64,000 nucleotides of DNA from Bryobacteraceae bacterium. GTDB lineage: Bacteria > Acidobacteriota > Terriglobia > Bryobacterales > Bryobacteraceae. Positions within the stretch are counted from its first letter, which is position 1. Every line of letters starts with the position of its first letter. This document shows, piece by piece, positions 1-64,000 of the stretch. The notes under the pieces were generated by a model that worked only from the letters and a program-made list of their open reading frames with translations, did not search any database and had not been told where the DNA came from. The position numbers and the translations under genes were made by a program. The stretch spans positions 1,116,001 to 1,180,000 of the forward strand of contig BPGE01000001.1 of assembly GCA_026002875.1 (NCBI GenBank), in the 5' to 3' direction.

Positions 1-198
1 CACGTTGCCCATGCCGGTCTCGTCGACCGCCATCTGGGCCAGCCGGCGCGCCTCCGCGCGCCCGGCGGCTGCGACGGCTTCGACGATGGCGTCCACCTGC
101 TCCTGAGTGAACTTCGCGTAGTGCAGCCAGGCGGCGTGCGCCAGCTCCGCCTTCGTGCGGACTTCCTCCAGGGACAGTGCGTCCGGCTCGTGCGGCAT
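1..198 (-). CDS. CoA-acylating aldehyde dehydrogenase (PduP/EutE-like), N-terminal part only
   Basis: Only the first 66 codons are present; the gene continues beyond position 1. The translation from the ATG at 198 ends in LAQMAVDETGMGNV. This matches the N-terminal region of the EutE/PduP family, which oxidises acetaldehyde or propionaldehyde to the acyl-CoA inside bacterial microcompartments. FTQEQVDAIV (residues 30-39) is also typical of microcompartment members of this family. The gene starts 28 nt downstream of a BMC-H shell gene on the same strand, which fits a microcompartment operon. The catalytic cysteine lies outside the window, so activity cannot be judged. The substrate aldehyde is unknown; in related loci it comes from fucose, rhamnose, ethanolamine or propanediol. 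Confidence 0.8.
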   Translation of the reverse strand, partial: MPHEPDALSLEEVRTKAELAHAAWLHYAKFTQEQVDAIVEAVAAAGRAEARRLAQMAVDETGMGNV

Positions 199-226
199 CG
201 TGCGTCTCCGCCCTCAGCCCCGGCTG

Positions 227-508
227 TTACTTTTTCGCGTGATTGGCGGGAATGACCTTCTCGGTTTCCTCGTGCGGATTGGGGATCACGTGAACGGCGA
301 TCAACTCGCCCACGCGCCGCGCCGCCGCCGCGCCGGCATCGGTAGCCGCCTTCACGGCGCCCACGTCGCCGCGTACGGTCACGACAACATAGGCCGCGCC
401 CACATACTCTTTCCCCGTGAGCACGACGTTCGCCGTCTTCACCATGGCGTCAGCGGCCTCGATCGCGCCGATCAGCCCTTTGGTCTCGACCATGCCCAAT
501 GCTTCCAT
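227..508 (-). CDS. Bacterial microcompartment hexameric shell protein (BMC-H, EutM/PduA-like)
   Basis: This 93-residue protein is a single BMC domain. It opens with [20 protein letters not shown], the hallmark of EutM/PduA/CsoS1 shell proteins, followed by MVKTANV and [13 protein letters not shown], the segment that lines the hexamer pore. Six copies form a flat hexagonal tile of the protein shell that encloses the aldehyde-producing enzymes. A GGAGG lies 12 nt upstream of the ATG at 508. The aldehyde dehydrogenase follows 28 nt downstream. Upstream there is only about 100 bp before an insertion sequence, so this could be the first gene of the operon, or the operon may have been split by the insertion. 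Which metabolic type of microcompartment this is cannot be told from these two genes. Confidence 0.93.
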
Positions 509-607
509 CGCTGCCTTTGACCTCCGGTAGAAAGCCCTTCGGGTGTTGAAACTCCCACGGTATCACAACCGCGGGAAGGTGGAACCTGCCCGTAATCCGT
601 CTGTCGC

Positions 608-649
608 GGCAACGTGAGAAGTTCCTATATGGGCAAAGTAGAAAGTTCC
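608..649. repeat. Left terminal repeat of the IS (two tandem copies)
   Basis: The inner copy GGCAAAGTAGAAAGTTCC is at 632-649. A degenerate copy, GGCAACGTGAGAAGTTCC, is at 608-625 (13 of 18 bases match the outer right copy). Their starts are 24 bp apart. Confidence 0.75.
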
Positions 650-688
650 TGTTGACAGCCGATGGGCTGAGGGATGGAAGGAATCGCG

Positions 689-1981
689 ATGAGCCAAAAG
701 GAACGGGACTGGTTGCACTGGCTGAAGCGGGTGCAGGAAGGCGAGATCACGCAGCGGCAGGCGGCGGAGTGGATGGATGTGAGCGAGCGGTGGGTGAGGG
801 AGCTGGTGCGGCGCTACGAGCGGGTGGGCGACGGGGTGGTGGTGCACGGGCTGCGGGGGCGGGCCTCGAACCGGCGGATCGAGGAAGCGAAGCGGGAAGA
901 AGCGATGAAGCTGCTGCGGCAGCCGGACTGGCATGATTTCGGGCCGACGTTTGCGAGCGAGCAGTTGGCCAGGTGCGGCATTGGGGCGAGCAAGGAGACG
1001 GTGCGGCAGTGGATGATGGCGGCGGGGCTGTGGGAGAGCCGGCGGCGGAAGGTGAGGGAGGTGCACGAGTGGCGGCCGCGGCGGAGCGCGTGGGGGGAGC
1101 TGGTGCAGTGGGACACGTCGGAGCACGACTGGCTGGAGGGCCGGGGCGAGCCGGTGCGGTATCTGGTGCGGATGATCGATGACGCGACGAGCCGGAGCTG
1201 GGGGCGGTTTGTGGCGAGCGACAGCACGCGGGCCAACATGGGGGTGCTGTGGGAGTACCTGGAGCGGTATGGGCGGATGGTGGATGTGTACACGGACCGG
1301 CACTCGATGTTTGTGGTGGCGCGGAGGGGGAGGGAAAGCGAAGACGAGTGGCGTGCGGCGGACCGGCTGACGCAGATCGGGCGGGCGCTGCGGGAGTTGG
1401 GCATCGGCTGGATCGGGGCGCTGTCGCCACAGGCCAAGGGGCGGGTGGAGCGCAGTTTCGGCACGGACCAGGACCGGCTGGTGAAGCTGCTGCGGCTGGC
1501 CAGGGTGAGGACTCTGGCGGAAGCCAACCGGTTTCTGGAGCAGGAGTACTGGCCGGAGTGGAACGAGCGCTTCGCGCTGCCTCTGGAGGGCGTGGCGAAT
1601 GCACACCGGCCGCTGACGGCGGAGATCGATCTGGGGGCCAGTTTGAGCCATGTCGAGACGCGGGTGATCGACAACGACTACACGATCTCGTTCGCCGGCC
1701 GCCGGTATCAGATCGCGCGGCAGGACGTGCAGGCCGGGATGAAGCGCCAGAGCCTGCGGGTGGAACTGCGGCTGGACGGAACGCTCAAAGCCCGGTATGA
1801 AGGCCGCTACGTAGAGATCGCTGAGTGCGGGCCGCCGGCGCCGGCTGCGCCTGCGGCGCCGCGCAAGCCGCCGCGCCGGAACCACAATGCCGGTGGCAAA
1901 AGCCGGTGGATGGAGGGCTTCTGGGAGCGGCCCGCCCCGCCGATGTGGCTGGCCATCGAGGAGTCCAACCGCCATGGCTGA
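689..1981 (+). CDS. ISNCY-family (IS1202-type) DDE transposase
   Basis: This 430-residue protein moves the surrounding insertion sequence. The N-terminal part has a helix-turn-helix (about residues 12-45, EITQRQAAEWMDVSERWVRE), followed by an rve/RNase-H-like catalytic core. Candidate DDE residues are D142 in QWDTSEHDWL, D203 in VYTDRHSMF and E254 in GRVERSFGTDQD. The QWDTSEHDWLEGRG block is characteristic of ISNCY transposases as I know them. The ATG at 689 was chosen because GGAAGG sits 7 nt upstream; an in-frame ATG at 674 has no usable ribosome site. The C-terminus is Pro/Ala/Arg-rich (about residues 370-405), probably a tail outside the catalytic core. No frameshift or stop interrupts it. 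Length is normal for the family. Confidence 0.9.
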   Translation: MSQKERDWLHWLKRVQEGEITQRQAAEWMDVSERWVRELVRRYERVGDGVVVHGLRGRASNRRIEEAKREEAMKLLRQPDWHDFGPTFASEQLARCGIGASKETVRQWMMAAGLWESRRRKVREVHEWRPRRSAWGELVQWDTSEHDWLEGRGEPVRYLVRMIDDATSRSWGRFVASDSTRANMGVLWEYLERYGRMVDVYTDRHSMFVVARRGRESEDEWRAADRLTQIGRALRELGIGWIGALSPQAKGRVERSFGTDQDRLVKLLRLARVRTLAEANRFLEQEYWPEWNERFALPLEGVANAHRPLTAEIDLGASLSHVETRVIDNDYTISFAGRRYQIARQDVQAGMKRQSLRVELRLDGTLKARYEGRYVEIAECGPPAPAAPAAPRKPPRRNHNAGGKSRWMEGFWERPAPPMWLAIEESNRHG

Positions 1982-2097
1982 AGCGGGGCCGCTGAGGGAA
2001 TTCGAGCGCCGGGCCGAAGCGGCCCGGCGGGCTTCGCGCCTGCTGTGCCCAAAGCCTCGCTCGGAGGCTCCACCCATGCAATCCGTCTTCCACGAAA

Positions 2098-2151
2098 AAG
2101 CCCCGCGGACAACCAGGAATCGCTCAACGATTCCCGCTTCCAGCGGGGCTT
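2098..2151. repeat. Nested double hairpin in the 3' part of the IS
   Basis: AAGCCCCGC (2098-2106) pairs with GCGGGGCTT (2143-2151). Inside the loop GGAATCG (2116-2122) pairs with CGATTCC (2128-2134). It lies between the transposase stop and the right end and could end transcription or protect the transposase from outside reading. There is no T-run in the plus direction. The rest of 1982-2267 shows no gene. Confidence 0.55.
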
Positions 2152-2267
2152 CTGCCGATTGCTCCGGAGCCAGCCCCGTCGCTTCGGCTTTGGGCATCCG
2201 CGCCAGGCGCGACCCCGGCGCGGCTGACCGAACATACCACGGGCGGCCCAAACCACCGCTCAAAACC

Positions 2268-2310
2268 GGAACTTTCTACTTTGCCCGAAACCGGAAGTTT
2301 CTACTTTGCC
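2268..2310. repeat. Right terminal repeat of the IS (two tandem copies)
   Basis: GGAACTTTCTACTTTGCCC (2268-2286) is the exact inverse of 631-649 on the left. A second copy, GGAAGTTTCTACTTTGCC, follows at 2293-2310, 25 bp further out, with one base changed. Confidence 0.85.
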
Positions 2311-2478
2311 TTGACATGCGGGCAGGGAGGGCTGGAAAACGGCGGCCATGGCGCCGGATTCGCCGGCCCCATCCAGCTACTGTGGTTCAACCCGAAGACA
2401 AGATGAGTGCGGAGATAGCGGATCCTCACGGCAGCGGCGAAAGCGGCAAGACGCTGAATCTGCGGGCGGAGGGGCGCG
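2311..2478. other. Intergenic stretch right of the IS; no gene seen
   Basis: Together with 1982-2310 this makes about 530 bp without a gene. Only weak, GC-driven open frames occur here. No tRNA-like fold, promoter or remnant of a microcompartment gene could be recognised. Confidence 0.5.
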
Positions 2479-2510
2479 GAAAAGGGAAATTGTGTTCCTG
2501 TCCCCTTTTC
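2479..2510 (-). terminator. Hairpin at the 3' end of the methyltransferase gene
   Basis: GAAAAGGG (2479-2486) pairs with CCCCTTTTC (2502-2510). It lies 3 nt past the stop of the minus-strand methyltransferase. The A/T-rich stem ends suit a terminator working in both directions. The core GGGGACAGGAACAC resembles dispersed REP-like palindromes, so a mobile repeat is an alternative. Confidence 0.55.
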
Positions 2511-2513
2511 AGG

Positions 2514-3935
2514 TCAGTACTGGAGGCGGACGAGCGAGAGATTCACCGAGAGCGTGCGCTCGTCGCCGGGGGCCTGAAATACAGGAGAGGCGTGGATCTC
2601 GATGATGTGCTCGGGCGCTTCCGGCACAGGAACCTCGATGACGAACAGCCCGGTGCGCTCCAGCCGCCTGACGCCCAGCGAAACTCCGTTGGAGTGCAGT
2701 TCCAATCTTGCCAGGCTGGGGGAGAAGCCCTGAATGCGCAGGGTGGCCCGGCCAGGGCGCGAGGGAATGAGGCGCAGGCGCGCGCGGGGGCCGATCCAGC
2801 GGTACTTGTTGCCGAACTCGCCCTCCAGATCGTAGAAGCCCTCGAGGAGCGCCTCCTCGTGGCCGGGCTTTGAGAAATCGATGTTGTCAGGACGGAGCCC
2901 GGGATAAAGTTCAGCGCGCAGTTTCGAAGGCAGGAGGTTGTAAACATCCTCTTCTGCAGAAGCAGAGAAGCCGCAGCCCGGACAGCGGAGGCAGTCCTGA
3001 TTCCAGGGCAGCGGCGCGAGGCAATCGGGGCAGGCGAGAGCCTCCTGCGCGGAGAGCGAAGGGGGAAGCTGGCCGGGCTTGCGGCAGAGCGCCGCAATGG
3101 TGCCGCCCAGGAAGCGCGCGGCGCGCGCGTCGGTGAAGTTTGGATACAGGCGAAGGGCCGAGATCACCGCACGGTTGGCCCAGCCCGAAGCCCTGGGAAA
3201 CGTCAGGACCCGGTTGCCGACGAAGTAGCGTCCGATCAGCTTCAGCCAGTCTCGGAGTCCGAAGCGATGGTTCTGGCGGATCCCGAACGACTCTTCCTGC
3301 CAGGCGCCGATCACGTCGGCCGCGAAATAATCCAGCACCCCCCAGCGGTAAAACGTGCGCTCGATGGCGCTCATGCGATCCGGATAGGGGGCGCGATAGG
3401 CGCGAAGAGTCAGGATCCGGCGAATCGGCTCCTCGGCGAAGAAGTACACGCCGCCCGGGGCGAGCACCCGGTGCACTTCACGGAAGACGGCTTCCACGTC
3501 CATGAACTGGGACAGCATCTGGAAGCTCATGACGAAAGCCAGCGAGCCGTCCCGGAAGGGCAGCCGCGTGGCGTCCCCCGCTACGAGAACCGGGCTTCTT
3601 TCGAGATTCCACGCCTTGCGGAGGAAGCGCCCGTGACGCAGAGCGTCGGCGGAGATGTCCAGAGCGAACCCGGTCGCCCCAAACTGGTTGGCCAGCATGT
3701 AGGAGCTGTGGCCGGCGTTGGCGCCGATCTCAAGGAACGGCGACAACGAAGCCACGGCTTCCATGTTGTCCTGAAGAATGGCCCCGCGGCGGACATTCTC
3801 GTCCCTGTATGCGGCCAGGACTCTCTCCGGCTGGCCCAGCGAAGCGAAGTTGTGGAAGTCCACCTGCGCCCGCTTGACCGAGAGGTCCTGCGCCTGGGTG
3901 TCGACCGGCAGTGGCTCAACCATGGGTGATCTCAT
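2514..3935 (-). CDS. Class I SAM-dependent methyltransferase with C-terminal zinc-ribbon segment
   Basis: The protein has 473 residues if started at the ATG at 3935; the ATG at 3923 is equally possible because neither has a strong ribosome site. Residues 60-170 form a Methyltransf_11-like fold: FLEIGANAGHS (motif I, 68-78), GDATRLPFRDGSLAFVMS, and HRVLAPGGVYFFAEEP. The block at 301-322 has five cysteines (C302, C305, C315, C318, C321) in a Trm112/zinc-ribbon-like pattern, followed by VYNLLPSKLR. The remaining 120 residues look like a beta-rich domain I do not recognise. The substrate is unknown; small molecules or glycans are both possible. It is transcribed away from the pseudouridine synthase with about 150 bp between them. 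Confidence 0.75.
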   Translation of the reverse strand: MRSPMVEPLPVDTQAQDLSVKRAQVDFHNFASLGQPERVLAAYRDENVRRGAILQDNMEAVASLSPFLEIGANAGHSSYMLANQFGATGFALDISADALRHGRFLRKAWNLERSPVLVAGDATRLPFRDGSLAFVMSFQMLSQFMDVEAVFREVHRVLAPGGVYFFAEEPIRRILTLRAYRAPYPDRMSAIERTFYRWGVLDYFAADVIGAWQEESFGIRQNHRFGLRDWLKLIGRYFVGNRVLTFPRASGWANRAVISALRLYPNFTDARAARFLGGTIAALCRKPGQLPPSLSAQEALACPDCLAPLPWNQDCLRCPGCGFSASAEEDVYNLLPSKLRAELYPGLRPDNIDFSKPGHEEALLEGFYDLEGEFGNKYRWIGPRARLRLIPSRPGRATLRIQGFSPSLARLELHSNGVSLGVRRLERTGLFVIEVPVPEAPEHIIEIHASPVFQAPGDERTLSVNLSLVRLQY

Positions 3936-4086
3936 GTTGTACCGCACCGGATGATCCGTTGGCAATGGCCATCCTCGCGCGTGCGGCGTCCATCTCTGGA
4001 GATGCCGGCGCCGGCACTCCGGCGGCAAAACCGGCTTCCGCCGGCGGCAGGCTGGTTGATCCGGGGGGCGGCAGAGCCCCACACTG

Positions 4087-4839
4087 GTGGACGTGCCGCA
4101 GACGGACTGGGGCTGGCTGGTCACGCCAGAGGAGTTGCGCGCGTGGACGATCGAGTGCACCGCCGACTGGCTGGTGTTGAACAAGCCCGCCGGGGTCGTG
4201 TGTCACCCGTCCAAGCACGGGCCGTGGTCCAGCCTTGTGGGAGCGGCGCGCGAGTGGCTCGGAGAGGACGTACTGCACATGCCCTCGCGGCTCGACCGCG
4301 AGACCAGCGGCGTGGTGGTGCTCGTGCGGAGGAGGAATCTCGCCAGCGCAATGCAGCGCGCGATGCAGCATGGGCAGGCGCGGAAGAGCTATGTGGCGAT
4401 CCTGGAAGGCGAACTGAGGCAGGAAATCTTGACAGACCTACCCATCGGCCGTGCGGAAGGCTCTCATGTTTTTCTGAAGCAGGGAGTCAGGCCCGACGGA
4501 TATCCCGCGCGGACCCGCTTCACTCCCCTTGAGCATCGCGGCGGAAAAACACTGGCGCGCATTGAGCCGGAAACGGGCCGCCTGCATCAGATCCGCGTGC
4601 ACGCGGCGGCGCTGGGCCACCCGGTGTGCGGCGACAAATTATACGGGCCGGATGAGAGGCTGTTTCTCGAGTTTCTCCGCCACGGTCTGACGGACCGTCT
4701 TCGGGCCGCGCTCGGTGCGGAGCGGCAGATGCTTCACGCCGAGCGGATCGCCTTCGAGCTGCCGTGCGGAGAGATTGCGTTCGAAGCGCCTCCAGCCGGC
4801 GATCTGCGCGCGTTCTGGGAAGACCTCAGAAGCCGATGA
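4087..4839 (+). CDS. RluA-family pseudouridine synthase
   Basis: This 250-residue enzyme converts specific uridines in rRNA or tRNA to pseudouridine. It has the catalytic motif SRLDRETSG with the nucleophilic Asp at residue 70. It also has the N-terminal LVLNKPAGVVCHPS strand and the C-terminal RLHQIRVHAAALGHPVCGDKLYG block typical of RluA/RluC/RluD. No S4 RNA-binding domain precedes it, so it is of the short, RluA-like form. The start is GTG at 4087; no in-frame ATG lies upstream. Its 3' end overlaps the convergent SDR gene by 14 bp. Which uridine it modifies cannot be told from sequence. Confidence 0.9.
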   Translation: MDVPQTDWGWLVTPEELRAWTIECTADWLVLNKPAGVVCHPSKHGPWSSLVGAAREWLGEDVLHMPSRLDRETSGVVVLVRRRNLASAMQRAMQHGQARKSYVAILEGELRQEILTDLPIGRAEGSHVFLKQGVRPDGYPARTRFTPLEHRGGKTLARIEPETGRLHQIRVHAAALGHPVCGDKLYGPDERLFLEFLRHGLTDRLRAALGAERQMLHAERIAFELPCGEIAFEAPPAGDLRAFWEDLRSR

Positions 4840-5614
4840 GCACGCCGCCATCAACCGGCAGCACGACGCCGTTGACGAAGCGCGCCGCCGGCGAGCACAG
4901 GTACACGGCGGCCCAGCCGACGTCTTCGGTCGAGCCCAGCCGCCCCAGAGGCGTGCGGCTCAGCACGCGGTTCTTGCGCGCCGGGTCTGAGTCCAGCGCC
5001 TTGCGCGAAATCTCCGTCTCGATGAAGCCCGGCGCGATCGCGTTCACGCGGATGCCTTTCGGCGACAGATCCACCGCCAGCGACCGCACCATGCCGAGGT
5101 ACGCCGATTTCGCCGTCGAATAGGCGAACACGCGCGACAGCCCGAAGAACGACGTCATCGACGCCGTGAAGAGCACGTGGCCGTGCTGCTTTTCGATCAT
5201 CGGCGGAATGAAGGCGCGAGTGAGCGCGTAGGCGCCGGTCACATGCGTGTCCAACATGTGCCGGAATTCGGCCTCGTCGGTCTCCTCGATGGTCTTCTTC
5301 AGGTGATGGCCGGCGTTGTTGACGAGAATCGTGACGTCTCCGTAGCGCGCCCGGACGTCCTCGACGAGAGCGGGAACGTGCGCCGTCTCCGCCACATCGT
5401 GCACGGCCCATCCGGCCTGCGGGCCCAGTTCCGCGGCGGCTTTCTCGAGCAGCTCGCGGCGCCTTCCCACGAGGATGACCCGTGCGCCCGCTTCGATGAA
5501 TGCGTGCGCGATGGCGCGGCCGATGCCCGTGGCCCCGCCGGTGATCAGCGCCAGTTCGTTCTTCAGGGAGAACGCCTGGTCCAGTGTCATGAACGGTTGC
5601 GTGGATGGTTCCAT
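4826..5614 (-). CDS. Short-chain dehydrogenase/reductase, gluconate 5-dehydrogenase-like
   Basis: This is a 262-residue NAD(P)-dependent SDR. The cofactor site is TGGATGIG (25-32), NNAG is at 99-102, and the catalytic set is S152, Y165 and K169 (YSTAK). The C-terminal VLPVDGGVLIGF is standard for classical SDRs. It is divergent from a tagaturonate epimerase gene with only 28 bp between the start codons. In Thermotoga maritima the epimerase TM0440 neighbours an SDR (TM0441) in the same way (from memory), so a role in reducing a keto-sugar acid such as fructuronate, or a 5-ketogluconate step, is likely. An ATG at 5590 (MTLDQAF) is an alternative start that would widen the control region. Confidence 0.85.
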   Translation of the reverse strand: MEPSTQPFMTLDQAFSLKNELALITGGATGIGRAIAHAFIEAGARVILVGRRRELLEKAAAELGPQAGWAVHDVAETAHVPALVEDVRARYGDVTILVNNAGHHLKKTIEETDEAEFRHMLDTHVTGAYALTRAFIPPMIEKQHGHVLFTASMTSFFGLSRVFAYSTAKSAYLGMVRSLAVDLSPKGIRVNAIAPGFIETEISRKALDSDPARKNRVLSRTPLGRLGSTEDVGWAAVYLCSPAARFVNGVVLPVDGGVLIGF

Positions 5615-5625
5615 GGAAGCCCCGA

Positions 5626-5641
5626 TACTGATATGTTAGTA
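5626..5641. promoter_or_regulatory. Candidate operator between SDR and epimerase genes
   Basis: TACTGATATGTTAGTA is an imperfect palindrome (12 of 16 bases symmetric). It fills most of the 28 bp between the two divergent start codons. A shared regulator responding to a hexuronate would fit, but no regulator gene is adjacent. Confidence 0.35.
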
Positions 5642-5642
5642 C

Positions 5643-6881
5643 ATGGCCATGGAATTCGCAAAATCCCCGGAACGGTTTTCACTCGGCATGGGCGACCGCT
5701 TTGCGCAACAGGGGCGGGCGCAGCTCGAGGCCTGCCTGAAAGCGAAGAAGGCGGGCGTGGAAATCACGCCGGTCTGGAACAAGAGCGCCCGGGAGCATGC
5801 CATCGTCGGCAGCCACCCGGCGGATGTGCGCCGCGAGGCGGACGAGGCCGTTGCCGCGCTGGGCTGGGACGGCGTGTACTTCGTGGACGCAGACCACATC
5901 CGGATGGAAACGGTGGACGCGTTCATTGGTCCCTGCGATTATTTCACCATCGACGTCGCCGATTCGATTGGAAAGCCTGTGGACGAAGCAGCCCTGGACA
6001 GGTTCTGCTCGGAGGCGGGCGACTGCGGCGGCGCGTTCGGGCTCACGCGGCGGAGCGTCCGGCGCATCGCCTCGAAGTACCTTGCGGCGGTGCAGGAAGC
6101 AGCCCGGATCATGATGCGGATCAGGAACACGAAAGGGCACAGCGCCTTCGTCATCGAGGTCTCCATGGATGAGACCGACACGCCGCAGACGCCGGACGAG
6201 CTCTTCGTCATTCTCTCCGCGCTGGCGCATGAAGCCGTGGGCCCGGAAACGATCGCGCCGAAATTCACCGGGCGGTTCAACAAAGGCGTCGACTACGAGG
6301 GGGACGTGGAGCAGTTCGAACGCGAATTCGAGGCAGACATCGAGGCCATCCGTCTGGCCGTGAAGCGGTACGGTTTCCCGCCCTATCTGAAGCTGAGCGT
6401 CCACTCCGGCAGCGACAAATTCTCGCTGTATCCGGTGATCCGGCGGGTTCTGGCGAGAACCGGCGCCGGCGTCCATCTGAAAACGGCGGGCACGACGTGG
6501 CTGGAAGAGCTGATCGGGCTGGCGGAAGCGGGCGGCGAGGGACTCGCTCTCGCCAAAGAGATTTACGCCGAAGCGCTGGAGCACCTGGAAGAGCTCTGCG
6601 CGCCTTACGCGGCAGTGATCGACATCGACCCGTCGCGGCTGCCCGCGGCGTTGGATGTGGCAGGATGGGACTCGCAGCGGTTCGTGGCCGCATTGCGCCA
6701 CGACCCGGCGTGTCCGGATTTCAATCCGGATCTGCGTCAGCTGCTGCACGTGGGCTACAAGATCGCCGCGAAGATGGGCGAGCGTTACCTCAGCCTGGTG
6801 CGCGCGTGCGAAGAGACCGTTTCGCGCAATGTCACGTTCAACCTTTTCGAGCGCCATATCCGGCCGCTGTGGCTGGACTGA
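5643..6881 (+). CDS. uxaE: Tagaturonate/fructuronate epimerase, UxaE family
   Basis: This 412-residue protein resembles UxaE, which interconverts D-tagaturonate and D-fructuronate and so links galacturonate to glucuronate catabolism. Recognisable blocks are YFVDADHIRMETVDAFIGPCDYFTIDVAD, HSAFVIEVSMDE, KFTGRFNKGVDYEGD, KLSVHSGSDKFSLYP and HLKTAGTTWLEE, described here as separate conserved islands rather than a single match. His, Asp and Glu residues in these islands are likely metal ligands. The start is ATG at 5643 (MAMEFAKSPERF); an ATG at 5649 is possible. It pairs divergently with an SDR that could take the next reductive step. The assignment rests on recall of the family. Confidence 0.8.
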   Translation: MAMEFAKSPERFSLGMGDRFAQQGRAQLEACLKAKKAGVEITPVWNKSAREHAIVGSHPADVRREADEAVAALGWDGVYFVDADHIRMETVDAFIGPCDYFTIDVADSIGKPVDEAALDRFCSEAGDCGGAFGLTRRSVRRIASKYLAAVQEAARIMMRIRNTKGHSAFVIEVSMDETDTPQTPDELFVILSALAHEAVGPETIAPKFTGRFNKGVDYEGDVEQFEREFEADIEAIRLAVKRYGFPPYLKLSVHSGSDKFSLYPVIRRVLARTGAGVHLKTAGTTWLEELIGLAEAGGEGLALAKEIYAEALEHLEELCAPYAAVIDIDPSRLPAALDVAGWDSQRFVAALRHDPACPDFNPDLRQLLHVGYKIAAKMGERYLSLVRACEETVSRNVTFNLFERHIRPLWLD

Positions 6882-6938
6882 TCCGCGCAACTGCGCGGCC
6901 AGGCGCCGATCGATTATCATCTGCGGAAGCAGTTCCGC

Positions 6939-7688
6939 ATGAACCCGGCTGAATTCCAGAACATCGCCGCGGCGGAAGAACGGATGTGGTGGTTCCGCGG
7001 CATGCGGGAGATCTTCCGCAGGATCGCGGAGCGGCATCTGCCGCCGGGCATCCGCGACGTTCTGGATGCCGGATGCGGCACGGGCGCGAATGCGGAGTGG
7101 ATGGCGCGCGCGTTCGGCTGGCGCGTGGCCTGTCTGGATTTCGCCGAAGAGGGGCTCCGCTACGCGGCGCGCCGCGCGGGGCTCGCGGGCTTTGTCCGGG
7201 GAGATGTGCGGGCGCTGCCGTTCCGCGGACGGAGCTTCGATCTGGTCACCATCTTCGATGTCCTGGCGCATCTGGACCCGGGGCAGGAGGCTGAAGCGCT
7301 TCGGGAAGCGGAGCGCTGCCTGCGGCCGGGCGGCTGGCTGTTTCTGCGCGCCTCGGCGTTCCGGTGGCTGCGCAGCCGGCATGCGGAGTTCGTGAACGAA
7401 AAGCAGCGGTTCACGCTGCCGCACCTGCTGGACACGGCGCGGAGCGCGGGTCTGCGGCCGCGGTATTCGACTTACGCCAATTCGCTCCTGCTGCCGGTGG
7501 CCGTGGCGAAATTCCGTCTGGTGGAGCCGCTGCTGCGCGCGCCGGCGGCCAGCGGCGTCCATCTCGGGCCTGAATGGCTGGAAAGCGCGCTGGGCAAGGT
7601 GCTGGAACTGGAGGCCCGGCGGATCGGACGGGGCGGCCGGTTCCCGATCGGGCAGTCGGCCATCCTGCTGGCGCAGAAAGAAGCGTGA
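6939..7688 (+). CDS. Class I SAM-dependent methyltransferase
   Basis: This 249-residue protein has the SAM-binding motif VLDAGCGTGA (41-50). It also has LDFAEEGL after strand 2, GDVRALPFRGRSFDLVTIFDVLAHL, and ERCLRPGGWLFLRASAF. All belong to the Methyltransf_11 type acting on small molecules or glycans. WWFRGMREIF near the N-terminus is often seen in methyltransferases beside glycosyltransferases. It converges on a GT2 glycosyltransferase gene 12 bp away, so the pair may serve a surface glycan or glycolipid. The substrate is unknown. No signal peptide is seen. Confidence 0.85.
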   Translation: MNPAEFQNIAAAEERMWWFRGMREIFRRIAERHLPPGIRDVLDAGCGTGANAEWMARAFGWRVACLDFAEEGLRYAARRAGLAGFVRGDVRALPFRGRSFDLVTIFDVLAHLDPGQEAEALREAERCLRPGGWLFLRASAFRWLRSRHAEFVNEKQRFTLPHLLDTARSAGLRPRYSTYANSLLLPVAVAKFRLVEPLLRAPAASGVHLGPEWLESALGKVLELEARRIGRGGRFPIGQSAILLAQKEA

Positions 7689-7700
7689 GTCAGCCGGCAG

Positions 7701-8480
7701 TCAGACGGCGGAGCTGCGCGAGGCGCGGCGGGTCCAAAGCGAAGCGACGGAGCGGGTGGCGGCGCTGAGCGCGGGACGCAGGACGAGCTTCACGTAAAGC
7801 CTGGCGAACTGCCGCGCCGTGCTCAGCAGCGACCGCCATCGGAAGAACTGGCTGCGTCCGTGCAGGCGCGGATAATGGCTGACGGCGACTTCCGCCACCC
7901 CGCAGCCGGTCATTTCGATCTTGCGCACCAGTTCCAGGCAGATGGTGCCCGAGGTCGACTCAAGGTGCAGGTTTTCAACCAGGGGCCGCCGGATGAGGCG
8001 GAAATCGCAATCGATGTCCCGGATGCGGATGCGGAAAAGGAACCGCGCCACCCGGTTGTAGACATTGCCGATCAGGATGCGATGCCACGGATCCTGGCGC
8101 AGCCGCTTGTAGCCGTTCACGAGTCCCACCTCAGGCGTCCACTGCTCCAGCAGAAGGTGGATCTCCGCCGGATCGTACTGTCCGTCTCCATCGGTGTAGA
8201 AGACGAGATCTTTCGACGCCGCCTCGAATCCGCTGCGCAGGGCGCCGCCGTAACCGCGGTTCTTTTCGTGGGTAACGACGCGCAGGCGGGGGCCCAGCTC
8301 CCGCTGCATCTGTTCCAGCACAGCGGCGGTTTCATCCCGGCTGCCATCGTTGACAACGATCACCTCGAAATCGTCCGAGGCCTGCTCGAGCGCAGAAAAA
8401 GCGCGCCGGAGAAGCCCGGGCAGAGAAGGGGCGTCGTTGTAGGCCGGGAAAAAGGCGCTGATGCCCTCACCCACTTTCAT
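7701..8480 (-). CDS. Family 2 glycosyltransferase, dolichyl-phosphate-mannose-synthase-like
   Basis: This 259-residue protein has the GT-A fold markers FFPAYNDAPSLPGL, VIVVNDGSRDETAAVL, KNRGYGGALRSGF and the metal/nucleotide site YTDGDGQYDP (95-104). It most resembles soluble polyprenyl-phosphate mannosyl/glucosyl transferases. These move a sugar from a nucleotide donor to a lipid carrier at the inner face of the membrane. No strong transmembrane segment is seen, although the C-terminal 40 residues are basic and amphipathic. It sits tail to tail with a methyltransferase. Donor and acceptor cannot be deduced. Confidence 0.87.
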   Translation of the reverse strand: MKVGEGISAFFPAYNDAPSLPGLLRRAFSALEQASDDFEVIVVNDGSRDETAAVLEQMQRELGPRLRVVTHEKNRGYGGALRSGFEAASKDLVFYTDGDGQYDPAEIHLLLEQWTPEVGLVNGYKRLRQDPWHRILIGNVYNRVARFLFRIRIRDIDCDFRLIRRPLVENLHLESTSGTICLELVRKIEMTGCGVAEVAVSHYPRLHGRSQFFRWRSLLSTARQFARLYVKLVLRPALSAATRSVASLWTRRASRSSAV

Positions 8481-8559
8481 AACAACCCGTTACGGTGCGT
8501 GGTCGCATCGTACCATCGATCCGGGGAGAAACGCAACGAGCCGCGCGCCGTCCGCAGGC

Positions 8560-9432
8560 TCAGGGTTCCACGATCCCTTCCGGAAAGCTGACCGTGCTCT
8601 CCACGTCCGTCCTGCGGAAGTCCGAGTTGACGACGTTCAGGGTGATGTTCCGCCTGTAGCCGAACAGGACGCGGAGGCTGAACTCCGTGCCGTATGAGGA
8701 CGGGAACCAGAGTCCCTGGCCGACTTCCTGGAACGCGACACTGAAGCCGAGCTGGCGGATGTTCGTACCAAACAGAATGCGGACGGCCGCGGGCACGTTC
8801 CAGGCGAGTTTCGTGGACACGACGCGCGGCTGATACTCTTCGGGATCGACGAAGACCTCGCCCGCCCAGGGCTTTGATTCTCCCCCGTCTTTCCCGCGCG
8901 GCTGGAAACGGAGCAGGAACGCGGGCCTGCCCGCCACGGTTTGGCAACCTTCGAACGTGAATCGGTAGCCCTGCTGCTCGCGCCTCGTGAGAGGAAACAG
9001 GTCGGACGCGATGCCGTCGCGCGAACTGCGGTCGTTGAGCCACTCATCCGTCAGGCTCTGGATCAGCGCGCCGTCGAGGTCGCAATCCCCGCGGGTGAAG
9101 CCAGGAGAGGTGTACGGCAGCAGTTGTCCCCTGTTCTCGTATCGCCCCTCGAAACGCTCGAGCTTCTTCTCCGTTCCCGCGGGCGCCGGCGTGACGAGGT
9201 AGGTGCGGCGCTCCTCGCGCGCCAGCCTGCCGTTGGCGCGCCAAAGCCGGACCAGCGCGTTCTGCTGGTAGACGATCGTCCGGCGCGCCTCGACGGCGCG
9301 TTCCTGGCTGTCCGCCAGGCGAGACAGGATCTCTTCCAGCGGGGGCGGCGCCGGGCACTGCGCACGGGCCGCGAGCGTAAACACGAATACTGCGGGAACG
9401 GCGGAATGCAGGCCCACGCCTCTCTTACGCAT
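8560..9432 (-). CDS. Secreted protein of unknown function (LolA-like beta-sheet type)
   Basis: This 290-residue protein starts with a signal peptide (MRKRGVGLHSAVPAVFVFTL, cleavage near ARAQC). The mature part has alternating short strands and phrases such as GCQTVAGRPAFLLRF, WAGEVFVDPEEYQPRVVST and GTEFSLRVLFGYRR. These recall the half-barrel of LolA-like periplasmic proteins common in acidobacteria. I cannot name a function. It is followed on the same strand by no close gene; the glycosyltransferase begins 80 bp downstream. The first residue after cleavage would be Gln then Cys; a lipoprotein signal is not convincing. Confidence 0.65.
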   Translation of the reverse strand: MRKRGVGLHSAVPAVFVFTLAARAQCPAPPPLEEILSRLADSQERAVEARRTIVYQQNALVRLWRANGRLAREERRTYLVTPAPAGTEKKLERFEGRYENRGQLLPYTSPGFTRGDCDLDGALIQSLTDEWLNDRSSRDGIASDLFPLTRREQQGYRFTFEGCQTVAGRPAFLLRFQPRGKDGGESKPWAGEVFVDPEEYQPRVVSTKLAWNVPAAVRILFGTNIRQLGFSVAFQEVGQGLWFPSSYGTEFSLRVLFGYRRNITLNVVNSDFRRTDVESTVSFPEGIVEP

Positions 9433-9467
9433 GGGCAGGCAGAAAGTTGCCGGAATCCAGGCGCGGC

Positions 9468-9893
9468 CTACTGCACCAGGCTCACGGCGTCCACCACCAG
9501 GTTGGTGGAGTCTTCCAGCAGCAGCGCCATCGTGCCGCAGATCATCCGGCGGTAGCCGGGCGGCGGGGCGGGGAACTGCCGCGCCAGCGGCGGCGGAAAG
9601 GGCTCCAGCCTGTTCGCGAGGCCGGGAGGCAGCCCTTTGCCGCGGGCGATCTGCTTCATGATGCCGGGCGGAAACTCTTCCTTGCGGGCGATGCCCGGCG
9701 GCAGGTTGCCGGAGCCTGGGCGGTAGAAGTCCAGCAGGATGCGGATTTCAGCGTCGCGGAAGGCCGGATGCGTGACCGCCTGTTTGGCGGGGGCGCCCGG
9801 GTCCCCGCTCCGGGCTCTGGATTTTCCCGCGCCCTTTCCCTGTCCGAACAGCAGCGCTGCCCCCAGCAGCAGCATGAGTGAGAGCCGCAACAT
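9468..9893 (-). CDS. Small secreted protein with PPG repeats
   Basis: This 141-residue protein has a signal peptide (MLRLSLMLLLGAALLFGQG). Its centre carries three spaced copies of a PPG[I/L] motif: NLPPGIARK, EFPPGIMKQ and GLPPGLANR, plus a further FPPP. Such repeats occur in small exported proteins of unknown role, some annotated near RcnB-like folds. The C-terminal third (MICGTMALLLEDSTNLVVDAV) may form the membrane- or partner-contacting segment. It lies between the permease operon and the LolA-like gene on the same strand. No function is proposed. Confidence 0.6.
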   Translation of the reverse strand: MLRLSLMLLLGAALLFGQGKGAGKSRARSGDPGAPAKQAVTHPAFRDAEIRILLDFYRPGSGNLPPGIARKEEFPPGIMKQIARGKGLPPGLANRLEPFPPPLARQFPAPPPGYRRMICGTMALLLEDSTNLVVDAVSLVQ

Positions 9894-9917
9894 GGCCGTC
9901 AGCTTATCACCGCCGCT

Positions 9918-11174
9918 TCACTCGTAGCGCAGCGCCTCGACGGGATCGAGCCGCGCCGCCTTGGTCGCCGGCCACAGTCCGAAGAACAGGCCCACGCCCA
10001 CGCTCACGGCGACCCCGAGCGCCGCAGCCCACAGCGGGACGCTTGTGGGGAGGCTGGGAAATGCGAAGCGGGCGGCTTTGGAAATCACCCAGCCGAGCGT
10101 CATCCCCAGCAGTCCTCCGGCGAAGGTGAGCACCACAGCCTCGGTGAGGAACTGCACGATGATGTCGAACTTGCGCGCGCCGACCGCCTTCCGGACGCCG
10201 ATCTCGCGGGTGCGCTCGGTGACCGAGACGAGCATGATGTTCATCACGCCGATGCCGCCCACCAGCAGCCCGATGGAGGACAGCACCACCATGACCAGAG
10301 CCGTCACGCTGGTGACCTGGCGGAACTGCTCCACCATCTGGTCTGCCGTGCTGAGGCCGAAGTTGTCCGGTTCATTCCATTTCACGCGCCGCTGCTGGCG
10401 CAGCACGCCGCGCACTTCCTCGATCGCCTGGGCCAGCATGCCCGGCCTGGCTACGATGATCAGCATGTGCTCCACCGCGCCGGGCTCCAGCTTGCGCATT
10501 GTGTGGTACGGCAGCAGCACGCGGTTGTCCTGCTGGCCGGGGAAGGAATTGGCCGGGCGTTTCATGACGCCGATCACTTCGTAGCTGTGGCCGTCCACCT
10601 GGATCTGCTTGCCGACGGCGTTGAGGCCGGAGAAGAGGCTCTTGTAGATGTCCTCTCCGATGACGGCCACCGGCACGCGCCGCAGATTCTCGAAATCGGT
10701 GAAAAAACGCCCCGCCATCATCTCGGCCTGTCCGCCCTGCGCGTATTTCTCGTCTGTGCCGCCGAGGTCGATCTGCATCACCTCGTTGTTCTTGTACCGG
10801 GCGCGGTGCATCACGTTCCAGTTCGGGAACAGGTACGGACTGACGACTTCAACCGAGCGGCACCGGTCCTGGATCGCCATGGCGTCTTCGTACGTCAGCG
10901 GCTTGCGCTGCAGCTCCTCGCGCGAGCGGCGGCCGAACTGGACTCCGATGGGGAACTTGAATGCGATGATCGTCTCCGTGCCGAGGCTGCGGATCACGCC
11001 CGTGACGGCGCCGTCGAACCCCGTCAGAATGCTGCCGACGCCGATGATCGTGCCCGTGCCGATAATCACGCCGAGCACGGTGAGAAAACTGCGCAGCTTG
11101 TGCTGCCGGATGGTGTTCAGGGCCAGTCTTACGCCGGCCAGGATCAGCATCAGATTGTGGGACCGCCGCTTCAT
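9918..11174 (-). CDS. MacB-like ABC transporter permease (second of a pair)
   Basis: This 418-residue protein has an N-terminal membrane segment after LALNTIRQHKLRSFLTVLGVIIG and a large periplasmic MacB_PCD domain (about 45-275). Three C-terminal FtsX-type helices follow, including GIGVMNIMLVSVTERTREIG, the best conserved block in this family. Such permeases work as mechanotransmission devices with a cytoplasmic ATPase, moving peptides, lipoproteins or antibiotics across the envelope. No ATPase gene is in the window. Its ATG overlaps the stop of the upstream permease (ATGA, 11171-11174), so the two are co-translated and probably form a heterodimer. Confidence 0.9.
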   Translation of the reverse strand: MKRRSHNLMLILAGVRLALNTIRQHKLRSFLTVLGVIIGTGTIIGVGSILTGFDGAVTGVIRSLGTETIIAFKFPIGVQFGRRSREELQRKPLTYEDAMAIQDRCRSVEVVSPYLFPNWNVMHRARYKNNEVMQIDLGGTDEKYAQGGQAEMMAGRFFTDFENLRRVPVAVIGEDIYKSLFSGLNAVGKQIQVDGHSYEVIGVMKRPANSFPGQQDNRVLLPYHTMRKLEPGAVEHMLIIVARPGMLAQAIEEVRGVLRQQRRVKWNEPDNFGLSTADQMVEQFRQVTSVTALVMVVLSSIGLLVGGIGVMNIMLVSVTERTREIGVRKAVGARKFDIIVQFLTEAVVLTFAGGLLGMTLGWVISKAARFAFPSLPTSVPLWAAALGVAVSVGVGLFFGLWPATKAARLDPVEALRYE

Positions 11175-12412
11175 TTCTCCGCCCTGAGAGCCTCGATGGG
11201 ATCGAGCCGCGCGGCCTGGCGCGCCGGATAGATGCCGAAAAACAGCCCGACCGCCGCCGACAGCCCAACGCCAAGCACGACCGAATAGACGGGCAGCGCC
11301 ATGGGGATCGGCGTCAGATTGCGCACGGCAATGGCCGCGCCCCAGGCGATGAGCACGCCGATCAGGCCGCCCGCGCTCGCGAGCACCGCCGATTCAATCA
11401 GAAACTGCCAGAGAATGTCGCTGCGCCGCGCGCCGAGCGACTTCCGGATGCCGATTTCGTGCGTCCGTTCGGTGACAACGGCGAGCATGATGTTCATGAT
11501 CACCACCCCGCCGACCACCATGAAGACGCTCACCACGGCCATCGCCGTGGCTGCAATCGCGCCCGTCAGCCGGTCCCACGCGCCCATGATGGTGTCGGAG
11601 GTGAAAATCATGAAGTTGTCCTCGCGTTGCGGCGGCAGCCGGCGGTACGCCCGCAACAGCGTGCGCACTTCGTCCATCGCATCCTGGAACCGCGCGCGGT
11701 CCACCGCCAGGCAGTTGAAGCTGAGCCACCGCCGCGAGCCGAACTCCTTGAAAAACGTAAACAGCGGAATGGTGACGAAGTTGTCCTGCGACTGGCCGAA
11801 GACGCTCCCGAGCCGTTTGGCGACGCCGATCACCTCGTACGGCTTGCCGTTGATCTGAATGGTCTTGCCGATCGGGTCGACGCCGGTGAAGAACTTGTCG
11901 CGCAGATCGGCTCCGATGAAGGCCACCATGCGGCGGCCATGCACGTCGCCTTCACTGATGTAGCGCCCGGTCTCCGTCTGGATCCCCGAGATCAGGTTGA
12001 TGTTCGCGGTCGCCCCCTGAATGCGGACGTCCTCGAGGCGTTCGTTCTTTGCGCTGACGTCGCCGCGCGTGGAGCCGGACATGCCGATTTCGCTCAGCAG
12101 CGTCGCCCGCTGCCGGATGAACTCGTACTCGTCCGTGCGAAGCTCGGGATTTTTGCGGAGCAGCTCGAGGAATTTTTTCGGATCCCAATCGCCGATGAAA
12201 GCGAAACGCACCACGGTGAAGCCATTGGCGCCAAGGTCGGCGATCTTTTCGGCCACATAGACGTCCATGCCGTGGATCACCGCCATCACGGCGATCAGCG
12301 TGGCTGTCGAGAGGATGATGCCGAGCAGGGTCAGTGCGCTGCGCAGCTTGGCCGACCGCAGGTTGGCCAGGGCGATCCGGAACGCCTCCTGCACCTGGAC
12401 GAAATGCGTCAT
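11171..12412 (-). CDS. MacB-like ABC transporter permease (first of a pair)
   Basis: This 413-residue protein is a paralogue of the next gene: an N-terminal helix (LRSALTLLGIILSTATLIAV), a periplasmic domain, then C-terminal helices with IMNIMLAVVTERTHEIGIRK. The ATG at 12412 was chosen because it overlaps the stop codon of the upstream hydrolase (ATGA, 12409-12412). A longer frame would run deep into that gene. Three genes are thus joined by 4-bp overlaps in one operon. Like its partner it lacks any ATPase domain. A role with an unlinked MacB-type ATPase is inferred. Confidence 0.9.
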   Translation of the reverse strand: MTHFVQVQEAFRIALANLRSAKLRSALTLLGIILSTATLIAVMAVIHGMDVYVAEKIADLGANGFTVVRFAFIGDWDPKKFLELLRKNPELRTDEYEFIRQRATLLSEIGMSGSTRGDVSAKNERLEDVRIQGATANINLISGIQTETGRYISEGDVHGRRMVAFIGADLRDKFFTGVDPIGKTIQINGKPYEVIGVAKRLGSVFGQSQDNFVTIPLFTFFKEFGSRRWLSFNCLAVDRARFQDAMDEVRTLLRAYRRLPPQREDNFMIFTSDTIMGAWDRLTGAIAATAMAVVSVFMVVGGVVIMNIMLAVVTERTHEIGIRKSLGARRSDILWQFLIESAVLASAGGLIGVLIAWGAAIAVRNLTPIPMALPVYSVVLGVGLSAAVGLFFGIYPARQAARLDPIEALRAEK

Positions 12413-13401
12413 CCCTGTGTGGATACGCTGGCGGGAGGCACTTTGTTCCCCAACTGCTCCAGCCAGCCGCACAAAACCTCGTCCAGCCAGAAGCGGCGCG
12501 GACCGCGCGCGAGGAACCCGAGATGCCCTCCGTAAGGAACAGCCAGCAGACGCAGCCAGGGGTTGGACCGGACCTCTTCGCGCCCGTACAGCCCGAACGG
12601 AATCATCGGGTCGTCCTCAGCCTGCACGAGCAGCGCCGGGACGCGGATGCCCGGAAGGAACCGCAGCGAGGACTGCGTGGCATAGTAGTTGGGCGCGTCG
12701 CCGAAACCGAAAAAGGGCGCCGTGATGCGGTCGTCGAACTCGAAGATCGTGCGGATGCGGCGGATGCCTCGATCCGGGAACCGCTCCGGATCCATCGCGT
12801 GCCGCCTCGCATACCGGCGGCGGAGGCTGCGGATGAATTTCTGGTGGTAGATCCAGTTGGACGGCGCGCTGATCCGGCGCACGCAGGCGTGCAGGTCGAT
12901 CGGGGTGGAGACAGCGCAGACGCCCTCGACGAGTTCCGCCGCGCTTTCTCCCATCTCGCCCGCCAGCTTGAGCACGACGTTGCCGCCCAGCGAGAAGCCC
13001 CCGAGGAAGCGCGGACCGCGCCCTTCGGCGCGCCACTGTTCGAGGATCGATCGGGCGTCCTGCGTCAGTCCGGAATGGTAGAGCGTGGGCGAATGCGGCT
13101 CGCTGAACCCGCAGCCGCGCAGGTTCATGCGGTGGACGGCGAAGCCCGCTTCCAGCAGCCGCTGCGCCAGGGAGATCAGATATCCGCTGCGGCTCGAGCC
13201 CTCCAGACCGTGCAGGAGCAGCACCTCGCCGCGCGCCTCGCCCGGCGGCCGGTTCTCCTCGACCGCGATGCAGACGTCCGGCGCGGTCTGGTACAGGGTC
13301 AGCCGCGTCGGGAAACGGGCTTCCTCGAGCGGGCGCGGCCAGAAATTGCCTGCCAGCGTGGCCAGATGGGCGTTGCGGAACAGAGGAACGAAGGGACGCA
13401 A
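12409..13401 (-). CDS. yheT: YheT-family alpha/beta hydrolase
   Basis: This 330-residue serine hydrolase of the YheT/EMB8 group starts with MRPFVPLFRNAHLATLAGNF, the family's usual opening. It has the oxyanion strand LLLHGLEGSSRSGY, the nucleophile elbow GGFSLGGNVVLKL, an acid in QAEDDPMIP and the catalytic His in GGHLGFLARG. Family members are carboxyl or lipid esterases, but physiological substrates are poorly known. It is the first gene of a three-gene operon with two MacB-like permeases, each joined by a 4-bp overlap. The pairing hints at processing of a lipid or ester handled by the transporter, which is inference. Confidence 0.88.
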   Translation of the reverse strand: MRPFVPLFRNAHLATLAGNFWPRPLEEARFPTRLTLYQTAPDVCIAVEENRPPGEARGEVLLLHGLEGSSRSGYLISLAQRLLEAGFAVHRMNLRGCGFSEPHSPTLYHSGLTQDARSILEQWRAEGRGPRFLGGFSLGGNVVLKLAGEMGESAAELVEGVCAVSTPIDLHACVRRISAPSNWIYHQKFIRSLRRRYARRHAMDPERFPDRGIRRIRTIFEFDDRITAPFFGFGDAPNYYATQSSLRFLPGIRVPALLVQAEDDPMIPFGLYGREEVRSNPWLRLLAVPYGGHLGFLARGPRRFWLDEVLCGWLEQLGNKVPPASVSTQG

Positions 13402-13424
13402 ACTTCGAGTGTAACAGCCGCGCC

Positions 13425-14186
13425 TCAGTCGCCTTCGGCTTCCGTCGAGTGGGCGCCGGGCTCGGCGGCCTTGCGCGAGAGTTCCTCCGTGAGGATGATG
13501 GCCTCGGCCAGGTCGCGCATGGGACGGCGCAGGCGGCGGCTCTCGTTCCGCAGCCGCAGATAGGCCTCCTCCTCGGTGAGGTGGAACTTGTACTGGAGGA
13601 TGCCCTTGGCGCGCTCGACAAGCTTGCGCGTCTCGAGCTGGCGACGCATTTCCTCGGCCTCGGCGGCCAGGCGCGTGTTTTCTTCCTCCAGACGGGCGCG
13701 GGCGAGCGCGCCGCCCATCTGCTCGCCGACGAACGTCAGCAGGGCGATCTCCTGGGCCGTGTAGTCATGCCGCTCGCGGTGATGGACGTTGATGACGCCG
13801 ATGACGTCTCCGCTGGAAACCAGGGGGACGGAACAGAAAGCTTCGTACGTGTCCTCGATCAGGCCGGGCAGGCGGAGGAAGCGCTGGTCCTGGTAGGCCT
13901 TCTCCGGCAGGGCGACCACGCTCTTGTGCTGGATGACCCAGCCGGTGAGGCCCTGGCCGGCGGCCAGGGTGAGATTGCCGATCTCGGAAGCGTGCGGCAC
14001 CTGCGAGGCGCGCAGCACGACTTCGCCCGTGGAGGGTTCGATCAGGTAGACGAGGCAGGCGTCGCAACCGGTGACCTGCACCGTCATGCCAATGATCTCG
14101 CCCAGCATCTCGTCGACCGACCGGTTCGAGCTGACGATGCTGCTGATGCGGTGCAGAAGAGAAACTTCGCTGGGTAAGGACTCCAT
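13425..14186 (-). CDS. GAF-ANTAR domain regulator (RNA-binding antiterminator type)
   Basis: This 253-residue protein has a GAF sensor domain (about 15-150; CDACLVYLIEPSTGEVVLRA, GQGLTGWVIQHK, SVPLVSSGDVIGVINVHH), then a coiled coil (about 160-190). It ends in an ANTAR domain (RKLVERAKGILQYKFHLTEE, LRLRNESRR). ANTAR domains bind paired hairpins in nascent RNA and prevent termination. The ATG at 14186 (MESLPSEVSLL) is preferred; the longer frame begins with TTG at 14243 and is divergent with the next gene only 12 bp away. No phospho-acceptor domain is present, so the signal is probably a ligand bound by GAF. Its targets are not evident here. Confidence 0.9.
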   Translation of the reverse strand: MESLPSEVSLLHRISSIVSSNRSVDEMLGEIIGMTVQVTGCDACLVYLIEPSTGEVVLRASQVPHASEIGNLTLAAGQGLTGWVIQHKSVVALPEKAYQDQRFLRLPGLIEDTYEAFCSVPLVSSGDVIGVINVHHRERHDYTAQEIALLTFVGEQMGGALARARLEEENTRLAAEAEEMRRQLETRKLVERAKGILQYKFHLTEEEAYLRLRNESRRLRRPMRDLAEAIILTEELSRKAAEPGAHSTEAEGD

Positions 14187-14255
14187 CAGAGGTATCGAGG
14201 CCACAGTAATTGTAGGATAAAAACGGGGCGGCTGGGCGTCCAATTCAAACTTTCT

Positions 14256-16175
14256 ATGCGGTTCATAGCGATACAGAGAGTCCAGCGCATGCTGTTGCAG
14301 GCATGGGCCCTGGCCGGAATCATGCCTCTCGCCGCCGCTCCTCCCACATGGTACCGCTTTCAGTCCGGCGAGTGGGAGCTCTGCACGGACGCGGGCGAGC
14401 GGCGCGGCGAGGAAACGCTCCGGCGCCTGATGGAATCATACTCCGTGCTGCGGCAGGCGGCGCCGGAGTTGGCCGGAATCCCCGCCAGCCCTCAACGCCC
14501 CGTCCGGGTGATGCTGTTCCGCTCGGCGCGGGACTTCGCGCCCTTCCGGCGGGGCGAGTCGCACCGCGGGCTGTTTCTTTCTGGTGCGGAGAGACACTGG
14601 ATCCTGGCGCCGGACTCGGGCGGCGACACCCTCCGCGCGCTGAGGCACGAGCTCGTGCACCTGATGCTGCGCCATGCGCTGCCTTCGCCGCCGCCATGGC
14701 TGGAGGAAGGGCTTGCGGATTATTACTCCACAATGGAGATCTCCGGCGGCAGCGTGCGCCTGGGCAAGGCGCCTTCGTCCCATCAACACTGGCTGAAGAA
14801 CGAGGCATGGATGGATGCGGCCCGCCTGTCGGCGCTGCGCCCCGCGGATGACGCCGGCCTGGACAGGCGGACGATCACCGTGTTCTATGCGCAAAGCTGG
14901 GCTCTGGTGCGCTGGATGATGCTCGAAGGCGGGGCGGCGAAGACAGGCGGATTCCTTTCGAAACTCGCTGGAGGACTGAGTCAGGACGCGGCGTTCCGGG
15001 AAGTCTACGGGACCACCATTTCCCAAGCCCTGGAGCGCGCCCGGCTGCTCGCCGAGCGGCTGCCGGACGACGCCGCTCCCGATGTGCGCGCGGCAGGACC
15101 GGGCGCAGCCGCCGCGGCCATCTCGAGGGAACCGTTGCCGCCGCCGGTGCCGGATGTGATGCGCGTGGAAGCGTTGCTCGACGCCGGCAGGGATCGCGAC
15201 GCCGAACGTCTGGGCCGGGAAACGGCCCGCCAGCACCCGTCCAGCGCGGCGGCAGAAACGCTGCTGGGCTCTCTCGCCCTCCGCAGCAGCGACTTTGAAC
15301 GCGCGCGCGGACACCTGGAGCGGGCCATCGCGCTGGGCGGCGCGGGGGCGAGGACGCAGTTCGAATACGCCATGCTGCTGCGGGACATGAAAGGCCCCGA
15401 TGCGCTGATCGAGCAATCCCTGCGGCAGGCCGTGGCCGCGGAGCCGGGATTCAGCGAAGCCTGGCTCGTGCTCGGCAACTGGCTGCTGACCAAAGGCCGC
15501 GCCGCGGATGCAGCGCCCTGCCTGGAGAAAGCGGCCTCGCTCGATCCGCAGCGCAGCGTGGCGTGGGAGGCGTGGGGGCGGGCGCTGCTCCAGCTCGGCG
15601 ACAGGCAGCGCGCGCGGGAGGCCGCTTCGAAAGCGCTCCTGTCGGCCGTCACGCCCGAGCAGAGCGAGATGGCGCGCGCGCTGATGCGCGAGGTCGAGAC
15701 CCGCCCGGCGCAGGCGCCCAAGCCGGCGCCGCCCGTGCAGACTCCGGCAGGATGGCAGCCGCGCGAAGGCGACGCACGCGCCGAGGGGCGGCTGGTGGAG
15801 ATCCGTTGCGAGGATGCCCGGCTGCTGTTCCGCATCGAGGTGAAGCCGCGGACGGCCACGGCGCAGGCTGTCACCGTGCTGCTCGAAACCAGCAGGCCGA
15901 ACCTCGTCATGCTTCGCGGCAAGTCTGAAGGACGCCGTGAATTCATCTGCGGCGAACAGAAGCCGGCGCCGCCGGTTGCGGCCGGCTACGTTGCAGCGCC
16001 GCCGCAGCCGCAGCCCGCTGAAGAGCCGCCTCCGCCTCCTGCACCTGCGCCCAGACAGCCTGCCGCGAAAGCGGGAAAGAAGGCGCCGGCGAAAAAGTCC
16101 GCCCCGCGCCCCGCGCCGCCCAAGCCGAAGCCGGAACCGGTGGCGGGCGAACTGGTGTGGCTCGAATTCCGCTGA
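14256..16175 (+). CDS. Exported protein with HExxH peptidase-like domain and TPR repeats
   Basis: This 639-residue protein begins with a hydrophobic signal (MLLQAWALAGIMPLAAAP). The N-terminal half contains RHELVHLMLRH with H131, E132 and H135, followed by PPWLEEGLADYY. This is the gluzincin arrangement with a likely third ligand at Glu150/151. Residues 300-470 form TPR repeats (AAETLLGSLALRSSDFERAR, AWLVLGNWLLTKGRAADA). The tail (545-635) is rich in Pro/Ala/Lys, with PAKAGKKAPAKK-type repeats, and ends in GELVWLEFR. It may be a periplasmic metallopeptidase or peptidase-like scaffold. The same HExxH plus EEGLA pattern recurs in the SpoIID-like protein at 27078-28403. Confidence 0.75.
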   Translation: MRFIAIQRVQRMLLQAWALAGIMPLAAAPPTWYRFQSGEWELCTDAGERRGEETLRRLMESYSVLRQAAPELAGIPASPQRPVRVMLFRSARDFAPFRRGESHRGLFLSGAERHWILAPDSGGDTLRALRHELVHLMLRHALPSPPPWLEEGLADYYSTMEISGGSVRLGKAPSSHQHWLKNEAWMDAARLSALRPADDAGLDRRTITVFYAQSWALVRWMMLEGGAAKTGGFLSKLAGGLSQDAAFREVYGTTISQALERARLLAERLPDDAAPDVRAAGPGAAAAAISREPLPPPVPDVMRVEALLDAGRDRDAERLGRETARQHPSSAAAETLLGSLALRSSDFERARGHLERAIALGGAGARTQFEYAMLLRDMKGPDALIEQSLRQAVAAEPGFSEAWLVLGNWLLTKGRAADAAPCLEKAASLDPQRSVAWEAWGRALLQLGDRQRAREAASKALLSAVTPEQSEMARALMREVETRPAQAPKPAPPVQTPAGWQPREGDARAEGRLVEIRCEDARLLFRIEVKPRTATAQAVTVLLETSRPNLVMLRGKSEGRREFICGEQKPAPPVAAGYVAAPPQPQPAEEPPPPPAPAPRQPAAKAGKKAPAKKSAPRPAPPKPKPEPVAGELVWLEFR

Positions 16176-16184
16176 TGCGGCCGT

Positions 16185-17339
16185 TCAGCGGGCCGCGGAC
16201 GCGCCAGCCGGTGCGGTGCGGCTCAATTCCTGCGCGGTCTGCTCGACGGCGCGCATGAACCGGAGAAAATTCCCGCCGTAGATTTTGCGGATCTCTTCGG
16301 GAGTAAACCCTTTCTCCAGCAGGCGCCGCGTGAGATTCGGCCACTTCGAGACATCCTCAAGGCCGGCGGGCGTGCAGGAGACGCCGTCAAAGTCGCTGCC
16401 CAGCCCGATGAAATCCACGCCGGCGATGTCCCGGATATGTTCGAAATGAGCCGCCACTTCATCCAGCGTGGCCTGTGCGCAGCGGGCGTTTTTCGGCAGA
16501 GACGGGTTGATCCACGGCGACGTGTCGGCCGACCGCTGGCTGATGAATTCGCAGCCCAGGTTGATCATCACGAGGCCCCCCTTTTTCGCCACGGCGCGGA
16601 TCATGTCGTCGCTCATGTTGCGCGGGATGTTGGACAGGGCGCGCGCCGAGGAGTGCGAGCTGAACACGGGCGCGCGGCTGGCTCCGATCACGTCCCAGAA
16701 GGTCCTGTCGGAGACGTGAGCGACGTCCACCATCATGCCGAGGCGGTTCATTTCGGCGATGATGCGGCGGCCGAGCTCGCTGAGCCCCCGGTTGTCCTTT
16801 TCAGCCGAAGATCCCGCCCACTCCAGATTGCGCGTGTGCGTCAGCGTCATGTAGCGGGCGCCCAGATCGTAGAAGGCGCGCAGCAGGCGCGGCTCGTTCT
16901 CGATGGCGTGGCCGCCCTCGATGCCGATGAGCGCCGCGATGCGGCCTGACCTGCGCGCGGCTTCGATTCCGTCGGCCGTTGTCGCGAGCACGAAGTGATC
17001 GGGATGACGCGCCACGATATCGTAGCGGATCGTATCGATCATCTCGAGCGCGCGGCGCGCCGAACCGCCGGATTCGATGAGACCGGCGCTGACGTAGGCC
17101 GCGAAAAACTGCGCCGCCACGCCGCCGGCGCGGAGCTTCGCGATACTTGTGTGCCGCGCGTCTTTCTCCGAACCGATGTCCCAGCCGCGCACCGTCCGGC
17201 TGGTGACGTCGTTGTGGCCGTCGATCAGCAACGCCGAGCGGTGCACGGCCATCACTTCTTCATCCGTCCATGTCTTCTTCTGCGCGCCGAGCGGCAGCAG
17301 CAGAAGGCCCAGCAGCAGGAAACGCAACATGCGTTTCAT
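16185..17339 (-). CDS. Membrane dipeptidase, peptidase family M19 (renal dipeptidase-like)
   Basis: This 384-residue exported zinc enzyme cleaves dipeptides, often with D-residues at the C-terminal side. The signal peptide is MKRMLRFLLLGLLLLPLGAQ. Metal-site residues are H42 and D44 in LLIDGHNDV, the bridging Glu in IGIEGGHAI, and later His residues in VAHVSD and FSSHSSARAL. DFIGLGSDFDG near the C-terminus is diagnostic. The ATG at 17339 was chosen because it overlaps the stop of the preceding gamma-glutamylcyclotransferase (ATGA) and is followed at once by the signal peptide. The pair suggests turnover of glutathione-like gamma-glutamyl or cell-wall peptides. Confidence 0.92.
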   Translation of the reverse strand: MKRMLRFLLLGLLLLPLGAQKKTWTDEEVMAVHRSALLIDGHNDVTSRTVRGWDIGSEKDARHTSIAKLRAGGVAAQFFAAYVSAGLIESGGSARRALEMIDTIRYDIVARHPDHFVLATTADGIEAARRSGRIAALIGIEGGHAIENEPRLLRAFYDLGARYMTLTHTRNLEWAGSSAEKDNRGLSELGRRIIAEMNRLGMMVDVAHVSDRTFWDVIGASRAPVFSSHSSARALSNIPRNMSDDMIRAVAKKGGLVMINLGCEFISQRSADTSPWINPSLPKNARCAQATLDEVAAHFEHIRDIAGVDFIGLGSDFDGVSCTPAGLEDVSKWPNLTRRLLEKGFTPEEIRKIYGGNFLRFMRAVEQTAQELSRTAPAGASAAR

Positions 17340-17719
17340 TCTAGCGGCCAGCGGCCTTCGGGGATCAGCCGCGCGCGCAAGGGCGCGCGGCGGAACACGT
17401 AGACCCAAGCCGGGCGCGAAGAACCGTCCTCCATGCGCACGTCGCGCAGCACCCGCTCGTACTGCGAGCCTTCGTAGCGGTCGAGCTGCTCGAGAAGCGC
17501 CGGATCGTCCAGCTCGGCCACCTCGCCGTGGACTTCCGCCGCCGCGCCGGCGTCCTCCACGAACGCCGGATACGGGCCGAGGTCATACAGCTTTCCGGGC
17601 AGCGTGCCGCAGCCCGCAAAACGCGCCTGGGCCCACAGGCGGCGCGACCACGGGTTGGAAATGCCGCGCTTCAGCGTGCCGTAGACGAACAGGAACTCGG
17701 GTGGTTGCGTCGAACTCAT
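17336..17719 (-). CDS. Gamma-glutamylcyclotransferase-like protein (AIG2/GGCT)
   Basis: This 127-residue protein has the family's substrate loop FVYGTLKRG (11-19), then GTLPGKLYDLGPYPA, VHGEVAELDDP with a likely catalytic Glu, and LDRYEGSQYERV. Such enzymes release 5-oxoproline from gamma-glutamyl amines or peptides; many bacterial members have untested activity. It overlaps the membrane dipeptidase by 4 bp and must be translated with it. The combination resembles a gamma-glutamyl peptide degradation route, first cyclotransferase then dipeptidase. However, the dipeptidase is exported and this protein shows no signal peptide, so they act in different compartments. Confidence 0.85.
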   Translation of the reverse strand: MSSTQPPEFLFVYGTLKRGISNPWSRRLWAQARFAGCGTLPGKLYDLGPYPAFVEDAGAAAEVHGEVAELDDPALLEQLDRYEGSQYERVLRDVRMEDGSSRPAWVYVFRRAPLRARLIPEGRWPLE

Positions 17720-17925
17720 TCACTTCTCAGAATGCCTCAGCCGTGCAGGGGCTGCTGAGAGCGCTTACGACATTTGAATCCCTCAGTGATAGAATACCCG
17801 CGGACTGTGGAGATGCATCCGCATTCACGAGTTCCGCTGGCGGACCCCGGCGTCCGGCAGCCGCCGCAGGCCGCGGCCCGCCAGCCCTGTCGCGCGATTT
17901 GGACAGCCGGCGCCGGGGCGGCTGA

Positions 17926-19203
<1,278 letters not shown>

Positions 19204-19244
19204 TCGCGCCGGCTGCCACCTGTCTGCCACGGCAGGGTTCGTTG

Positions 19245-19273
19245 GCCCTGCGGCCGCCTGACGGCCGCAGGGC
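19245..19273 (+). terminator. Strong hairpin after the esterase gene
   Basis: GCCCTGCGGCCG (19245-19256) pairs perfectly with CGGCCGCAGGGC (19262-19273) around a 5-base loop. It lies 42 bp past the esterase stop. The following bases are only moderately T-rich, so it may be an intrinsic terminator or a Rho-independent pause/stability hairpin. Confidence 0.6.
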
Positions 19274-19412
19274 TCGTCTTGCCGTTCTGGCCGCCTCTTC
19301 TCCGGCTTGTCCGGGGCTGCACGCCGGCGCGTCGTGATAGGCTGAGTGCCTCCCCGCGGCGGGCGCCCGGGAATGGATGCCGCGCCGCAATGCAGGGACA
19401 GGAGCTGGCCGT

Positions 19413-20678
19413 ATGAAGATCCACAGGCGCCTGATGTTGTCCAGCCTGCTGGGCGCGGGAGCTGGACTGCGGGGACAGCCGCGGCTGCCGACAGCGCGGC
19501 TGCAGGAACGGTATGCGCGGCTGGACTCGATCCTGAAGCAGCCCGTCCTGAAGAAACAGCTCTTCTCCTCGGCAGAGATCATCGACTCCATCGAGCTTCT
19601 GCGCTTCAACAACAGCTTCCTCTGCCGCGTGCGCTCCCGCAGCGGCGCAGAAGGGATGTCGGTCGCGCACGCCGAGATGCGCAACCTGTACCCGATCTTC
19701 CTGAGGAGAATTCAGCCATTCCTGATGGGCAAAGACGCGCGCGATCTGGACCTGATTCTGGATCGGATCTTCGTCTACGACTTTAATTTCCGTTTCAGCG
19801 GAATCTCGCTGGGCATTCCGTTGGCCACGGCGGAATTCGCCATTCTCGACATGCTGGGCAGGATCGCCGGCAAGCCTGTGGGGGAGCTGATCGGAGAGAT
19901 TCATCATCCCGAAGTCGGCGTGTATGTCGCGACCGAATGGAGGGAGAAGCCGGTCGAGGAATCCCTGGAACTGATCCGGAATGAAGTGGCGAAGTACGAC
20001 GCGAAGGCGCTGAAAATCAAGGTCGGCGGATTGATGTTCATGACCACCGACATGCATGCCTCTGCGCCGCCGGGCAGAACGGAAAAGATCATCCCGCTGG
20101 TGCGCGAGACCTTCGGGGACGGCATGGCGCTGTACGCCGACGCCAACGGCTTCTACACCGTCCCGGAAGCGATCCGCGTGGGGCGGCTGCTGGAACAGTA
20201 CAAATACCGCTACTTCGAGGAGCCGGTGATGTTCGATCATCTGGAGGAGATCAAACAGGTGGCCGACGCTCTGGCGATTCCGGTTTCCAATGGAGAGCAG
20301 GACTACAGCTTTTACGGGTTCCGGTGGCTGCTGGCGCATGAAGGACTGGATATCGTGCAGCCGGACAACTATTATTTCGGCGGCATGATCCGGTCGATGA
20401 AAGTGGCGCGGATGGCGGCGGCGTTCGGCAAGCAATTCATCCCGCACATGTCAGGCGGCGGTCTCGGCTATCTCTACAACATCCATCTCGTGTCGGCGGC
20501 GCCCAACGCCGGCGAGCATCACGAGTTCAAGGGCTACCAGACGCATGTCCGCTTCGAGTGCAGGACCTCTCCGCTCAAAGTCGTTCAGGGCAGAATCAAG
20601 GTTCCCACCGGACCAGGCTTCGGCGTGGAATTCGACCCGGACTGGGTAAAGAAGCACGAGCCCGTCAGGACGGCGTAA
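19413..20678 (+). CDS. Exported enolase-superfamily enzyme (mandelate racemase/muconate lactonizing type)
   Basis: This 421-residue protein has an enolase N-terminal cap and TIM barrel. The general base is likely in KALKIKVGG. Metal ligands are probable in LYADANGFY (Asp), YRYFEEPVM (Glu) and VSNGEQDY (Glu), and a His sits in FIPHMSGGG on the barrel's final strands. The family abstracts a proton alpha to a carboxylate, as in sugar-acid dehydratases or racemases. The N-terminus [21 protein letters not shown] looks like a twin-arginine signal, unusual because most relatives are cytoplasmic. The ATG at 19413 follows AGGAGCTGG. The substrate is unknown; a sugar acid released by the neighbouring esterase's polymer is one possibility. 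Confidence 0.82.
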
Positions 20679-20839
20679 AGGCAGGGCTGGCCGCCGCGCG
20701 CCTGCCGTTTTTCCGCAGCTGGCTGCGCGCTCCGGGCAGTGGAATCGCAGCAGTCTTTTGCGGTGGCTCCTCCCGGCTGGCGTAGTTTGCCGCCGAGGCT
20801 TTTCCGTGTCCGCAAGTGCCAGTATCATGAGGAAACCGG

Positions 20840-21475
20840 ATGACGCGGAGAGGCCTTATCGCGGCAGTTGCAGCGGGCGTGTTTCCCAAGCCGGGCGCAG
20901 CCGCTCCGGGAGGAGGCGGGGCGTTCCGGCTGTGGTTCTGCTGGCTGGCCGAGTCGGCGTATTTCATGAAGCGCCTGCCGGCCGAGATCAAAGACTGCTC
21001 CTCGCTGCTGCGATTCGCCTACCGGGAAGCGCTGCGGCCGCATACGGCGGAATGGGCGCGTCAGTGGGGCTATGAGTGGCTGCCGCCTTACCCGGAGCCG
21101 GGGCTGAAGGCGCCGCCGCTGTTCCGGGTCGGAAATGAAGCCCGCCACTTCGCCGACGCCCGGCATCTGATGCGGTTCAACACGCGGAGGATCAGCGGGC
21201 GCGTCGAAGACGCGCATCCGGCGGATCTTCTGTTTTTCCGCGGCGCCGGCGGGGAATCGTGGCACGCCATGGCCTTTCTGGGAGAGAGCCGTTTCGAAAC
21301 GTCGCCGGAAAAATACGTCGTGTATCATACCGGGCCTGAGGGAAAATGGCCGGGCGAGGTGCGGCGGCCTTCGCTGAAGGAATTGCTGGCGCATCCCGAG
21401 CCGCGCTGGCGTCCCGTATCCGGCAACGCACATTTTCTGGGTGTCTTCCGCTGGAATCTGTTGATGGAGGCATGA
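20840..21475 (+). CDS. DUF1175 protein (YfaT-like), exported
   Basis: This 211-residue protein starts with MTRRGLIAAVAAGVF, a short twin-arginine-like signal. Blocks such as FRLWFCWLAESAYF, DCSSLLRFAYREAL, HPADLLFFR, WHAMAFLGES and YVVYHTGP match my recollection of DUF1175/YfaT. That family is encoded beside the alpha-2-macroglobulin YfaS in E. coli and beside MagD in Pseudomonas. Conserved Cys and His residues (DCSS, SWHAM, VYHTG) suggest a papain-like/NlpC-type fold, which is inference. It precedes the macroglobulin gene by 7 bp on the same strand. Its biochemical role is unknown in any species to my knowledge. Confidence 0.82.
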   Translation: MTRRGLIAAVAAGVFPKPGAAAPGGGGAFRLWFCWLAESAYFMKRLPAEIKDCSSLLRFAYREALRPHTAEWARQWGYEWLPPYPEPGLKAPPLFRVGNEARHFADARHLMRFNTRRISGRVEDAHPADLLFFRGAGGESWHAMAFLGESRFETSPEKYVVYHTGPEGKWPGEVRRPSLKELLAHPEPRWRPVSGNAHFLGVFRWNLLMEA

Positions 21476-21482
21476 AGGCAGG

Positions 21483-24400
21483 ATGCGCGCGAAAGTTCTC
21501 GTGGCAGGATTGTTGGCGTTCGCCTTTGCCGCGCCCGCGCAGCTGGAAGAGAGCCGGCCGTATTTCTCGCTCTCGTCGAGCGACACGGTGCTGCCGGGCA
21601 GGACGGTGCAGGTCAACGTTCAGGCGCAGGGTGTCGCCCAGCTGGAATTCCGGCTGTACCGGCTGAGGGATCCGCGGGCTTTTTTCGTCAAGCTCGGCAA
21701 CGTGTCCTCGACGGGTCCGAGGCGGGGGCGGCTGTTCAGCGCGCGGACGCCCATCGAGCGGTTCGACGCCTGGAAGCGGCGGCAATGGGCCCGGCTCAGG
21801 GATCTGGCGCGCATGCAGTTTTCGGAGGAAAACCGCGCCCGCATCCGCGCGTGGATGCAGAAGGATGAGAAGAAGCCGCCCGCTCCGTCCGAGAGAGGGC
21901 CCTCCTATGCCGCCGCGCCGCTGCTGAATCCGGATCTCCTCGTGAAGCGCTGGACCCAGCCGGTCCGGGACACGGGCCGCCTGGATGCGGGCCGCATCCA
22001 TGTGCTGCTGCCGGAACCTGGCGTCTACGTGCTGGAAGCCACCGATCAGGTCCGGCAGGCTTACACGGTGCTTGTGGCGACGCCCCTGGGCGTCATCGTG
22101 AAGGCCTGGCCCGGGCGCGCGGCGGCGCGGGTGGTCGACCGCCTGAGCGGCGAACCGCGGGGCGGGTGCGCGCTGGAACTGCTGGACGCCGGGCGGAACC
22201 TGAGTTTTGGAAAGCGGACGACGAACGCGGAGGGGGCGGCCGAATTCGAGCTGCAGGCCTCGTGGGAGGACGAACTCCTTCTGCTGGCTGACTGCGGCGG
22301 CGTCCTCACGCCGGCCAAAGTGCCCGCCCACGCCGTGGCGCCCCGGTGGGGCGGAGTGGAAGGGGTGGTTCACACGGACCGGCCTGTCTATCGTCCCGGC
22401 CAGAAAGTCCGTTTCCGGGCGATTGTCCGCGAGTCCTTCGACGGGGAGTACCGCACGCCCGAGGCGCGGAAGGCGCGGATTGTGGTGGACGACGGGGAGG
22501 GGAACCCGATTTATCAGAAAACGGTCTCCCTGACGAAATACGGCACGGCCAGCGGGGAGCTGGACCTGGCCGAAGACGCGCCACTGGGCTATTACGGAAT
22601 TTCAGTGAAGCCGGAAGGAAAAGAGAGCGGCGTTTTTGGCGGATTCGAGGTGGAAGAATACCGGAAGCCGGAGTACGAGGTGCGAGTCTATCCCGCCGCG
22701 GCGCGCGCCCTGCAGGGGAGCCGGATGGAGGCACGGATCGAGGCCCGTTACTACTACGGCGAGCCGGTGGCAGGGGCGGAAGTGGAATGGAGTCTGCACC
22801 GGTACCGCTGGTATCCGCCCTGGTGGGACTGGGAAGAGATGGAAGCCGACGCGGATGCGGAAGAAATGTTCGGGGGCGAAGAGGTTTCCTCGGGCGAAGG
22901 CAGGCTGGACGCCGAAGGGAGGCTTGGGATCACCGTCCCGCTGGAGCGCGGACAGCACGATTACCGGTACCGGATCGTGGCGCGCGTGAAAGACGAGGGA
23001 GGGAGGAAGATCGAAGGAGCAGGGTCTTTTCTGGGGACGCGTGCGCCGTTTCTGATCACGGCGCGCCCTGACAAATGGGTCTACCGCAAAGGCGAGACCG
23101 TGAAATGGCGGGTCAACGCTTTCGATTTCGACCAGCAGCCGGTGCCGGCTGTCACGGTCCGCGTGGAGGCCTACCGCGAGACCAAAGGGACTGCCCAGGG
23201 CAGCCCCGTCGAAACCCGCACTGCCGTGACGGGCGCTGACGGCGAGGCCATCGTGGAGTTTTCGCTTCCTTCGAGCGGCGCATGGATCCTGCGTACGACC
23301 GCGCGGGGCGCCGGCAGCGAATTACGGGAAGAGAACTGGATGTGGATCGCCGGCGAGGACAGCGGTTGGAAGCCGCCGGAGCGCGTCCGTCTGGCGCTCG
23401 ACAGGAAGTCCTACGCGCCGGGCGAGACGGCGCGGGTGACGATCATCACGGGCGTGCCGCAGGCCCGGATCTGGCTGGCGGCGGAGGGCGCGGTACTCCA
23501 CTGGTCGAAATTCGTCACCATTGAAGGCGGCGCCGGCACTGTCGAAATTCCTGTGAAGGGAGAGTTTTCTCCGAACGTTTTCATCAGTGCGGTTTTTCTG
23601 TACAAAGACCGGCACTACGAGGGTTCAAAAACCCTGACAGTGCCGCCCGTGGAGAAGCAGATTTTTGTCTCTCTGGAGCCGTCGAAGAAGGAATTCCAGC
23701 CGGGGGAGCCGGCTTCTTTCCGGTTGACGGCGAAGGACCGCGCAGGGAATCCCCTGCGGGCGGAATTCGCGCTTGGGGTCGTAGACGAGGCGATCTACGC
23801 CATCCGGCGCGAGTCTCAGCCGGACCTGCTGAAGGTCTTCTACGGGTACCGCTGGAGCCGCGTGGAGACGGAGACGAGCCAGTCCTTCTCGTTCTGGGGC
23901 GCCTCCGGCACGCGGCGCATCGAACTCGCCCGGGCAGGCCGCCGCCGGTTCGCTGCGCAACTGAAACGTGAAGGGCTGGAGATGCCCCGGGTGCGGAAGA
24001 ACTTCCCGGATACGGCCTTCTGGGTAGCGGATCTGGAGACGGATGCTCAGGGACGCGCGGAAGTGCGCTTCGAGTTCCCCGACTCGCTGACCACCTGGCG
24101 GGCGACGGCGCGCGGAGTGACCGAGGACACGAAAGTGGGCGGGGCGGTCGAGCGGGTGCTGGTGCGAAAAGACGTCGTGGTCTCGCTGGCGGCGCCGCGG
24201 TTCTTCACGGAGGGAGACGAGGCCGTGGTGCCGGTGCTGGCGCGGAATTACACGGACAGGCCGCTGCGTGTCCGGGTCGGATTGCAGGCGCAAGGCCTGG
24301 AGGTGCTCGAGGGACAGGAGATGGAACTCGAGCTGGCTCCGCAAAGCGAAGGCAAGTCCGACTACCGCCTGAAGGCGCAGCAGGCTGGCAAAGCCGTGTT

Positions 24401-26090
24401 GACGGCGAAGGCGGCGGGGCAGGGCAAGGGCGATGCCCTGGAGATCACGGTTCCGGTGCATCCGTACGGCATCCCGATGGAGGCTGCGGCGCAGGCGCGG
24501 CTGGACGGGGCTTCCTCGCGGACCCTGGTGTACGAGTTCCCGCCCGCTGGAGATTCTTCGGGCAGAGCCGCGGAGGTGCGGCTGTCGCCGTCTCTCGGCG
24601 GTGCGCTGCTGGGCGCTCTGGAGTATCTGCTTGAGTATCCCTACGGATGCTCGGAGCAGCTGATGTCAAGCCTGCTGCCCAATCTGGTGGTGGCGGAGGC
24701 GCTGCGCAAGCTGAATCCCGGGACGGCGGTGGACCGCAAGACCCTGGAACGCAACGTCAGAGCCGGACTCGAGAAGCTCTACGGCCAGCAGAACACGGAT
24801 GGCGGCTGGGGCTGGTGGCGCGAGGACGAGAGCTCGCTGTTCCTGACTTCTTACATCCTGCTCGGAATGGGCCACGCAGAAGCCAACGGCTTCGATGTGC
24901 GCACCGATGCCAGGTCGGGGGCGGCGCACTATCTCTCCCAGCAGCTGTCGGACGGCGCAAAGGCTGAAGCGGACCTGCTGGCCTATGCGCTCCTGGCGCT
25001 GGCGCGGAACGGAAGTCTGGAGCCGCCGGTGATCAACGCCGTGTGGCGCAGGCGCGGGGAGCTGACCGGGTTCGGCTGGGCGTCGCTGGGGCTGGCGTTT
25101 CAGGCGATCAACGACGGGCGGCGGCGGGAAGCAGCGGACCGGCTCGCCGCCATGGCGAAACAGGAAGGGGAGGAAATGTTCTGGCCGAGCGGGCGCGATC
25201 TGATGTTCCTCCAGGAGGGCGAGCATACGTTCGAAGCGACGGCCATGGCAGCGCGGTTCCTGGCCATCGAGCGGCCGGAAAGCGGCATGGCGGAGCGCGC
25301 GGCGCAGTGGCTGCTGAATCACCGGGACCGGGGATACTACTGGGGCTCGACCAAGCGCACGGCGTTCGTGATTTATGGATTGATACCGCTGCTGGAGCGC
25401 TCGGGCGAACTGAAGCCGGATCTGACGGTGCGCGTGATGGCGGGAGGGCGCGAGGTTCTCACGCAAAGGTTCACGGCCTCGGACGCGCTGGCGTCGAAGC
25501 CCGTCAAGGTCGTGGTTCCGGTGAGCGGCGCGCGCAGCGAGATCCGGGTGGAGACGGAAGGGCGGGGGCGGCTCTATGCTTCGGTCGTGTGGCGGTGGCG
25601 TCAGACGGAAGCCGGCGAGGCGCGAAGGCTGCCCGATGCCGGAAAGCTGGAAGTGGAGCGGCGCTACTATCGCCTGAGGCGGGTGGAATCGGGAGGCGTG
25701 ATCGAGCATGCTCTGGAGCCGTGGAGCGGACCGGCGCGGCGGGGAGACATCGTCGCCGTGCGCGTGAGCGTGCGCGGCGCAGGATCGAACCGTGCGTTTG
25801 TCATCGAGGATCCCCTGCCCGCTGGCGCCGAGGCCGTGACTCGCGATGAAGCGATCCGTCTGCGTGGCAAGCCCGATTGGTGGCGCTGGTGGATTGGGAG
25901 ACGGGAACTGCGGGACGAGCGCGCCTCGTGGTTCCCCTGGTGGATTCCGGATGCCGGTTACGAGACCGTGTACCTGTTCCGGTTCACCAACGCAGGGAAA
26001 TTCCGCGCGGCGCCGGCCCGCGTGGAGGCCATGTACGAACCCAACGTGAAAGCCTGGAGCGAGGCTGCCGCATGGGAGGTGTTGCCATGA
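21483..26090 (+). CDS. Alpha-2-macroglobulin family protein with intact thioester
   Basis: This 1535-residue periplasmic protein has a signal peptide (cleavage near FAAPAQ) and no lipobox Cys, so it should be soluble rather than a lipoprotein. It contains the macroglobulin beta domains (VEGVVHTDRPVYRPGQKVRF, VYRKGETVKWRVNAFD). The MG7-10/ANA region is seen as FPDTAFWVADLETDAQGRA and FPDSLTTWRATARGVT. The thioester is in YGCSEQLMS (Cys1056, Glu1058, Gln1059) with the following all-helical TED domain (WGWWREDESS, FLTSYILLGMG). Cleavage of a bait region by a foreign protease would expose the thioester and trap the protease. The gene lies between DUF1175 and a small membrane protein in one operon. 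Confidence 0.92.
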   Translation: MRAKVLVAGLLAFAFAAPAQLEESRPYFSLSSSDTVLPGRTVQVNVQAQGVAQLEFRLYRLRDPRAFFVKLGNVSSTGPRRGRLFSARTPIERFDAWKRRQWARLRDLARMQFSEENRARIRAWMQKDEKKPPAPSERGPSYAAAPLLNPDLLVKRWTQPVRDTGRLDAGRIHVLLPEPGVYVLEATDQVRQAYTVLVATPLGVIVKAWPGRAAARVVDRLSGEPRGGCALELLDAGRNLSFGKRTTNAEGAAEFELQASWEDELLLLADCGGVLTPAKVPAHAVAPRWGGVEGVVHTDRPVYRPGQKVRFRAIVRESFDGEYRTPEARKARIVVDDGEGNPIYQKTVSLTKYGTASGELDLAEDAPLGYYGISVKPEGKESGVFGGFEVEEYRKPEYEVRVYPAAARALQGSRMEARIEARYYYGEPVAGAEVEWSLHRYRWYPPWWDWEEMEADADAEEMFGGEEVSSGEGRLDAEGRLGITVPLERGQHDYRYRIVARVKDEGGRKIEGAGSFLGTRAPFLITARPDKWVYRKGETVKWRVNAFDFDQQPVPAVTVRVEAYRETKGTAQGSPVETRTAVTGADGEAIVEFSLPSSGAWILRTTARGAGSELREENWMWIAGEDSGWKPPERVRLALDRKSYAPGETARVTIITGVPQARIWLAAEGAVLHWSKFVTIEGGAGTVEIPVKGEFSPNVFISAVFLYKDRHYEGSKTLTVPPVEKQIFVSLEPSKKEFQPGEPASFRLTAKDRAGNPLRAEFALGVVDEAIYAIRRESQPDLLKVFYGYRWSRVETETSQSFSFWGASGTRRIELARAGRRRFAAQLKREGLEMPRVRKNFPDTAFWVADLETDAQGRAEVRFEFPDSLTTWRATARGVTEDTKVGGAVERVLVRKDVVVSLAAPRFFTEGDEAVVPVLARNYTDRPLRVRVGLQAQGLEVLEGQEMELELAPQSEGKSDYRLKAQQAGKAVLTAKAAGQGKGDALEITVPVHPYGIPMEAAAQARLDGASSRTLVYEFPPAGDSSGRAAEVRLSPSLGGALLGALEYLLEYPYGCSEQLMSSLLPNLVVAEALRKLNPGTAVDRKTLERNVRAGLEKLYGQQNTDGGWGWWREDESSLFLTSYILLGMGHAEANGFDVRTDARSGAAHYLSQQLSDGAKAEADLLAYALLALARNGSLEPPVINAVWRRRGELTGFGWASLGLAFQAINDGRRREAADRLAAMAKQEGEEMFWPSGRDLMFLQEGEHTFEATAMAARFLAIERPESGMAERAAQWLLNHRDRGYYWGSTKRTAFVIYGLIPLLERSGELKPDLTVRVMAGGREVLTQRFTASDALASKPVKVVVPVSGARSEIRVETEGRGRLYASVVWRWRQTEAGEARRLPDAGKLEVERRYYRLRRVESGGVIEHALEPWSGPARRGDIVAVRVSVRGAGSNRAFVIEDPLPAGAEAVTRDEAIRLRGKPDWWRWWIGRRELRDERASWFPWWIPDAGYETVYLFRFTNAGKFRAAPARVEAMYEPNVKAWSEAAAWEVLP

Positions 26091-26569
26091 GAATCTGGAT
26101 GGAAGCCGCGCGCCTGCTGCTGGCGCGATGGAACTGGTGGCTCGTCGTGGCGTGCATGCTGCTGGGCGCGGGCGGGTTCATCGCGCTCTGGCTGCGGGCG
26201 CCGCTGGAATCTGGGCTGGATCTGGCGTTGCTGGCGGGCTACACGCTGTTCGCGCTCGGGTTCCTGGCGCTGGGCCTGTATCTGGCCAGACTCCGGTTCG
26301 CTCCCCATGGCGTGCGGCTGGCGCCTGCGTTGCAACACGCGGAACTCTGGGCTGCGGTGGCGCTCTTTGCGGCGGTATCGGTGTGGCTGCCGTGGCGGCT
26401 GGTCACGTGGGTGCCGCGCTTCGAGACGCTCGCGGCGCAAGCCTGGAGCGCCGGCGTGCGCTTCCTGCTGGCCTGGGCGCTGTTGACGGGCGGCTTCTGC
26501 TGGCTCGTGGCGTGCCTGGGGCTGCTGTCGAGGGAGGAGCGGAATGCAGAAGCGGTACCGGCTCGGTAA
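26087..26569 (+). CDS. Small membrane protein, four predicted helices
   Basis: This 160-residue protein begins at the ATG that overlaps the macroglobulin stop codon (ATGA, 26087-26090), so it is co-translated. Hydrophobic segments are about 14-34 (WWLVVACMLLGAGGFIALWL), 42-64 (LALLAGYTLFALGFLALGLY), 82-100 (LWAAVALFAAVSVWLPW) and 120-142 (LLAWALLTGGFCWLVACLGL). I do not recognise a family. Position suggests a membrane partner or anchor of the macroglobulin. Its 3' end overlaps the macrodomain gene by 26 bp. Confidence 0.7.
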   Translation: MRIWMEAARLLLARWNWWLVVACMLLGAGGFIALWLRAPLESGLDLALLAGYTLFALGFLALGLYLARLRFAPHGVRLAPALQHAELWAAVALFAAVSVWLPWRLVTWVPRFETLAAQAWSAGVRFLLAWALLTGGFCWLVACLGLLSREERNAEAVPAR

Positions 26570-27116
26570 TGGAAGAACGATCCGCCTGGTGGAAGGCGAC
26601 ATCACGCGGATCGCCGCCGATGCCATCGCCAATGCCGCCAACTCTGCGCTGGCGGGCGGCGGGGGCGTCGACGGCGCCATCCACCGCGCGGGCGGGCCCG
26701 AGATCATGCGGGAGCTGGATGAAATCCGGCCTCAGGTGGGGCGCGTGCCGGCGGGGCAGGCGGTTGCGACCGGGGCAGGCAGGCTGCCGGCAAAGTACGT
26801 GTTTCACGCTGTGGGTCCGGTGTACCGGGACGGAAGACACGGCGAGCCCGAGGCTCTGGCATCCTGCTACCGCGTCTGCCTGGAGATGGCGGAAGAGCGC
26901 GGCTGCAGGACGATCAGTTTCCCGGCGATCAGCACAGGCGTCTATGGCTATCCGGCGGAAGAGGCGGCGCGCGTAGCCATCGGCGAAGTCAGGAAGTTCC
27001 TGGAAACGCGCGCGGAAAACGTGAATGAGGTGATCTTCGTGCAGTTCGGGGAGGCGGCGTACGGCGTGTACGAACGGCTACTGGGGCAGTCCGGTCTGGA
27101 GGAACTGCAGGACTGA
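26544..27116 (+). CDS. Macrodomain protein, ADP-ribose/O-acetyl-ADP-ribose hydrolase type (MacroD/YmdB-like)
   Basis: This 190-residue protein is one macrodomain. Its motifs are VEGDITRIAADAIANAANS, the loop GGGGVDGAIHRAGG, and the phosphate-binding loop FPAISTGVYGYPAEEAA. Macrodomains of this class remove ADP-ribose from proteins or nucleic acids, or deacetylate O-acetyl-ADP-ribose. No signal peptide is present, so it acts in the cytoplasm. The 26-bp overlap with the membrane-protein gene ties it to the macroglobulin operon, an unexpected association. Its last 39 bp overlap the convergent SpoIID-like gene. Confidence 0.9.
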   Translation: MQKRYRLGNGRTIRLVEGDITRIAADAIANAANSALAGGGGVDGAIHRAGGPEIMRELDEIRPQVGRVPAGQAVATGAGRLPAKYVFHAVGPVYRDGRHGEPEALASCYRVCLEMAEERGCRTISFPAISTGVYGYPAEEAARVAIGEVRKFLETRAENVNEVIFVQFGEAAYGVYERLLGQSGLEELQD

Positions 27117-28403
27117 GACGAGCCCGTGACGGCGGACGAGCGCCTCCACGCGGGCGCGCTCGGAAGCGCGCGTGGTTCCCCCGGCCAGATATTCGGCGAG
27201 GCCTTCTTCGAACCACTCGGGCAGCGGCGCACGGCGATTCGCCCCGATCAGCACGTGCATCATTTCGTGCAGCAGGACCTGAGCGAGCCTGCCCTGCGAC
27301 TGAAGGCGGACCGGCTGATTCAGATGGATCGTGCAGCCGCGGGTGACGGCGGCGTAGTCGCCGCGCGCGCCGGTCGTGTCGCGGAACAGATCGACCGTTG
27401 GATATTCACGGATGCGCAGACGGCACGAAGCGTTGAGAGAGGAGCGGCGGCGGGCTTCACGCCAGGCTGTTTCTGCCGCGGGCGGAGACAGAACGGGTGG
27501 GCCGCCCGCCGTCCAGAGTTCAACAGATTCTCCCTTGTGGCGCCGCCAGGAAAGCCCCTGCGGCGTGAGTCCGGGCACGGCGCCAGGGAAATAGAAGGCA
27601 AGAATTTCCCTGAAATCAGCTCCGGTTTTGGCCAGTTCGATGGCCCCTTTCTGACACAAACCGGCCCCATGCCCGGCCCCCCGGCCCCGGAACACGGCGG
27701 CCGCCGGGAGGGATTCGACTTCATACAAGCGGCTCCGCAGCAGGTCCCAGCCGAGCATGCGGCCGGCCGCGAGGTGAAAGGACTCCGCGTCCACCGGTCC
27801 CCGGTTCGAGCGCAGCGACAGCACGCGCCCGGAGGCGCTGCGGCGCTCCACGGCGAGAAACCGCACGCCGGAAAGACCGAGCGCTTCCCCGATTTCGGAC
27901 CAGGCAATCCGGGCAGTCCACGAAGGCGAGGGGGAGCGGCGGCACCAGGGATCCTCTTTTGCGGGCAGGTAGGGCCGGGCGAGGCCGGGCCAGATTTCGC
28001 CGGCGGATGCCGTGCTGCCTCCGCAATCCGCGGAGTGAAAAACGAGCGCCGGCGAGCCCCTGTGCCAGAGAATGACGCCTTGCGTTTCCTCCACCGCAAG
28101 TTCGATCAGGCTGGATTTTCCCGAAAAGTCAAGCCGCTGGCAGTGCGTTGTCGTGCAGAAATCAAAGCCATCTTTCCGGTGGCGGCCCGGATTGACGCGG
28201 ATGTAAGTCCGGGCGGCTACGGCCATGGCCTTGAGCGCCTCCACTTGAGAGACGCCGCCCATTTCGCCGGCCACGGCGGCCGCAACTGCGGATTCCACCG
28301 GCAGCCGGGAGATGCCGTCGGGAGTCCGCACGGCAACGGTCTGCGGGGCGGCGGGCAAAGCCAGCGCCAGCAGGACTACAGATGGCCGGAGCGCTTTGCC
28401 CAT
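27078..28403 (-). CDS. SpoIID/LytB-like protein with C-terminal HExxH domain (YfaQ-like)
   Basis: This 441-residue exported protein has a signal peptide MGKALRPSVVLLALALPAAP. The SpoIID domain (about 30-260) has the candidate catalytic Glu47 in VAGEMGGVSQVEALKAMAVA, FDFCTTTHCQ and VFHSADCGGSTASAG. SpoIID-type enzymes are lytic transglycosylases that cut peptidoglycan stripped of stem peptides. The C-terminus carries HEMMH (379-383) and EWFEEGLAEY (396-405), a gluzincin-like site. The ATG at 28403 follows the signal logic; a longer frame is antisense-like sequence. It overlaps the transpeptidase gene by 28 bp. YfaQ (DUF2300), encoded near YfaS in E. coli, is the closest context I recall. Confidence 0.8.
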   Translation of the reverse strand: MGKALRPSVVLLALALPAAPQTVAVRTPDGISRLPVESAVAAAVAGEMGGVSQVEALKAMAVAARTYIRVNPGRHRKDGFDFCTTTHCQRLDFSGKSSLIELAVEETQGVILWHRGSPALVFHSADCGGSTASAGEIWPGLARPYLPAKEDPWCRRSPSPSWTARIAWSEIGEALGLSGVRFLAVERRSASGRVLSLRSNRGPVDAESFHLAAGRMLGWDLLRSRLYEVESLPAAAVFRGRGAGHGAGLCQKGAIELAKTGADFREILAFYFPGAVPGLTPQGLSWRRHKGESVELWTAGGPPVLSPPAAETAWREARRRSSLNASCRLRIREYPTVDLFRDTTGARGDYAAVTRGCTIHLNQPVRLQSQGRLAQVLLHEMMHVLIGANRRAPLPEWFEEGLAEYLAGGTTRASERARVEALVRRHGLVSVLQFLQTGLPQ

Positions 28404-29116
28404 AAGAAAAGTTCCGCGGCGATCGGCGCCGCGCCGCTGGGGCCGCGGGCCGCGGGCTGAAAGACGACGGCGACGACGGCCGGCCTTGAGGCGGGCGCGT
28501 ATCCGGCGAACCACGCACCGTCGCGGCTGGTGCCCGTCTTGCCGGCGACTTCGGTCCCTTCGATGGCTGCGGCCCTCGCCGTTCCTTCCGTCACGGCGCG
28601 GCGGAGGCCGGTACGGACCGTGGCATCCCCCTGCAAAACCAGCAGACGGTATGTGCGCGCGAGGTTCTCCGGCGTGATGGCGACGCGCTCGAGGCCCAGC
28701 GCCTGCAGTTGCAGCTCCTCCGGCGTGCGCGCCTCCATAGCCTCCGCCCCGCACTGAAGAAGGCGCCGGAAGACCGGACGCGCGCCCGCGGCCAGCGCGG
28801 ATGCGGCAAACCAGTGATTGCAGCTCACTGCCAGCGCGGTTTCGGCGTCCAGCGGGGCGTCGAGCGGAACGTGCACGCAATCCAGGTTGCGGCCATCCAG
28901 CCGGAAGCGGCCGGTGCAGGGGCGGCGCTGCCAGGGGCGGAGGGCCTCCAGCAGCCAGGGCTTGATGGAAGAGCCGGGGGCGGCCGCGGTGCTCCGGGCC
29001 GTCGAGGGATTCTCCACGCGCAACATCCTGCCGTCGGAGACACGCAAAACGATGGCCGCGCCGGAAGGCGCAAAACTTGCGGACAAACCGGCGAAAATAG
29101 CGCGCCTGGAAATCAT
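28376..29116 (-). CDS. Minimal penicillin-binding transpeptidase domain protein, exported
   Basis: This 246-residue protein contains all three penicillin-binding motifs in order: SSIK (49-52), SCN (98-100) and KTGT (193-196). It is therefore a serine acyl-enzyme of the D,D-transpeptidase/carboxypeptidase class. It lacks the dimerisation and glycosyltransferase domains of normal class A or B PBPs, being barely longer than the catalytic core. The N-terminus MISRRAIFAGLSASFAPSG resembles a twin-arginine signal. Its ATG overlaps the thioesterase stop by 4 bp, and its 3' end overlaps the SpoIID-like gene. Together with SpoIID it could cross-link or trim peptidoglycan; a beta-lactam sensor is another reading. 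Confidence 0.85.
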   Translation of the reverse strand: MISRRAIFAGLSASFAPSGAAIVLRVSDGRMLRVENPSTARSTAAAPGSSIKPWLLEALRPWQRRPCTGRFRLDGRNLDCVHVPLDAPLDAETALAVSCNHWFAASALAAGARPVFRRLLQCGAEAMEARTPEELQLQALGLERVAITPENLARTYRLLVLQGDATVRTGLRRAVTEGTARAAAIEGTEVAGKTGTSRDGAWFAGYAPASRPAVVAVVFQPAARGPSGAAPIAAELFLWAKRSGHL

Positions 29117-29538
29117 GAAAGTCCGAAAATGGGCCGGTATTCTTCCGGAATCTTCACCGGTTTCCCGCTGTTGACAAACAGGTGCCGGGTCTGGCCGGTC
29201 GCCAGCAGCGCGCCGTCGGCGGCGCGGCGGATTTCGTAGGCGAACGTGACCATCCGGGGGTGGGCGCTCTCGAGCCGCGCCGAGGCGAGGATTTCGTCAT
29301 CGTAGCGCGCGGGCTGGAGGTAACGGCAGCAGGCTTCAGCCACCACCAGATGCAGTCCGCTGCGCTGCTCCATCTCGCGGTAGCTGATGCCGCGGAGCCG
29401 GCACAGTTCGGTGCGCGCCATTTCCATCCAGACGAGGTAGTTGGCGTGATAGACGACGCCCATCTGATCCGTCTCCGCGTAACGGACGCGGAAGCGGACC
29501 TCGGAGCGTTCCACGGGCGGACTGGTCATGCTTTTCAT
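29113..29538 (-). CDS. Acyl-CoA thioesterase, YbgC/4-hydroxybenzoyl-CoA type
   Basis: This 141-residue hotdog-fold protein has the catalytic region RYAETDQMGVVYHANYLVW (Asp and His), MEMARTELCR and HPRMVTFAYEI. YbgC-type enzymes hydrolyse short-chain acyl-CoA and in proteobacteria are linked to the Tol-Pal envelope system. It is the first gene of a three-gene minus-strand operon with the transpeptidase and SpoIID-like protein, joined by a 4-bp overlap. It may simply be a housekeeping enzyme, but an envelope-linked operon echoes the Tol-Pal association. The start ATG at 29538 could alternatively be the Met four codons in (MTSPPV). Confidence 0.88.
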   Translation of the reverse strand: MKSMTSPPVERSEVRFRVRYAETDQMGVVYHANYLVWMEMARTELCRLRGISYREMEQRSGLHLVVAEACCRYLQPARYDDEILASARLESAHPRMVTFAYEIRRAADGALLATGQTRHLFVNSGKPVKIPEEYRPIFGLS

Positions 29539-29573
29539 GGTACGCGGAGAGGGGATGCTAGGATGGCCGTAGA

Positions 29574-30290
29574 GTGACGATCCGCGTGCTGTTTTTCGGG
29601 ATGCTGAAGGACGCTGCCGGAACGGCGGAAGACCGTCTGGAGTTGCCTGATGGCGCTTCGGTCGAGGCGGCGCTGGATGCGGCGTGCGCGCGGTGGACGG
29701 AGCTCTCGCGCCACCGCCGCTCGACCGTCGTGGCTGTCAACCAGAAATATGCCCTGAAAACGGACGTCCTGAAAGAGGGGGACGAGGTGGCGTTTCTCCC
29801 GCCTGTCAGCGGCGGCGGGGGACCGTGGCTGGAGGCGGAGGAAGATTCCGAGGGCCATTTCTTTGCGCTGACGCCCGAGCGCATCGACACAGAATGGTTG
29901 AAACGGCGCACGGCGCAGCCGCAGGACGGCGCGTTGGTGGTGTTCGAAGGAATCGTCCGGAACAACAGCGGCGGGCGGCGGACGCAGTTTCTGGAATACG
30001 AGTGTTACCAGCCGATGGCCATCCGGGTGATGGCTGAGCTGGGGCGCGGCGTCGCGGCGCGGCACGGCGTGTCCAGAATCAGCATTGTTCACCGGCTGGG
30101 CAGGCTGGACATCGGGCAAGCGAGCGTCGTGATTGTGGTGGCGTCCCCGCACCGGCAGGCGGCGTTCGACGCCGCTCTGGAGGCGATCAACCGGCTGAAA
30201 AAGGAAGTGCCCATCTGGAAAAAAGAGCACTTCGAGGACGGGGCTGTGTGGGTGGAGGGCGAATGGGACTCGTCGATCGCCGGCAGGTGA
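29574..30290 (+). CDS. moaX: Fused molybdopterin synthase, MoaD-MoaE
   Basis: This 238-residue protein joins both subunits of molybdopterin synthase, which adds two sulfurs to cyclic pyranopterin monophosphate in molybdenum cofactor synthesis. Residues 1-81 are MoaD, ending in EVAFLPPVSGG, where the terminal diglycine must carry the thiocarboxylate. Residues about 95-238 are MoaE, with FALTPERID, VFEGIVRNN, and the active-site lysines in NRLKKEVPIWKKEHF. Between them lie extra glycines and an acidic linker (GGPWLEAEEDSEG). A free MoaD tail is needed for sulfur transfer, so cleavage after Gly81 or a few residues later is expected, as described for mycobacterial MoaX. The start is GTG, divergent from the thioesterase. 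Confidence 0.92.
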   Translation: MTIRVLFFGMLKDAAGTAEDRLELPDGASVEAALDAACARWTELSRHRRSTVVAVNQKYALKTDVLKEGDEVAFLPPVSGGGGPWLEAEEDSEGHFFALTPERIDTEWLKRRTAQPQDGALVVFEGIVRNNSGGRRTQFLEYECYQPMAIRVMAELGRGVAARHGVSRISIVHRLGRLDIGQASVVIVVASPHRQAAFDAALEAINRLKKEVPIWKKEHFEDGAVWVEGEWDSSIAGR

Positions 30291-31159
30291 TGGCTGCGCT
30301 GGCTGGAGCGGCGCAGGAGCCGGTGTTCCGCGTCGATGTCCGGCTGGTGCGGATTCTGGCGACCGTGCGCGACGCGCAGGGGGCGCTGGCGGGCAACCTC
30401 GGGCGCGAAGATTTCCTTGTGACGGATAACGACGTCGAGCAGGAGATCGCGGTCTTCGAGAGGCAATCGGCGCAGCCGCTGTCGGTGGCGGTCCTGATCG
30501 ACAGAAGCCGTTCGACGCAACGGCAGCGCGCTTACGAGCTGACGGCTCTGAGGCGGTTCTTTCAGGCGGTGGTGCGGGAGGGCAATGCGGACGATGCCGC
30601 GGCGCTCTACTCGTTCAACTACGAGGTTGTCCTGCAGGCGGACTTCACTCGGCGCCTGGACCGGCTGGAGACGGCGCTGCGGAGGCTGCGCAGCGAAGGC
30701 GCCACGGCGATGTACGACGCGATCTATCTTGCGGCGCGGGATCTGGATCGGAGAGGCGGGCGGCGGGTCGCCGTGGTCGTGAGCGACGGCGCGGACACCA
30801 TCAGCCGGACGACGTTCCACGAGGCGCTGGAGGCGCTGCACGCCGCCGATGCGGTGATGTATGCGCTGCTGCTGGTTCCCGTGAAAGGCGAAGCCGGGCG
30901 CAACCTGCGCGGCGAAAACGCACTGATCCAGTTCTGTTCCGGGACGGGCGGAAAGATGTTTTATCCGTCCGCCCCAAAGGCTCTGGACGAGGCGTTTGCG
31001 GAGATCCTGCGCGACCTGCGGACGCAGTATCTGATCGGCTATTACCCGAAAAACGTGCCGCCCTCGAAAGAGAGATTTCATCGAGTGCGCGTCGCGGTGA
31101 AGCGCCCCGGCTACACGGTCTCAGCCCGGACCGGCTATTTCGCCGATGCGTTACCATGA
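30263..31159 (+). CDS. VWFA domain protein of acidobacterial type (TIGR03436)
   Basis: This 298-residue protein carries a von Willebrand A domain of the acidobacterial family. It has an N-terminal strand region (VRILATVRDAQGALAGNLGREDF), then SVAVLIDRSRSTQR, a MIDAS-like site with DxSxS altered to DRSRS. GATAMYDAIYLAARDL, VVVSDGADTIS and a C-terminal YLIGYYPKN block follow. Most relatives are exported; here the start MGLVDRRQVMAALAGAA gives only a short Tat-like signal. The ATG at 30263 has GGAGGG upstream and lies inside the end of the MoaD-MoaE gene. Its stop overlaps the next small gene by 4 bp. Function in any acidobacterium is unknown. Confidence 0.88.
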   Translation: MGLVDRRQVMAALAGAAQEPVFRVDVRLVRILATVRDAQGALAGNLGREDFLVTDNDVEQEIAVFERQSAQPLSVAVLIDRSRSTQRQRAYELTALRRFFQAVVREGNADDAAALYSFNYEVVLQADFTRRLDRLETALRRLRSEGATAMYDAIYLAARDLDRRGGRRVAVVVSDGADTISRTTFHEALEALHAADAVMYALLLVPVKGEAGRNLRGENALIQFCSGTGGKMFYPSAPKALDEAFAEILRDLRTQYLIGYYPKNVPPSKERFHRVRVAVKRPGYTVSARTGYFADALP

Positions 31160-31410
31160 AGGGCAGCGGGGAGGCACGCGGAGTGGCCAAATCCAAAGCG
31201 CCGGCGCAGACTTTTGAAGAAGCCCGTTACCTCCGGAAACTGGCAAGCGCAAAATCGAGAGTGCGCGTCAAGCTGAAGTCCGGCGAAGAGGTGGAGGGAT
31301 TCATTGAATACTGGGACCAGGCGTTCGTGCGCCTGACCCGTGAGCCGGATGCGCCGAACCTGTTCATCTTCAAGCATGACATTTCTTACATCGCCGAACT
31401 GGAAGAATAA
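31156..31410 (+). CDS. Hfq-like Sm-fold RNA-binding protein (divergent)
   Basis: This protein of up to 84 residues has the order of elements of Hfq: an N-terminal helix (FEEARYLRKLASAKSRVRV), an Sm1-like stretch (KLKSGEEVEGFIEYWDQAFVR), and an Sm2-like end (FIFKHDISYIAEL). The last corresponds to the Hfq KHAISTV block. Hfq forms hexamers that pair small RNAs with mRNAs. The classical rim and distal-face residues are not all recognisable, so RNA preference may differ. ATG at 31156 overlaps the VWFA stop by 4 bp. A GTG at 31183, 8 nt after GGGGAGG, gives a 75-residue protein and may be the true start. The similarity is by eye only. Confidence 0.7.
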   Translation: MKGSGEARGVAKSKAPAQTFEEARYLRKLASAKSRVRVKLKSGEEVEGFIEYWDQAFVRLTREPDAPNLFIFKHDISYIAELEE

Positions 31411-31434
31411 GGTTCCGGCGGCGCTGGACACCCC

Positions 31435-32244
31435 ATGACGAGCTATCTGGAAACAGCCGTGGAAATCGCGCGTGAAGCGGGCGCGCTGCTGGCGCACTAC
31501 TTCGAGCGCGGCATCTCTTACGACCTGAAAGGCGAATTCGACCTGGTCACGGAAGCCGACCATGCCAGCGAAAGGCTGGTGGTGGAGCGACTCCATTCAT
31601 ACTTCCCGTCGCATTCCGTGCTCGGTGAAGAAGGCGGCATGCGGGACAAGACGGGCGAGTATTGCTGGTATGTCGACCCGCTGGACGGCACGACGAATTT
31701 CGCCCACGGCTATCCTGCCTTCAACGTGACGCTGGCGCTGGAGCGGCGGGGCGAGATGGTGGCGGGCGTCGTCTACGACCCGTTGCACCAGGAGATGTTC
31801 ACGGCGGAGCTGGGCGGCGGCGCGTTTCTCAATGGGCGCAAGATCCGGGTCAGCGGTACGGAGAAGCTCGAAGAGGCGCTTCTGGCGACCGGGTTCCCGT
31901 CGCGCAAGCGGCACGAAAACGTGAACGTGCATTTCTTCCATCAGGTGGCGATGTCCTCGCACGGCGTCAGGCGGAGCGGTTCGGCGGCGCTGGATCTCGC
32001 CTACGTCGCCTGCGGGAGGCTGGACGGGTTCTGGGAATTCGGACTGAATCCGTGGGACATGGCGGCGGGGCTGCTTCTGGTGCGCGAGGCGGGCGGGCGG
32101 ACATCCACCATGAAAGGCGAGCCGGCTGACATCCGCGGAGCTCACGTGACGGCCACCAACGGGCGCATCCACGGCGCGCTGCTCGAGCTTTTCGCGGACG
32201 TTTTCGCCGGACGCTACCGCTTTCCCCTGCCTGGCATCCATTGA
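31435..32244 (+). CDS. Inositol monophosphatase family protein (SuhB-like)
   Basis: This 269-residue magnesium-dependent phosphatase has the three metal motifs LGEEGG, WYVDPLDGTTNFAHGYP and NPWDMAAGLLLVREAGG. Such enzymes remove phosphate from myo-inositol-1-phosphate or related sugar phosphates; SuhB of E. coli also acts in rRNA transcription antitermination. VTEADHASERLV, with the first acidic ligand region, is intact. The gene starts 24 bp after the Hfq-like gene on the same strand, so an RNA-linked role like that of SuhB is possible but unproven. No signal peptide is present. Confidence 0.92.
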   Translation: MTSYLETAVEIAREAGALLAHYFERGISYDLKGEFDLVTEADHASERLVVERLHSYFPSHSVLGEEGGMRDKTGEYCWYVDPLDGTTNFAHGYPAFNVTLALERRGEMVAGVVYDPLHQEMFTAELGGGAFLNGRKIRVSGTEKLEEALLATGFPSRKRHENVNVHFFHQVAMSSHGVRRSGSAALDLAYVACGRLDGFWEFGLNPWDMAAGLLLVREAGGRTSTMKGEPADIRGAHVTATNGRIHGALLELFADVFAGRYRFPLPGIH

Positions 32245-32270
32245 TCGAAAGAACGGCGATTTGTGCTGAG

Positions 32271-32299
32271 CAACTGCGGGATGTTACCCTAAGCAGTTG
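32271..32299 (+). promoter_or_regulatory. Hairpin directly before the nucleoside-salvage operon
   Basis: CAACTGC (32271-32277) pairs with GCAGTTG (32293-32299), and GGG with CCC extends the stem inside (32278-32280 with 32287-32289). It ends 3 nt before the ATG of the phosphorylase. It would cover the ribosome-binding region and could control translation or bind a regulator. Confidence 0.45.
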
Positions 32300-32302
32300 A
32301 AA

Positions 32303-33607
32303 ATGCGAACCGTCGACCTGATTCAGCGCAAGCGCAACGGCGAAGAACTGTCGCCCGAAGAGATCCGCTGGCTGGTAGAAGCCTACACGCGCGGCGAGAT
32401 CCCCGACTACCAGATGTCGGCCTTTCTGATGGCCGTCTACTTCCAGAACATGACGGACCACGAAGTGGGCGCCATGGTGGAAGCGATGATCGACTCCGGC
32501 GAGCGCGTGGATCTGTCATCGATTCCCGGGCCGAAAATCGACAAGCACTCGACAGGCGGCGTGGGCGACAAGACGAGCCTGATCGCCGGTCCGCTGGCGG
32601 CCGCGGCCGGCGTCAAAGTGCCGATGGTGAGCGGCCGCGCGCTGGGTCATACGGGCGGCACTCTGGACAAGCTGGAGTCGATTCCCGGGCTGCGCACGAA
32701 TCTCTCGGTCGACGAATTCCGCGATGTGCTGAACCGCGTCGGATTCGCCGTGATGGGACAGAGCGAGTCGGTGACGCCGGCTGACGGCAAGCTCTACGCC
32801 CTGCGCGACGCCACGGCGACGGTGGAATCGACCGCGCTGATCGCCGCCTCCATCATGAGCAAGAAGCTGGCGATGGGGCTGGACGGGCTCGTGCTCGACG
32901 TCAAGGTGGGATCCGGCGCCTTCATGAAGCGGCAGGTCGATGCGCGCCGGCTGGCGCAGATGATGGTGACCATCGCGCGGCGCAATGACCTGCGCGCGCA
33001 GGCTCTGATCACGGATATGAACCAGCCGCTGGGCCGCGCCATCGGCAATGCGCTTGAGATCATGGAGGTCTCGCAGACGCTGCTGAATTCGGGTCCGGAG
33101 GATCTGACCCGGCTCTCGCTGGAGCTGGCGGCGCGGATGATTTTCCTCGGCAAGATCACCGAGACGCTGGACGATGCGCGCCTGATGGCGCAGAACCTCC
33201 TGCTCGAGCAGGCGGGCTACCGCAAGCTGAAAGAGATGATCGCCGCGCAGGGCGGCGACCCGCAGGTCCTGGACCGGTTCGAGCTTCTGCCCAACGCTCC
33301 GATGGCTTACGAAATCGCTTCGCCGCGCTCCGGCTACGTGGCGGCGATCGACGCCGAGGAGATCGGACGCGCCTCCGCGATGCTGGGCGCGGGACGCGAC
33401 ACGAAGGAAGACTCCGTGGATCCCGCCGTGGGCGTGTTCCTCGAGGTAAAAGTGGGCGCGCGCGTCGACGAAGGCGACGTGCTGTGCCGGATCCACTACT
33501 CGGATGCCGAGCGGCTGCAGGAAGCCGTGGACCGCATCGAGGATGCCTTCCGGATCTCCACTTCGGAGCCCGAACAGCGGGAGCTGATCCTGGAAGTCGT
33601 CGGCTGA
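32303..33607 (+). CDS. deoA: Pyrimidine-nucleoside/thymidine phosphorylase
   Basis: This 434-residue enzyme splits thymidine or uridine with phosphate into base and (deoxy)ribose-1-phosphate. The signature KIDKHSTGGVGDKTSL is at 78-93, followed by GRALGHTGGTLDKLESIPG and the C-terminal domain starting near SPRSGYVAAIDA. The bacterial length and the absence of an extra N-terminal domain fit the Pdp/DeoA group; whether it prefers thymidine only (DeoA) or both pyrimidines (Pdp) cannot be decided by eye. The ATG at 32303 is preferred over an upstream in-frame TTG at 32297. It opens a compact operon with a transporter, purine phosphorylase and cytidine deaminase. Confidence 0.93.
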   Translation: MRTVDLIQRKRNGEELSPEEIRWLVEAYTRGEIPDYQMSAFLMAVYFQNMTDHEVGAMVEAMIDSGERVDLSSIPGPKIDKHSTGGVGDKTSLIAGPLAAAAGVKVPMVSGRALGHTGGTLDKLESIPGLRTNLSVDEFRDVLNRVGFAVMGQSESVTPADGKLYALRDATATVESTALIAASIMSKKLAMGLDGLVLDVKVGSGAFMKRQVDARRLAQMMVTIARRNDLRAQALITDMNQPLGRAIGNALEIMEVSQTLLNSGPEDLTRLSLELAARMIFLGKITETLDDARLMAQNLLLEQAGYRKLKEMIAAQGGDPQVLDRFELLPNAPMAYEIASPRSGYVAAIDAEEIGRASAMLGAGRDTKEDSVDPAVGVFLEVKVGARVDEGDVLCRIHYSDAERLQEAVDRIEDAFRISTSEPEQRELILEVVG

Positions 33608-33623
33608 CGGCGCGAGGCAATTC

Positions 33624-34841
33624 ATGGGGCGTTTCACAGGCCTGCTGGGGCTGCTGTGCATCCTGGCCCTGTGCTACGCCTTTTCCAGCAACCGCCGGGC
33701 GATCCGGCCGCGGATTGTCGCCTGGGGTCTCGGCCTGCAGTTCATCTTCGCGTTTCTGGTGCTGAAAACCGACTTCGGGCTGCTGTTCCAGGCTGCCAGC
33801 GTGGCCGTGAACGCACTGCTTGAGTTCGCCGAAAAAGGCAGCGAATTCCTGTTCGGTCCGCTCGGAGTGAAGACCGGCGCGTTCGGCGTCGTGTTCGCCT
33901 TTCAGGTTCTGCCGATCGTCATCTTCATCGCCAGCCTGTTTTCGGTGCTGTACTACTTCGGCGTCATGCAGGTGGTCATCCGCGCGATGGCCTGGCTGAT
34001 GCACCGCGTCATGCGCTGCTCGGGGGCTGAATCCACCGACGTGGCAGCCAGCATCTTCATGGGGCAGACGGAAGCTCCGCTGACGATCCGCCCGTTCCTC
34101 CCGAAGCTGACGCAGAGCGAGCTGTTCACCATCATGACGGCGGGGATGTCCCACGTCTCCGGCGCGGTGATGGCGGCGTATGTGAAGATCGCCGGCGTCG
34201 ACATCAAGCATCTTCTGACAGCAGTGATCATGACCGCTCCGGCGACGCTTGTGCTCGCCAAGATGCTCATTCCGGAAACGGAAGAGCCGGAAACGGCGGG
34301 CGAGGTGAAAATCGAAATCGAAAAGCCGGGCGTCAACGTCATCGACGCGGCGGCGCGCGGCGCGGGCGAGGGGCTGCACCTGGCGCTGAACATCGCCGGC
34401 ATGCTGATTGCGTTCATCTCGCTCATCGCTCTGCTCAACGGCGTCATGGGCTGGGTGCACGGCATGTTCTCGTGGTTTCCTGAATCGCTGCAGAAGCTGT
34501 TCGGAATCGTCTTCGCTCCCGTCGCCTGGCTGCTGGGCGTGAGCTGGAAAGACGCGCAGGCTGTCGGCGACATGCTGGGCACGCGGATGGTGCTGAACGA
34601 GTTCATCGCCTTCCTGAGGCTGGGCGAGCTGAAGGACTCTCTGGACCCGCGTTCCTTCGTCATCTCGACGTTCGCTCTCTGCGGCTTCGCCAACTTCAGC
34701 TCCATCGCGATCCAGATCGGCGGGATCGGCGCGCTGGCGCCCAACCGGAAATCGGACCTGGCGCGGCTGGGCGTGCGCGCGATGCTCGCCGGCACGATGG
34801 CGAATTTCATGTCAGCCTGTATTGCAGGAATGCTGCTATGA
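33624..34841 (+). CDS. Concentrative nucleoside transporter (NupC/CNT family)
   Basis: This 405-residue membrane protein imports nucleosides with protons or sodium. CNT blocks include FAFQVLPIVIFIASLFSVLYY, FMGQTEAPLTIRPFL (nucleoside-binding loop), MTAGMSHVSGAVMAAY, GTRMVLNEFIAF and FALCGFANFSSIAIQIGGIG. Eight or more transmembrane helices are visible, in line with the family. It starts 16 bp after the pyrimidine phosphorylase and overlaps the purine phosphorylase by 4 bp, so uptake and breakdown of nucleosides are co-expressed. The length (405) is normal for bacterial NupC. Confidence 0.94.
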   Translation: MGRFTGLLGLLCILALCYAFSSNRRAIRPRIVAWGLGLQFIFAFLVLKTDFGLLFQAASVAVNALLEFAEKGSEFLFGPLGVKTGAFGVVFAFQVLPIVIFIASLFSVLYYFGVMQVVIRAMAWLMHRVMRCSGAESTDVAASIFMGQTEAPLTIRPFLPKLTQSELFTIMTAGMSHVSGAVMAAYVKIAGVDIKHLLTAVIMTAPATLVLAKMLIPETEEPETAGEVKIEIEKPGVNVIDAAARGAGEGLHLALNIAGMLIAFISLIALLNGVMGWVHGMFSWFPESLQKLFGIVFAPVAWLLGVSWKDAQAVGDMLGTRMVLNEFIAFLRLGELKDSLDPRSFVISTFALCGFANFSSIAIQIGGIGALAPNRKSDLARLGVRAMLAGTMANFMSACIAGMLL

Positions 34842-35644
34842 TCCGCGCCGCCGCTGCTGAACTGAGCCGCCGGGTGCCCGAATGGCCGCGCGTCGCCCTC
34901 GTTCTGGGCAGCGCGCAGGCTTCCTTCAGCAACGCTCTGGAGGACCGCACCGTGATTCCTTACGCCGAGGTCCCCGGCTGGCCGGTGCCGCGCGTGGCGG
35001 GCCATGCCGGCGAGCTGATCGTCGGCCGTTCCGGATCGAAGCGCGTGGCCGTCCTCAGCGGACGCGTGCATCTCTACGAAGGCTGGACGCCGCAGCAGGT
35101 CGTGTTCGGCGTGCGCGTGATGGGACTGCTCGGCGTGAAGGTCCTGGTGCTGACGAACGCAGCCGGCGGAATCCGGGAAACCTACCGTCCGGGCATGCAG
35201 GTGTTCCTGACCGATCACATCAATCTGCAGGGCGTGAATCCCCTCGTCGGGCCCAACGACGACAGCCTCGGGCCGCGGTTTCCCGACATGTCGGAAGCCT
35301 ACGACCGCGGACTGCTGGATCTGGCCAGGAACACGGCGCGCGAGATCGGCATGGAGGCGGGCGAGGGCGTCTATGCCGCCATGCTCGGTCCCAGTTTTGA
35401 AACGCCGGCGGAGATCCGTTTCCTGCGCACGATCGGCGCGGATCTGGCAGGCATGTCCACTGTGCCGGAAGTGATCGCCGCGCGGCACATGGGCATGCGC
35501 GTGCTGGCCATCTCCACGGTAACGAACATGGCCGCCGGCATGCAGGCGAAGCTCAGCCACGAAGAAGTGCTCGAGACAGGCAGGGCCAGCGCGGCGGAGC
35601 TGCGGCGGTTTCTCGAAGCGTTTCTCGAAAAGCTGGAGGTCTGA
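34838..35644 (+). CDS. Purine-nucleoside phosphorylase (trimeric type)
   Basis: This 268-residue enzyme converts inosine, guanosine or xanthosine and phosphate to base and ribose-1-phosphate. Blocks are VALVLGSAQASF (phosphate loop, with a Gln where Gly is common), GRVHLYEGWTPQQV, VLTNAAGGI, TDHINLQGVNPLVG and GADLAGMSTVPEVIAARHMG. The last contains the base-site Glu replaced here by the FETPAEIRF region upstream as usual for trimeric PNPs. It is coupled to the transporter by a 4-bp overlap (34838-34841) and to cytidine deaminase by a 1-bp gap. Confidence 0.93.
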   Translation: MIRAAAAELSRRVPEWPRVALVLGSAQASFSNALEDRTVIPYAEVPGWPVPRVAGHAGELIVGRSGSKRVAVLSGRVHLYEGWTPQQVVFGVRVMGLLGVKVLVLTNAAGGIRETYRPGMQVFLTDHINLQGVNPLVGPNDDSLGPRFPDMSEAYDRGLLDLARNTAREIGMEAGEGVYAAMLGPSFETPAEIRFLRTIGADLAGMSTVPEVIAARHMGMRVLAISTVTNMAAGMQAKLSHEEVLETGRASAAELRRFLEAFLEKLEV

Positions 35645-35645
35645 C

Positions 35646-36032
35646 GTGGACCGCCTGGTGGAAGCGGCGCTGGAAGCGAGACGGCGGGCGCGGGCCCCGT
35701 TTTCAGGTTTCCTCGTCGGCGCAGCGTTGGAGGAGGAAGACGGCCGGGTCTTCGCCGGATGCAACGTGGAAAGCGCTTCTTACGGGCTGACCATGTGCGC
35801 GGAACGGGTGGCGGCATTCCGGGCGGTGGCGGAAGGGGGGAGGCGCTTTGCGCGCATCGTCATCGCCGCGGACAGCGCAGTCCTGACGCCGCCGTGCGGC
35901 GCCTGCCGTCAGGTGCTGTGGGAGCTGTGCGGCGACGTCGAAATCGTCCTTGTGAACCTGCAGGGCGCGCGCGAAACCATGCGCCTTTCGACTCTCTTGC
36001 CACGGCCTTTCGATGCGACATTCCTGGATTAG
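35646..36032 (+). CDS. cdd: Cytidine deaminase
   Basis: This 128-residue zinc enzyme converts (deoxy)cytidine to (deoxy)uridine, feeding the pyrimidine phosphorylase upstream. It is the short homotetrameric form: zinc ligands C51 in MCAERVA, C84 and C87 in PPCGACRQV, and the catalytic Glu53. YSGF-like APFSGFLVGAAL and GCNVESASYG form the substrate pocket. The start is GTG one base after the purine phosphorylase stop. Its end overlaps the following amidohydrolase by 20 bp. The family role is well established. Confidence 0.93.
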   Translation: MDRLVEAALEARRRARAPFSGFLVGAALEEEDGRVFAGCNVESASYGLTMCAERVAAFRAVAEGGRRFARIVIAADSAVLTPPCGACRQVLWELCGDVEIVLVNLQGARETMRLSTLLPRPFDATFLD

Positions 36033-37386
36033 CCTTTTTCTGTTCCTGAGCCTCGGCGCGGCGGAGCGCGCCGATCTGGTCGTCAGTGCGGCCAAAGTCG
36101 TCACCATGGATGCCGGCGGCCGCGTGATCGAGCGCGGCGCGGTAGCGGTGCGGGACGGGCGGATTGTGGCCGTCGGACCGCGGGCGGAAATCGACAGGCG
36201 CTTCCGGGCGCGCCGCCGGATCGACCGCCCCGATGCTCTGCTGACTCCGGGTCTGATCAACGCTCATACCCACGCGCCCATGTCCCTGCTGCGCGGCATC
36301 GCGGACGACGTCCCGCTGCAGGCGTGGCTCGAGAAGTTCATCTTCCCCGCCGAAGCCCGCAACGTGAACGAGGCGTTCGTTCGCGCAGGCACGCGGCTTG
36401 CCGTGCTGGAAATGATGCTCGGCGGCATCACCACGTATGCCGACATGTACTATTTCGAGCACGCCATCGCCGAGGAAACGAAACGGGCGGGCATGCGGGC
36501 CGTGCTCGGGCAGACCGTCATCGGCTTCCCCGCACCCGACTACAAGACGCCGCAGGAGGCGCTCGCCGCGGCTGAGAAGTTCATTCAGGCGTGGCGCGGG
36601 GATGAGCTCATTACGCCCGCCGTGGCCCCGCACGCCATCTACACCACGGACGCGGCGACGCTCCGCGCCTGCCGGGCGCTGGCCGACCGCTACGGAGTAC
36701 CCGTGCACACGCATGTTTCGGAGACGAAAAAGGAGAACGACGACTCCCGCCATGCGCACGGGATGTCGCCCACGCGCTATCTGGACTCGCTCGGCTTCTT
36801 CGCCGGCCGGACCATCCTGGCGCACATGGTGTGGGCGAGCTCCGAGGATCTGAAGCTGCTGGAAGCGCGGCCGGCGGGGATCGCCCACTGCCCGTCGAGC
36901 AACACGAAGCTGGCCAGCGGAGTGCCGGATTACCGCGCCTGGCTGGCGTCGCGTGTCCCCGTTGCGCTCGGCACCGACGGACCCGCCGGGTCGAACAACG
37001 ATTTCAATCTCTTCGAGGAGATGGATCTCGCCTCGAAACTGGCCAAGGTTTCCACCCTGGACCCGACGGTTTTGCCGGCCGAAAAGGCCTTCCGGATGGC
37101 GACGATTGAGGGAGCCAAAGTCCTTGGAATGGACAGGGAAATCGGTTCGCTGGAGGCGGGGAAAAAGGCGGATATGATGACCGTTTCCCTGGCCGCGCCG
37201 CACGCTGTCCCGGAGCACGACGTCTACTCGATGCTTGTGTACAGCCTCAAGGCCTCGGACGTCCGGGACGTGGTCATTGGCGGCCGCGTGACGGTGCTGG
37301 ATCGGAAGCCGCAAACGATTGATATGCAAAAGGTTTTGCGCGAGGCGGCGGAGATGCGGGCGCGCGTGGCGGCTTCTCTCCGCTGA
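36013..37386 (+). CDS. Exported amidohydrolase, SAH/methylthioadenosine deaminase-like
   Basis: This 457-residue metal-dependent hydrolase resembles the MtaD/TrzN group that deaminates S-adenosylhomocysteine, methylthioadenosine or guanine-like bases. Metal ligands are H85 and H87 (NAHTHAPMSLLRG), His in HTHVSETKKEN, His in ILAHMVW and the Asp in ALGTDGPAGSNN. Unlike relatives, the first 17 residues (MRHSWISLFLFLSLGAA) are hydrophobic and end in a plausible signal-peptide site, so it may act in the periplasm. It closes the nucleoside-salvage operon with a 20-bp overlap to cytidine deaminase; deaminating external adenosine-type compounds before uptake would fit. Confidence 0.85.
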   Translation: MRHSWISLFLFLSLGAAERADLVVSAAKVVTMDAGGRVIERGAVAVRDGRIVAVGPRAEIDRRFRARRRIDRPDALLTPGLINAHTHAPMSLLRGIADDVPLQAWLEKFIFPAEARNVNEAFVRAGTRLAVLEMMLGGITTYADMYYFEHAIAEETKRAGMRAVLGQTVIGFPAPDYKTPQEALAAAEKFIQAWRGDELITPAVAPHAIYTTDAATLRACRALADRYGVPVHTHVSETKKENDDSRHAHGMSPTRYLDSLGFFAGRTILAHMVWASSEDLKLLEARPAGIAHCPSSNTKLASGVPDYRAWLASRVPVALGTDGPAGSNNDFNLFEEMDLASKLAKVSTLDPTVLPAEKAFRMATIEGAKVLGMDREIGSLEAGKKADMMTVSLAAPHAVPEHDVYSMLVYSLKASDVRDVVIGGRVTVLDRKPQTIDMQKVLREAAEMRARVAASLR

Positions 37387-37551
37387 CCGCCGGAAATGAA
37401 ACCGGCCGCCAGCGCCGCGCGTCTGAATGGTTGGACGCAGTGATCCGGCGGGATGAGAGGGGCGCTGGACAGAGAGACTGCGTCTGAGAATACTTCAGGA
37501 GTTGAGCCGGGACGACTCTTGTTACGGCCCGGCGGGAGGTGAGATTCGCCT

Positions 37552-38193
37552 ATGAAACTTCGTGGGAGATTTGTGTCTCTTTCCACATTTCTGATCGCGT
37601 CGCTTTTCGTTCTGGCGGCACCGGTTTTCGCCCAGGAAAGCCTCGATGTGTACGTGGGCACGGTGACCAACCAGGTGGAAGCGCGCAAGACGCCGATTGA
37701 CACGTTCGGCAACGGCGTGCTCTACAACGCCCCGCAGATGACGGGCGCGTTTCCGAAGTTCGGCGCCAACCTCAAGCTGAACTCCTGGTTCGGCGTTGGC
37801 GGCGAGATGAGCTGGCGCGCCTCGAAGGGCGACTACGCGGCTCTGATGTACAGGCCGTTCTTCTATGACTTCTACGGCATGTACACGCCGCCTACGAAGT
37901 CCAAGTGGTTCGTTCCGGAGTTGCAGGCCGGCATGGGCGCGGCGAACCTGCGCTTCTACTATGATCAGCGGCTGTGCAACAACTTCACCGGCTGCCGGAC
38001 TTCGAGCTCTCTGGTGGGCACCGACAACAAGTTCACCACGCACTTTGGCGGCGGCTTCAAGACCTTCTTCCACAACAACTGGTATGTGAAGCCGGAGTTC
38101 AAACTGCGCTGGGTGAACGATCTGTTCCAGTTCGGCCGGAACTGGGTGCCTGAGTACGGTCTCTCCGTCGGCTACACCTTCGGCGGAAGATAA
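37552..38193 (+). CDS. Outer-membrane beta-barrel protein
   Basis: This 213-residue protein has a signal peptide (LIASLFVLAAPVFA, cleavage at FAQ). The mature part has alternating amphipathic strands and ends in GLSVGYTFGGR, a typical barrel C-terminus. It resembles the OmpA-like or PagP-like small barrels found in acidobacteria, with about eight strands. The single pair of cysteines (LCNNFTGCRT) may form a disulfide in an external loop. A strong ribosome site (GGGAGGTGAG) precedes the ATG. It has its own terminator. The 165 bp before it (37387-37551) contain no gene. Confidence 0.78.
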   Translation: MKLRGRFVSLSTFLIASLFVLAAPVFAQESLDVYVGTVTNQVEARKTPIDTFGNGVLYNAPQMTGAFPKFGANLKLNSWFGVGGEMSWRASKGDYAALMYRPFFYDFYGMYTPPTKSKWFVPELQAGMGAANLRFYYDQRLCNNFTGCRTSSSLVGTDNKFTTHFGGGFKTFFHNNWYVKPEFKLRWVNDLFQFGRNWVPEYGLSVGYTFGGR

Positions 38194-38215
38194 ACGTCCA
38201 CAACACGCCGCTCCG

Positions 38216-38254
38216 GGCCGCTGTGCGCCAATGGTGCACAGCGGCCTTCTTTTT
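38216..38254 (+). terminator. Rho-independent terminator after the outer-membrane protein gene
   Basis: GGCCGCTGTGC (38216-38226) pairs perfectly with GCACAGCGGCC (38236-38246) around a 9-base loop, followed by TTCTTTTT. It is the clearest intrinsic terminator in the window. Confidence 0.93.
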
Positions 38255-38356
38255 GCCGGGCGAGATTCCGGTTGACAGGCCTCCGGGAATCCCTCACACT
38301 GGCAGAACACGCGGACGCCCGGCCGGTCCGCTGCTTCGTTGGAAGGAGGAGATCCC

Positions 38357-39352
38357 ATGGGCGAGCTGTTCGTGATGTGCACGCGGAGAGTGCGGAGCGG
38401 CAGGTTCATCTCCGAACCCGGTCCGGTGAAATACCTGCTCGTCCCGGAGAACGAGCTGCCGAAGCCCGCGCACGCCGTACGCGAGGGCGGAGAGGAGCTG
38501 TGGTTCAACCGGCTGAAGACGGCGGCGAGCTGGGGGATCGATTCGCGCGATCCGCAAGGGAAGCGGCCGCGCGGCGACCTGCTCGTGTTCGTCCACGGCT
38601 ACAACAACGATCAGAAGACTGTGATGGCGCGGCACAGGCGCCTGAAGCGCGACCTTGCAGCGGCGGGTTTCCGGGGCGAGGTGATGAGTTTCGACTGGCC
38701 GAGCGCCAATATGGCGCTGAATTATATCGAGGACCGGCACGACGCCAAACAGACGGCGCTGCACCTGGTGACGGCTGGCATCCGCGTGCTGTCGGAACAG
38801 CAGGAGCCGGACTGCGCCATCAACGTGCATCTGCTGGGGCACTCGACAGGCGCGTATGTCATCCGCGAGGCGTTCGACGACGCCGACGATGCGAAGCTGC
38901 CGAATACGGGCTGGATGGCAAGCCAGGTGGTGTTCATCGGAGCGGATGTCTCCTCGGGCTCGCTGCGGACCGGCAGCGACAGCAGCGCTTCGCTCTACCG
39001 GCATTGCGTCCGGCTGACGAACTATTCCAACCAGTACGACTCCGTGCTCAAGCTCTCCAACGTGAAACGCGCCGGGATGGCGCCCCGGGCCGGGCGCGTC
39101 GGCCTGCCATCGGATGCGCCCGAGAAAGCAGTCGACGTCGATTGCACGGAATATTTCGCGCTGCTCCGGGACGACGCTGCCGTGAGGCAGGCCGATCAGA
39201 TGGAAGGGATCGGCGCGTTCGAGCACTCCTGGCACATCGGCAATCAGGTCTTCGCGCGCGACCTGTTCGAAACGCTGCGCGGCGACCTCGACCGGCGCAT
39301 TCTCCCGACACGGGATTCCGCGAGCGGAAGGCTGAAGCTGAAGCGGGCGTGA
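38357..39352 (+). CDS. DUF900-type alpha/beta hydrolase
   Basis: This 331-residue protein is an alpha/beta hydrolase of the DUF900 kind. It has LLVFVHGYNNDQ near the oxyanion hole, FDWPSANMALNYIEDR, and the nucleophile elbow LLGHSTGAYVI. A late His (EHSWHIGNQ) may complete the triad. Substrates of DUF900 proteins are unknown. No signal peptide is seen, so it is cytoplasmic. The ATG at 38357 follows GGAAGGAGGAG by 5-6 nt; a frame extended to 38339 has no better site. It is converged on by the MscS-related gene 6 bp away. Confidence 0.85.
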   Translation: MGELFVMCTRRVRSGRFISEPGPVKYLLVPENELPKPAHAVREGGEELWFNRLKTAASWGIDSRDPQGKRPRGDLLVFVHGYNNDQKTVMARHRRLKRDLAAAGFRGEVMSFDWPSANMALNYIEDRHDAKQTALHLVTAGIRVLSEQQEPDCAINVHLLGHSTGAYVIREAFDDADDAKLPNTGWMASQVVFIGADVSSGSLRTGSDSSASLYRHCVRLTNYSNQYDSVLKLSNVKRAGMAPRAGRVGLPSDAPEKAVDVDCTEYFALLRDDAAVRQADQMEGIGAFEHSWHIGNQVFARDLFETLRGDLDRRILPTRDSASGRLKLKRA

Positions 39353-39358
39353 CCTCCG

Positions 39359-40063
39359 TTACAGGTGGTGCCAGAGGGACCGTTCGCCTTCTTCCTCGCT
39401 GCCGTGGTGGCGTGAATCGGCGAACCAGCGGTACACTTCGCGGTGGTTCAGCGCAAGCACAAGGCAGGCGGCGAACACGGCGCCGATCGTGAAGATCAGG
39501 AACGCCGAGAAAAACACCGTGCGGGCGAAGTTCAGTACGTCGGCGGCGACCACGATCGAGACGAACACGACGACGACGCGCACGAAGGCGCAGAAGCGGC
39601 GCGCCCACGAGAAGCCCTCGTTGCTCGCCCACAGCAGAGCGCCTCGCCCCAGATATTGAGCCAGCCACACGCCGGCAAGAATGATCGCCGCAGCGGCGAA
39701 CAGTTTCGGCAGCAGGTGCACGACTCCGTCCACGATTTCCCGCGTGATTTCCGTCTCGAAGACGCTGATCGCATTCAGCAGGCCGATCAGCAGAATCGCG
39801 TAATAGATTCCGTGGGCCAGCAGCGGGCTGGCGCGCAGCCGCCCCGACTGGTCGAGCATCGTGCCGATGCCGGTCTTGCGCAGGAACGCGTCGAACCGCT
39901 CTCCCTTGAAGGCGTGCAGCAGCAGCCAGCGCAGCATCAGGGCGACGATCCAGGCCACGCCGAAGACGACAATGGCCACGAACAGCGGCGGCAGGTACTG
40001 CGTCGCCTGGGCGGAAAGACGGGCCACGGATTGCTCGAAAACCTGGCGGAACGTCTCGATCAT
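39359..40063 (-). CDS. MscS-related membrane protein (conserved TM-helix family)
   Basis: This 234-residue protein has about five hydrophobic segments: LPPLFVAIVVFGVAWIVALML, a second near ILLIGLLNAISVFE, a third in LFAAAAIILAGVWLAQYLG and two in the C-terminal third. YLGRGALLWASNEG is the type of repeat seen in MscS-like conserved TM-helix proteins. It lacks the cytoplasmic beta domain of full MscS channels. It overlaps the upstream glycosyltransferase by 4 bp. Together they suggest an osmotic role: osmolyte synthesis and pressure release. Confidence 0.72.
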   Translation of the reverse strand: MIETFRQVFEQSVARLSAQATQYLPPLFVAIVVFGVAWIVALMLRWLLLHAFKGERFDAFLRKTGIGTMLDQSGRLRASPLLAHGIYYAILLIGLLNAISVFETEITREIVDGVVHLLPKLFAAAAIILAGVWLAQYLGRGALLWASNEGFSWARRFCAFVRVVVVFVSIVVAADVLNFARTVFFSAFLIFTIGAVFAACLVLALNHREVYRWFADSRHHGSEEEGERSLWHHL

Positions 40064-41400
40064 GAGGGCACCTCCTGAGTGCGGCCGGAGGCCGGTGCAG
40101 GCTGAGGAGTGTAATCATCGACGCGGGGGCCGCCCCAGCGTTCGACCACAAAAGGCTTGAGCCGCTCGAACATCAGGCAGAGCTGCTCGATGCGGTCTTC
40201 CACTTCGGAAGCGTTCATCTCCCGGGTTTCATTGACGAATGACGCCACGCGCCCGAGGTAGAGCGGCGTGAGCGACCGCACCAGATGGGCGCGCGCGGCC
40301 GGCAATTCCGCATAGGCGGAAGCGAACTCGTAAATGATGTTGACCCACAGCTCATCGGAGAGGCGGAACTGTTCGGCCGGCGCGGCGTGGGCCGAGCGGG
40401 CCAGCGCGGCCAGCTCTCGCAGCGTGCGGTCCGACAGCGCCATGGACCAGATCTCCCGCAGATCGCTCTCGCCGCGGAGAAAGGCCTGGATCATCCTGTC
40501 CAGGTTGACGGCGATGGGGTCGAGCCCGACGTCGTAACGGAAGCCAAACAGCTCGATGTCGCGGCTCCCGTGCACCTTCATCCACACGTTCTTGAACTCG
40601 ATCATGAGTCCGAAGACGCTGCCCACCACCTGCTGCAACATGGCGCTCAGGTCGGCGCCGGGGTCTTTTGCGTCGTGGAGCTTGGCTCCGAGGAAGCTCT
40701 GGCACACCTTGTATCCGCTCGCCACGGCGATTGTTGTCATCCAGATATCGATCCCGTAGCGGGCGACATCGGTCTCCCAGTCGGTGCGTTTGAGATACGT
40801 CTCGATCACCGGCAGCGACATGCCGAAATCGCCGCCGATGGGCTGGCGGATCCGGTAACCGTAGAGGGCGCGCGTCAGCGGATAGATGATGCTGTTCGTG
40901 ATCGTGCCGTCGTACTTGTGCCGGTGGTAGTAAGGCGCGACGAAATCATAGCCGCGGTGCAGCACCGGGCGCAGCAGCAGGTCGAACCACTCCGGCGTGA
41001 TCGAGCGCAGGTCGGAATCGACCACTGCGCAGGCTTTGGCCCCGAGATCGCGCGCCATCTGGAAAATCATCCGGAACGCGCTGCCCTTGCCGGGGATGCC
41101 GTGATACGGGAACGAAAGCCGGTGGACCGGGTTCAGCGGCGTGTTCACGAGCAGAAGCTGCGAGGCGTCCAGCTGCGCCTCCAGCACCTGCTTGCGCGTG
41201 TCGTCTTTCGAGCCGCCGTCGGAGTTGATGATGACGCCCTGGAAGTCCGGAAAATACTTGTTCAGCCCCGCCTGCGCCGCGCGGACGACGTGGCCGATCG
41301 TACGGCCGTTGTTGTAGCTGGGGATGCCAATGACGATGTCGGCGCGGCCGAGCTTCTCGACCGCCTGTCGCGCTTCAACGGGCAGAATGTCCTGGGCCAT
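40060..41400 (-). CDS. Glycosyltransferase, glucosyl-3-phosphoglycerate synthase / mannosylglycerate synthase-like
   Basis: This 446-residue enzyme has a GT-A fold: IVIGIPSYNNGRTIGHVV, NSDGGSKDDTRKQ and the metal site AVVDSDLRSITPEW (about 125-138). RIRQPIGGDFGMS and YGIDIWMTTIAVASGY are also present. The last two blocks are characteristic of GpgS and mannosylglycerate synthase relatives, which make compatible solutes from NDP-glucose or GDP-mannose. The ATG at 41400 (MAQDILPVE) was chosen over a longer frame for its conserved start. Co-translation with a MscS-related protein supports an osmotic-stress role. Exact donor and acceptor are not determinable. Confidence 0.8.
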   Translation of the reverse strand: MAQDILPVEARQAVEKLGRADIVIGIPSYNNGRTIGHVVRAAQAGLNKYFPDFQGVIINSDGGSKDDTRKQVLEAQLDASQLLLVNTPLNPVHRLSFPYHGIPGKGSAFRMIFQMARDLGAKACAVVDSDLRSITPEWFDLLLRPVLHRGYDFVAPYYHRHKYDGTITNSIIYPLTRALYGYRIRQPIGGDFGMSLPVIETYLKRTDWETDVARYGIDIWMTTIAVASGYKVCQSFLGAKLHDAKDPGADLSAMLQQVVGSVFGLMIEFKNVWMKVHGSRDIELFGFRYDVGLDPIAVNLDRMIQAFLRGESDLREIWSMALSDRTLRELAALARSAHAAPAEQFRLSDELWVNIIYEFASAYAELPAARAHLVRSLTPLYLGRVASFVNETREMNASEVEDRIEQLCLMFERLKPFVVERWGGPRVDDYTPQPAPASGRTQEVPS

Positions 41401-41488
41401 GCGGCGGGTCCGGTACCGATCATTCCCAGTTTGGCCCAGGCCGTGCACGGAGCCAATCCCGTCGATAAGGTACGGCCACGGTGGTCCG

Positions 41489-41508
41489 GCGCGGAGCGGC
41501 CTCCGCGC
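41489..41508 (-). terminator. Hairpin between metalloprotease and glycosyltransferase genes
   Basis: GCGCGGAG (41489-41496) pairs with CTCCGCGC (41501-41508) around a tetraloop. It lies in the 177 bp between the stop at 41578 and the start at 41400 on the minus strand. No T-run follows, so it may be a terminator of weak form or an RNA-stability element. Confidence 0.4.
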
Positions 41509-41577
41509 TGAAGTGAGTCAAGCCATCGCCCCGTCAGGGAGCCGCCGCGGCCGGGTTGCCGGCTTTGCTTGTGCCGA

Positions 41578-44139
41578 TCACCGGCCGGCGGGGGGCGCCA
41601 CGTGGATCCTCGCCTCCGCCTCCCCCACTCCATCGGCCTTCGCTTCCACCGTCACAGTCCCGGCCTCTCCGCCGGCCGTGAACCGGAGCTGCACCTGGCC
41701 ATTCTCATCCGTGCGGGCCTCGGCCGGCTCCAGCTTCCCTTCGCCCTTCAAGGCAGCAGCCACCAGCCGGCCGCTCAGCGGCTGCCCCTGCTCATCCAAC
41801 AGACGGAACACAATTGGAAATTCGGCCGCCGCGCCGGTCTCCACCCATTGATGATTTCCCGAAACCACTTGCAGGCGAGACGCTGGCTTCTCTTCCAGCC
41901 GGGAGATCATCGTGGCGCGGCCCAAAGTGGCCTGCGAGAAAGTCTCGATCCACGCCTCCCGGATGCCCTGCACTTTGGCGAGCTGATCCTCTCGCAATTC
42001 ATCTCCGTCCAGAACGAAGAATACGTAGACCGTGTTGAATTCCTTCTGAGAGTGAGCCGGATCAGGCCAGCGCGGGCCAAGATCCTGAATGATGTGATCG
42101 ATGCCGAACTCCTCCCGGCTGGCGGTGAATCCCCAGCCGAAGCCCGGGCGGAATTCACTGCGGGCCTCTTTCAGCACAAACAGCTTTTCCACTTCCTCGG
42201 CGGTCATCAGGCCCATGATGTACAGCTCCAGCGGCCCGTAGCCGGTCTTTTGCAGGTAGCCGTTGCGTTCCTTGCGCCTGAAAAACCCCGGCTCGGCTTC
42301 CTCCCACACAGCGCCGCCCATCAGGGAAGAACAGGGCGGATCTGTCTCGCAGAAACCGGCCGGATGATGGAGCTCAGTGAGCCAATGCGTGTTGTCGCTC
42401 ATCTGCGGGAACGACTTGCGTTCCGGTGGATCGAACCGAATCCCCCAGCGATGCCCCAGTTCGTGCCCGTTCAGGAACATCGAGAGACTATAGTTGTCAA
42501 AAGGGCCGAATTCCCGGCTGATCCCTGATTTCTCGCAACTGTAAGCATCGATCCAGCTCACTTCCTGAAAGCCCTGGAGTCTTCCGGCGCTGCCTGTGTT
42601 CGGCCGCCATTCGTTCCTGATCCCGATGCCCCGGATGCCTCCAGCCAGCGAACCGCTGCTGCGCGCGCCTCCTTCGGTCCAGTCGGGCCGGCCGCTCATG
42701 TAAAACACGAGCAGGTCCGCTGTGTCGGCAAAGTGTTCGTAAAAAGCCTGCGTCCAGGCTCTGGATTCGGTCAGAACAGGATGGCCGTGGAAGACTTCGA
42801 AAACAGATCCACGATAAACGCCTTCGGGCAGTTCGCTGAAGTCCCGGGGCGCGCTGCCATCCTCCACTTTTTCAATCTCCAGCACCTGGGCCGGAAATTG
42901 GCTGAAAGCCCCGTTGATGTCAAAATCCACGGCGTCGGCGAACCAGCGGATCTTTCCGCCCTGCGCCAGCGGACCCAGCGGCACAACAATCCTCACTTCG
43001 CGGCCCCGGATTTCGCCTTCCGTATCTGTGTTCCAGACTCTGAATCGCCATCTGCCGTCCTGCCAGAAAACCGTCGCAGTGGTCTCCTGCTCGCCAAACG
43101 GCATTCCACCCGCCGTAAATGGGCCCGTTGTGTCCAGAAAATGGCGGTAAAAAAGACGGCCGCGCTGCGGCACGGGTTCGCCCTTCAATTCCATTCCCAG
43201 CAGCATTTCGGTGGGCGAGATGCGCTCGGCCCACACCCGGACCATCTCCGTGTATGCCGGAATATCGGGCCGCGGAGAAACGGCAAAGCTGGCCATCGGT
43301 TTTGGTTCGGGGAACCGGCTCTGGCCCGGAAAGACTCCCACGACTCCCGCCGGTGTCGTCATGTTGCGGTACGACAGAAGAATGTCGCCGTTGCGGCGCA
43401 GGACGATCTGGAACTCGTCATAACCCGGCTCGGCGCGGAACGCCTGTCCCCGCGCGTAAGCCTCGGTGACGCGCCACGTCGCCACCGCTTCCTCTTCAGA
43501 GGCCTGCCACCAGAGCTTGTGATCCTCCGGGTCGTACCCGATGCTCCACAGCGCAGCGATCAGGCGCTCCTTCACGAGCTGCTGAGGACCGTATTCGCTG
43601 TACTTGAAGTAGCGTGGCCGGCCAGTGACGTCCTCCCGGAACCCGAAGCTGATGCTGCCCGTGTTGTTCAGCGAGACCTTCCGCCAGGTCTCTCCGGCGA
43701 AGGGAAACTCGAAGGGCAGATCCACTTCCACTGACCGTCTGGGCCAGCCAGCGTCGTACCGGATCGGATCGCCGGCCGGCTCCCGCCATTCGAGTTCACC
43801 CCGGCGGAACCGGTAGCCCTGCCCGTCTTCCTGCCGCTCGAAGTGCAGGGTGACGTTTTCCAGGTCGCGCCAGTTCGCCCGTCCGAACAGCCGCCCGTCG
43901 TCATCAATGACGGCGACATCCCCGTGCCGTTCCGCCCGCAGGGGTTCCGCCCGCCGCGTGCCGGATACGGCGGTCCGGACCCCTTTCTCGTCCGGGCGGG
44001 TTCCGCTTGGCTCCTGGAGCTCAGCCGGAAGCCGGGCCTCTTCGATCAGGCACTCGATATGGGAACTCCGCTGCTGCGCCGCCAGCCCCGCTCCCAGAAC
44101 GCAGAGCAGAAACACGCAACCTTGGCTCGATCCAATCAT
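41578..44139 (-). CDS. Large secreted HExxH (gluzincin-like) protein with Ig-like C-terminal domain
   Basis: This 853-residue protein has a signal peptide (LLCVLGAGLAAQQ). Residues 100-330 are beta-rich (VDLPFEFPFAGETWRKVSLN, LLSYRNMTTPAG), reminiscent of a propeptide or adhesive domain. The likely active site is NGHELGHRWGIRF with H559, E560 and H563, followed by HWLTELHHPAGF. Residues about 760-850 resemble a Big_1/invasin-type Ig fold (GEAGTVTVEAKADG). I cannot assign it to a named peptidase family. It is transcribed alone and divergent from a large Oar-like gene. Confidence 0.7.
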   Translation of the reverse strand: MIGSSQGCVFLLCVLGAGLAAQQRSSHIECLIEEARLPAELQEPSGTRPDEKGVRTAVSGTRRAEPLRAERHGDVAVIDDDGRLFGRANWRDLENVTLHFERQEDGQGYRFRRGELEWREPAGDPIRYDAGWPRRSVEVDLPFEFPFAGETWRKVSLNNTGSISFGFREDVTGRPRYFKYSEYGPQQLVKERLIAALWSIGYDPEDHKLWWQASEEEAVATWRVTEAYARGQAFRAEPGYDEFQIVLRRNGDILLSYRNMTTPAGVVGVFPGQSRFPEPKPMASFAVSPRPDIPAYTEMVRVWAERISPTEMLLGMELKGEPVPQRGRLFYRHFLDTTGPFTAGGMPFGEQETTATVFWQDGRWRFRVWNTDTEGEIRGREVRIVVPLGPLAQGGKIRWFADAVDFDINGAFSQFPAQVLEIEKVEDGSAPRDFSELPEGVYRGSVFEVFHGHPVLTESRAWTQAFYEHFADTADLLVFYMSGRPDWTEGGARSSGSLAGGIRGIGIRNEWRPNTGSAGRLQGFQEVSWIDAYSCEKSGISREFGPFDNYSLSMFLNGHELGHRWGIRFDPPERKSFPQMSDNTHWLTELHHPAGFCETDPPCSSLMGGAVWEEAEPGFFRRKERNGYLQKTGYGPLELYIMGLMTAEEVEKLFVLKEARSEFRPGFGWGFTASREEFGIDHIIQDLGPRWPDPAHSQKEFNTVYVFFVLDGDELREDQLAKVQGIREAWIETFSQATLGRATMISRLEEKPASRLQVVSGNHQWVETGAAAEFPIVFRLLDEQGQPLSGRLVAAALKGEGKLEPAEARTDENGQVQLRFTAGGEAGTVTVEAKADGVGEAEARIHVAPPAGR

Positions 44140-44370
44140 GGTATGAGCAGCCCCTCCAGGATCGGCATTCGCTCCATTCTAGTTCCCCTTTCAGACAGGG
44201 TTCCCTGAATGCCCGATGAACGCGTTTGAATTGTTCTGAAGGATCCACCCGTAACGGTGCCCGAAAGCGATTCTCCGCCAGTCCTGCCTTGCACTCCCGC
44301 CACACTTCACAGGCCAGGGCCGGCCCGCGGGCCGATGGCACGGCAGATCCGGGAGTTCGGACGCGCCTTC
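44140..44370. other. Divergent intergenic region; no gene seen
   Basis: The full gap between the metalloprotease and the Oar-like start is 352 bp (44140-44491). This left part shows no convincing coding frame, tRNA or strong hairpin; promoters for both genes are expected here. Confidence 0.5.
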
Positions 44371-44414
44371 TTGACTGCAAAGCATGCAGATGGGATTGTT
44401 CGAGTAGGGAACAA
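44371..44414 (+). promoter_or_regulatory. Candidate promoter and operator for the Oar-like gene
   Basis: TTGACT (44371-44376) is a fair -35; 17 bp later GATTGT (44394-44399) is a weak -10. Over the -10 lies an inverted repeat TTGTTC (44396-44401) / GAACAA (44409-44414) with a 7-bp spacer, a possible repressor site. Confidence 0.35.
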
Positions 44415-44491
44415 GCGGCGGCGTGCTGCCGCGGTTCTGCTCTTGTTCAAGCGGATCTTCGCCAGGCACAAAGGAGCAGAGAGGCTTCAGA

Positions 44492-47056
44492 ATGACGCTG
44501 CGGAAGCAGAAGAATTTCCTCGCGCCGCTCACTCTCGTCCTCCTGTGCCCGGGCGCTTGGGCGCAAAGCGGGCCGGACACGTCCCGTCTGACCGGACTGC
44601 TGATCGATCCGACGGACCGGCCCGTGCCTGGCGTTGCGATCATCCTGGAAGGCGAAGGTCTCCAACGGAAGGCGCAGACGTCAGCCACCGGCGAATTCCA
44701 GGTCGATGATCTGCCGCAAGGCCGCTACCGGCTGAGCGCAACCGTGCCGGGCTTCGTGCCGCTTGAGAGGAGCGTGCAAGTACGCCGCCGGCCTGTCCGT
44801 GTCCTGTTGAAGCTTGCCCTCGCCCGGCTTGATCAGGAGATCACGGTGGCGGGCCAGCCCCTTTCAGTGAATGCGGAAGCCGGCGGCAATCTGAACGTCA
44901 TCTCGGTCGAGCGCGGGATGATGGACCACTTGCCCGTCCTGGGCATGGACTACCTGTCAGCTCTGTCCCGCTTCCTCGATCCCGGCACGCCGGGCGGCGC
45001 GGGCGTCTCGCTCATCGTCGACGGCATGGAAGCCCGCAACGTTGGCGTCACGCCCTCCGCCATCCAGGAGATCCGCATCAACCAGAATCCCTACACGGCC
45101 GAATACCCGCGCTGGAGCCGCCGCCGCATCGAGGTGATCACGAAGTCCGCCGCCGACCGCCACCACGGCACGCTCAATTTCCTGTTCCGCGACTACCGCC
45201 TCGATGCCCGCAACGCGCTTGCCCTTCAACGCCCGCCTGAGCAGCGGCGCATCATCGAAGGCAGCCTCTTCGGTCCATGGGGCCGGTCGAAGAACACGTC
45301 CTACCTGCTGTCGGCCATGAGGGAGAGCGAAGACCTTGTCAGCGTCGTCTACGCGCAGGGCCTGAGCGGCCCCAGAATCGAAAACGCCCCCACGCCGCAG
45401 CAGAACACGGTGGCGTCGCTCCGGATCAGCCGCCAGCAAAGCGACCGGAATGCGATGTTCTGGCAGGTGAACTTTCAGGACCGGTGGCAGAACAACATCG
45501 GAGTGGGGGGCACCGTTCTCCCGGAGGCCGGCGCGCAGAGCCGTTTCCGCGAGGACGAGTTCATCTTCAATCACCGCCTCGTCATCGCGCCCAGATTGCT
45601 CAGCCAGTTCCGCATTCTGCTGGGCCGTTATTGGGCTCCTGCGCGAAGCAATCTGAGCCTGCCCCGGATGGTCGTCAGCGACGCTTTCACCGGCGGCGGC
45701 GCCCTGGCCGACGCCCTTCGGACCGAGGTCCACACATCCATCACCTGGCTCCTCACGCAAACAGCCGGCCGGCACACGCTGAAATACGGGTTCAACGTCC
45801 CGGATTGGAGCCGCCGCGGTTTGCATGACCGGTCGAATTTCGGGGGCACGTTCTTTTTCGCCTCGCTGGAAGATTATGCGATGGGCCGGCCGTTTTCAGC
45901 CGTCGTGCAGCGCGGCGACGGGAAAATCATCTTCGTCGAGAAAAATCTGGGCGCTTTTCTTCAGGACGAGTGGCAGGCAAGGCCGGATCTCTCCATCGCC
46001 GCCGGGCTGCGTTTCGACTGGCAGAATTATTTTGAAGACACCGACAACTGGTCGCCGCGGCTCGCAGTCGCCTACGCTCCGGGCCGTTCCCGGAAAACGG
46101 TGATCCGCGCCGGCGCCGGGTTCTTTTACGACCGCTCCGGCCCCGGGCCCATCTGGGACATTCTGCGGTACAACGGCCTCAGGCTGCGCCGCTACGTCAT
46201 CTCCAACCCGCCGGCTTCACCTTCCGCCCTCGAGCCGCTGCTTCCGGTGATGCCAACGAGCCTGGCCCGCCTGCAGTCCGGCGCGGAGCTGCCGCAGGTC
46301 TTCCAGTTCAGCGCCGGCGTCGAGCGGCAACTCGCCAAACGCACCACGCTTTCGGTGCATTACATCGGCACCCGTGGCTGGTATCAGTTGCGCTCGCGCG
46401 ACGCCAACGCACCGCTTCCGCCGGCCTTCGCCTCCCGGCCAGATCCAGCGGTCAACGTGCTCCGCATCATCGAGTCCGCGTCGCGGCTTGAGGGCAACGC
46501 TGTGGAGGCGACTCTCCGCGGCAGCCTCGGTCCACGCATCACCGGCCAGGCCCAGTACACATTCGGAAAGACACTGTCCGACACCGGAGGCGTGAACTGG
46601 TTTCCTGCCGACAGCTTCCATCCCCGCGGCGAATGGGGCCGGAGCGACGCCGACCGCCGCCATCAGTTCAACTTCCTCGGCACGGCCAACGTCCACCGCT
46701 GGGTCAACCTCGGTCTTTCTCTCTCTCTGCTCTCGGGCATTCCTTTCAACATCACCACCGGCAGCGACGACAACCGCGACGGACTGGCCATCGACCGTCC
46801 CGCCGGAGTTGCGCGCAACACCGGCCGCGGACCTGGTTTTATTGGCGTCGACCTGCGCTGGTACCGCGAGTTCAAGCCCCGGCGCGCGTCCAAAGAGGGC
46901 AGCCCGTCCTGGATGGTCTCGCTCGATGCTTTCAACATCCTGAACCGCGCGAACTACCAGAACTACCTGGGCGCCCTGAGCTCTCCCCTGTTCGGGAAGC
47001 CCGCCAGCGCGCTGCCGCCACGCAGGCTGCAGGCAGGCCTCCGCTTTCAGTTTTGA
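44492..47056 (+). CDS. Oar-like TonB-dependent outer-membrane protein
   Basis: This 854-residue protein has a signal peptide (PLTLVLLCPGAWAQ). A carboxypeptidase-regulatory-like domain follows (about 28-100, LTGLLIDPTDRPVPGVAIIL), then a plug-like region (VSLIVDGMEARNVG, EIRINQNPYTAEYPR) and a large barrel that ends in LQAGLRFQF. Such proteins import or export large substrates with TonB energy and are abundant in Solibacter-type genomes, probably for polymer or siderophore uptake. The ATG at 44492 has GAGAGG upstream. It is shorter than the two other Oar-like proteins here (1163 and 1119 residues). It converges on the next Oar-like gene with 86 bp between the stops. Confidence 0.9.
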   Translation: MTLRKQKNFLAPLTLVLLCPGAWAQSGPDTSRLTGLLIDPTDRPVPGVAIILEGEGLQRKAQTSATGEFQVDDLPQGRYRLSATVPGFVPLERSVQVRRRPVRVLLKLALARLDQEITVAGQPLSVNAEAGGNLNVISVERGMMDHLPVLGMDYLSALSRFLDPGTPGGAGVSLIVDGMEARNVGVTPSAIQEIRINQNPYTAEYPRWSRRRIEVITKSAADRHHGTLNFLFRDYRLDARNALALQRPPEQRRIIEGSLFGPWGRSKNTSYLLSAMRESEDLVSVVYAQGLSGPRIENAPTPQQNTVASLRISRQQSDRNAMFWQVNFQDRWQNNIGVGGTVLPEAGAQSRFREDEFIFNHRLVIAPRLLSQFRILLGRYWAPARSNLSLPRMVVSDAFTGGGALADALRTEVHTSITWLLTQTAGRHTLKYGFNVPDWSRRGLHDRSNFGGTFFFASLEDYAMGRPFSAVVQRGDGKIIFVEKNLGAFLQDEWQARPDLSIAAGLRFDWQNYFEDTDNWSPRLAVAYAPGRSRKTVIRAGAGFFYDRSGPGPIWDILRYNGLRLRRYVISNPPASPSALEPLLPVMPTSLARLQSGAELPQVFQFSAGVERQLAKRTTLSVHYIGTRGWYQLRSRDANAPLPPAFASRPDPAVNVLRIIESASRLEGNAVEATLRGSLGPRITGQAQYTFGKTLSDTGGVNWFPADSFHPRGEWGRSDADRRHQFNFLGTANVHRWVNLGLSLSLLSGIPFNITTGSDDNRDGLAIDRPAGVARNTGRGPGFIGVDLRWYREFKPRRASKEGSPSWMVSLDAFNILNRANYQNYLGALSSPLFGKPASALPPRRLQAGLRFQF

Positions 47057-47142
47057 GTGATTTGCTCTCGGAATCCCGGGCGAGCCGCGCAGTCCGATTC
47101 ACCGATCCGGCCCGCGCGGTTCAACGGCCTTACCCGCTCGCG

Positions 47143-50100
47143 TCAGTACTTCACCGACAGCGAGAACTGCCACGAGCGCGGCGGTTCCTGCGCGGTGACG
47201 CGGCCGAAGGCGGTGTTCACCGGGTCCGTGTTCGGCGCGCGCAGAACCACTTCATTCCGCGCGTTGAACGTATCGGCGCGGAAGATGACGCGGATGCCTT
47301 CGGTCACCCGGAACGTCTTGTTCGCGGACAGGTCCAGGCGGCGCTGCGAGTCGGTGCGGATGTTCGAGTAGCGCAGGGGCGCCGTGCGGACGTTCCATGC
47401 CAGCACGTCCGTCGAGCGGCGGTTGAACACATCCGTGTTGAACCACCGGTCCGTGTTGCGCTGGTCCGACGGCAGCACGATCTTGCGCGAGTCGTCGACG
47501 AACAGCGCCTGTCCGAAGCCCAGCGGCGCGCCGCTCTGGAACTGCCACACGCCGCTGATCTGCCAGCCGCCGGCCAGGAAATCGAGCGCCCGCGGCATGG
47601 ACGAACCGAACCTGCGCCCTTTGCCGAACGGCAGCTCGTAAATGCCGCTGCCGGTGACGCGGTGCAGGCGGTCCAGATCCGTGATCGATTCATACGGCAA
47701 CGGGTCGAACGAGTTCAGGTACTGGTTCGCACCCATCGCTTTCGACCACGTCCACGCCATCTGCAGGGTCCAGCCCTGGCTGAAGCGCTTCTCCAGCCGG
47801 TTCTGCAGCGAGTGGTACCACGCATAGCCCACCGAATCCTCGAACGTGACGCTCGAGAAATGCGGATACTGCGTCAGCAGCTGCGCGCGCGTCATGTTGC
47901 GCGACGTGAAGTTCGGGTGCAGTCCGTAAAAGGGGTTGGTGAAATTCGCCGTGAGGAAGTTGATCGTCGCGTTATCGCGGTACGGCAGCGTGCTGTAGTA
48001 CCGCTGCGGCGTGTAGCTCATCGCCCGCGACACGGGCAGCCGGTAGCTGCGGCTGCCCACATAGGACGACTCCACCATGATGCCCGCGGGCAGCTGATGC
48101 TGGAAGCCGAACGAGAAGCGGTGCGTCGGCGGCATCTTGCGGTTGACAGGGAAGAAGCTCGTTCCCTGGCCCAGCGTGGTTTGCAACCCCTCGCCGGCGC
48201 CCAGCACCGGAAGCAGCCCGCCGGGCAGCGGATTGGCCAGGTCGGCGATCCAGGTGAGGCCGTTGTCATTGGTGGCCACAATCGGCGTGCTGCGCGAGAA
48301 TCCCGAAAGAATCGAGTTTGTGCGCAGAATGCCCATGGGCGCGTAAAAGATGCCATGACCGGCGCGGATCACCGTTTTCGGCGTCAGTTGATACGCGAGC
48401 CCGAAACGCGGCGACCACTGGATGCCTTGCCCGCGCCAGTACTGGCGCGGATTGCCGCCCACGCCGGCGAACGTCACGCCGCCAATGACGCGGAAGTTGT
48501 GGGGCGCAAGTTCCGGAATCGGAGCCCGGGCGTAATTCGCGATCGCGGCCGCCTCGATCGGGTTTGGGGTCGTTTCGTCGAATTGAGTGACGCTGCGGTT
48601 GAAGCGCTCCGTGATGGGGGACTCGTGCTCGGCCCGCAGCCCCAGATTCAGCGTCAGCCTGCGCGACACGCGCCAGTCGTCCTGGAAATACAGGGCCGTG
48701 TAGATGTCCTGCTCGGCATACGTGCCCGTGCGCGACAGGCTGCCGCCGGGGATTCCGGCCAGCAGGGCGATGAACTCGGCGCCCACCGGCGGCGCCGGGC
48801 TGTTGTCGAGCGGCCCGCGCGCCCAGGCGTTCGAGAAGCTCAGGTCGGGCGAGACGTCGCCCGGGAAGCGCGCCCGGAACTCGCGGAACGCCATCCAGTC
48901 GAGCCCCATGCGCATGTTGTGCGGACCCTTCATCCACGTCAGGCTCGCCACAGCATTATGGCTGATCGAGGCCGTTTTGCCGTCGCCGGATTCCCAGGCC
49001 GAGAGCTGCGTCAGCGAGCCGACCGAAGTGCGCGGGATCGTCGCATACTGCTTGTCGATCAGATTCACCAGGTTCGGCGAGAAGCCCAGCGAAGACAGAT
49101 CGAATCCGCGGCTCACGCGCCTTTCGGGAAACTCCTGCGCGCTGATGCCATAGCGCAGATTCACGACCATCGTGGACGACAACATGTGCACGTCGTCGAG
49201 CGCGATGCCGCGGTTCACCCGGTTCAGGATGATGCCGTTCACCGAGTTGCCGAAAGTGCGGTTCTTGTCCTCTTCCCAGAAATCCCGGTGGAAGCGGACG
49301 AACATGCGGTTCCTCTCGTTGAAGGCGTGATCGATGCGGCCGATCGTCGTCCAGTAGTCCTCCAGGGCGGGCTTCGACATGAAGAAATTCTGCCGGCCGT
49401 CGGCCGTTCCCGGCTGATTGGGCAGAGGATACAGCGCCAGGATCTTCTGCGCCACGGGATGGATGCGGCTCTTGGGATAGAGATTGCCCGGCAGAGGCTG
49501 CCGGCTGAACCGGCCGCCCGGGGCGGCGGCGATCGTCAGGGGATCGTAGAGCTGGTAGTTCGCTCCCAGCTTCAGGAGGCCGGAGAGATTTCCCTCGCGC
49601 CAGGCCTGGCTCGGAACGGTGGAAATCATGGAGCCGCCGACATTCGGATCGCCGAACTTGTTCGCTTCATAGGTGAAGTGCCAGAACGTCCGGTTCTTGC
49701 CGTTGTAGAGTCCCGGGATGATGATGGGCGCGCCGCCCGAGATGCCGTAGCGGTGATCCTGATAGATGGGGAGCTTGTAGCCGGGCGGGTTGGAGCGGTT
49801 CTGATAAATCGTCGGAGCGTCCAGCTTCGAGTGCCGCAGCCAGTACCACATCATGCCGTGCAGCTCGTTGGTGCCGCCCTTCGTACTGACATTGACCAGC
49901 GCGCCCGCCGTGCGGCCTACGCTCGCATCAAAAGAGGATGTCTGCACCTTGAACTCAGCCAGCGCAGCCTGCGGAGGCGAAAACGCCACGCGCGGGCTGG
50001 TGCCGTCTGAGTACAGGTTCGCCACGCCGTCAATCGTGAACGCATTGCCGTAGTTGCCGCTGCCGTCGGTCGAAAACTGCGACGGCGCGTTGTTGAACGG

Positions 50101-50634
50101 CGCCTTGCGCAGGCGCATGTCGGTGCCGTTCACCGTGCCCGGGGCCAGATGCACGAGATCCATGGCGTTGCCCGCGAACAGCGGCAGCTCGAGGATGCGC
50201 CGCTCGTCGACCACCTGGCCCAGCGTCGCCTCCGCCGTCTGCAACAGCGGCGTCTCCGACGTGACCTGCACCACCTCTGTCAGATCGCCGACCGTGAGCT
50301 GGATATCGAGCTGGACGTTCTCATTCACCCGCACCTGGATGTTGCCGCGGATAAACTTGCGGAATCCCGGCGCTTCAGTCGTGACCTCATACACGCCCGG
50401 AATCAGGAACGGCAGCACATAGCTGCCGCTCTCGTTCGTCCTGGCGCCGACGGTCACGCCCGTGGCGGTGTTCCGCGCCTTCACCTCCGCCAGCGGAATG
50501 ACGGCGCCCGAGGGGTCGGTCACCCGCCCGAGGATGTTACCCCGGGCGTCCTGCGACTGCGCGTGGGCGAGCCCGGCCAGCGCTGCCGCGGCCAGAACAG
50601 CCCCGATGAAACCTTTCGCGTGGAGACGAACCAT
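47143..50634 (-). CDS. Oar-like TonB-dependent outer-membrane protein (large)
   Basis: This 1163-residue protein has a signal peptide (GAVLAAAALAGLAHAQ). It has the regulatory-like Ig domain (about 24-105, ILGRVTDPSGAVIPLAEVKA), a plug with NAFTIDGVANLYSDG and VNVSTKGGTNELHG, and a long barrel with the end RSWQFSLSVKY. VNVSTKGGTNELHG-type plug motifs are the hallmark of the acidobacterial Oar family. The ATG at 50634 directly precedes the signal peptide; the frame extends much further upstream without coding character. It is divergent from a membrane-anchored regulator at 50945 that may control it. The substrate is unknown. Confidence 0.93.
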   Translation of the reverse strand: MVRLHAKGFIGAVLAAAALAGLAHAQSQDARGNILGRVTDPSGAVIPLAEVKARNTATGVTVGARTNESGSYVLPFLIPGVYEVTTEAPGFRKFIRGNIQVRVNENVQLDIQLTVGDLTEVVQVTSETPLLQTAEATLGQVVDERRILELPLFAGNAMDLVHLAPGTVNGTDMRLRKAPFNNAPSQFSTDGSGNYGNAFTIDGVANLYSDGTSPRVAFSPPQAALAEFKVQTSSFDASVGRTAGALVNVSTKGGTNELHGMMWYWLRHSKLDAPTIYQNRSNPPGYKLPIYQDHRYGISGGAPIIIPGLYNGKNRTFWHFTYEANKFGDPNVGGSMISTVPSQAWREGNLSGLLKLGANYQLYDPLTIAAAPGGRFSRQPLPGNLYPKSRIHPVAQKILALYPLPNQPGTADGRQNFFMSKPALEDYWTTIGRIDHAFNERNRMFVRFHRDFWEEDKNRTFGNSVNGIILNRVNRGIALDDVHMLSSTMVVNLRYGISAQEFPERRVSRGFDLSSLGFSPNLVNLIDKQYATIPRTSVGSLTQLSAWESGDGKTASISHNAVASLTWMKGPHNMRMGLDWMAFREFRARFPGDVSPDLSFSNAWARGPLDNSPAPPVGAEFIALLAGIPGGSLSRTGTYAEQDIYTALYFQDDWRVSRRLTLNLGLRAEHESPITERFNRSVTQFDETTPNPIEAAAIANYARAPIPELAPHNFRVIGGVTFAGVGGNPRQYWRGQGIQWSPRFGLAYQLTPKTVIRAGHGIFYAPMGILRTNSILSGFSRSTPIVATNDNGLTWIADLANPLPGGLLPVLGAGEGLQTTLGQGTSFFPVNRKMPPTHRFSFGFQHQLPAGIMVESSYVGSRSYRLPVSRAMSYTPQRYYSTLPYRDNATINFLTANFTNPFYGLHPNFTSRNMTRAQLLTQYPHFSSVTFEDSVGYAWYHSLQNRLEKRFSQGWTLQMAWTWSKAMGANQYLNSFDPLPYESITDLDRLHRVTGSGIYELPFGKGRRFGSSMPRALDFLAGGWQISGVWQFQSGAPLGFGQALFVDDSRKIVLPSDQRNTDRWFNTDVFNRRSTDVLAWNVRTAPLRYSNIRTDSQRRLDLSANKTFRVTEGIRVIFRADTFNARNEVVLRAPNTDPVNTAFGRVTAQEPPRSWQFSLSVKY

Positions 50635-50768
50635 GGTTCTTGCAACCTGCCTTCCTGATCCTTCGGGTCCAGGCCGCCTCACGGCGAATCTCATACCCGA
50701 ACCCGGCTTCCCCTGAAACCTCTCACAGCCCCCCGCGGCTGTCCGGCACGCATGACCGTGAGAATTCC
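50635..50768. other. Leader region of the large Oar-like gene; no gene seen
   Basis: Part of the 310-bp divergent gap. The only visible element is GGAAGG about 17 nt before the start at 50634; no open frame, hairpin or promoter can be supported. Confidence 0.45.
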
Positions 50769-50820
50769 TGATCCGGATCAAGCGTGCACCCGACTGCCGC
50801 GGCCGCACAAGTGAATTCAC
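50769..50820. promoter_or_regulatory. Two perfect palindromes in the divergent Oar/regulator region
   Basis: TGATCCGGATCA (50769-50780) and GTGAATTCAC (50811-50820) are each perfectly symmetric. Their centres are 41 bp apart, about four helical turns, which would suit binding by dimers on one face of the DNA. They may be sites for the divergently encoded regulator. Confidence 0.4.
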
Positions 50821-50866
50821 GGCGAATTCTCCGATAACGCCGCCCCATCTGCATGGAAATACGCCT

Positions 50867-50895
50867 CTTTCAACTGACAACCGCGGTGGTATACT
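50867..50895 (+). promoter_or_regulatory. Possible promoter of the regulator gene
   Basis: TATACT (50890-50895) is a good -10. The bases 17 bp upstream, CTTTCA (50867-50872), match the -35 consensus in only three positions, which would fit an activated promoter. Confidence 0.35.
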
Positions 50896-50944
50896 CGTCA
50901 GCGGGTAACTCCCGTTGGCTCTTGGTTCGCCGATCTCACCGCGT

Positions 50945-52183
50945 GTGACAGATCCCGAGGAGGCGCACAAGCGGGCGCTGTTGGCCCGTATCGCCGGGAG
51001 TGCGGTGTTTCAGAAGTCGCAGCGCGCCCGCGAGTTGCTCGAATACCTCGGGCAGCGCTCGATTGAAGATCCGGACCGTCCGCCCCGCGAGCAGGAAATC
51101 GGCGTGGCCGTCTTCGGCCGGCCGCCTGGCTACGACACGACGCAGGACACGCTGGTGCGCGTGCAGGCGTCGCACCTGCGCAAGAAGATCGAGCAGTACT
51201 TCGAGGAAGAGGGCAGGGGAGAGCGTCTGCGGGTCCGGCTTGCCAAGGGCAGTTACGCGCTGCAATTTTACGAGTACGAAGCCGGCCTGGATCCGGCAAC
51301 GCCTGCGCCGTTCTTCGTTCGCCGTCCGCGTCTCGGCTGGGCTTTGGCACTGTTGCTCCTGGCTGCGTGCGCAGGCCTGCTCGTCTGGAACCGCCGGCTC
51401 CAATCCCGCCTGGACGCCGGGCTGGGACCGCACCCGTCCGTGGACAGCCTCTGGCGCCAGATGTTTGCCAACGGCCACCAGACGCATCTGCTGCTGTCCG
51501 ACCTCGGTCTGCTGCCCCTGCAGGACGCCCTGCAGCATCACGTCTCGCTCGAGCAGTATCAGAACCGCGGCTTCGGCGCGCTGGCTGAGAGAGAAATCCC
51601 CGATCCTGTGCTCCGCTCCGCGGTTCTCAGTTTCTTCAACCGCTATCCAACCACCATCGCCGACGCCACCGCGGCGCGCCGGCTGGGACTGCTGTTCGCT
51701 CTGAACGGGCTTCCGCTGGATGTCCTCTCCGCCCGCGACGCCAACATGAACATGGTGGCGGCGGGCAACGTCGTGCTGCTGGGCAGCCGCCGCGGCAATC
51801 CGTGGGTCGGGGTCTACGAGAACCGGCTCAATTTTCAGACCGTCTTCACCGAGCCGCCCCGCCGCGCTTCGTTCCGCAATTCCAACCCGCTGCCCGGCGA
51901 GCAGCCGGAATACCCCGTGGAATGGAGCCGCATCGGGTACTGCCGCGTCGCTTACCTCGACAGCCTGAAAGCCGGCGGAACGGCGCTGCTCATCTCTGGC
52001 ACCGACGTGAATTCTTCCGATGCCGGCGTCGAGTTCATCACCACCGAATCCTGGGTCAGGCAGCTCCGGCAGCGGCTGGGCGCAGGCTCGGGGACTGTGC
52101 CGCACTTCGAAGTGCTGCTGAAGACGTACCTGGCCCGCAGTTCCGTCTCCCGTTTCGAACTGGTCTCCGTCCGCCGGAAGTAA
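50945..52183 (+). CDS. Membrane-anchored CadC-like regulator with N-terminal DNA-binding-like domain
   Basis: This 412-residue protein carries a cytoplasmic N-terminal domain (about 5-110). The domain contains RARELLEYLGQRS, REQEIGVAVFGRPPGYD, TLVRVQASHLRKKIEQYF and RLAKGSYALQF, a pattern that recurs in Solibacter-type regulators. One transmembrane helix (about 130-148, GWALALLLLAACAGLLVW) leads to a periplasmic domain of unknown fold (LLSDLGLLPLQDALQ, VLLGSRRGNPWVGVYENRL). By analogy to CadC, it may sense a periplasmic signal and act on the adjacent divergent Oar-like gene. The start is uncertain: GTG at 50945 is taken, but TTG at 50915 is possible; neither has a good ribosome site. Confidence 0.7.
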   Translation: MTDPEEAHKRALLARIAGSAVFQKSQRARELLEYLGQRSIEDPDRPPREQEIGVAVFGRPPGYDTTQDTLVRVQASHLRKKIEQYFEEEGRGERLRVRLAKGSYALQFYEYEAGLDPATPAPFFVRRPRLGWALALLLLAACAGLLVWNRRLQSRLDAGLGPHPSVDSLWRQMFANGHQTHLLLSDLGLLPLQDALQHHVSLEQYQNRGFGALAEREIPDPVLRSAVLSFFNRYPTTIADATAARRLGLLFALNGLPLDVLSARDANMNMVAAGNVVLLGSRRGNPWVGVYENRLNFQTVFTEPPRRASFRNSNPLPGEQPEYPVEWSRIGYCRVAYLDSLKAGGTALLISGTDVNSSDAGVEFITTESWVRQLRQRLGAGSGTVPHFEVLLKTYLARSSVSRFELVSVRRK

Positions 52184-52192
52184 ACTCAGGGC

Positions 52193-52918
52193 ATGCGGTT
52201 TCTTGCGGCTCTCCTGCTCTTCGTTCCATGCCTATCGACGGCGCGGACGATCCTCGCCATCGGGGCGCACGCGGGCGATATGGAGCTGACCTGCGGCGCC
52301 GCGCTGGCGCGCGCGGCGCGCCTGGGCGACCGCGTCGTGCTTCTCCACCTGACTCTGGGCGAGCACGGCAAGCCCGGCGTGTCAGCCGAAGAATATGGCG
52401 CGCAGAAGCGGCGGGAAGCGCAGGCCGCGGCCGCCGCGCTGGGCGCGGAAGTCTTTTTCGGGATCTGGAAGGACGGCGACCTGCCCGCGACGGAAGAAGC
52501 CGCTCGCTGGGTGGCCGCCCGCATCCGCGAGTTCGCCCCGTCGGTCGTCTTCACTCATCCCCGCCACTCCATCCACAAGGATCATGCCGCGGCGCACCGC
52601 ATCGTCCGGGACGCCCTGCTCTATGCTGCCATCGGCGGCGTGCGCACCGTGCGCGGCGTCTATTACGCGGAGAACTGGGAGGACGCCGAGGGTTTTCAGC
52701 CCTACGCCTATTTCGCTCTGGACGAGCAGGACGTCGAGGCGTGGCGCAAAGCCGCCATGGCGTACGAATTCACGCACGCGCCGTTTTCCGGATTCGATTA
52801 CATCCGCTATTACGAGGGACTGCTGCGCGTCCGCGGCGCCGAGGCGCGCCGTTCCTTCGCCTCTGCCTGCGATGTCGAGCCTTCCTCGAAGCGCCGTGTC
52901 TTCGAGCAGATTCCCTGA
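52193..52918 (+). CDS. PIG-L family N-acetylglucosaminyl deacetylase-like, exported
   Basis: This 241-residue protein has a weak signal (MRFLAALLLFVPCLSTA). The zinc site region reads AIGAHAGDMELTCG, where the usual AHPDDxE has become AHAGDME (Pro and first Asp lost; His26, Asp29 and Glu31 kept). FTHPRHSIHKDHAAAH supplies the other ligands. PIG-L enzymes remove acetyl from GlcNAc-type lipids, mycothiol or bacillithiol precursors. The changed motif may reduce activity or shift substrate. It follows the CadC-like gene by 9 bp on the same strand, so it may be co-transcribed. Confidence 0.83.
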   Translation: MRFLAALLLFVPCLSTARTILAIGAHAGDMELTCGAALARAARLGDRVVLLHLTLGEHGKPGVSAEEYGAQKRREAQAAAAALGAEVFFGIWKDGDLPATEEAARWVAARIREFAPSVVFTHPRHSIHKDHAAAHRIVRDALLYAAIGGVRTVRGVYYAENWEDAEGFQPYAYFALDEQDVEAWRKAAMAYEFTHAPFSGFDYIRYYEGLLRVRGAEARRSFASACDVEPSSKRRVFEQIP

Positions 52919-53034
52919 TCCGACGAGTGCCCCGACGGTGATCGAAACCTCGCCGCAGCCCGACAGGCAGCCTCCCGCGGCAGCGCCGTCTGAACCTCTG
53001 CTGTCTTCTGTGATGAACTGGAAAAGAACCCGCG

Positions 53035-53619
53035 ATGGACTCGCCGCTCATCTTTCACGCGATCCAGTTCGCTTCGGCTGCCCACGCCGGCCAGTACAGA
53101 AAAGGCACGCGCATCCCCTATCTCATCCACCCGCTGCGCGTGGCGGCGATTCTGCTGGAAGCCGGTTGCGCGGAGCATCTCGCCGTCGCCGCCGTCCTGC
53201 ACGACACCGTGGAAGACTGCTTCGTTTCCCTGGAGCAGATCCGGCGCCTGTTCGGCGCGCGCATCGCCGAACTTGTGGCCGGCGCGAGCGAGCCCGACAA
53301 AAGCCTCCCCTGGGAAGACCGCAAGCAGCACACGATCGAGTTCCTGCGCACCGCAGGGGAGGATCAGCTGCTCGTCAGCCTGGCCGACAAGCTCGACAAC
53401 ATCCGCTCCATCCGCGAGGATCTCGCTTTGCATGGCGAACTGGCGTGGCTCCGCTTCCGCCGCGGACGCGACAAGCAGCGCTGGTATTACGAGAATCTGG
53501 CGGCGGTGTTCACGGATCGTTGCACGACGGGCATCGGCGCCCGTCTGGCGGCGATCTTCGCCTCCGAAGTCCGGGCAGTGTTCGATCACGAGCCTGTGAG
53601 GACTGGCGAGGCGCCCTGA
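53035..53619 (+). CDS. Small HD-domain (p)ppGpp hydrolase-like protein (SAH type)
   Basis: This 194-residue protein has only an HD hydrolase domain of the RelA/SpoT type. Metal-site motifs are YLIHPLRVAAIL (His32), VLHDTVED (His56-Asp57, Glu60-Asp61) and SLADKLDNIRSIRED. It lacks synthetase, TGS and ACT domains, like the stand-alone hydrolases (MESH1/SAH) that degrade (p)ppGpp or related nucleotides. The neighbours are a PIG-L deacetylase upstream and a MutT-type Nudix gene that converges on it downstream; no toxin-like synthetase is adjacent. Its substrate remains inferred. Confidence 0.85.
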   Translation: MDSPLIFHAIQFASAAHAGQYRKGTRIPYLIHPLRVAAILLEAGCAEHLAVAAVLHDTVEDCFVSLEQIRRLFGARIAELVAGASEPDKSLPWEDRKQHTIEFLRTAGEDQLLVSLADKLDNIRSIREDLALHGELAWLRFRRGRDKQRWYYENLAAVFTDRCTTGIGARLAAIFASEVRAVFDHEPVRTGEAP

Positions 53620-53700
53620 CCGGCAGGGGGAGGCATGTCTGCCTGCTGCTGAAGGCGGGTGCGCGTGGCGGCTCGCAGCGATCTGTGCGGGCTGTCTGGA

Positions 53701-54120
53701 TCAACCGCCCGCGCTGCTCAGCTTCAGCCGTCCGCGGGCGAGCCTCCGGATGAAGTCCAGGTCTCCGTCCAGAAAATCGTAGCCTGTCAGGGCTTCCGGC
53801 TTCTCCCAGAGGATCTGCTGGAATGTGCGCGGCTCCGGTTCGCCCTCGAAAGACTCGACGCGGTGGAACAGGAGAACCAGAGGCGGCCGGCCGGTGACGC
53901 ACTGCTCGTAGCGGGCGATCTCAGGGCCAATGCTGGCTTCAATGCCGAGTTCTTCGCGCAGCTCCCTTTTCAGCGCGTCCTTCGGCGTCTCGCCCGGTTC
54001 CACCTTCCCGCCGGGAAATTCCCATTTGAGCCCGTGGCGATCCCCTTTGAGGCGCTGTCCGATGAGCAGGAGCCCGTCGCGTTCGAGCACACCAGCCACC
54101 ACGATGATGGAGCGATTCAT
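53701..54120 (-). CDS. mutT: MutT-type Nudix hydrolase (8-oxo-dGTP diphosphatase-like)
   Basis: This 139-residue enzyme has the complete Nudix box: GGKVEPGE, then a seven-residue spacer and RELREELGI. Before it lie IIVVAGVLERDGLLLIGQR and WEFPGGK, typical of MutT. MutT removes oxidised guanine nucleotides and protects against mutation. The ATG at 54120 (MNRSIIVVAGV) was selected because the family begins at this point; an upstream frame to 54186 adds non-homologous residues. It converges on the HD-hydrolase gene with 81 bp between stops. Confidence 0.88.
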   Translation of the reverse strand: MNRSIIVVAGVLERDGLLLIGQRLKGDRHGLKWEFPGGKVEPGETPKDALKRELREELGIEASIGPEIARYEQCVTGRPPLVLLFHRVESFEGEPEPRTFQQILWEKPEALTGYDFLDGDLDFIRRLARGRLKLSSAGG

Positions 54121-54331
54121 ACGACTCGGGAAGATGGAAAGCGAGCGGTAGAGCTGTCTATTCAGATTGTACAGCGGCAGCGGCACGCGCTATTTTTTCC
54201 GCGCTTTTGCCAGGCTGCTGCGCCTCGGCCGCCCGGATACTCTCTTGACCGTGCCTGGAAGGAAAGTGAAGCGGGACTGCTGCACGACCGGGACCGGCCC
54301 GGCGATCACACGCTCCCTCACGGCGGATCAC

Positions 54332-54408
54332 TTGACCGCAGGGCTCGCGGAGTGTAAAGCAGTTCGTCACGGTCATTTCACGGCAGGTTCATGCCCGGAC
54401 TGTACAGT
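54332..54408 (+). promoter_or_regulatory. Candidate promoter and operator upstream of the third Oar-like gene
   Basis: TTGACC (54332-54337) and TGTAAA (54353-54358) could form a promoter with a short 15-bp spacer. The perfect palindrome ACTGTACAGT (54399-54408) lies 8 bp before the start codon and could bind a repressor. The rest of the 54121-54416 gap shows no gene. Confidence 0.35.
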
Positions 54409-54416
54409 GAGCGGGC

Positions 54417-57400
54417 ATGAGGCTTCTCTCTGGACTGCTGCTCTGTCTGATGCCCCTGTCCGCGTGGGCTCAAGGGTCCGTCGGCTCCGTGACCGGCCTG
54501 GTTCTCGATCCATCCGGCGCCTCCGTTCCGAACGCCAGGGTCGTGCTCAAGAACATCGGGAAATCTGTCGAGCAGAGCACGCTGACCACGGAAGCGGGCG
54601 TGTATACCTTCCCCAGCGTCGCCGTCGGGCGGTACGAGCTGACGGTGGAGGCGGCGGGCTTCAGCCGTTTTGTCGCCACGGAGCTGCACGTGGAGAGCGC
54701 TTCGGTGACGCGGCTGGACGCGCGCCTGACTCTGGCTGCGGAGACGGAATTTGTCCGCGTGACCGCAGAACCGCCTCTGCTGCAGAATGAAACCTCGTCC
54801 CAGGCGACTGTGGTGAACCGGAATCTTCTGGACCGCATCCCATTCCAGCTCGCTGGAACCAACCGGGACGTGACCAGCTTCATCCGCCTGGTTCCGGGCG
54901 TGGACGGGGGAAGCGGCAACTTCCGTCTGGTGATTGCAGGCGGTCGGCAGCATACCAATGAGGTGTTGGTGGATGGCGTGACCAACACCTACCGGGCGTC
55001 GGTGAACACTCCGTTCTCTGTCCGGCCGTCGATGACGAGCGTGAGCGAGTTCCGGGTGGAAGTCGCGGTGCCGCCAGCGGAGTTCGGCCGCACGAGCTCC
55101 GGGGTCATCATCATGACGACCAAATCCGGGACGAATGAGCTTCGCGGCAACATGGACTTCCTGCTTCGGAACAACCGGCTGGACGCGCGGAAATACAACC
55201 AGGCCAGAGCGGACGTGACGCGGCAGGGCGAGGGAACCTTCAATCTGGGCGGGCCGGTGATGTTGCCGAGGGTGTACGACGGCCGCAACCGGACATTTTT
55301 CTTCACCGACCTGATGGTGTTCCGCCGCATCAACCAGCCGCTGGACGTGGTGGACACGTATCCGGCGGAGGCTCTGCGGCGGGGCGATTTTTCCTCGACG
55401 GGAAGGCCGCTGTACGATCCGCTCACCGGCGCGGCAGGGCGCAACCGTGCTCCGTTTCCGGACAACGTGATTCCGGCCAACCGGATCTCGGGTTTCGCCC
55501 GGGCTGTGCTGCCCGTCATTCCGCTGCCCAATGTGCCAGGGCTCGAGCGCAATTTCATCGGCAGCCAGACCGTGCTGGAGAACCAATTCGCCTGGATGCT
55601 GAAAATCGACCACCGGATCACGGACCGCCACTCGCTCACCTCTGTGTTCCGCTACAACTGGATGGAGCGCTACGAGGACCGCTCGGCCTCGCAGACAAAA
55701 ATCGCGTCGAATTTCTACAATGATTTCCCCACGGCCTACCACGGTTTGATCCACTACGACTGGATTATCCGGCCGAATCTTCTGAACAAATTCAGTTTTT
55801 CCGGCACGGACTGGTTCAGCGACTTCCGGCAGACGCCGCACATCGCCTACCAGGTGCCCAATGCCTTCGGTCCCGGATTTCCGGCTTTGCGGTTCACGGC
55901 GCACAATCTGACGGCGATCGGCGCGAATGTCGACCGCACGGTCCACTCGCGGATCTACCAGTTTCAGGACGCGCTGAGCTGGACGCTCGGGCGGCACAAC
56001 ATGAAGTTCGGCTTCCGGTACGACCATCAGCAGGACAATACGCAGACGCTCGGCAACCAGAACGGCACCTATACGTTCGCACCTTTCGCCACGGGGCTGA
56101 GCGGCGCGGCCACTTCGGGGCATGCGTTCGCCAGTTTCCTGCTGGGAGCGCCGCAGACGGCGGCGATGCAGTTCGGCCTGCCCTATCTGGCGCGGTCGCC
56201 CGCCCTCGGCGTCTTCGCACAGGACGACTGGAAAGTGACGCCGCGGCTGACCCTGAATTACGGACTGCGGTACGAAATCCAGTATCCGTGGTACGACCGG
56301 GACGGGAACAATTCGACGTTTGATCCCAACACGCCGAACCCCGGCGCGGGCGGGCGGCCGGGTGCGATGGTGTTCGCCGGCAGCGGGCAGGGGCGGCTGG
56401 GTCGCACCCGGATCATCGACAACTATTGGGGCGGCTGGGGGCCGCGGCTTGGCATGGCTTACCGGCTGGCCTCGTCCACGGTGCTCCGCGCGGGAGCGGG
56501 CGTGTTCTACGCGCCGCGGCGGTATGCGCCCCAGTACACGCAGGGTTTTTCGGCCAACGTGAGCCAGGCCAGCCTCGATGGCGGGTTCACACCTCCCTTC
56601 TACCTTGATGCGGGCTGGCCGGCGGGCGTCGCCGTCAGGCCGCCCTTCATTTCCCCGACGCTGGGCAACAACCAGGCCGTGCGGTACGTAAATCCGGACG
56701 GGGTCCGCGGCAGCGGGCGGCTGGGGCGCACCTACCAGATGCAGGTCAACCTGCAGCACCAGTGGGCAGGGACGCTTTTCGAGGCGGGCTGGATCTCGAC
56801 GCAGGGCCGGTTCATTCCAAACTCGACGCTGGAAAACATCAACCAGGTGGATCCGCGCTGGCTCCCGCTGGGGGATTTGTTGCGGCAGAGCATCACCAGC
56901 GCGGCGGTGGCGGAGCGGGGCTTCACGCCTCCGTACGCCGGATTTACCGGAACGCTCGCGCAGGCGCTGCGGCCCTACCCGCAGGTGCAGCAGATCACGT
57001 ACGAGGATGCGCCGAACGGCAACTCGAATTATCACGCTCTGACGGCGAAAGTCGAGCGGCGATTTTCGGCCGGTTTCACGATGCTGGGCGCCTATACATG
57101 GTCGAAGCTCATCTCCGACGTGGAAATGGTGCAGGGCGGGGTCTCGCTGCTTCAGGACCATTTCAACCGCCGGGCTGAGCGCGCCGTGGCCAACATCGAC
57201 ATCCCGCACCGCTTCGTGGGCAGCTTTTCCTGGGAGCTGCCGTTCGGAAGGCAGAAGAGGTGGCTCAACCAGGGGCTGGCAGCCGCGGTGTTCGGCAACT
57301 GGGCGGTGGCTGGCATCCTGACCTACGAAGGCGCTTCGCCGCTGCCGGTGCGCATTCCGAACAGCCTTCCGCTGTTCAACGGACAGCTCCGGCCAGATGT

Positions 57401-57776
57401 GCTGACCGGCGCGGATCCTTATGTCAAGCGTGCGGGCGGCGATTTCCGTCCAGGCAACACGCGGACTGGCGAGACCGGCGATGTGCTGCTGAACCGGGCG
57501 GCGTTCGCCACGCCCGCGCCTTTCCGGTTCGGCAGCTTCTCCCCGTATGCAAGCTGGCTGCGGGGATTCGGCTTCGCTGGGGAGGACTTCTCCGTGCTGA
57601 AGCGCGTGCCGATCGGCGAGGCGCGCTTCGCCGAAATCCGCGCTGATTTCTTCAACGCGTTCAACCGGACCAACCTGACGGCGCCCGTCGTCGACCTGAC
57701 GAGCGCCAACTTCGGCCGCACATTCGACAGCCGCCCGATGCGGGTGGTGCAGTTCGGCGCCCGGCTGAGCTTCTGA
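54417..57776 (+). CDS. Oar-like TonB-dependent outer-membrane protein
   Basis: This 1119-residue protein has the signal peptide MRLLSGLLLCLMPLSAWAQ. The Ig-like regulatory domain is about 22-100 (VTGLVLDPSGASVPNARVVL), and the plug contains NEVLVDGVTNTYRAS and IIMTTKSGTNELRG. The long beta-barrel ends in VVQFGARLSF. Several aromatic-rich strands (FRYDHQQDN, WKVTPRLTLNYGLRYEIQYP) are typical of the family. Unlike the 47143-50634 protein, no regulator lies beside it. Substrate unknown; uptake of an oligomer or metal chelate is usual for the class. Confidence 0.92.
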   Translation: MRLLSGLLLCLMPLSAWAQGSVGSVTGLVLDPSGASVPNARVVLKNIGKSVEQSTLTTEAGVYTFPSVAVGRYELTVEAAGFSRFVATELHVESASVTRLDARLTLAAETEFVRVTAEPPLLQNETSSQATVVNRNLLDRIPFQLAGTNRDVTSFIRLVPGVDGGSGNFRLVIAGGRQHTNEVLVDGVTNTYRASVNTPFSVRPSMTSVSEFRVEVAVPPAEFGRTSSGVIIMTTKSGTNELRGNMDFLLRNNRLDARKYNQARADVTRQGEGTFNLGGPVMLPRVYDGRNRTFFFTDLMVFRRINQPLDVVDTYPAEALRRGDFSSTGRPLYDPLTGAAGRNRAPFPDNVIPANRISGFARAVLPVIPLPNVPGLERNFIGSQTVLENQFAWMLKIDHRITDRHSLTSVFRYNWMERYEDRSASQTKIASNFYNDFPTAYHGLIHYDWIIRPNLLNKFSFSGTDWFSDFRQTPHIAYQVPNAFGPGFPALRFTAHNLTAIGANVDRTVHSRIYQFQDALSWTLGRHNMKFGFRYDHQQDNTQTLGNQNGTYTFAPFATGLSGAATSGHAFASFLLGAPQTAAMQFGLPYLARSPALGVFAQDDWKVTPRLTLNYGLRYEIQYPWYDRDGNNSTFDPNTPNPGAGGRPGAMVFAGSGQGRLGRTRIIDNYWGGWGPRLGMAYRLASSTVLRAGAGVFYAPRRYAPQYTQGFSANVSQASLDGGFTPPFYLDAGWPAGVAVRPPFISPTLGNNQAVRYVNPDGVRGSGRLGRTYQMQVNLQHQWAGTLFEAGWISTQGRFIPNSTLENINQVDPRWLPLGDLLRQSITSAAVAERGFTPPYAGFTGTLAQALRPYPQVQQITYEDAPNGNSNYHALTAKVERRFSAGFTMLGAYTWSKLISDVEMVQGGVSLLQDHFNRRAERAVANIDIPHRFVGSFSWELPFGRQKRWLNQGLAAAVFGNWAVAGILTYEGASPLPVRIPNSLPLFNGQLRPDVLTGADPYVKRAGGDFRPGNTRTGETGDVLLNRAAFATPAPFRFGSFSPYASWLRGFGFAGEDFSVLKRVPIGEARFAEIRADFFNAFNRTNLTAPVVDLTSANFGRTFDSRPMRVVQFGARLSF

Positions 57777-57882
57777 ACACAGGCGCCGGATGCACGCAGC
57801 GAGGCTGTCCTCGCGCGGGCTGCGAGTCCGTATTTGCGCGCCTGATTGTCTCCGGCTTCAGGCCGCCATAGAATCGTGGCCA

Positions 57883-58116
57883 ATGCGCTTCCCCGATCCG
57901 GCGCGGCGGCCGCTTTTCTATGCAGTCTGGTATCTGCTGATCAGCGCGGGGTTTGCGCTGCTGGCCATCCGCGGCATGATGCGCAGCCACCGCAAGCGGC
58001 TGACCGTTTTCCGCTGGGTCGTCAGCACGGGTTTCCTCCTTCTGGCGCTGGTGTTCCTCTGGCCCTGGTGGAAGGCGCGCAGGCAGTCCAGGAGCAGGGA
58101 AGAGCCGCCGGACTAG
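57883..58116 (+). CDS. Small two-helix membrane protein
   Basis: This 77-residue protein has two hydrophobic segments: LFYAVWYLLISAGFALLAI (about 10-28) and FRWVVSTGFLLLALVFLWPWW (about 42-62). Basic residues follow, so both ends probably face the cytoplasm. I know no family. The ATG at 57883 (MRFPDPARRP) is the first plausible start; the longer frame has no coding character. Its last 4 bp overlap the end of the opposite-strand 62-residue gene. Confidence 0.55.
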   Translation: MRFPDPARRPLFYAVWYLLISAGFALLAIRGMMRSHRKRLTVFRWVVSTGFLLLALVFLWPWWKARRQSRSREEPPD

Positions 58117-58301
58117 CGAGAAAGGCCCTTGTGGCTGCGGCGGATGAGCACGAGCATCTTCAGGTTGATGACGGCGAAGCGGACCATCTGCCAGGGGATG
58201 AACGTACGCAGGAAGCGCGTGAACGCCGTCGGCTTGGTGGCGTAGAACCAGGGCCGCAGATGGGGCGGCGGCGTGTCATTCGGGAGTGCAGCGTTGCTCA
58301 T
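58113..58301 (-). CDS. 62-residue conserved-looking partner of the flavoprotein
   Basis: This small protein starts 4 bp after the stop of the sulfide:quinone-reductase-like gene on the same strand, so it is almost certainly co-translated. Its core, FLRTFIPWQMVRFAVINLKM, has a hydrophobic amphipathic stretch followed by LVLIRRSHKG, suggesting membrane association. I recall similar short proteins following SQR-like genes elsewhere but cannot name a family. A role as anchor or maturation helper of the flavoprotein is inferred. Confidence 0.65.
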   Translation of the reverse strand: MSNAALPNDTPPPHLRPWFYATKPTAFTRFLRTFIPWQMVRFAVINLKMLVLIRRSHKGLSR

Positions 58302-58305
58302 GGGG

Positions 58306-59760
58306 CTACTCCGGGATCATCCACCAGCCCGGGCGCAACCGGGCTTTGTAGAGGAACATGTGGTGGAGGAGGATCTTGATCCAGTGACCGGCCAGCCCGA
58401 TCTCGCCGAACGTATAGTCGAGATCGCGGCCGTATTCGGGATAGCGCTCGTAGTCCGGCACAATCGGAAACACGGTGATCGAGGCGGCAGTGCCAGTGAA
58501 CGGGTTGGCGCCGGCGCTGGCCACGCAGGCGGCGCCCATCTCGGCCATCGAAGCGGCGTGCGTGGGCTTCTCTGCGCCTTTCAGCATATCGACGACGCTG
58601 GCAGCGACAGCCTTGCCGATCATCGCCGAGGGCATGCCGGTGCGGGGAGGAGCGGGAGAAATCATCAGCCCGTCGCTCGTCGTGCGGAGGCGGGAAATGG
58701 GATGCGGGGGCGCGAAGGCGATGCCGGCTGCAAAGAGATTCTCGTAAGCGGGGCTCTGATAAGAGCGCGGCCAGTCGCGGGCCTTCCACTGCTCGTAAGG
58801 TTTCGGCGTGTAATCGGCGTCGACTTTCATGAATCCGCTCGGTGCGAACACGCGGTCCGAGATGTCGCCGCCATCCCGGGCATAGGCTTTCATGTCGACG
58901 CCCCGGAACGGCGGCAGCAGCATGGCGAAGTCGAAGCGGACCTCGCGCTCCTCGCCGTCCAGCGTCAGCACGTCGGCCCGTCCCGCCTCGACCTGGCGGA
59001 CATGGGCGCGCGTCAGCCAGTCGAGGCCGCGCTCGGCGAACAGCGATTCGTGGAAGATCTTGCTGGGCGTGATGTAGCCGCCGCGCCGGATGTGGACTCC
59101 GTCGATGCCGAAGTCCCCGAGTTCGTATTCGTTGGTGAGATAGAGGATTTCGGCGCGGTCGCGGACGCCGTGGGCGCGGAGTTCGAATTCGAGGTTGACG
59201 ATGTACTCGAAGGCGGCACCCTCGCAGGTGCATGCGCCGTGGCCGACGCCCACGACGAACTTGCGCCGCTCGCCCCGTTTCATGCGTTCGACTTCTTCGA
59301 GAAACGCATGCGCCGTTTCTTCGGCGTGATCGGCCGTGCATACCGAGTAGCTGTGCCTGCCGGGGCCGAGGCCGGGAGTGGCGTCGAAGTTAAGTTTCGG
59401 CCCCGTCGCGTTGATCAGGAAGTCGTAGCGGATCTTTTCGCGCTGCCCTCGCCGGTCGTCCCGGGTCCACTCGATTTCCACGGCGGGCGTGCCGCTCTCC
59501 GCATCGCCCTCGGGCCACAGGGCGACTGCTTTCGCCTGGCGGAAGTCGATCCCCGCCCGCTGGTACACCGGCGCCAGCGGGAAGACCACCTGCTCCTTCT
59601 TCAGCAATCCGACACCGACCCAGATGTTGGACGGGATCCAGTTGTATTCGGCCATCGGCGAGACGACGACCACTTCATCCCGCTTCGGAAGCCAGCGCCG
59701 GAGAAACGCCGCCGCCGTATGACCCGCCACCCCCGCGCCCAGCACAACGATTCGCGCCAT
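58306..59760 (-). CDS. FAD-dependent sulfide:quinone oxidoreductase-like protein
   Basis: This 484-residue flavoprotein has the FAD-binding motif VLGAGVAGHTAA (6-17), NATGPKLNFD and FAAGIAFAPPHP. Cysteines that may form the sulfur-handling site are C141 (VCTADHAEET), C177/C179 (GACTCEG) and C412 (GAACVAS). Canonical SQRs use three cysteines at comparable spacing. The C-terminus (IKILLHHMFLYKARLRPGW) is amphipathic and may bind the membrane and quinone. Sulfide detoxification or oxidation is the likely role, with related flavocytochrome-like or NADH dehydrogenase-type activity as alternatives. The ATG at 59760 is the start that places the FAD motif at the N-terminus. Confidence 0.8.
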   Translation of the reverse strand: MARIVVLGAGVAGHTAAAFLRRWLPKRDEVVVVSPMAEYNWIPSNIWVGVGLLKKEQVVFPLAPVYQRAGIDFRQAKAVALWPEGDAESGTPAVEIEWTRDDRRGQREKIRYDFLINATGPKLNFDATPGLGPGRHSYSVCTADHAEETAHAFLEEVERMKRGERRKFVVGVGHGACTCEGAAFEYIVNLEFELRAHGVRDRAEILYLTNEYELGDFGIDGVHIRRGGYITPSKIFHESLFAERGLDWLTRAHVRQVEAGRADVLTLDGEEREVRFDFAMLLPPFRGVDMKAYARDGGDISDRVFAPSGFMKVDADYTPKPYEQWKARDWPRSYQSPAYENLFAAGIAFAPPHPISRLRTTSDGLMISPAPPRTGMPSAMIGKAVAASVVDMLKGAEKPTHAASMAEMGAACVASAGANPFTGTAASITVFPIVPDYERYPEYGRDLDYTFGEIGLAGHWIKILLHHMFLYKARLRPGWWMIPE

Positions 59761-59858
59761 CTTCGCGCACCTCTCTGTGCCTGAGGGATGCGAGCGCAGG
59801 ATTTTCGTGACAGCCGATTTTCTGTCACTGAACCGGCCCCGGCGGCGTCTGCAGGAGT

Positions 59859-60257
59859 GTGAAAGGCGGCCTTCTCTATCTGCACGATCAGCCCGATGCG
59901 TTGCGGTTCGAAGTCCGGGGACGGTTCGACGAGACGCTGCTTGCAGAAATGCGGGCTTCGCTGGCGACCGCCCGCTCCATGCTGAACGGAAGGCCTCTCG
60001 TAATCGACCTCCGGCGAGCATCCTGGATCGCGCCCGGAATCCCCGGACAACTGGCCGCCCTGGCTGGCGCCGGCACCCGCATCCTCGCGCGGGACGAACA
60101 GTTGCCGGACGTGTCGGCGGCTCTGCCGCGCGAGGCGCGCCTGGTGGAGGAGTCCCGCTTTTCCTCGTTACGGCAGGCCTTCTGCTTCGTGCTTCACCTT
60201 CTGCGCCCGGGCTGTTCCTGTTCTTCCTGCCAGCCGCAACGCGTCTGGAGCCTGTAA
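59859..60257 (+). CDS. STAS-like protein with cysteine-rich tail
   Basis: This 132-residue protein resembles an anti-sigma-antagonist STAS fold: LRFEVRGRFDE, RPLVIDLRRASWIAPGIP, and GAGTRILARDEQLP. The usual phosphorylatable Ser after the DLR strand is not clear. The C-terminal 20 residues carry CSCSSCQPQ, unlike STAS proteins, and may bind a metal. The start is GTG at 59859. It is divergent from the sulfide:quinone-reductase-like gene (98 bp between). Function uncertain; a redox-responsive regulator of that gene is a guess from position. Confidence 0.5.
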   Translation: MKGGLLYLHDQPDALRFEVRGRFDETLLAEMRASLATARSMLNGRPLVIDLRRASWIAPGIPGQLAALAGAGTRILARDEQLPDVSAALPREARLVEESRFSSLRQAFCFVLHLLRPGCSCSSCQPQRVWSL

Positions 60258-60326
60258 GATCCCACTGATCCCTGAACCGCTTCCGGGGCGCGCAAGAACC
60301 GTGCAGCCCGGAATCGGCCCGGCCGT

Positions 60327-62216
60327 CTACGGTTCGACGGCCACGTAGAGCTCCTGCTGCAGCAGTTTGCCGTTCAGCCGGATCTCGAGCGGGACCGCGC
60401 CGCCTTCGGCCAGAGCCGGAACGGCGACGCGGATCTCGTAGAGACCCGCCTTGCCCAGCGCGAGGCCCGCTGCCAGGACGTCGGCGGGCATGCCGCCGAT
60501 GCGGACTTCCAGAGGATTGACAAGCCGCGTCTCTTTCTCAGGAATTTCGCCCGTTTCAACGTGCGGCGTCACCGGACCGAAGCCCGTTCCGTACAGCACC
60601 AGCACCTCGCCCGGGCGCGCCGGGCGCACGGGCGCGTCCGTCATGGCGTTCTCGGGCAACGCATACGCGTCCGAGCCCTCGATGAGAGCGGCCGCGAACT
60701 GCCTGCCCGCCAGGCGGAGTCTTGCCGGCGCGTGGATGCCTGCCGCTGCCAGATCGACCGGCGTCCAGTAATCGCGGCTCCTGCCCGCGGGCGTCTCGAC
60801 GGCGATTCTCGCCTGCGTTCCCTGCAGCTCGAGCGGAACCAGAGCCCGGATCATGTTGGGGCTGACGTAAGCGATGGGGGCGGCTTGTCCGTTAATGGAA
60901 ACCGCCGTGCCCTCCAGCGACAGCGGTGCGCGGTTTCCGGCGAAATCTCCGCTCTGCCACTCGCGCTCGCCTGCCGCGAAATTCTCGCCATAGATCTCGA
61001 TCCACGCGCCCGGGGCGATCGCGACGGATGCGCCAAATGCGGTATCCGTGGCCACGCCGCCATCGGTGCGGATCGCGGGCGGATCGGTCAGGGTATCCGT
61101 CGGTCCCTCGGTAAAGGGAGTCAGCAGCTTCACCCGGTTGTTGGCGTTGTCGCTGAAGTACACGCGCCCCTGCGGATCGGCCGCAAGGCCCATGGGAAAT
61201 CGCAGCCGCGCCTGCTCCGCCCGGCGTCCGTCGAAATCATCGCCGAACCTTCCCGTGCCGGCGACCAGAGAAATCGTGCCCGTCTGCGCATCCACGCGGC
61301 GCACGCGGTTGTTCGTACGGTCGGCGATGAACAGGTTGCCCTGCCGGTCCACCGCCACGCAGCAGGGGTAGAACAGCTGCGCGCGGGTGGCCAGGCCTCC
61401 GTTGCCGGAGTAGCCCGGCAGCCCCGTGCCCGCCACTGTGGTGATGATTCCGTCCCTGTCCACCTTGCGGATGCGGTGGTTCATCTGGTCCGCAATATAG
61501 ACGTTGCCTGCCGCATCCACCGCGACGCCCGACGGCGAGTGCAGCTTCGCCTCGACCGCCTTGCCGCCGTCGCCGGTTTCGCCTTTCTCGCCCGTTCCGG
61601 CGATCGTCTGGATCTTGCCATCCGTACCGATCTTCCGCACGCGGTGGTTCCGTGTGTCGCAGAAATAGATGTTGCCCGCGCTGTCGATGGCGATGCCGGT
61701 TGGCGCGTTCAGCTCGGCGTCTTTGGCCGGCAACAGCTCGCCTTTGGCGTCTTTCTCGCGGAATCCGGAAACCCCGCGCGAACCGGCGAACAGCGTAATG
61801 TTGCCGCCCACCACCACCTTGCGGATCACGTGATTCAACGTGTCGGTGATGTAGAGTGCGCCGGAGCTGTCGATGGCGATCCCCGAAGGATAGTTCAGCC
61901 TCGCGCTGGTGGCAGGTCCGTCATCGCCGGTCGAGCCGATGCTGTCGGAGCCCGCAACCGTCGTGATCGTGCCGTCCGGCGCCACGCGCCGGATGCGATG
62001 GTTGATGTGATCGGCGATGAAAATGTTGCCCGAACCGTCGATGGCCAGCCCCAGCGGATAGTTCAACTGCGCTTCCGGCGCCTTGCCGCTGTCGCCGCCG
62101 AAGCCGGCGGTTCCATTGCCCGCGGCATTCGTGATCGTGTAGGAGGGCGGCGCCTGGGCGGCTGCAGTCCAGGCTGTCCAGCAGATCAGCAGGAACAGAG
62201 CGGGAATACGCATCAT
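60327..62216 (-). CDS. Secreted NHL-repeat protein with Solibacter C-terminal domain
   Basis: This 629-residue protein has a signal peptide (MMRIPALFLLICWTAWTAAAQ). Six or so NHL repeats follow (about 25-360), each with a phrase like GLAIDGSGNIFIADHINHRI and ending in TVAG. They would form a beta-propeller. The last 250 residues (SVAIAPGAWIEIYGENFAAG, VLVLYGTGFGPVTPHV, and ending LLQQELYVAVEP) look like the Solibacter-specific TIGR03437 domain. The ATG at 62216 has GAGGA 8 nt upstream; a GTG at 62270 overlaps the previous stop but lacks one. Probably surface-exposed; function unknown. Confidence 0.87.
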   Translation of the reverse strand: MMRIPALFLLICWTAWTAAAQAPPSYTITNAAGNGTAGFGGDSGKAPEAQLNYPLGLAIDGSGNIFIADHINHRIRRVAPDGTITTVAGSDSIGSTGDDGPATSARLNYPSGIAIDSSGALYITDTLNHVIRKVVVGGNITLFAGSRGVSGFREKDAKGELLPAKDAELNAPTGIAIDSAGNIYFCDTRNHRVRKIGTDGKIQTIAGTGEKGETGDGGKAVEAKLHSPSGVAVDAAGNVYIADQMNHRIRKVDRDGIITTVAGTGLPGYSGNGGLATRAQLFYPCCVAVDRQGNLFIADRTNNRVRRVDAQTGTISLVAGTGRFGDDFDGRRAEQARLRFPMGLAADPQGRVYFSDNANNRVKLLTPFTEGPTDTLTDPPAIRTDGGVATDTAFGASVAIAPGAWIEIYGENFAAGEREWQSGDFAGNRAPLSLEGTAVSINGQAAPIAYVSPNMIRALVPLELQGTQARIAVETPAGRSRDYWTPVDLAAAGIHAPARLRLAGRQFAAALIEGSDAYALPENAMTDAPVRPARPGEVLVLYGTGFGPVTPHVETGEIPEKETRLVNPLEVRIGGMPADVLAAGLALGKAGLYEIRVAVPALAEGGAVPLEIRLNGKLLQQELYVAVEP

Positions 62217-62266
62217 CGTTTTCGTCCTCGCGGTTTGCGTCATCAGAGGCTGCATTCCGCCGTGAC

Positions 62267-64000
62267 TCACTGCGGCTGCCGCGGCTTGCGGCTCACCACC
62301 GGGATGGTGAAGATGTTCGAGATCTGGAAGCTCTGCGCAATCCAGCCTTCCGTCTTCAGGTTCGTCGGCAGGTCGGGGTTCAGCTCAAGGTGCACTTCAT
62401 AAACGCCCACTGCGCCCCGCTTCAGCCCTGCGAACAGCACGTTCGCCGTCCTGCCGCCAATGAGCGAAGAGACGAACTCCAGCGGATCGTTGATCTCCGG
62501 TCCGTCGTACGGGCGGCCCGTCTTCATGGCCGCTTTCGCGGCCTCCGGTCCCACCAGACCCAGTCCGCTCGCCAGCACGACGATCGTTTCGCCCGGCTGC
62601 GCGGGATTGTCCTCAGTGACCGGCGCCCCGGCCGTGTTGGCGCAGCACAGCTCGCTGTTCAGCGCCGTCATGATGACCTGGGCGTCGCTGTTCGCTTCGG
62701 CTTTGATCGGAATTCCGTTCCCCGCGGGCCCTTCGATGCGCGCCCGCAGGCGGATGCGCTGGAACGGTCCGGCGGCGAACGCCTCCACCTCCGGATCGAA
62801 CGCGTTGATCAGCGCGATCAGGTTGTCCCGGATCGTCGCCAGCGTGTCGGTGGCCTGCACCCGGTAGGTGTACTTGCGGTCGCGGATGTAGACAGTAGGC
62901 GTGTCGCCGGGATTGGCGGCGCCGTCCACCGAGATCGTGCCCGTCGCCTGGCTCGAGAAGTGATAGGCGAGACCCGGCGCGGGCGAGGGCGAGTCCAGCG
63001 TGTAAACCGACGGGTTCTGCTCGATCAGCCGGACGGCCACTGCGCTGGAGACCGTGATTTCTCCGTTGTTGCGCTTCACGCGCAGCACGCCGCTGCCGCT
63101 GTTCGAGCCTGCCACTTCCACGGGGATCTGCGCAATCACGCGCTCCGGCGAAACGGCCACGATGGGGCAGGGAAGCCCGTCGACGAAGAACTGCACGCCG
63201 CCCAGCTCGTAAGGCAGCGGCTTCGTCAGGTCGTCCACCTGCGCGGTCTGGTCCGCCAGGTTTTCACCCAGCACCGCCACCAGCGCGAACGGCGCCACCA
63301 GCGCGGGATCCTGGCCGCCCGTCAGCTTCGAGCCGCTCGTGGTCATCACAATCTTCGAGCCGTCCGGCGAAATCGACGTCTGCAGCGTCACCGAGTTGCC
63401 CGCCACGTCCGCCTCGCGGGCGATCAGGAGCAGCGCCTGGAACAGCTTGTTCGGCGCCGCCGTGACGTAAGGATCCTGCGCGTCGTTGATGATCTGAACG
63501 AACTTGTCGATGATCGTGTCGAAACTGTCGTCGACCGTCGTCGTGACCTTGTACTCGCGCGTGATGACATTGCCTTCGCTGTCCTTCACGTTCTCGTTGC
63601 CGATCTTGATTGTCAGCTCGACGTCCTTCTCCACCGTTCCGCTGAACACGATCGAGCCGCGCGCGAAGGTCGACGGACTTGGCGCGTTGCGCACCGCCGT
63701 CACCGGCAGGTTGAAGTCGCCGGGCGTGTAGACGAGCACGCGGCGGTTGTAGGTGTCCGACACGTACAGGTTCAGCCCGTCATAGGCCAGTGCCGTGGGT
63801 GTCTTGAACGAGTCGGTGGACGCGACGCGCCGCGGCTCGCCGGAGTCCGAGCTCTGGTTCAGCTCGAAATTCAGCTGGCCGAGCACGATGTCGGCGGGCG
63901 CTCCGTTGCGCGTGGGGATTTCGTTCCAGATGAGCACGCGGTCGTTGCCCGAGTCGGCGACGAACAGCCGCCGCCCGTCGCTCAGCACGGCGCGCGGCAT
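62267..64000 (-). CDS. NHL-repeat / Solibacter-domain protein, C-terminal 577 residues
   Basis: The gene runs off the window's right end; the ATG at 64000 falls inside an NHL repeat (RRLFVADSGNDRVLIWN), so it is not the true start. After two NHL-like repeats comes an unusual module (residues 115-227), then part of a TIGR03437-like domain (PLPYELGGVQFFVDGLPCPI), then a second copy of the module (353-449). The rest of that domain follows (TIVVLASGLGLVGPEAAKAA). It is on the same strand as the next NHL protein with its stop 50 bp before that start. Probably secreted. Confidence 0.82.
   Translation of the reverse strand: MPRAVLSDGRRLFVADSGNDRVLIWNEIPTRNGAPADIVLGQLNFELNQSSDSGEPRRVASTDSFKTPTALAYDGLNLYVSDTYNRRVLVYTPGDFNLPVTAVRNAPSPSTFARGSIVFSGTVEKDVELTIKIGNENVKDSEGNVITREYKVTTTVDDSFDTIIDKFVQIINDAQDPYVTAAPNKLFQALLLIAREADVAGNSVTLQTSISPDGSKIVMTTSGSKLTGGQDPALVAPFALVAVLGENLADQTAQVDDLTKPLPYELGGVQFFVDGLPCPIVAVSPERVIAQIPVEVAGSNSGSGVLRVKRNNGEITVSSAVAVRLIEQNPSVYTLDSPSPAPGLAYHFSSQATGTISVDGAANPGDTPTVYIRDRKYTYRVQATDTLATIRDNLIALINAFDPEVEAFAAGPFQRIRLRARIEGPAGNGIPIKAEANSDAQVIMTALNSELCCANTAGAPVTEDNPAQPGETIVVLASGLGLVGPEAAKAAMKTGRPYDGPEINDPLEFVSSLIGGRTANVLFAGLKRGAVGVYEVHLELNPDLPTNLKTEGWIAQSFQISNIFTIPVVSRKPRQPQ
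62654..62944 (-). repeat. Inserted module, second copy (within the NHL/Solibacter-domain protein)
   Basis: Residues 353-449 contain TGTISVDG, RKYTYRVQATDTLATIRDNL and ALINAFDPEVEAFAAG. They match in order the copy at residues 115-227. The pattern resembles repeated domains of phage-tail and adhesin proteins. Confidence 0.6.
63320..63658 (-). repeat. Inserted module, first copy (within the NHL/Solibacter-domain protein)
   Basis: Residues 115-227 contain GSIVFSG, REYKVTTTVDDSFDTIIDKF and QIINDAQDPYVTAAP. The strand order and the IxDx(F/L)xxxIN core match the second copy at residues 353-449. Confidence 0.6.

Follow-up and report, generated by a model that had tools for sequence, protein, structure and literature searches.

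The locus described here raises two questions: which of its genes belong to one system, and why an alpha-2-macroglobulin (A2M) bearing a thioester is encoded next to a DUF1175 gene, as this departs from the reported pattern, where thioester A2Ms occur with PBP1C and thioester-less A2Ms with Mag partners. The window, meaning the whole stretch of 64,000 nt that was analysed, comes from a Bryobacteraceae bacterium (GCA_026002875.1, contig BPGE01000001.1, positions 1,116,001 to 1,180,000, forward strand), and the gene set under study lies at 20840-29538, numbered from the first letter of the window. It is likely to encode a peptidoglycan-linked A2M system of the Yfa/Mag type, equipped with a dedicated peptidase domain.

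Gene content and predicted enzymes

The original prediction of seven genes in two converging units is in agreement with the open reading frames (ORFs) and with the Pfam, TIGR and NF profile matches, and neighbouring genes on each strand overlap or almost abut. The plus strand carries a DUF1175 gene of the YfaT/MagC family, NlpC/P60-like (20840..21475; PF06672, 162 bits against a cut-off of 27), the A2M (21483..26090; MG2, BRD, A2M, TED and bMG10 all over cut-off), a polytopic membrane protein directly 3' of it (26087..26569), with four hydrophobic segments and no Pfam match, and a macrodomain of the O-acetyl-ADP-ribose deacetylase family (26544..27116; NF001664 over cut-off). The minus strand carries a YbgC/FadM-type acyl-CoA thioesterase (29113..29538; TIGR00051 over cut-off), a transpeptidase-only PBP (28376..29116; PF00905) and a SpoIID protein of the lytic-transglycosylase family (27078..28403; PF08486, 56 bits; TIGR02669, 146 bits against a cut-off of 83). 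Judging from sequence, the core set is formed by DUF1175, the thioester A2M and the 4-TM protein, plus the convergent PBP and SpoIID.

The DUF1175 protein starts with a signal-like segment, and its profile matches MagC (PDB 7bk8) at 8e-57. A putative triad of C53, H142 and H163 is kept in 25/27, 26/27 and 25/27 aligned rows, respectively, and is complete in 24 of the 27; against the main reading, PMC10318531 (2023), in its available part, classes DUF1175 as inactive and peptidoglycan-binding.

The minimal PBP that had been proposed is indeed a 246-aa protein possessing all three transpeptidase motifs, S49xxK52, S98-C-N100 and K193-T-G195, with a model (mean pLDDT 94.5) matching PBP3/FtsI structures at 4e-12. 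An alignment of 32 rows, chosen as the window together with 31 of 48 suitable homologues, shows no change at the motif residues, and among 61 homologues PGSxxK is found in 60, SCN in 61 and a KTG-type motif in 61. The SxxK, SxN and KTG set of this predicted transpeptidase is complete.

Regarding the SpoIID-like gene, its profile assignment was confirmed, but the HExxH...E domain at its C terminus had been overlooked. The AlphaFold model (mean pLDDT 90.4) matches the SpoIID structures 5i1t and 4rwr at 2e-16 and, weakly, M1, M61 and collagenase peptidases (~1e-3). The HEMMH codons (residues 379-383; 27255..27269, minus strand) belong to a conserved pattern, as H379, E380, H383 and E400 are invariant in 33 chosen rows (32 of 51 suitable homologues plus the window), and HExxH...E is present in 68 of 69 homologues longer than 400 aa, E. 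coli YfaQ being the sole exception. The C-terminal domain thus carries the gluzincin signature, HExxH with a downstream Glu, and is a predicted peptidase, while the fold and motifs of the modelled SpoIID part predict a lytic transglycosylase. Compared to SpoIID of Bacillus and Clostridioides, the fold is alike and the GHGxGL-Q-type residues and two Cys are invariant here, whereas the fusion to a gluzincin-like domain sets the window protein apart. The SpoIID-HExxH pair also exists outside such sets, which counts against the main reading, as seven genomes carry it without a DUF1175, A2M or PBP match in the fetched stretch, the HExxH motif being lost in three of them.

Conservation of the gene set across Acidobacteriota

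From 94 distinct DUF1175 loci, 65 with at least 8 kb downstream were taken; 63 of them have the A2M downstream in the same orientation, 55 a convergent SpoIID and 53 a PBP, and the membrane-protein profile matches behind the A2M in 46; the 4-TM protein is a possible anchor for the A2M. Of 440 relatives, the contig profile scan retained the best 80, of which 79 bear titles of Acidobacteriota groups and one a Verrucomicrobia title; the contigs are often short fragments of drafts, and ORFs were defined from stop to stop. Among 101 relatives, A2M and SpoIID co-occur in 26, with 1 and 2 unshared (Fisher p 1e-20), A2M and PBP in 25, with 2 and 2 unshared (4e-19), and DUF1175 and SpoIID in 24, with 3 and 4 unshared (5e-16), values that overstate independence because the genomes are related and that depend on strong-match thresholds fixed by hand after the E-values were seen and on equally manual genome lists.

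The expected co-occurrence around DUF1175 was therefore strong for A2M, SpoIID(-HExxH) and PBP, but failed for the macrodomain and thioesterase. The macrodomain adjoins 5/26 and 1/80 of the surveyed loci, and the thioesterase stands beside the same 6 of 94 distinct loci, both being confined to the window's genus (4/4 congeners fetched), G050 and L125. Both were rejected as system members on this count and are regarded as passengers, the macrodomain being probably outside the system.

In other families of the phylum, 20 of the 21 DUF1175 loci that were fetched keep PBP, SpoIID and HExxH in linkage. Twelve of the 20 encode a PBP-SpoIID-HExxH fusion; in the other eight, all from family f33, HExxH precedes SpoIID and a short PBP bears SLAK, SCN and KTGT, with HExxH recognised in two of these loci solely by motif and SpoIID-profile overlap. 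Six more PBP-SpoIID fusions were found in relatives, five with HExxH and a sixth that ends at a contig edge. Strict motif patterns are missed by some fusions (SxxK in L181; SxN in L172, L175, L178 and L199; KTG in L199), and all of them by L177. The 21 loci represent 21 of 37 other DUF1175 genomes; within the 16 left out, four of family f11 have, by coordinates, a convergent SpoIID within ~7 kb, one further f11 genome has SpoIID on a different contig from DUF1175, and the remaining 11 stand outside the linkage count.

The exceptions that count against the main reading are G055, where SpoIID-HExxH and the membrane gene are kept without an A2M match, G058, with a PBP-SpoIID fusion and no nearby A2M, G009, with the PBP alone of the core set, and G087 and G095, with DUF1175 and no nearby A2M. 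In G015, DUF1175 and A2M are accompanied by no strong SpoIID match, the contig stopping just past the A2M. Taken together, the comparison shows the predicted DUF1175, thioester A2M, PBP, SpoIID and HExxH parts to be a unit kept together through splitting, fusion and permutation. Much of the phylum keeps this set, which combines a complement-like trap for proteins with enzymes predicted to act on the cell wall and with a putative metalloprotease.

Bait, thioester and proposed mode of action

The A2M has a signal-peptide-like N terminus and belongs to the thioester A2Ms, having MG2 and bait-region domains and a CxEQ motif in its TED domain: YGCSEQ starts at residue 1054, and the CSEQ codons (residues 1056-1059) lie at 24648..24659 on the plus strand. 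The pattern [YW]GC[TVS]EQ is present in 87/87 rows, comprising the window and 86 ORFs longer than 1400 aa, duplicate genomes included. The placing of the bait-region stretch (approximately residues 795-832; 23865..23978, plus strand) follows from the interval separating the Pfam domains BRD and A2M and from the usual distance to the thioester in known A2Ms.

A hypervariable bait, as expected of a broad trap, was sought among the system A2Ms and was not found. Instead, the bait is conserved to the same degree as the adjoining A2M domains, and its length is steady: in the 87 rows, the positions 781 and 846 of the window protein are separated by 64-72 residues. Its mean pairwise identity is 0.45 in 20 system rows versus 0.23 in 11 paralogous A2Ms of relatives, a control that scores gap columns as mismatches, includes the incomplete L167 sequence and omits L168 and L169 (closer to the system A2M, with baits of 137-143 aa) and L166 (without an ORF of at least 900 aa). 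This conservation suggests that one dedicated protease cuts the bait, and the HExxH peptidase encoded alongside may be that enzyme. In Deinococcota, 3/5 fetched loci have the order DUF1175, thioester A2M and a stand-alone HExxH gene immediately 3' of the A2M (HMM E 2e-18 to 2e-22), with no PBP or SpoIID detected nearby; around two DUF1175 genes of Deinococcus, no A2M lies within ~12 kb, which counts against the main reading. The conserved bait, together with a peptidase domain that accompanies the A2M in both phyla, gives a directly testable idea of how an A2M is triggered.

The original proposal of a broad-spectrum trap joined to wall repair, in which any invading protease would cut the bait and be caught by the thioester, PBP and SpoIID would mend the wall and HExxH would be incidental, retains a real though minor chance. 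The invariable thioester motif is in its favour, and PMC5764988, in the text available, holds this idea for A2M-PBP1C pairs and reports that MagD traps a protease. However, the bait differs from that of paralogous A2Ms in having kept both its sequence and its length, pointing to something more specific, and in the Deinococcota loci the HExxH gene also trails the A2M where PBP and SpoIID were undetected.

According to the Yfa/Mag-type reading with a dedicated peptidase, the system would be periplasmic and protect the envelope. The DUF1175 protein may bind or trim peptidoglycan stem peptides, and the 4-TM protein may serve as the inner-membrane anchor of the A2M. A specific cut in the conserved bait would then open the A2M, exposing its thioester, which would bond covalently to a nearby nucleophile, either the attacking protease or amines of peptidoglycan and envelope. 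The HExxH peptidase seems the foremost candidate to make this cut as a dedicated enzyme, or may be a partner under A2M control, and SpoIID, by glycan cleavage, and PBP, by cross-linking, could remodel or patch the wall where the A2M acts. This detailed order of events is offered tentatively. As an analogy of function only, complement C3 resembles the window A2M as a thioester protein with a conserved cleavage stretch and a dedicated protease, a role for which the HExxH domain is the candidate here. The full claim of a complement-like cassette is speculative and, as a whole, improbable; it would require jointly that a dedicated secreted metallopeptidase cuts the conserved bait, that the A2M bonds its own peptidoglycan or an intruder at the wall, that SpoIID, NlpC/P60 and PBP open and reseal the marked spot, and that the Yfa/Mag operons of Proteobacteria are reduced, thioester-less side branches.

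It is also unlikely that the A2M is a safety device, holding or marking the system's own HExxH, NlpC/P60 and SpoIID hydrolases to confine their action to sites of envelope damage and playing no role against outside proteases. Most surveyed loci do co-encode one A2M with several potentially self-harmful periplasmic hydrolases; against this, the accessible part of PMC5764988 reports that MagD bound MagA, MagB and MagF, and that attempts to demonstrate its stable association with MagC and MagE failed. Mere neighbourhood inertia, whereby unrelated envelope genes adjoin by chance or shared inheritance without joint function, is very improbable, since the core stays linked across families despite changed orientation, fusion and domain order and HExxH recurs beside the A2M in Deinococcota, even if the macrodomain, thioesterase and downstream housekeeping genes do persist as mere neighbours within the clade.

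Comparison with the PBP1C, Yfa and Mag systems

Similar to type I A2Ms paired with PBP1C (YfhM/PbpC; Sa-A2M), the window encodes a thioester A2M with a PBP nearby; unlike them, this PBP has only 246 aa and the transpeptidase domain, and the partners are DUF1175 and SpoIID-HExxH. There is no PBP1C with BiPBP_C beside the A2M, and BiPBP_C (PF06832), searched at E 0.001, had no match in this genome, so a PBP1C context was rejected. Consequently, the suggestion that elements of both contexts meet here does not hold, since E. coli YfaQ already combines PBP-like and SpoIID parts, a bipartite make-up published in PMC12282094, as far as its available text goes.

This relation was also seen with profiles. 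YfaQ has a Pfam SpoIID match over cut-off, and in comparison with a YfaQ profile built from two sequences the PBP profile aligned at residues 49-221 (2e-5, probability 77%), with the SxxK, SCN and KTG sites in register, and the SpoIID profile at residues 318-394 (3e-8, 95%), these E-values applying to one comparison and not to a database. When the PBP profile was first compared with a single YfaQ sequence, the match was weak (E 0.01, probability 4%); E. coli YfaQ alone gave 6e-4 (29%, score 34.3) with the PBP profile and 6e-7 (92%, score 57.9) with the SpoIID profile, and the controls, made up of 60 shuffled sequences, the reversed sequence and five further proteins of E. coli, scored at most 22.5. 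Homology of the YfaQ C-terminal HEYLH to the HExxH profile was tried by HMM and went unrecognised (E 0.05-0.12). The Pfam DUF2300 model, which covers YfaQ, gave nothing over cut-off in this genome, a sequence search for solved YfaQ structures found none, and literature searches in the texts available returned no paper on DUF2300 or on macroglobulin with Acidobacteria and penicillin-binding and, on SpoIID with alpha-2-macroglobulin, nothing beyond a cyanobacterial proteome.

In the yfaA-T-S-Q-P operon of E. coli, DUF1175 (YfaT) likewise lies beside an A2M (YfaS, a pseudogene by its K-12 annotation) and YfaQ; the order resembles that of the Acidobacteriota loci in which a PBP-SpoIID-HExxH fusion is encoded on the same strand. 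The differences are that CxEQ is absent from the Citrobacter A2M and from the YfaS piece inspected, that YfaQ is one divergent protein with SCG and KTW in place of SCN and KTG, and that in the window PBP and SpoIID are encoded separately and a 4-TM protein is present; a Pfam scan of the seven locus genes and the upstream gene for DUF2138 (YfaA) and DUF2135 (YfaP) had no match. As for the function of YfaQ, PMC12282094, in the part available, connects delta-yfaQ to delta-mepS, mepK and nlpI among others, in favour of the main reading.

Concerning MagABCDEF of Pseudomonas aeruginosa, compared here for the MagC, MagD and MagE counterparts, DUF1175 corresponds to MagC by the 7bk8 profile match and the A2M adjoins it, and MagE occupies the place of YfaQ, being equated by gene order only. 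The available text of PMC5764988 reports type II A2Ms, MagD among them, without the thioester, a definition that the YGCSEQ-bearing window A2M does not fit. The same text describes that delta-magE disturbs MagD processing, which supports the main reading, and that earlier Pseudomonas work suggested a cytoplasmic MagE not stably in the complex, which counts against it; MagE was proposed there as a chaperone or an aid to signal-peptide processing. Should MagE correspond to YfaQ, that part takes the form, in Acidobacteriota, of separate and apparently intact enzymes, a transpeptidase and a SpoIID protein with a metallopeptidase-like domain. The gene set offers a route to probe the function of a poorly understood bacterial system. 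With DUF1175 adjacent to the A2M and a YfaQ-like PBP and SpoIID nearby as two genes, tied to YfaQ by collinear profiles and natural fusions, the window is, on sequence grounds, a Yfa/Mag-type set having its PBP and SpoIID unfused, their motifs intact and a thioester in addition, and its unusual point is this thioester A2M within a Mag-type gene set.

Locus layout and active sites

The locus spans positions 20840-29538 of the window, in a genome of 4.86 Mb, and consists of two convergent units holding all seven genes named in the original prediction. The plus-strand unit comprises DUF1175, an alpha-2-macroglobulin (A2M), a small membrane protein and a macrodomain protein, and the minus-strand unit a thioesterase, a transpeptidase-only PBP and a SpoIID protein; within each unit, neighbouring genes almost abut or overlap. 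The earlier reading of the last gene as SpoIID-like holds but was incomplete, as its final third also encodes an HExxH...E motif (LHEMMH...EWFEEG), in a part that Pfam matches weakly to SprT-like and Peptidase_MA_2 and that structurally resembles, again weakly, M1, M61 and collagenase peptidases. A TPR-like protein at 14256-16175, spotted by eye, has its own HExxH...E (HELVH...WLEEG), resembling in style that of the SpoIID gene.

Regarding the active sites, SxxK, SCN and KTG of the PBP are invariant among 32 chosen rows (60/61, 61/61 and 61/61, respectively, over 61 homologues), and its model (mean pLDDT 94.5) has PBP3/FtsI as top PDB matches. In SpoIID, GHG and two cysteines, as well as HExxH and its downstream glutamate, are invariant in 33 chosen rows, and 68 of 69 homologues show the HExxH...E pattern; the closest matches (E 2e-16) to its model, whose mean pLDDT is 90.4, are the C. 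difficile and B. anthracis SpoIID proteins. DUF1175, whose profile matches MagC (PDB 7bk8) at 8e-57, jointly retains Cys, His and His in 24/27 rows, the exceptions being a truncated row (L054), a degenerate copy (L051) and a His-to-Asp change (L038). The A2M thioester motif CxEQ is present in 87/87 rows, duplicates counted.

Bait region and proposed mechanism

The bait region of A2M inhibitors is usually variable. Here, the bait stretch is near-constant in length with many invariant residues, its mean identity being 0.45 over 20 diverse rows, close to the 0.41 to 0.57 of the other domains, compared to 0.23 in the baits of 11 A2M paralogues from these relatives. The flanking domains MG7 (0.57 vs 0.59) and BRD (0.43 vs 0.45) are alike in system and paralogues. 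The control is imperfect, as the paralogues are also less conserved than the system A2Ms in MG10 (0.27 vs 0.47) and TED (0.41 vs 0.51), most paralogue baits hold long inserts scored as mismatches, and two nearer relatives, L168 and L169, were excluded. These relatives also have a second A2M family (L158-L165, L167, L171) with bait regions of 326-457 aa, which appear to contain inserted domains.

Since the system bait is conserved relative to that of the paralogues, it would be a sign of a single dedicated cleavage. The gene set and its motifs are established, from which the following order of steps is proposed: the 4-TM protein would provide anchoring and DUF1175 contact with the wall; the bait would be cut by a dedicated protease, for which the HExxH domain is the best candidate; the thioester would then capture its target covalently, and SpoIID and PBP may cut and cross-link the wall. 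The broad trap for invading proteases plus peptidoglycan repair, as originally proposed, would share these wall enzymes and the thioester, and is a possible but less likely reading beside a bait this conserved. That the A2M instead controls the system's own hydrolases, such as those encoded beside it, appears unlikely.

Persistence of the gene set

DUF1175 occurs in 27 of the 101 genomes searched, window genome counted. Its surroundings were examined in the 26 others and in 80 named loci from GTDB contigs (the best 80 of the 440 relatives; by title, 79 are Acidobacteriota groups and one is Verrucomicrobia), giving 94 distinct loci after merging duplicates. The downstream sequence reaches 8 kb or more in 65 of them; among those, A2M lies downstream on the same strand in 63, a convergent SpoIID in 55, PBP in 53 and a profile match to the membrane protein in 46, bearing out the predicted co-occurrence for A2M, SpoIID and PBP. 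The macrodomain and thioesterase adjoin the locus in 6/94 loci (four congeners, G050 and L125), all with long flanks, and for these two it fell away: as the MoaD/E, vWA, IMPase and phosphorylase genes next in line are also kept in the congeners and G050 (in L125, MoaD/E alone is visible, close to the stretch end), they behave as expected for passengers.

SpoIID is absent from ten of the 65 loci, six with a searchable genome, of which five (G057, G016, G027, G019, G025) match SpoIID-HExxH strongly on a different contig; the sixth, G087, has a weak match only. Strong A2M, SpoIID, PBP and DUF1175 matches coincide across the 101 genomes (Fisher p 8e-15 to 1e-20, kinship uncorrected). Among the uncoupled cases, no close A2M accompanies DUF1175 in G087 and G095 or the fusion in G058; G009 has PBP alone, and G015 DUF1175 and A2M with no strong SpoIID match, its contig stopping just behind A2M. 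In G055 (L149), SpoIID-HExxH and the membrane gene are still convergent, with A2M and DUF1175 not found there; the locus resembles a remnant. Seven genomes of other families (L192-L198) have SpoIID-HExxH with no DUF1175, A2M or PBP match within the fetched stretch, the HExxH motif being lost in L196-L198. Besides its degenerate DUF1175 (L051), G095 has an unlinked thioester A2M in a 2012-aa ORF (L168) and, on contig C10, an A2M adjoining an ORF of 779 aa that the PBP profile matches (L170), reminiscent of the PBP1C context.

In a wider sample, DUF1175 is present in 38/297 Acidobacteriota genomes, window genome included. Loci from 21 of the 37 others were examined, and CxEQ A2M adjoins DUF1175 in 21/21, with a single PBP-SpoIID-HExxH protein nearby in 12 (8 same direction, 4 convergent); in G152, the fused protein lies ~31 kb off on the same contig. 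Six further PBP-SpoIID fusions were found among relatives (L144-L148, L157), five with HExxH, that of L147 being truncated at the contig end. In the eight loci of family f33, the order within the protein is HExxH then SpoIID, preceded by a short PBP-like protein (PMGSLAK, SCN, KTGT), separate in 7/8 and fused in L188; the HExxH profile matches 6/8, and in L186 and L189 the domain was assigned from HELTH and the surrounding second SpoIID-profile segment. The f33 operons, L186 and L187 among them, seemingly have one additional secreted protein between A2M and PBP, both scanned copies having no Pfam match. The set thus stayed together through splitting, fusion and permutation of its parts, for which neighbourhood inertia, genes merely kept adjacent, accounts poorly and is very improbable.

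A YfaT search of plasmids returned 12 records, five from Deinococcota. In three of these, DUF1175 and a thioester A2M (YGC[ST]EQ) are directly followed by a ~200-aa protein of hypothetical annotation, in which HExxH is kept and which the HExxH profile recognises (E 2e-18 to 2e-22). The HExxH domain therefore accompanies A2M even where no SpoIID or PBP was detected nearby. The other two, Deinococcus plasmids L141 and L143, have DUF1175 but no A2M in the fetched stretch; there, DUF1175 lies directly behind the gene of anhydro-N-acetylmuramic acid kinase, a peptidoglycan-recycling gene.

Relation to the Yfa and Mag systems

The division of E. coli YfaQ into transpeptidase-like and SpoIID-like halves is already published, and its deletion profile is linked to mepS, mepK, nlpI and other envelope mutants (PMC12282094). 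YfaQ scores 27 bits against Pfam SpoIID (cut-off 23). Against a YfaQ profile of two proteins (E. coli and Citrobacter), the acidobacterial PBP profile covers residues 49-221 (E 2e-5, probability 77%), with SxxK/SCN/KTG in register with SLWK, SCG and KTW; an earlier, shallower PBP profile reached E 0.01 and 4% only. The SpoIID profile covers 318-394 (E 3e-8, 95%); a collinear but weak tail extends to HEYLH (E 0.007) and is not significant by HMM. E. coli YfaQ alone scores 34.3 and 57.9 with the PBP and SpoIID profiles, respectively, compared to at most 22.5 for 60 shuffled YfaQ sequences, the reversed one and five further proteins encoded at that E. coli locus.

In Pseudomonas, MagE may, by gene order, occupy the position of YfaQ. 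MagE loss disturbs MagD; the authors proposed a chaperone or signal-peptide function and had earlier assigned MagE to the cytoplasm (PMC5764988), a location at odds with a periplasmic enzyme. The arrangement was not found in print in the open-licence literature searched, and older remarks may exist. Added here are the link of YfaQ to separate PBP and SpoIID genes whose motifs are intact, the HExxH domain together with its stand-alone form, and the thioester. The PBP1C kind was not adopted as a class for the window locus. Type II A2Ms are defined by having no thioester, whereas the window A2M has one; the locus groups with Yfa/Mag, differing in its separate PBP and SpoIID genes with intact motifs.
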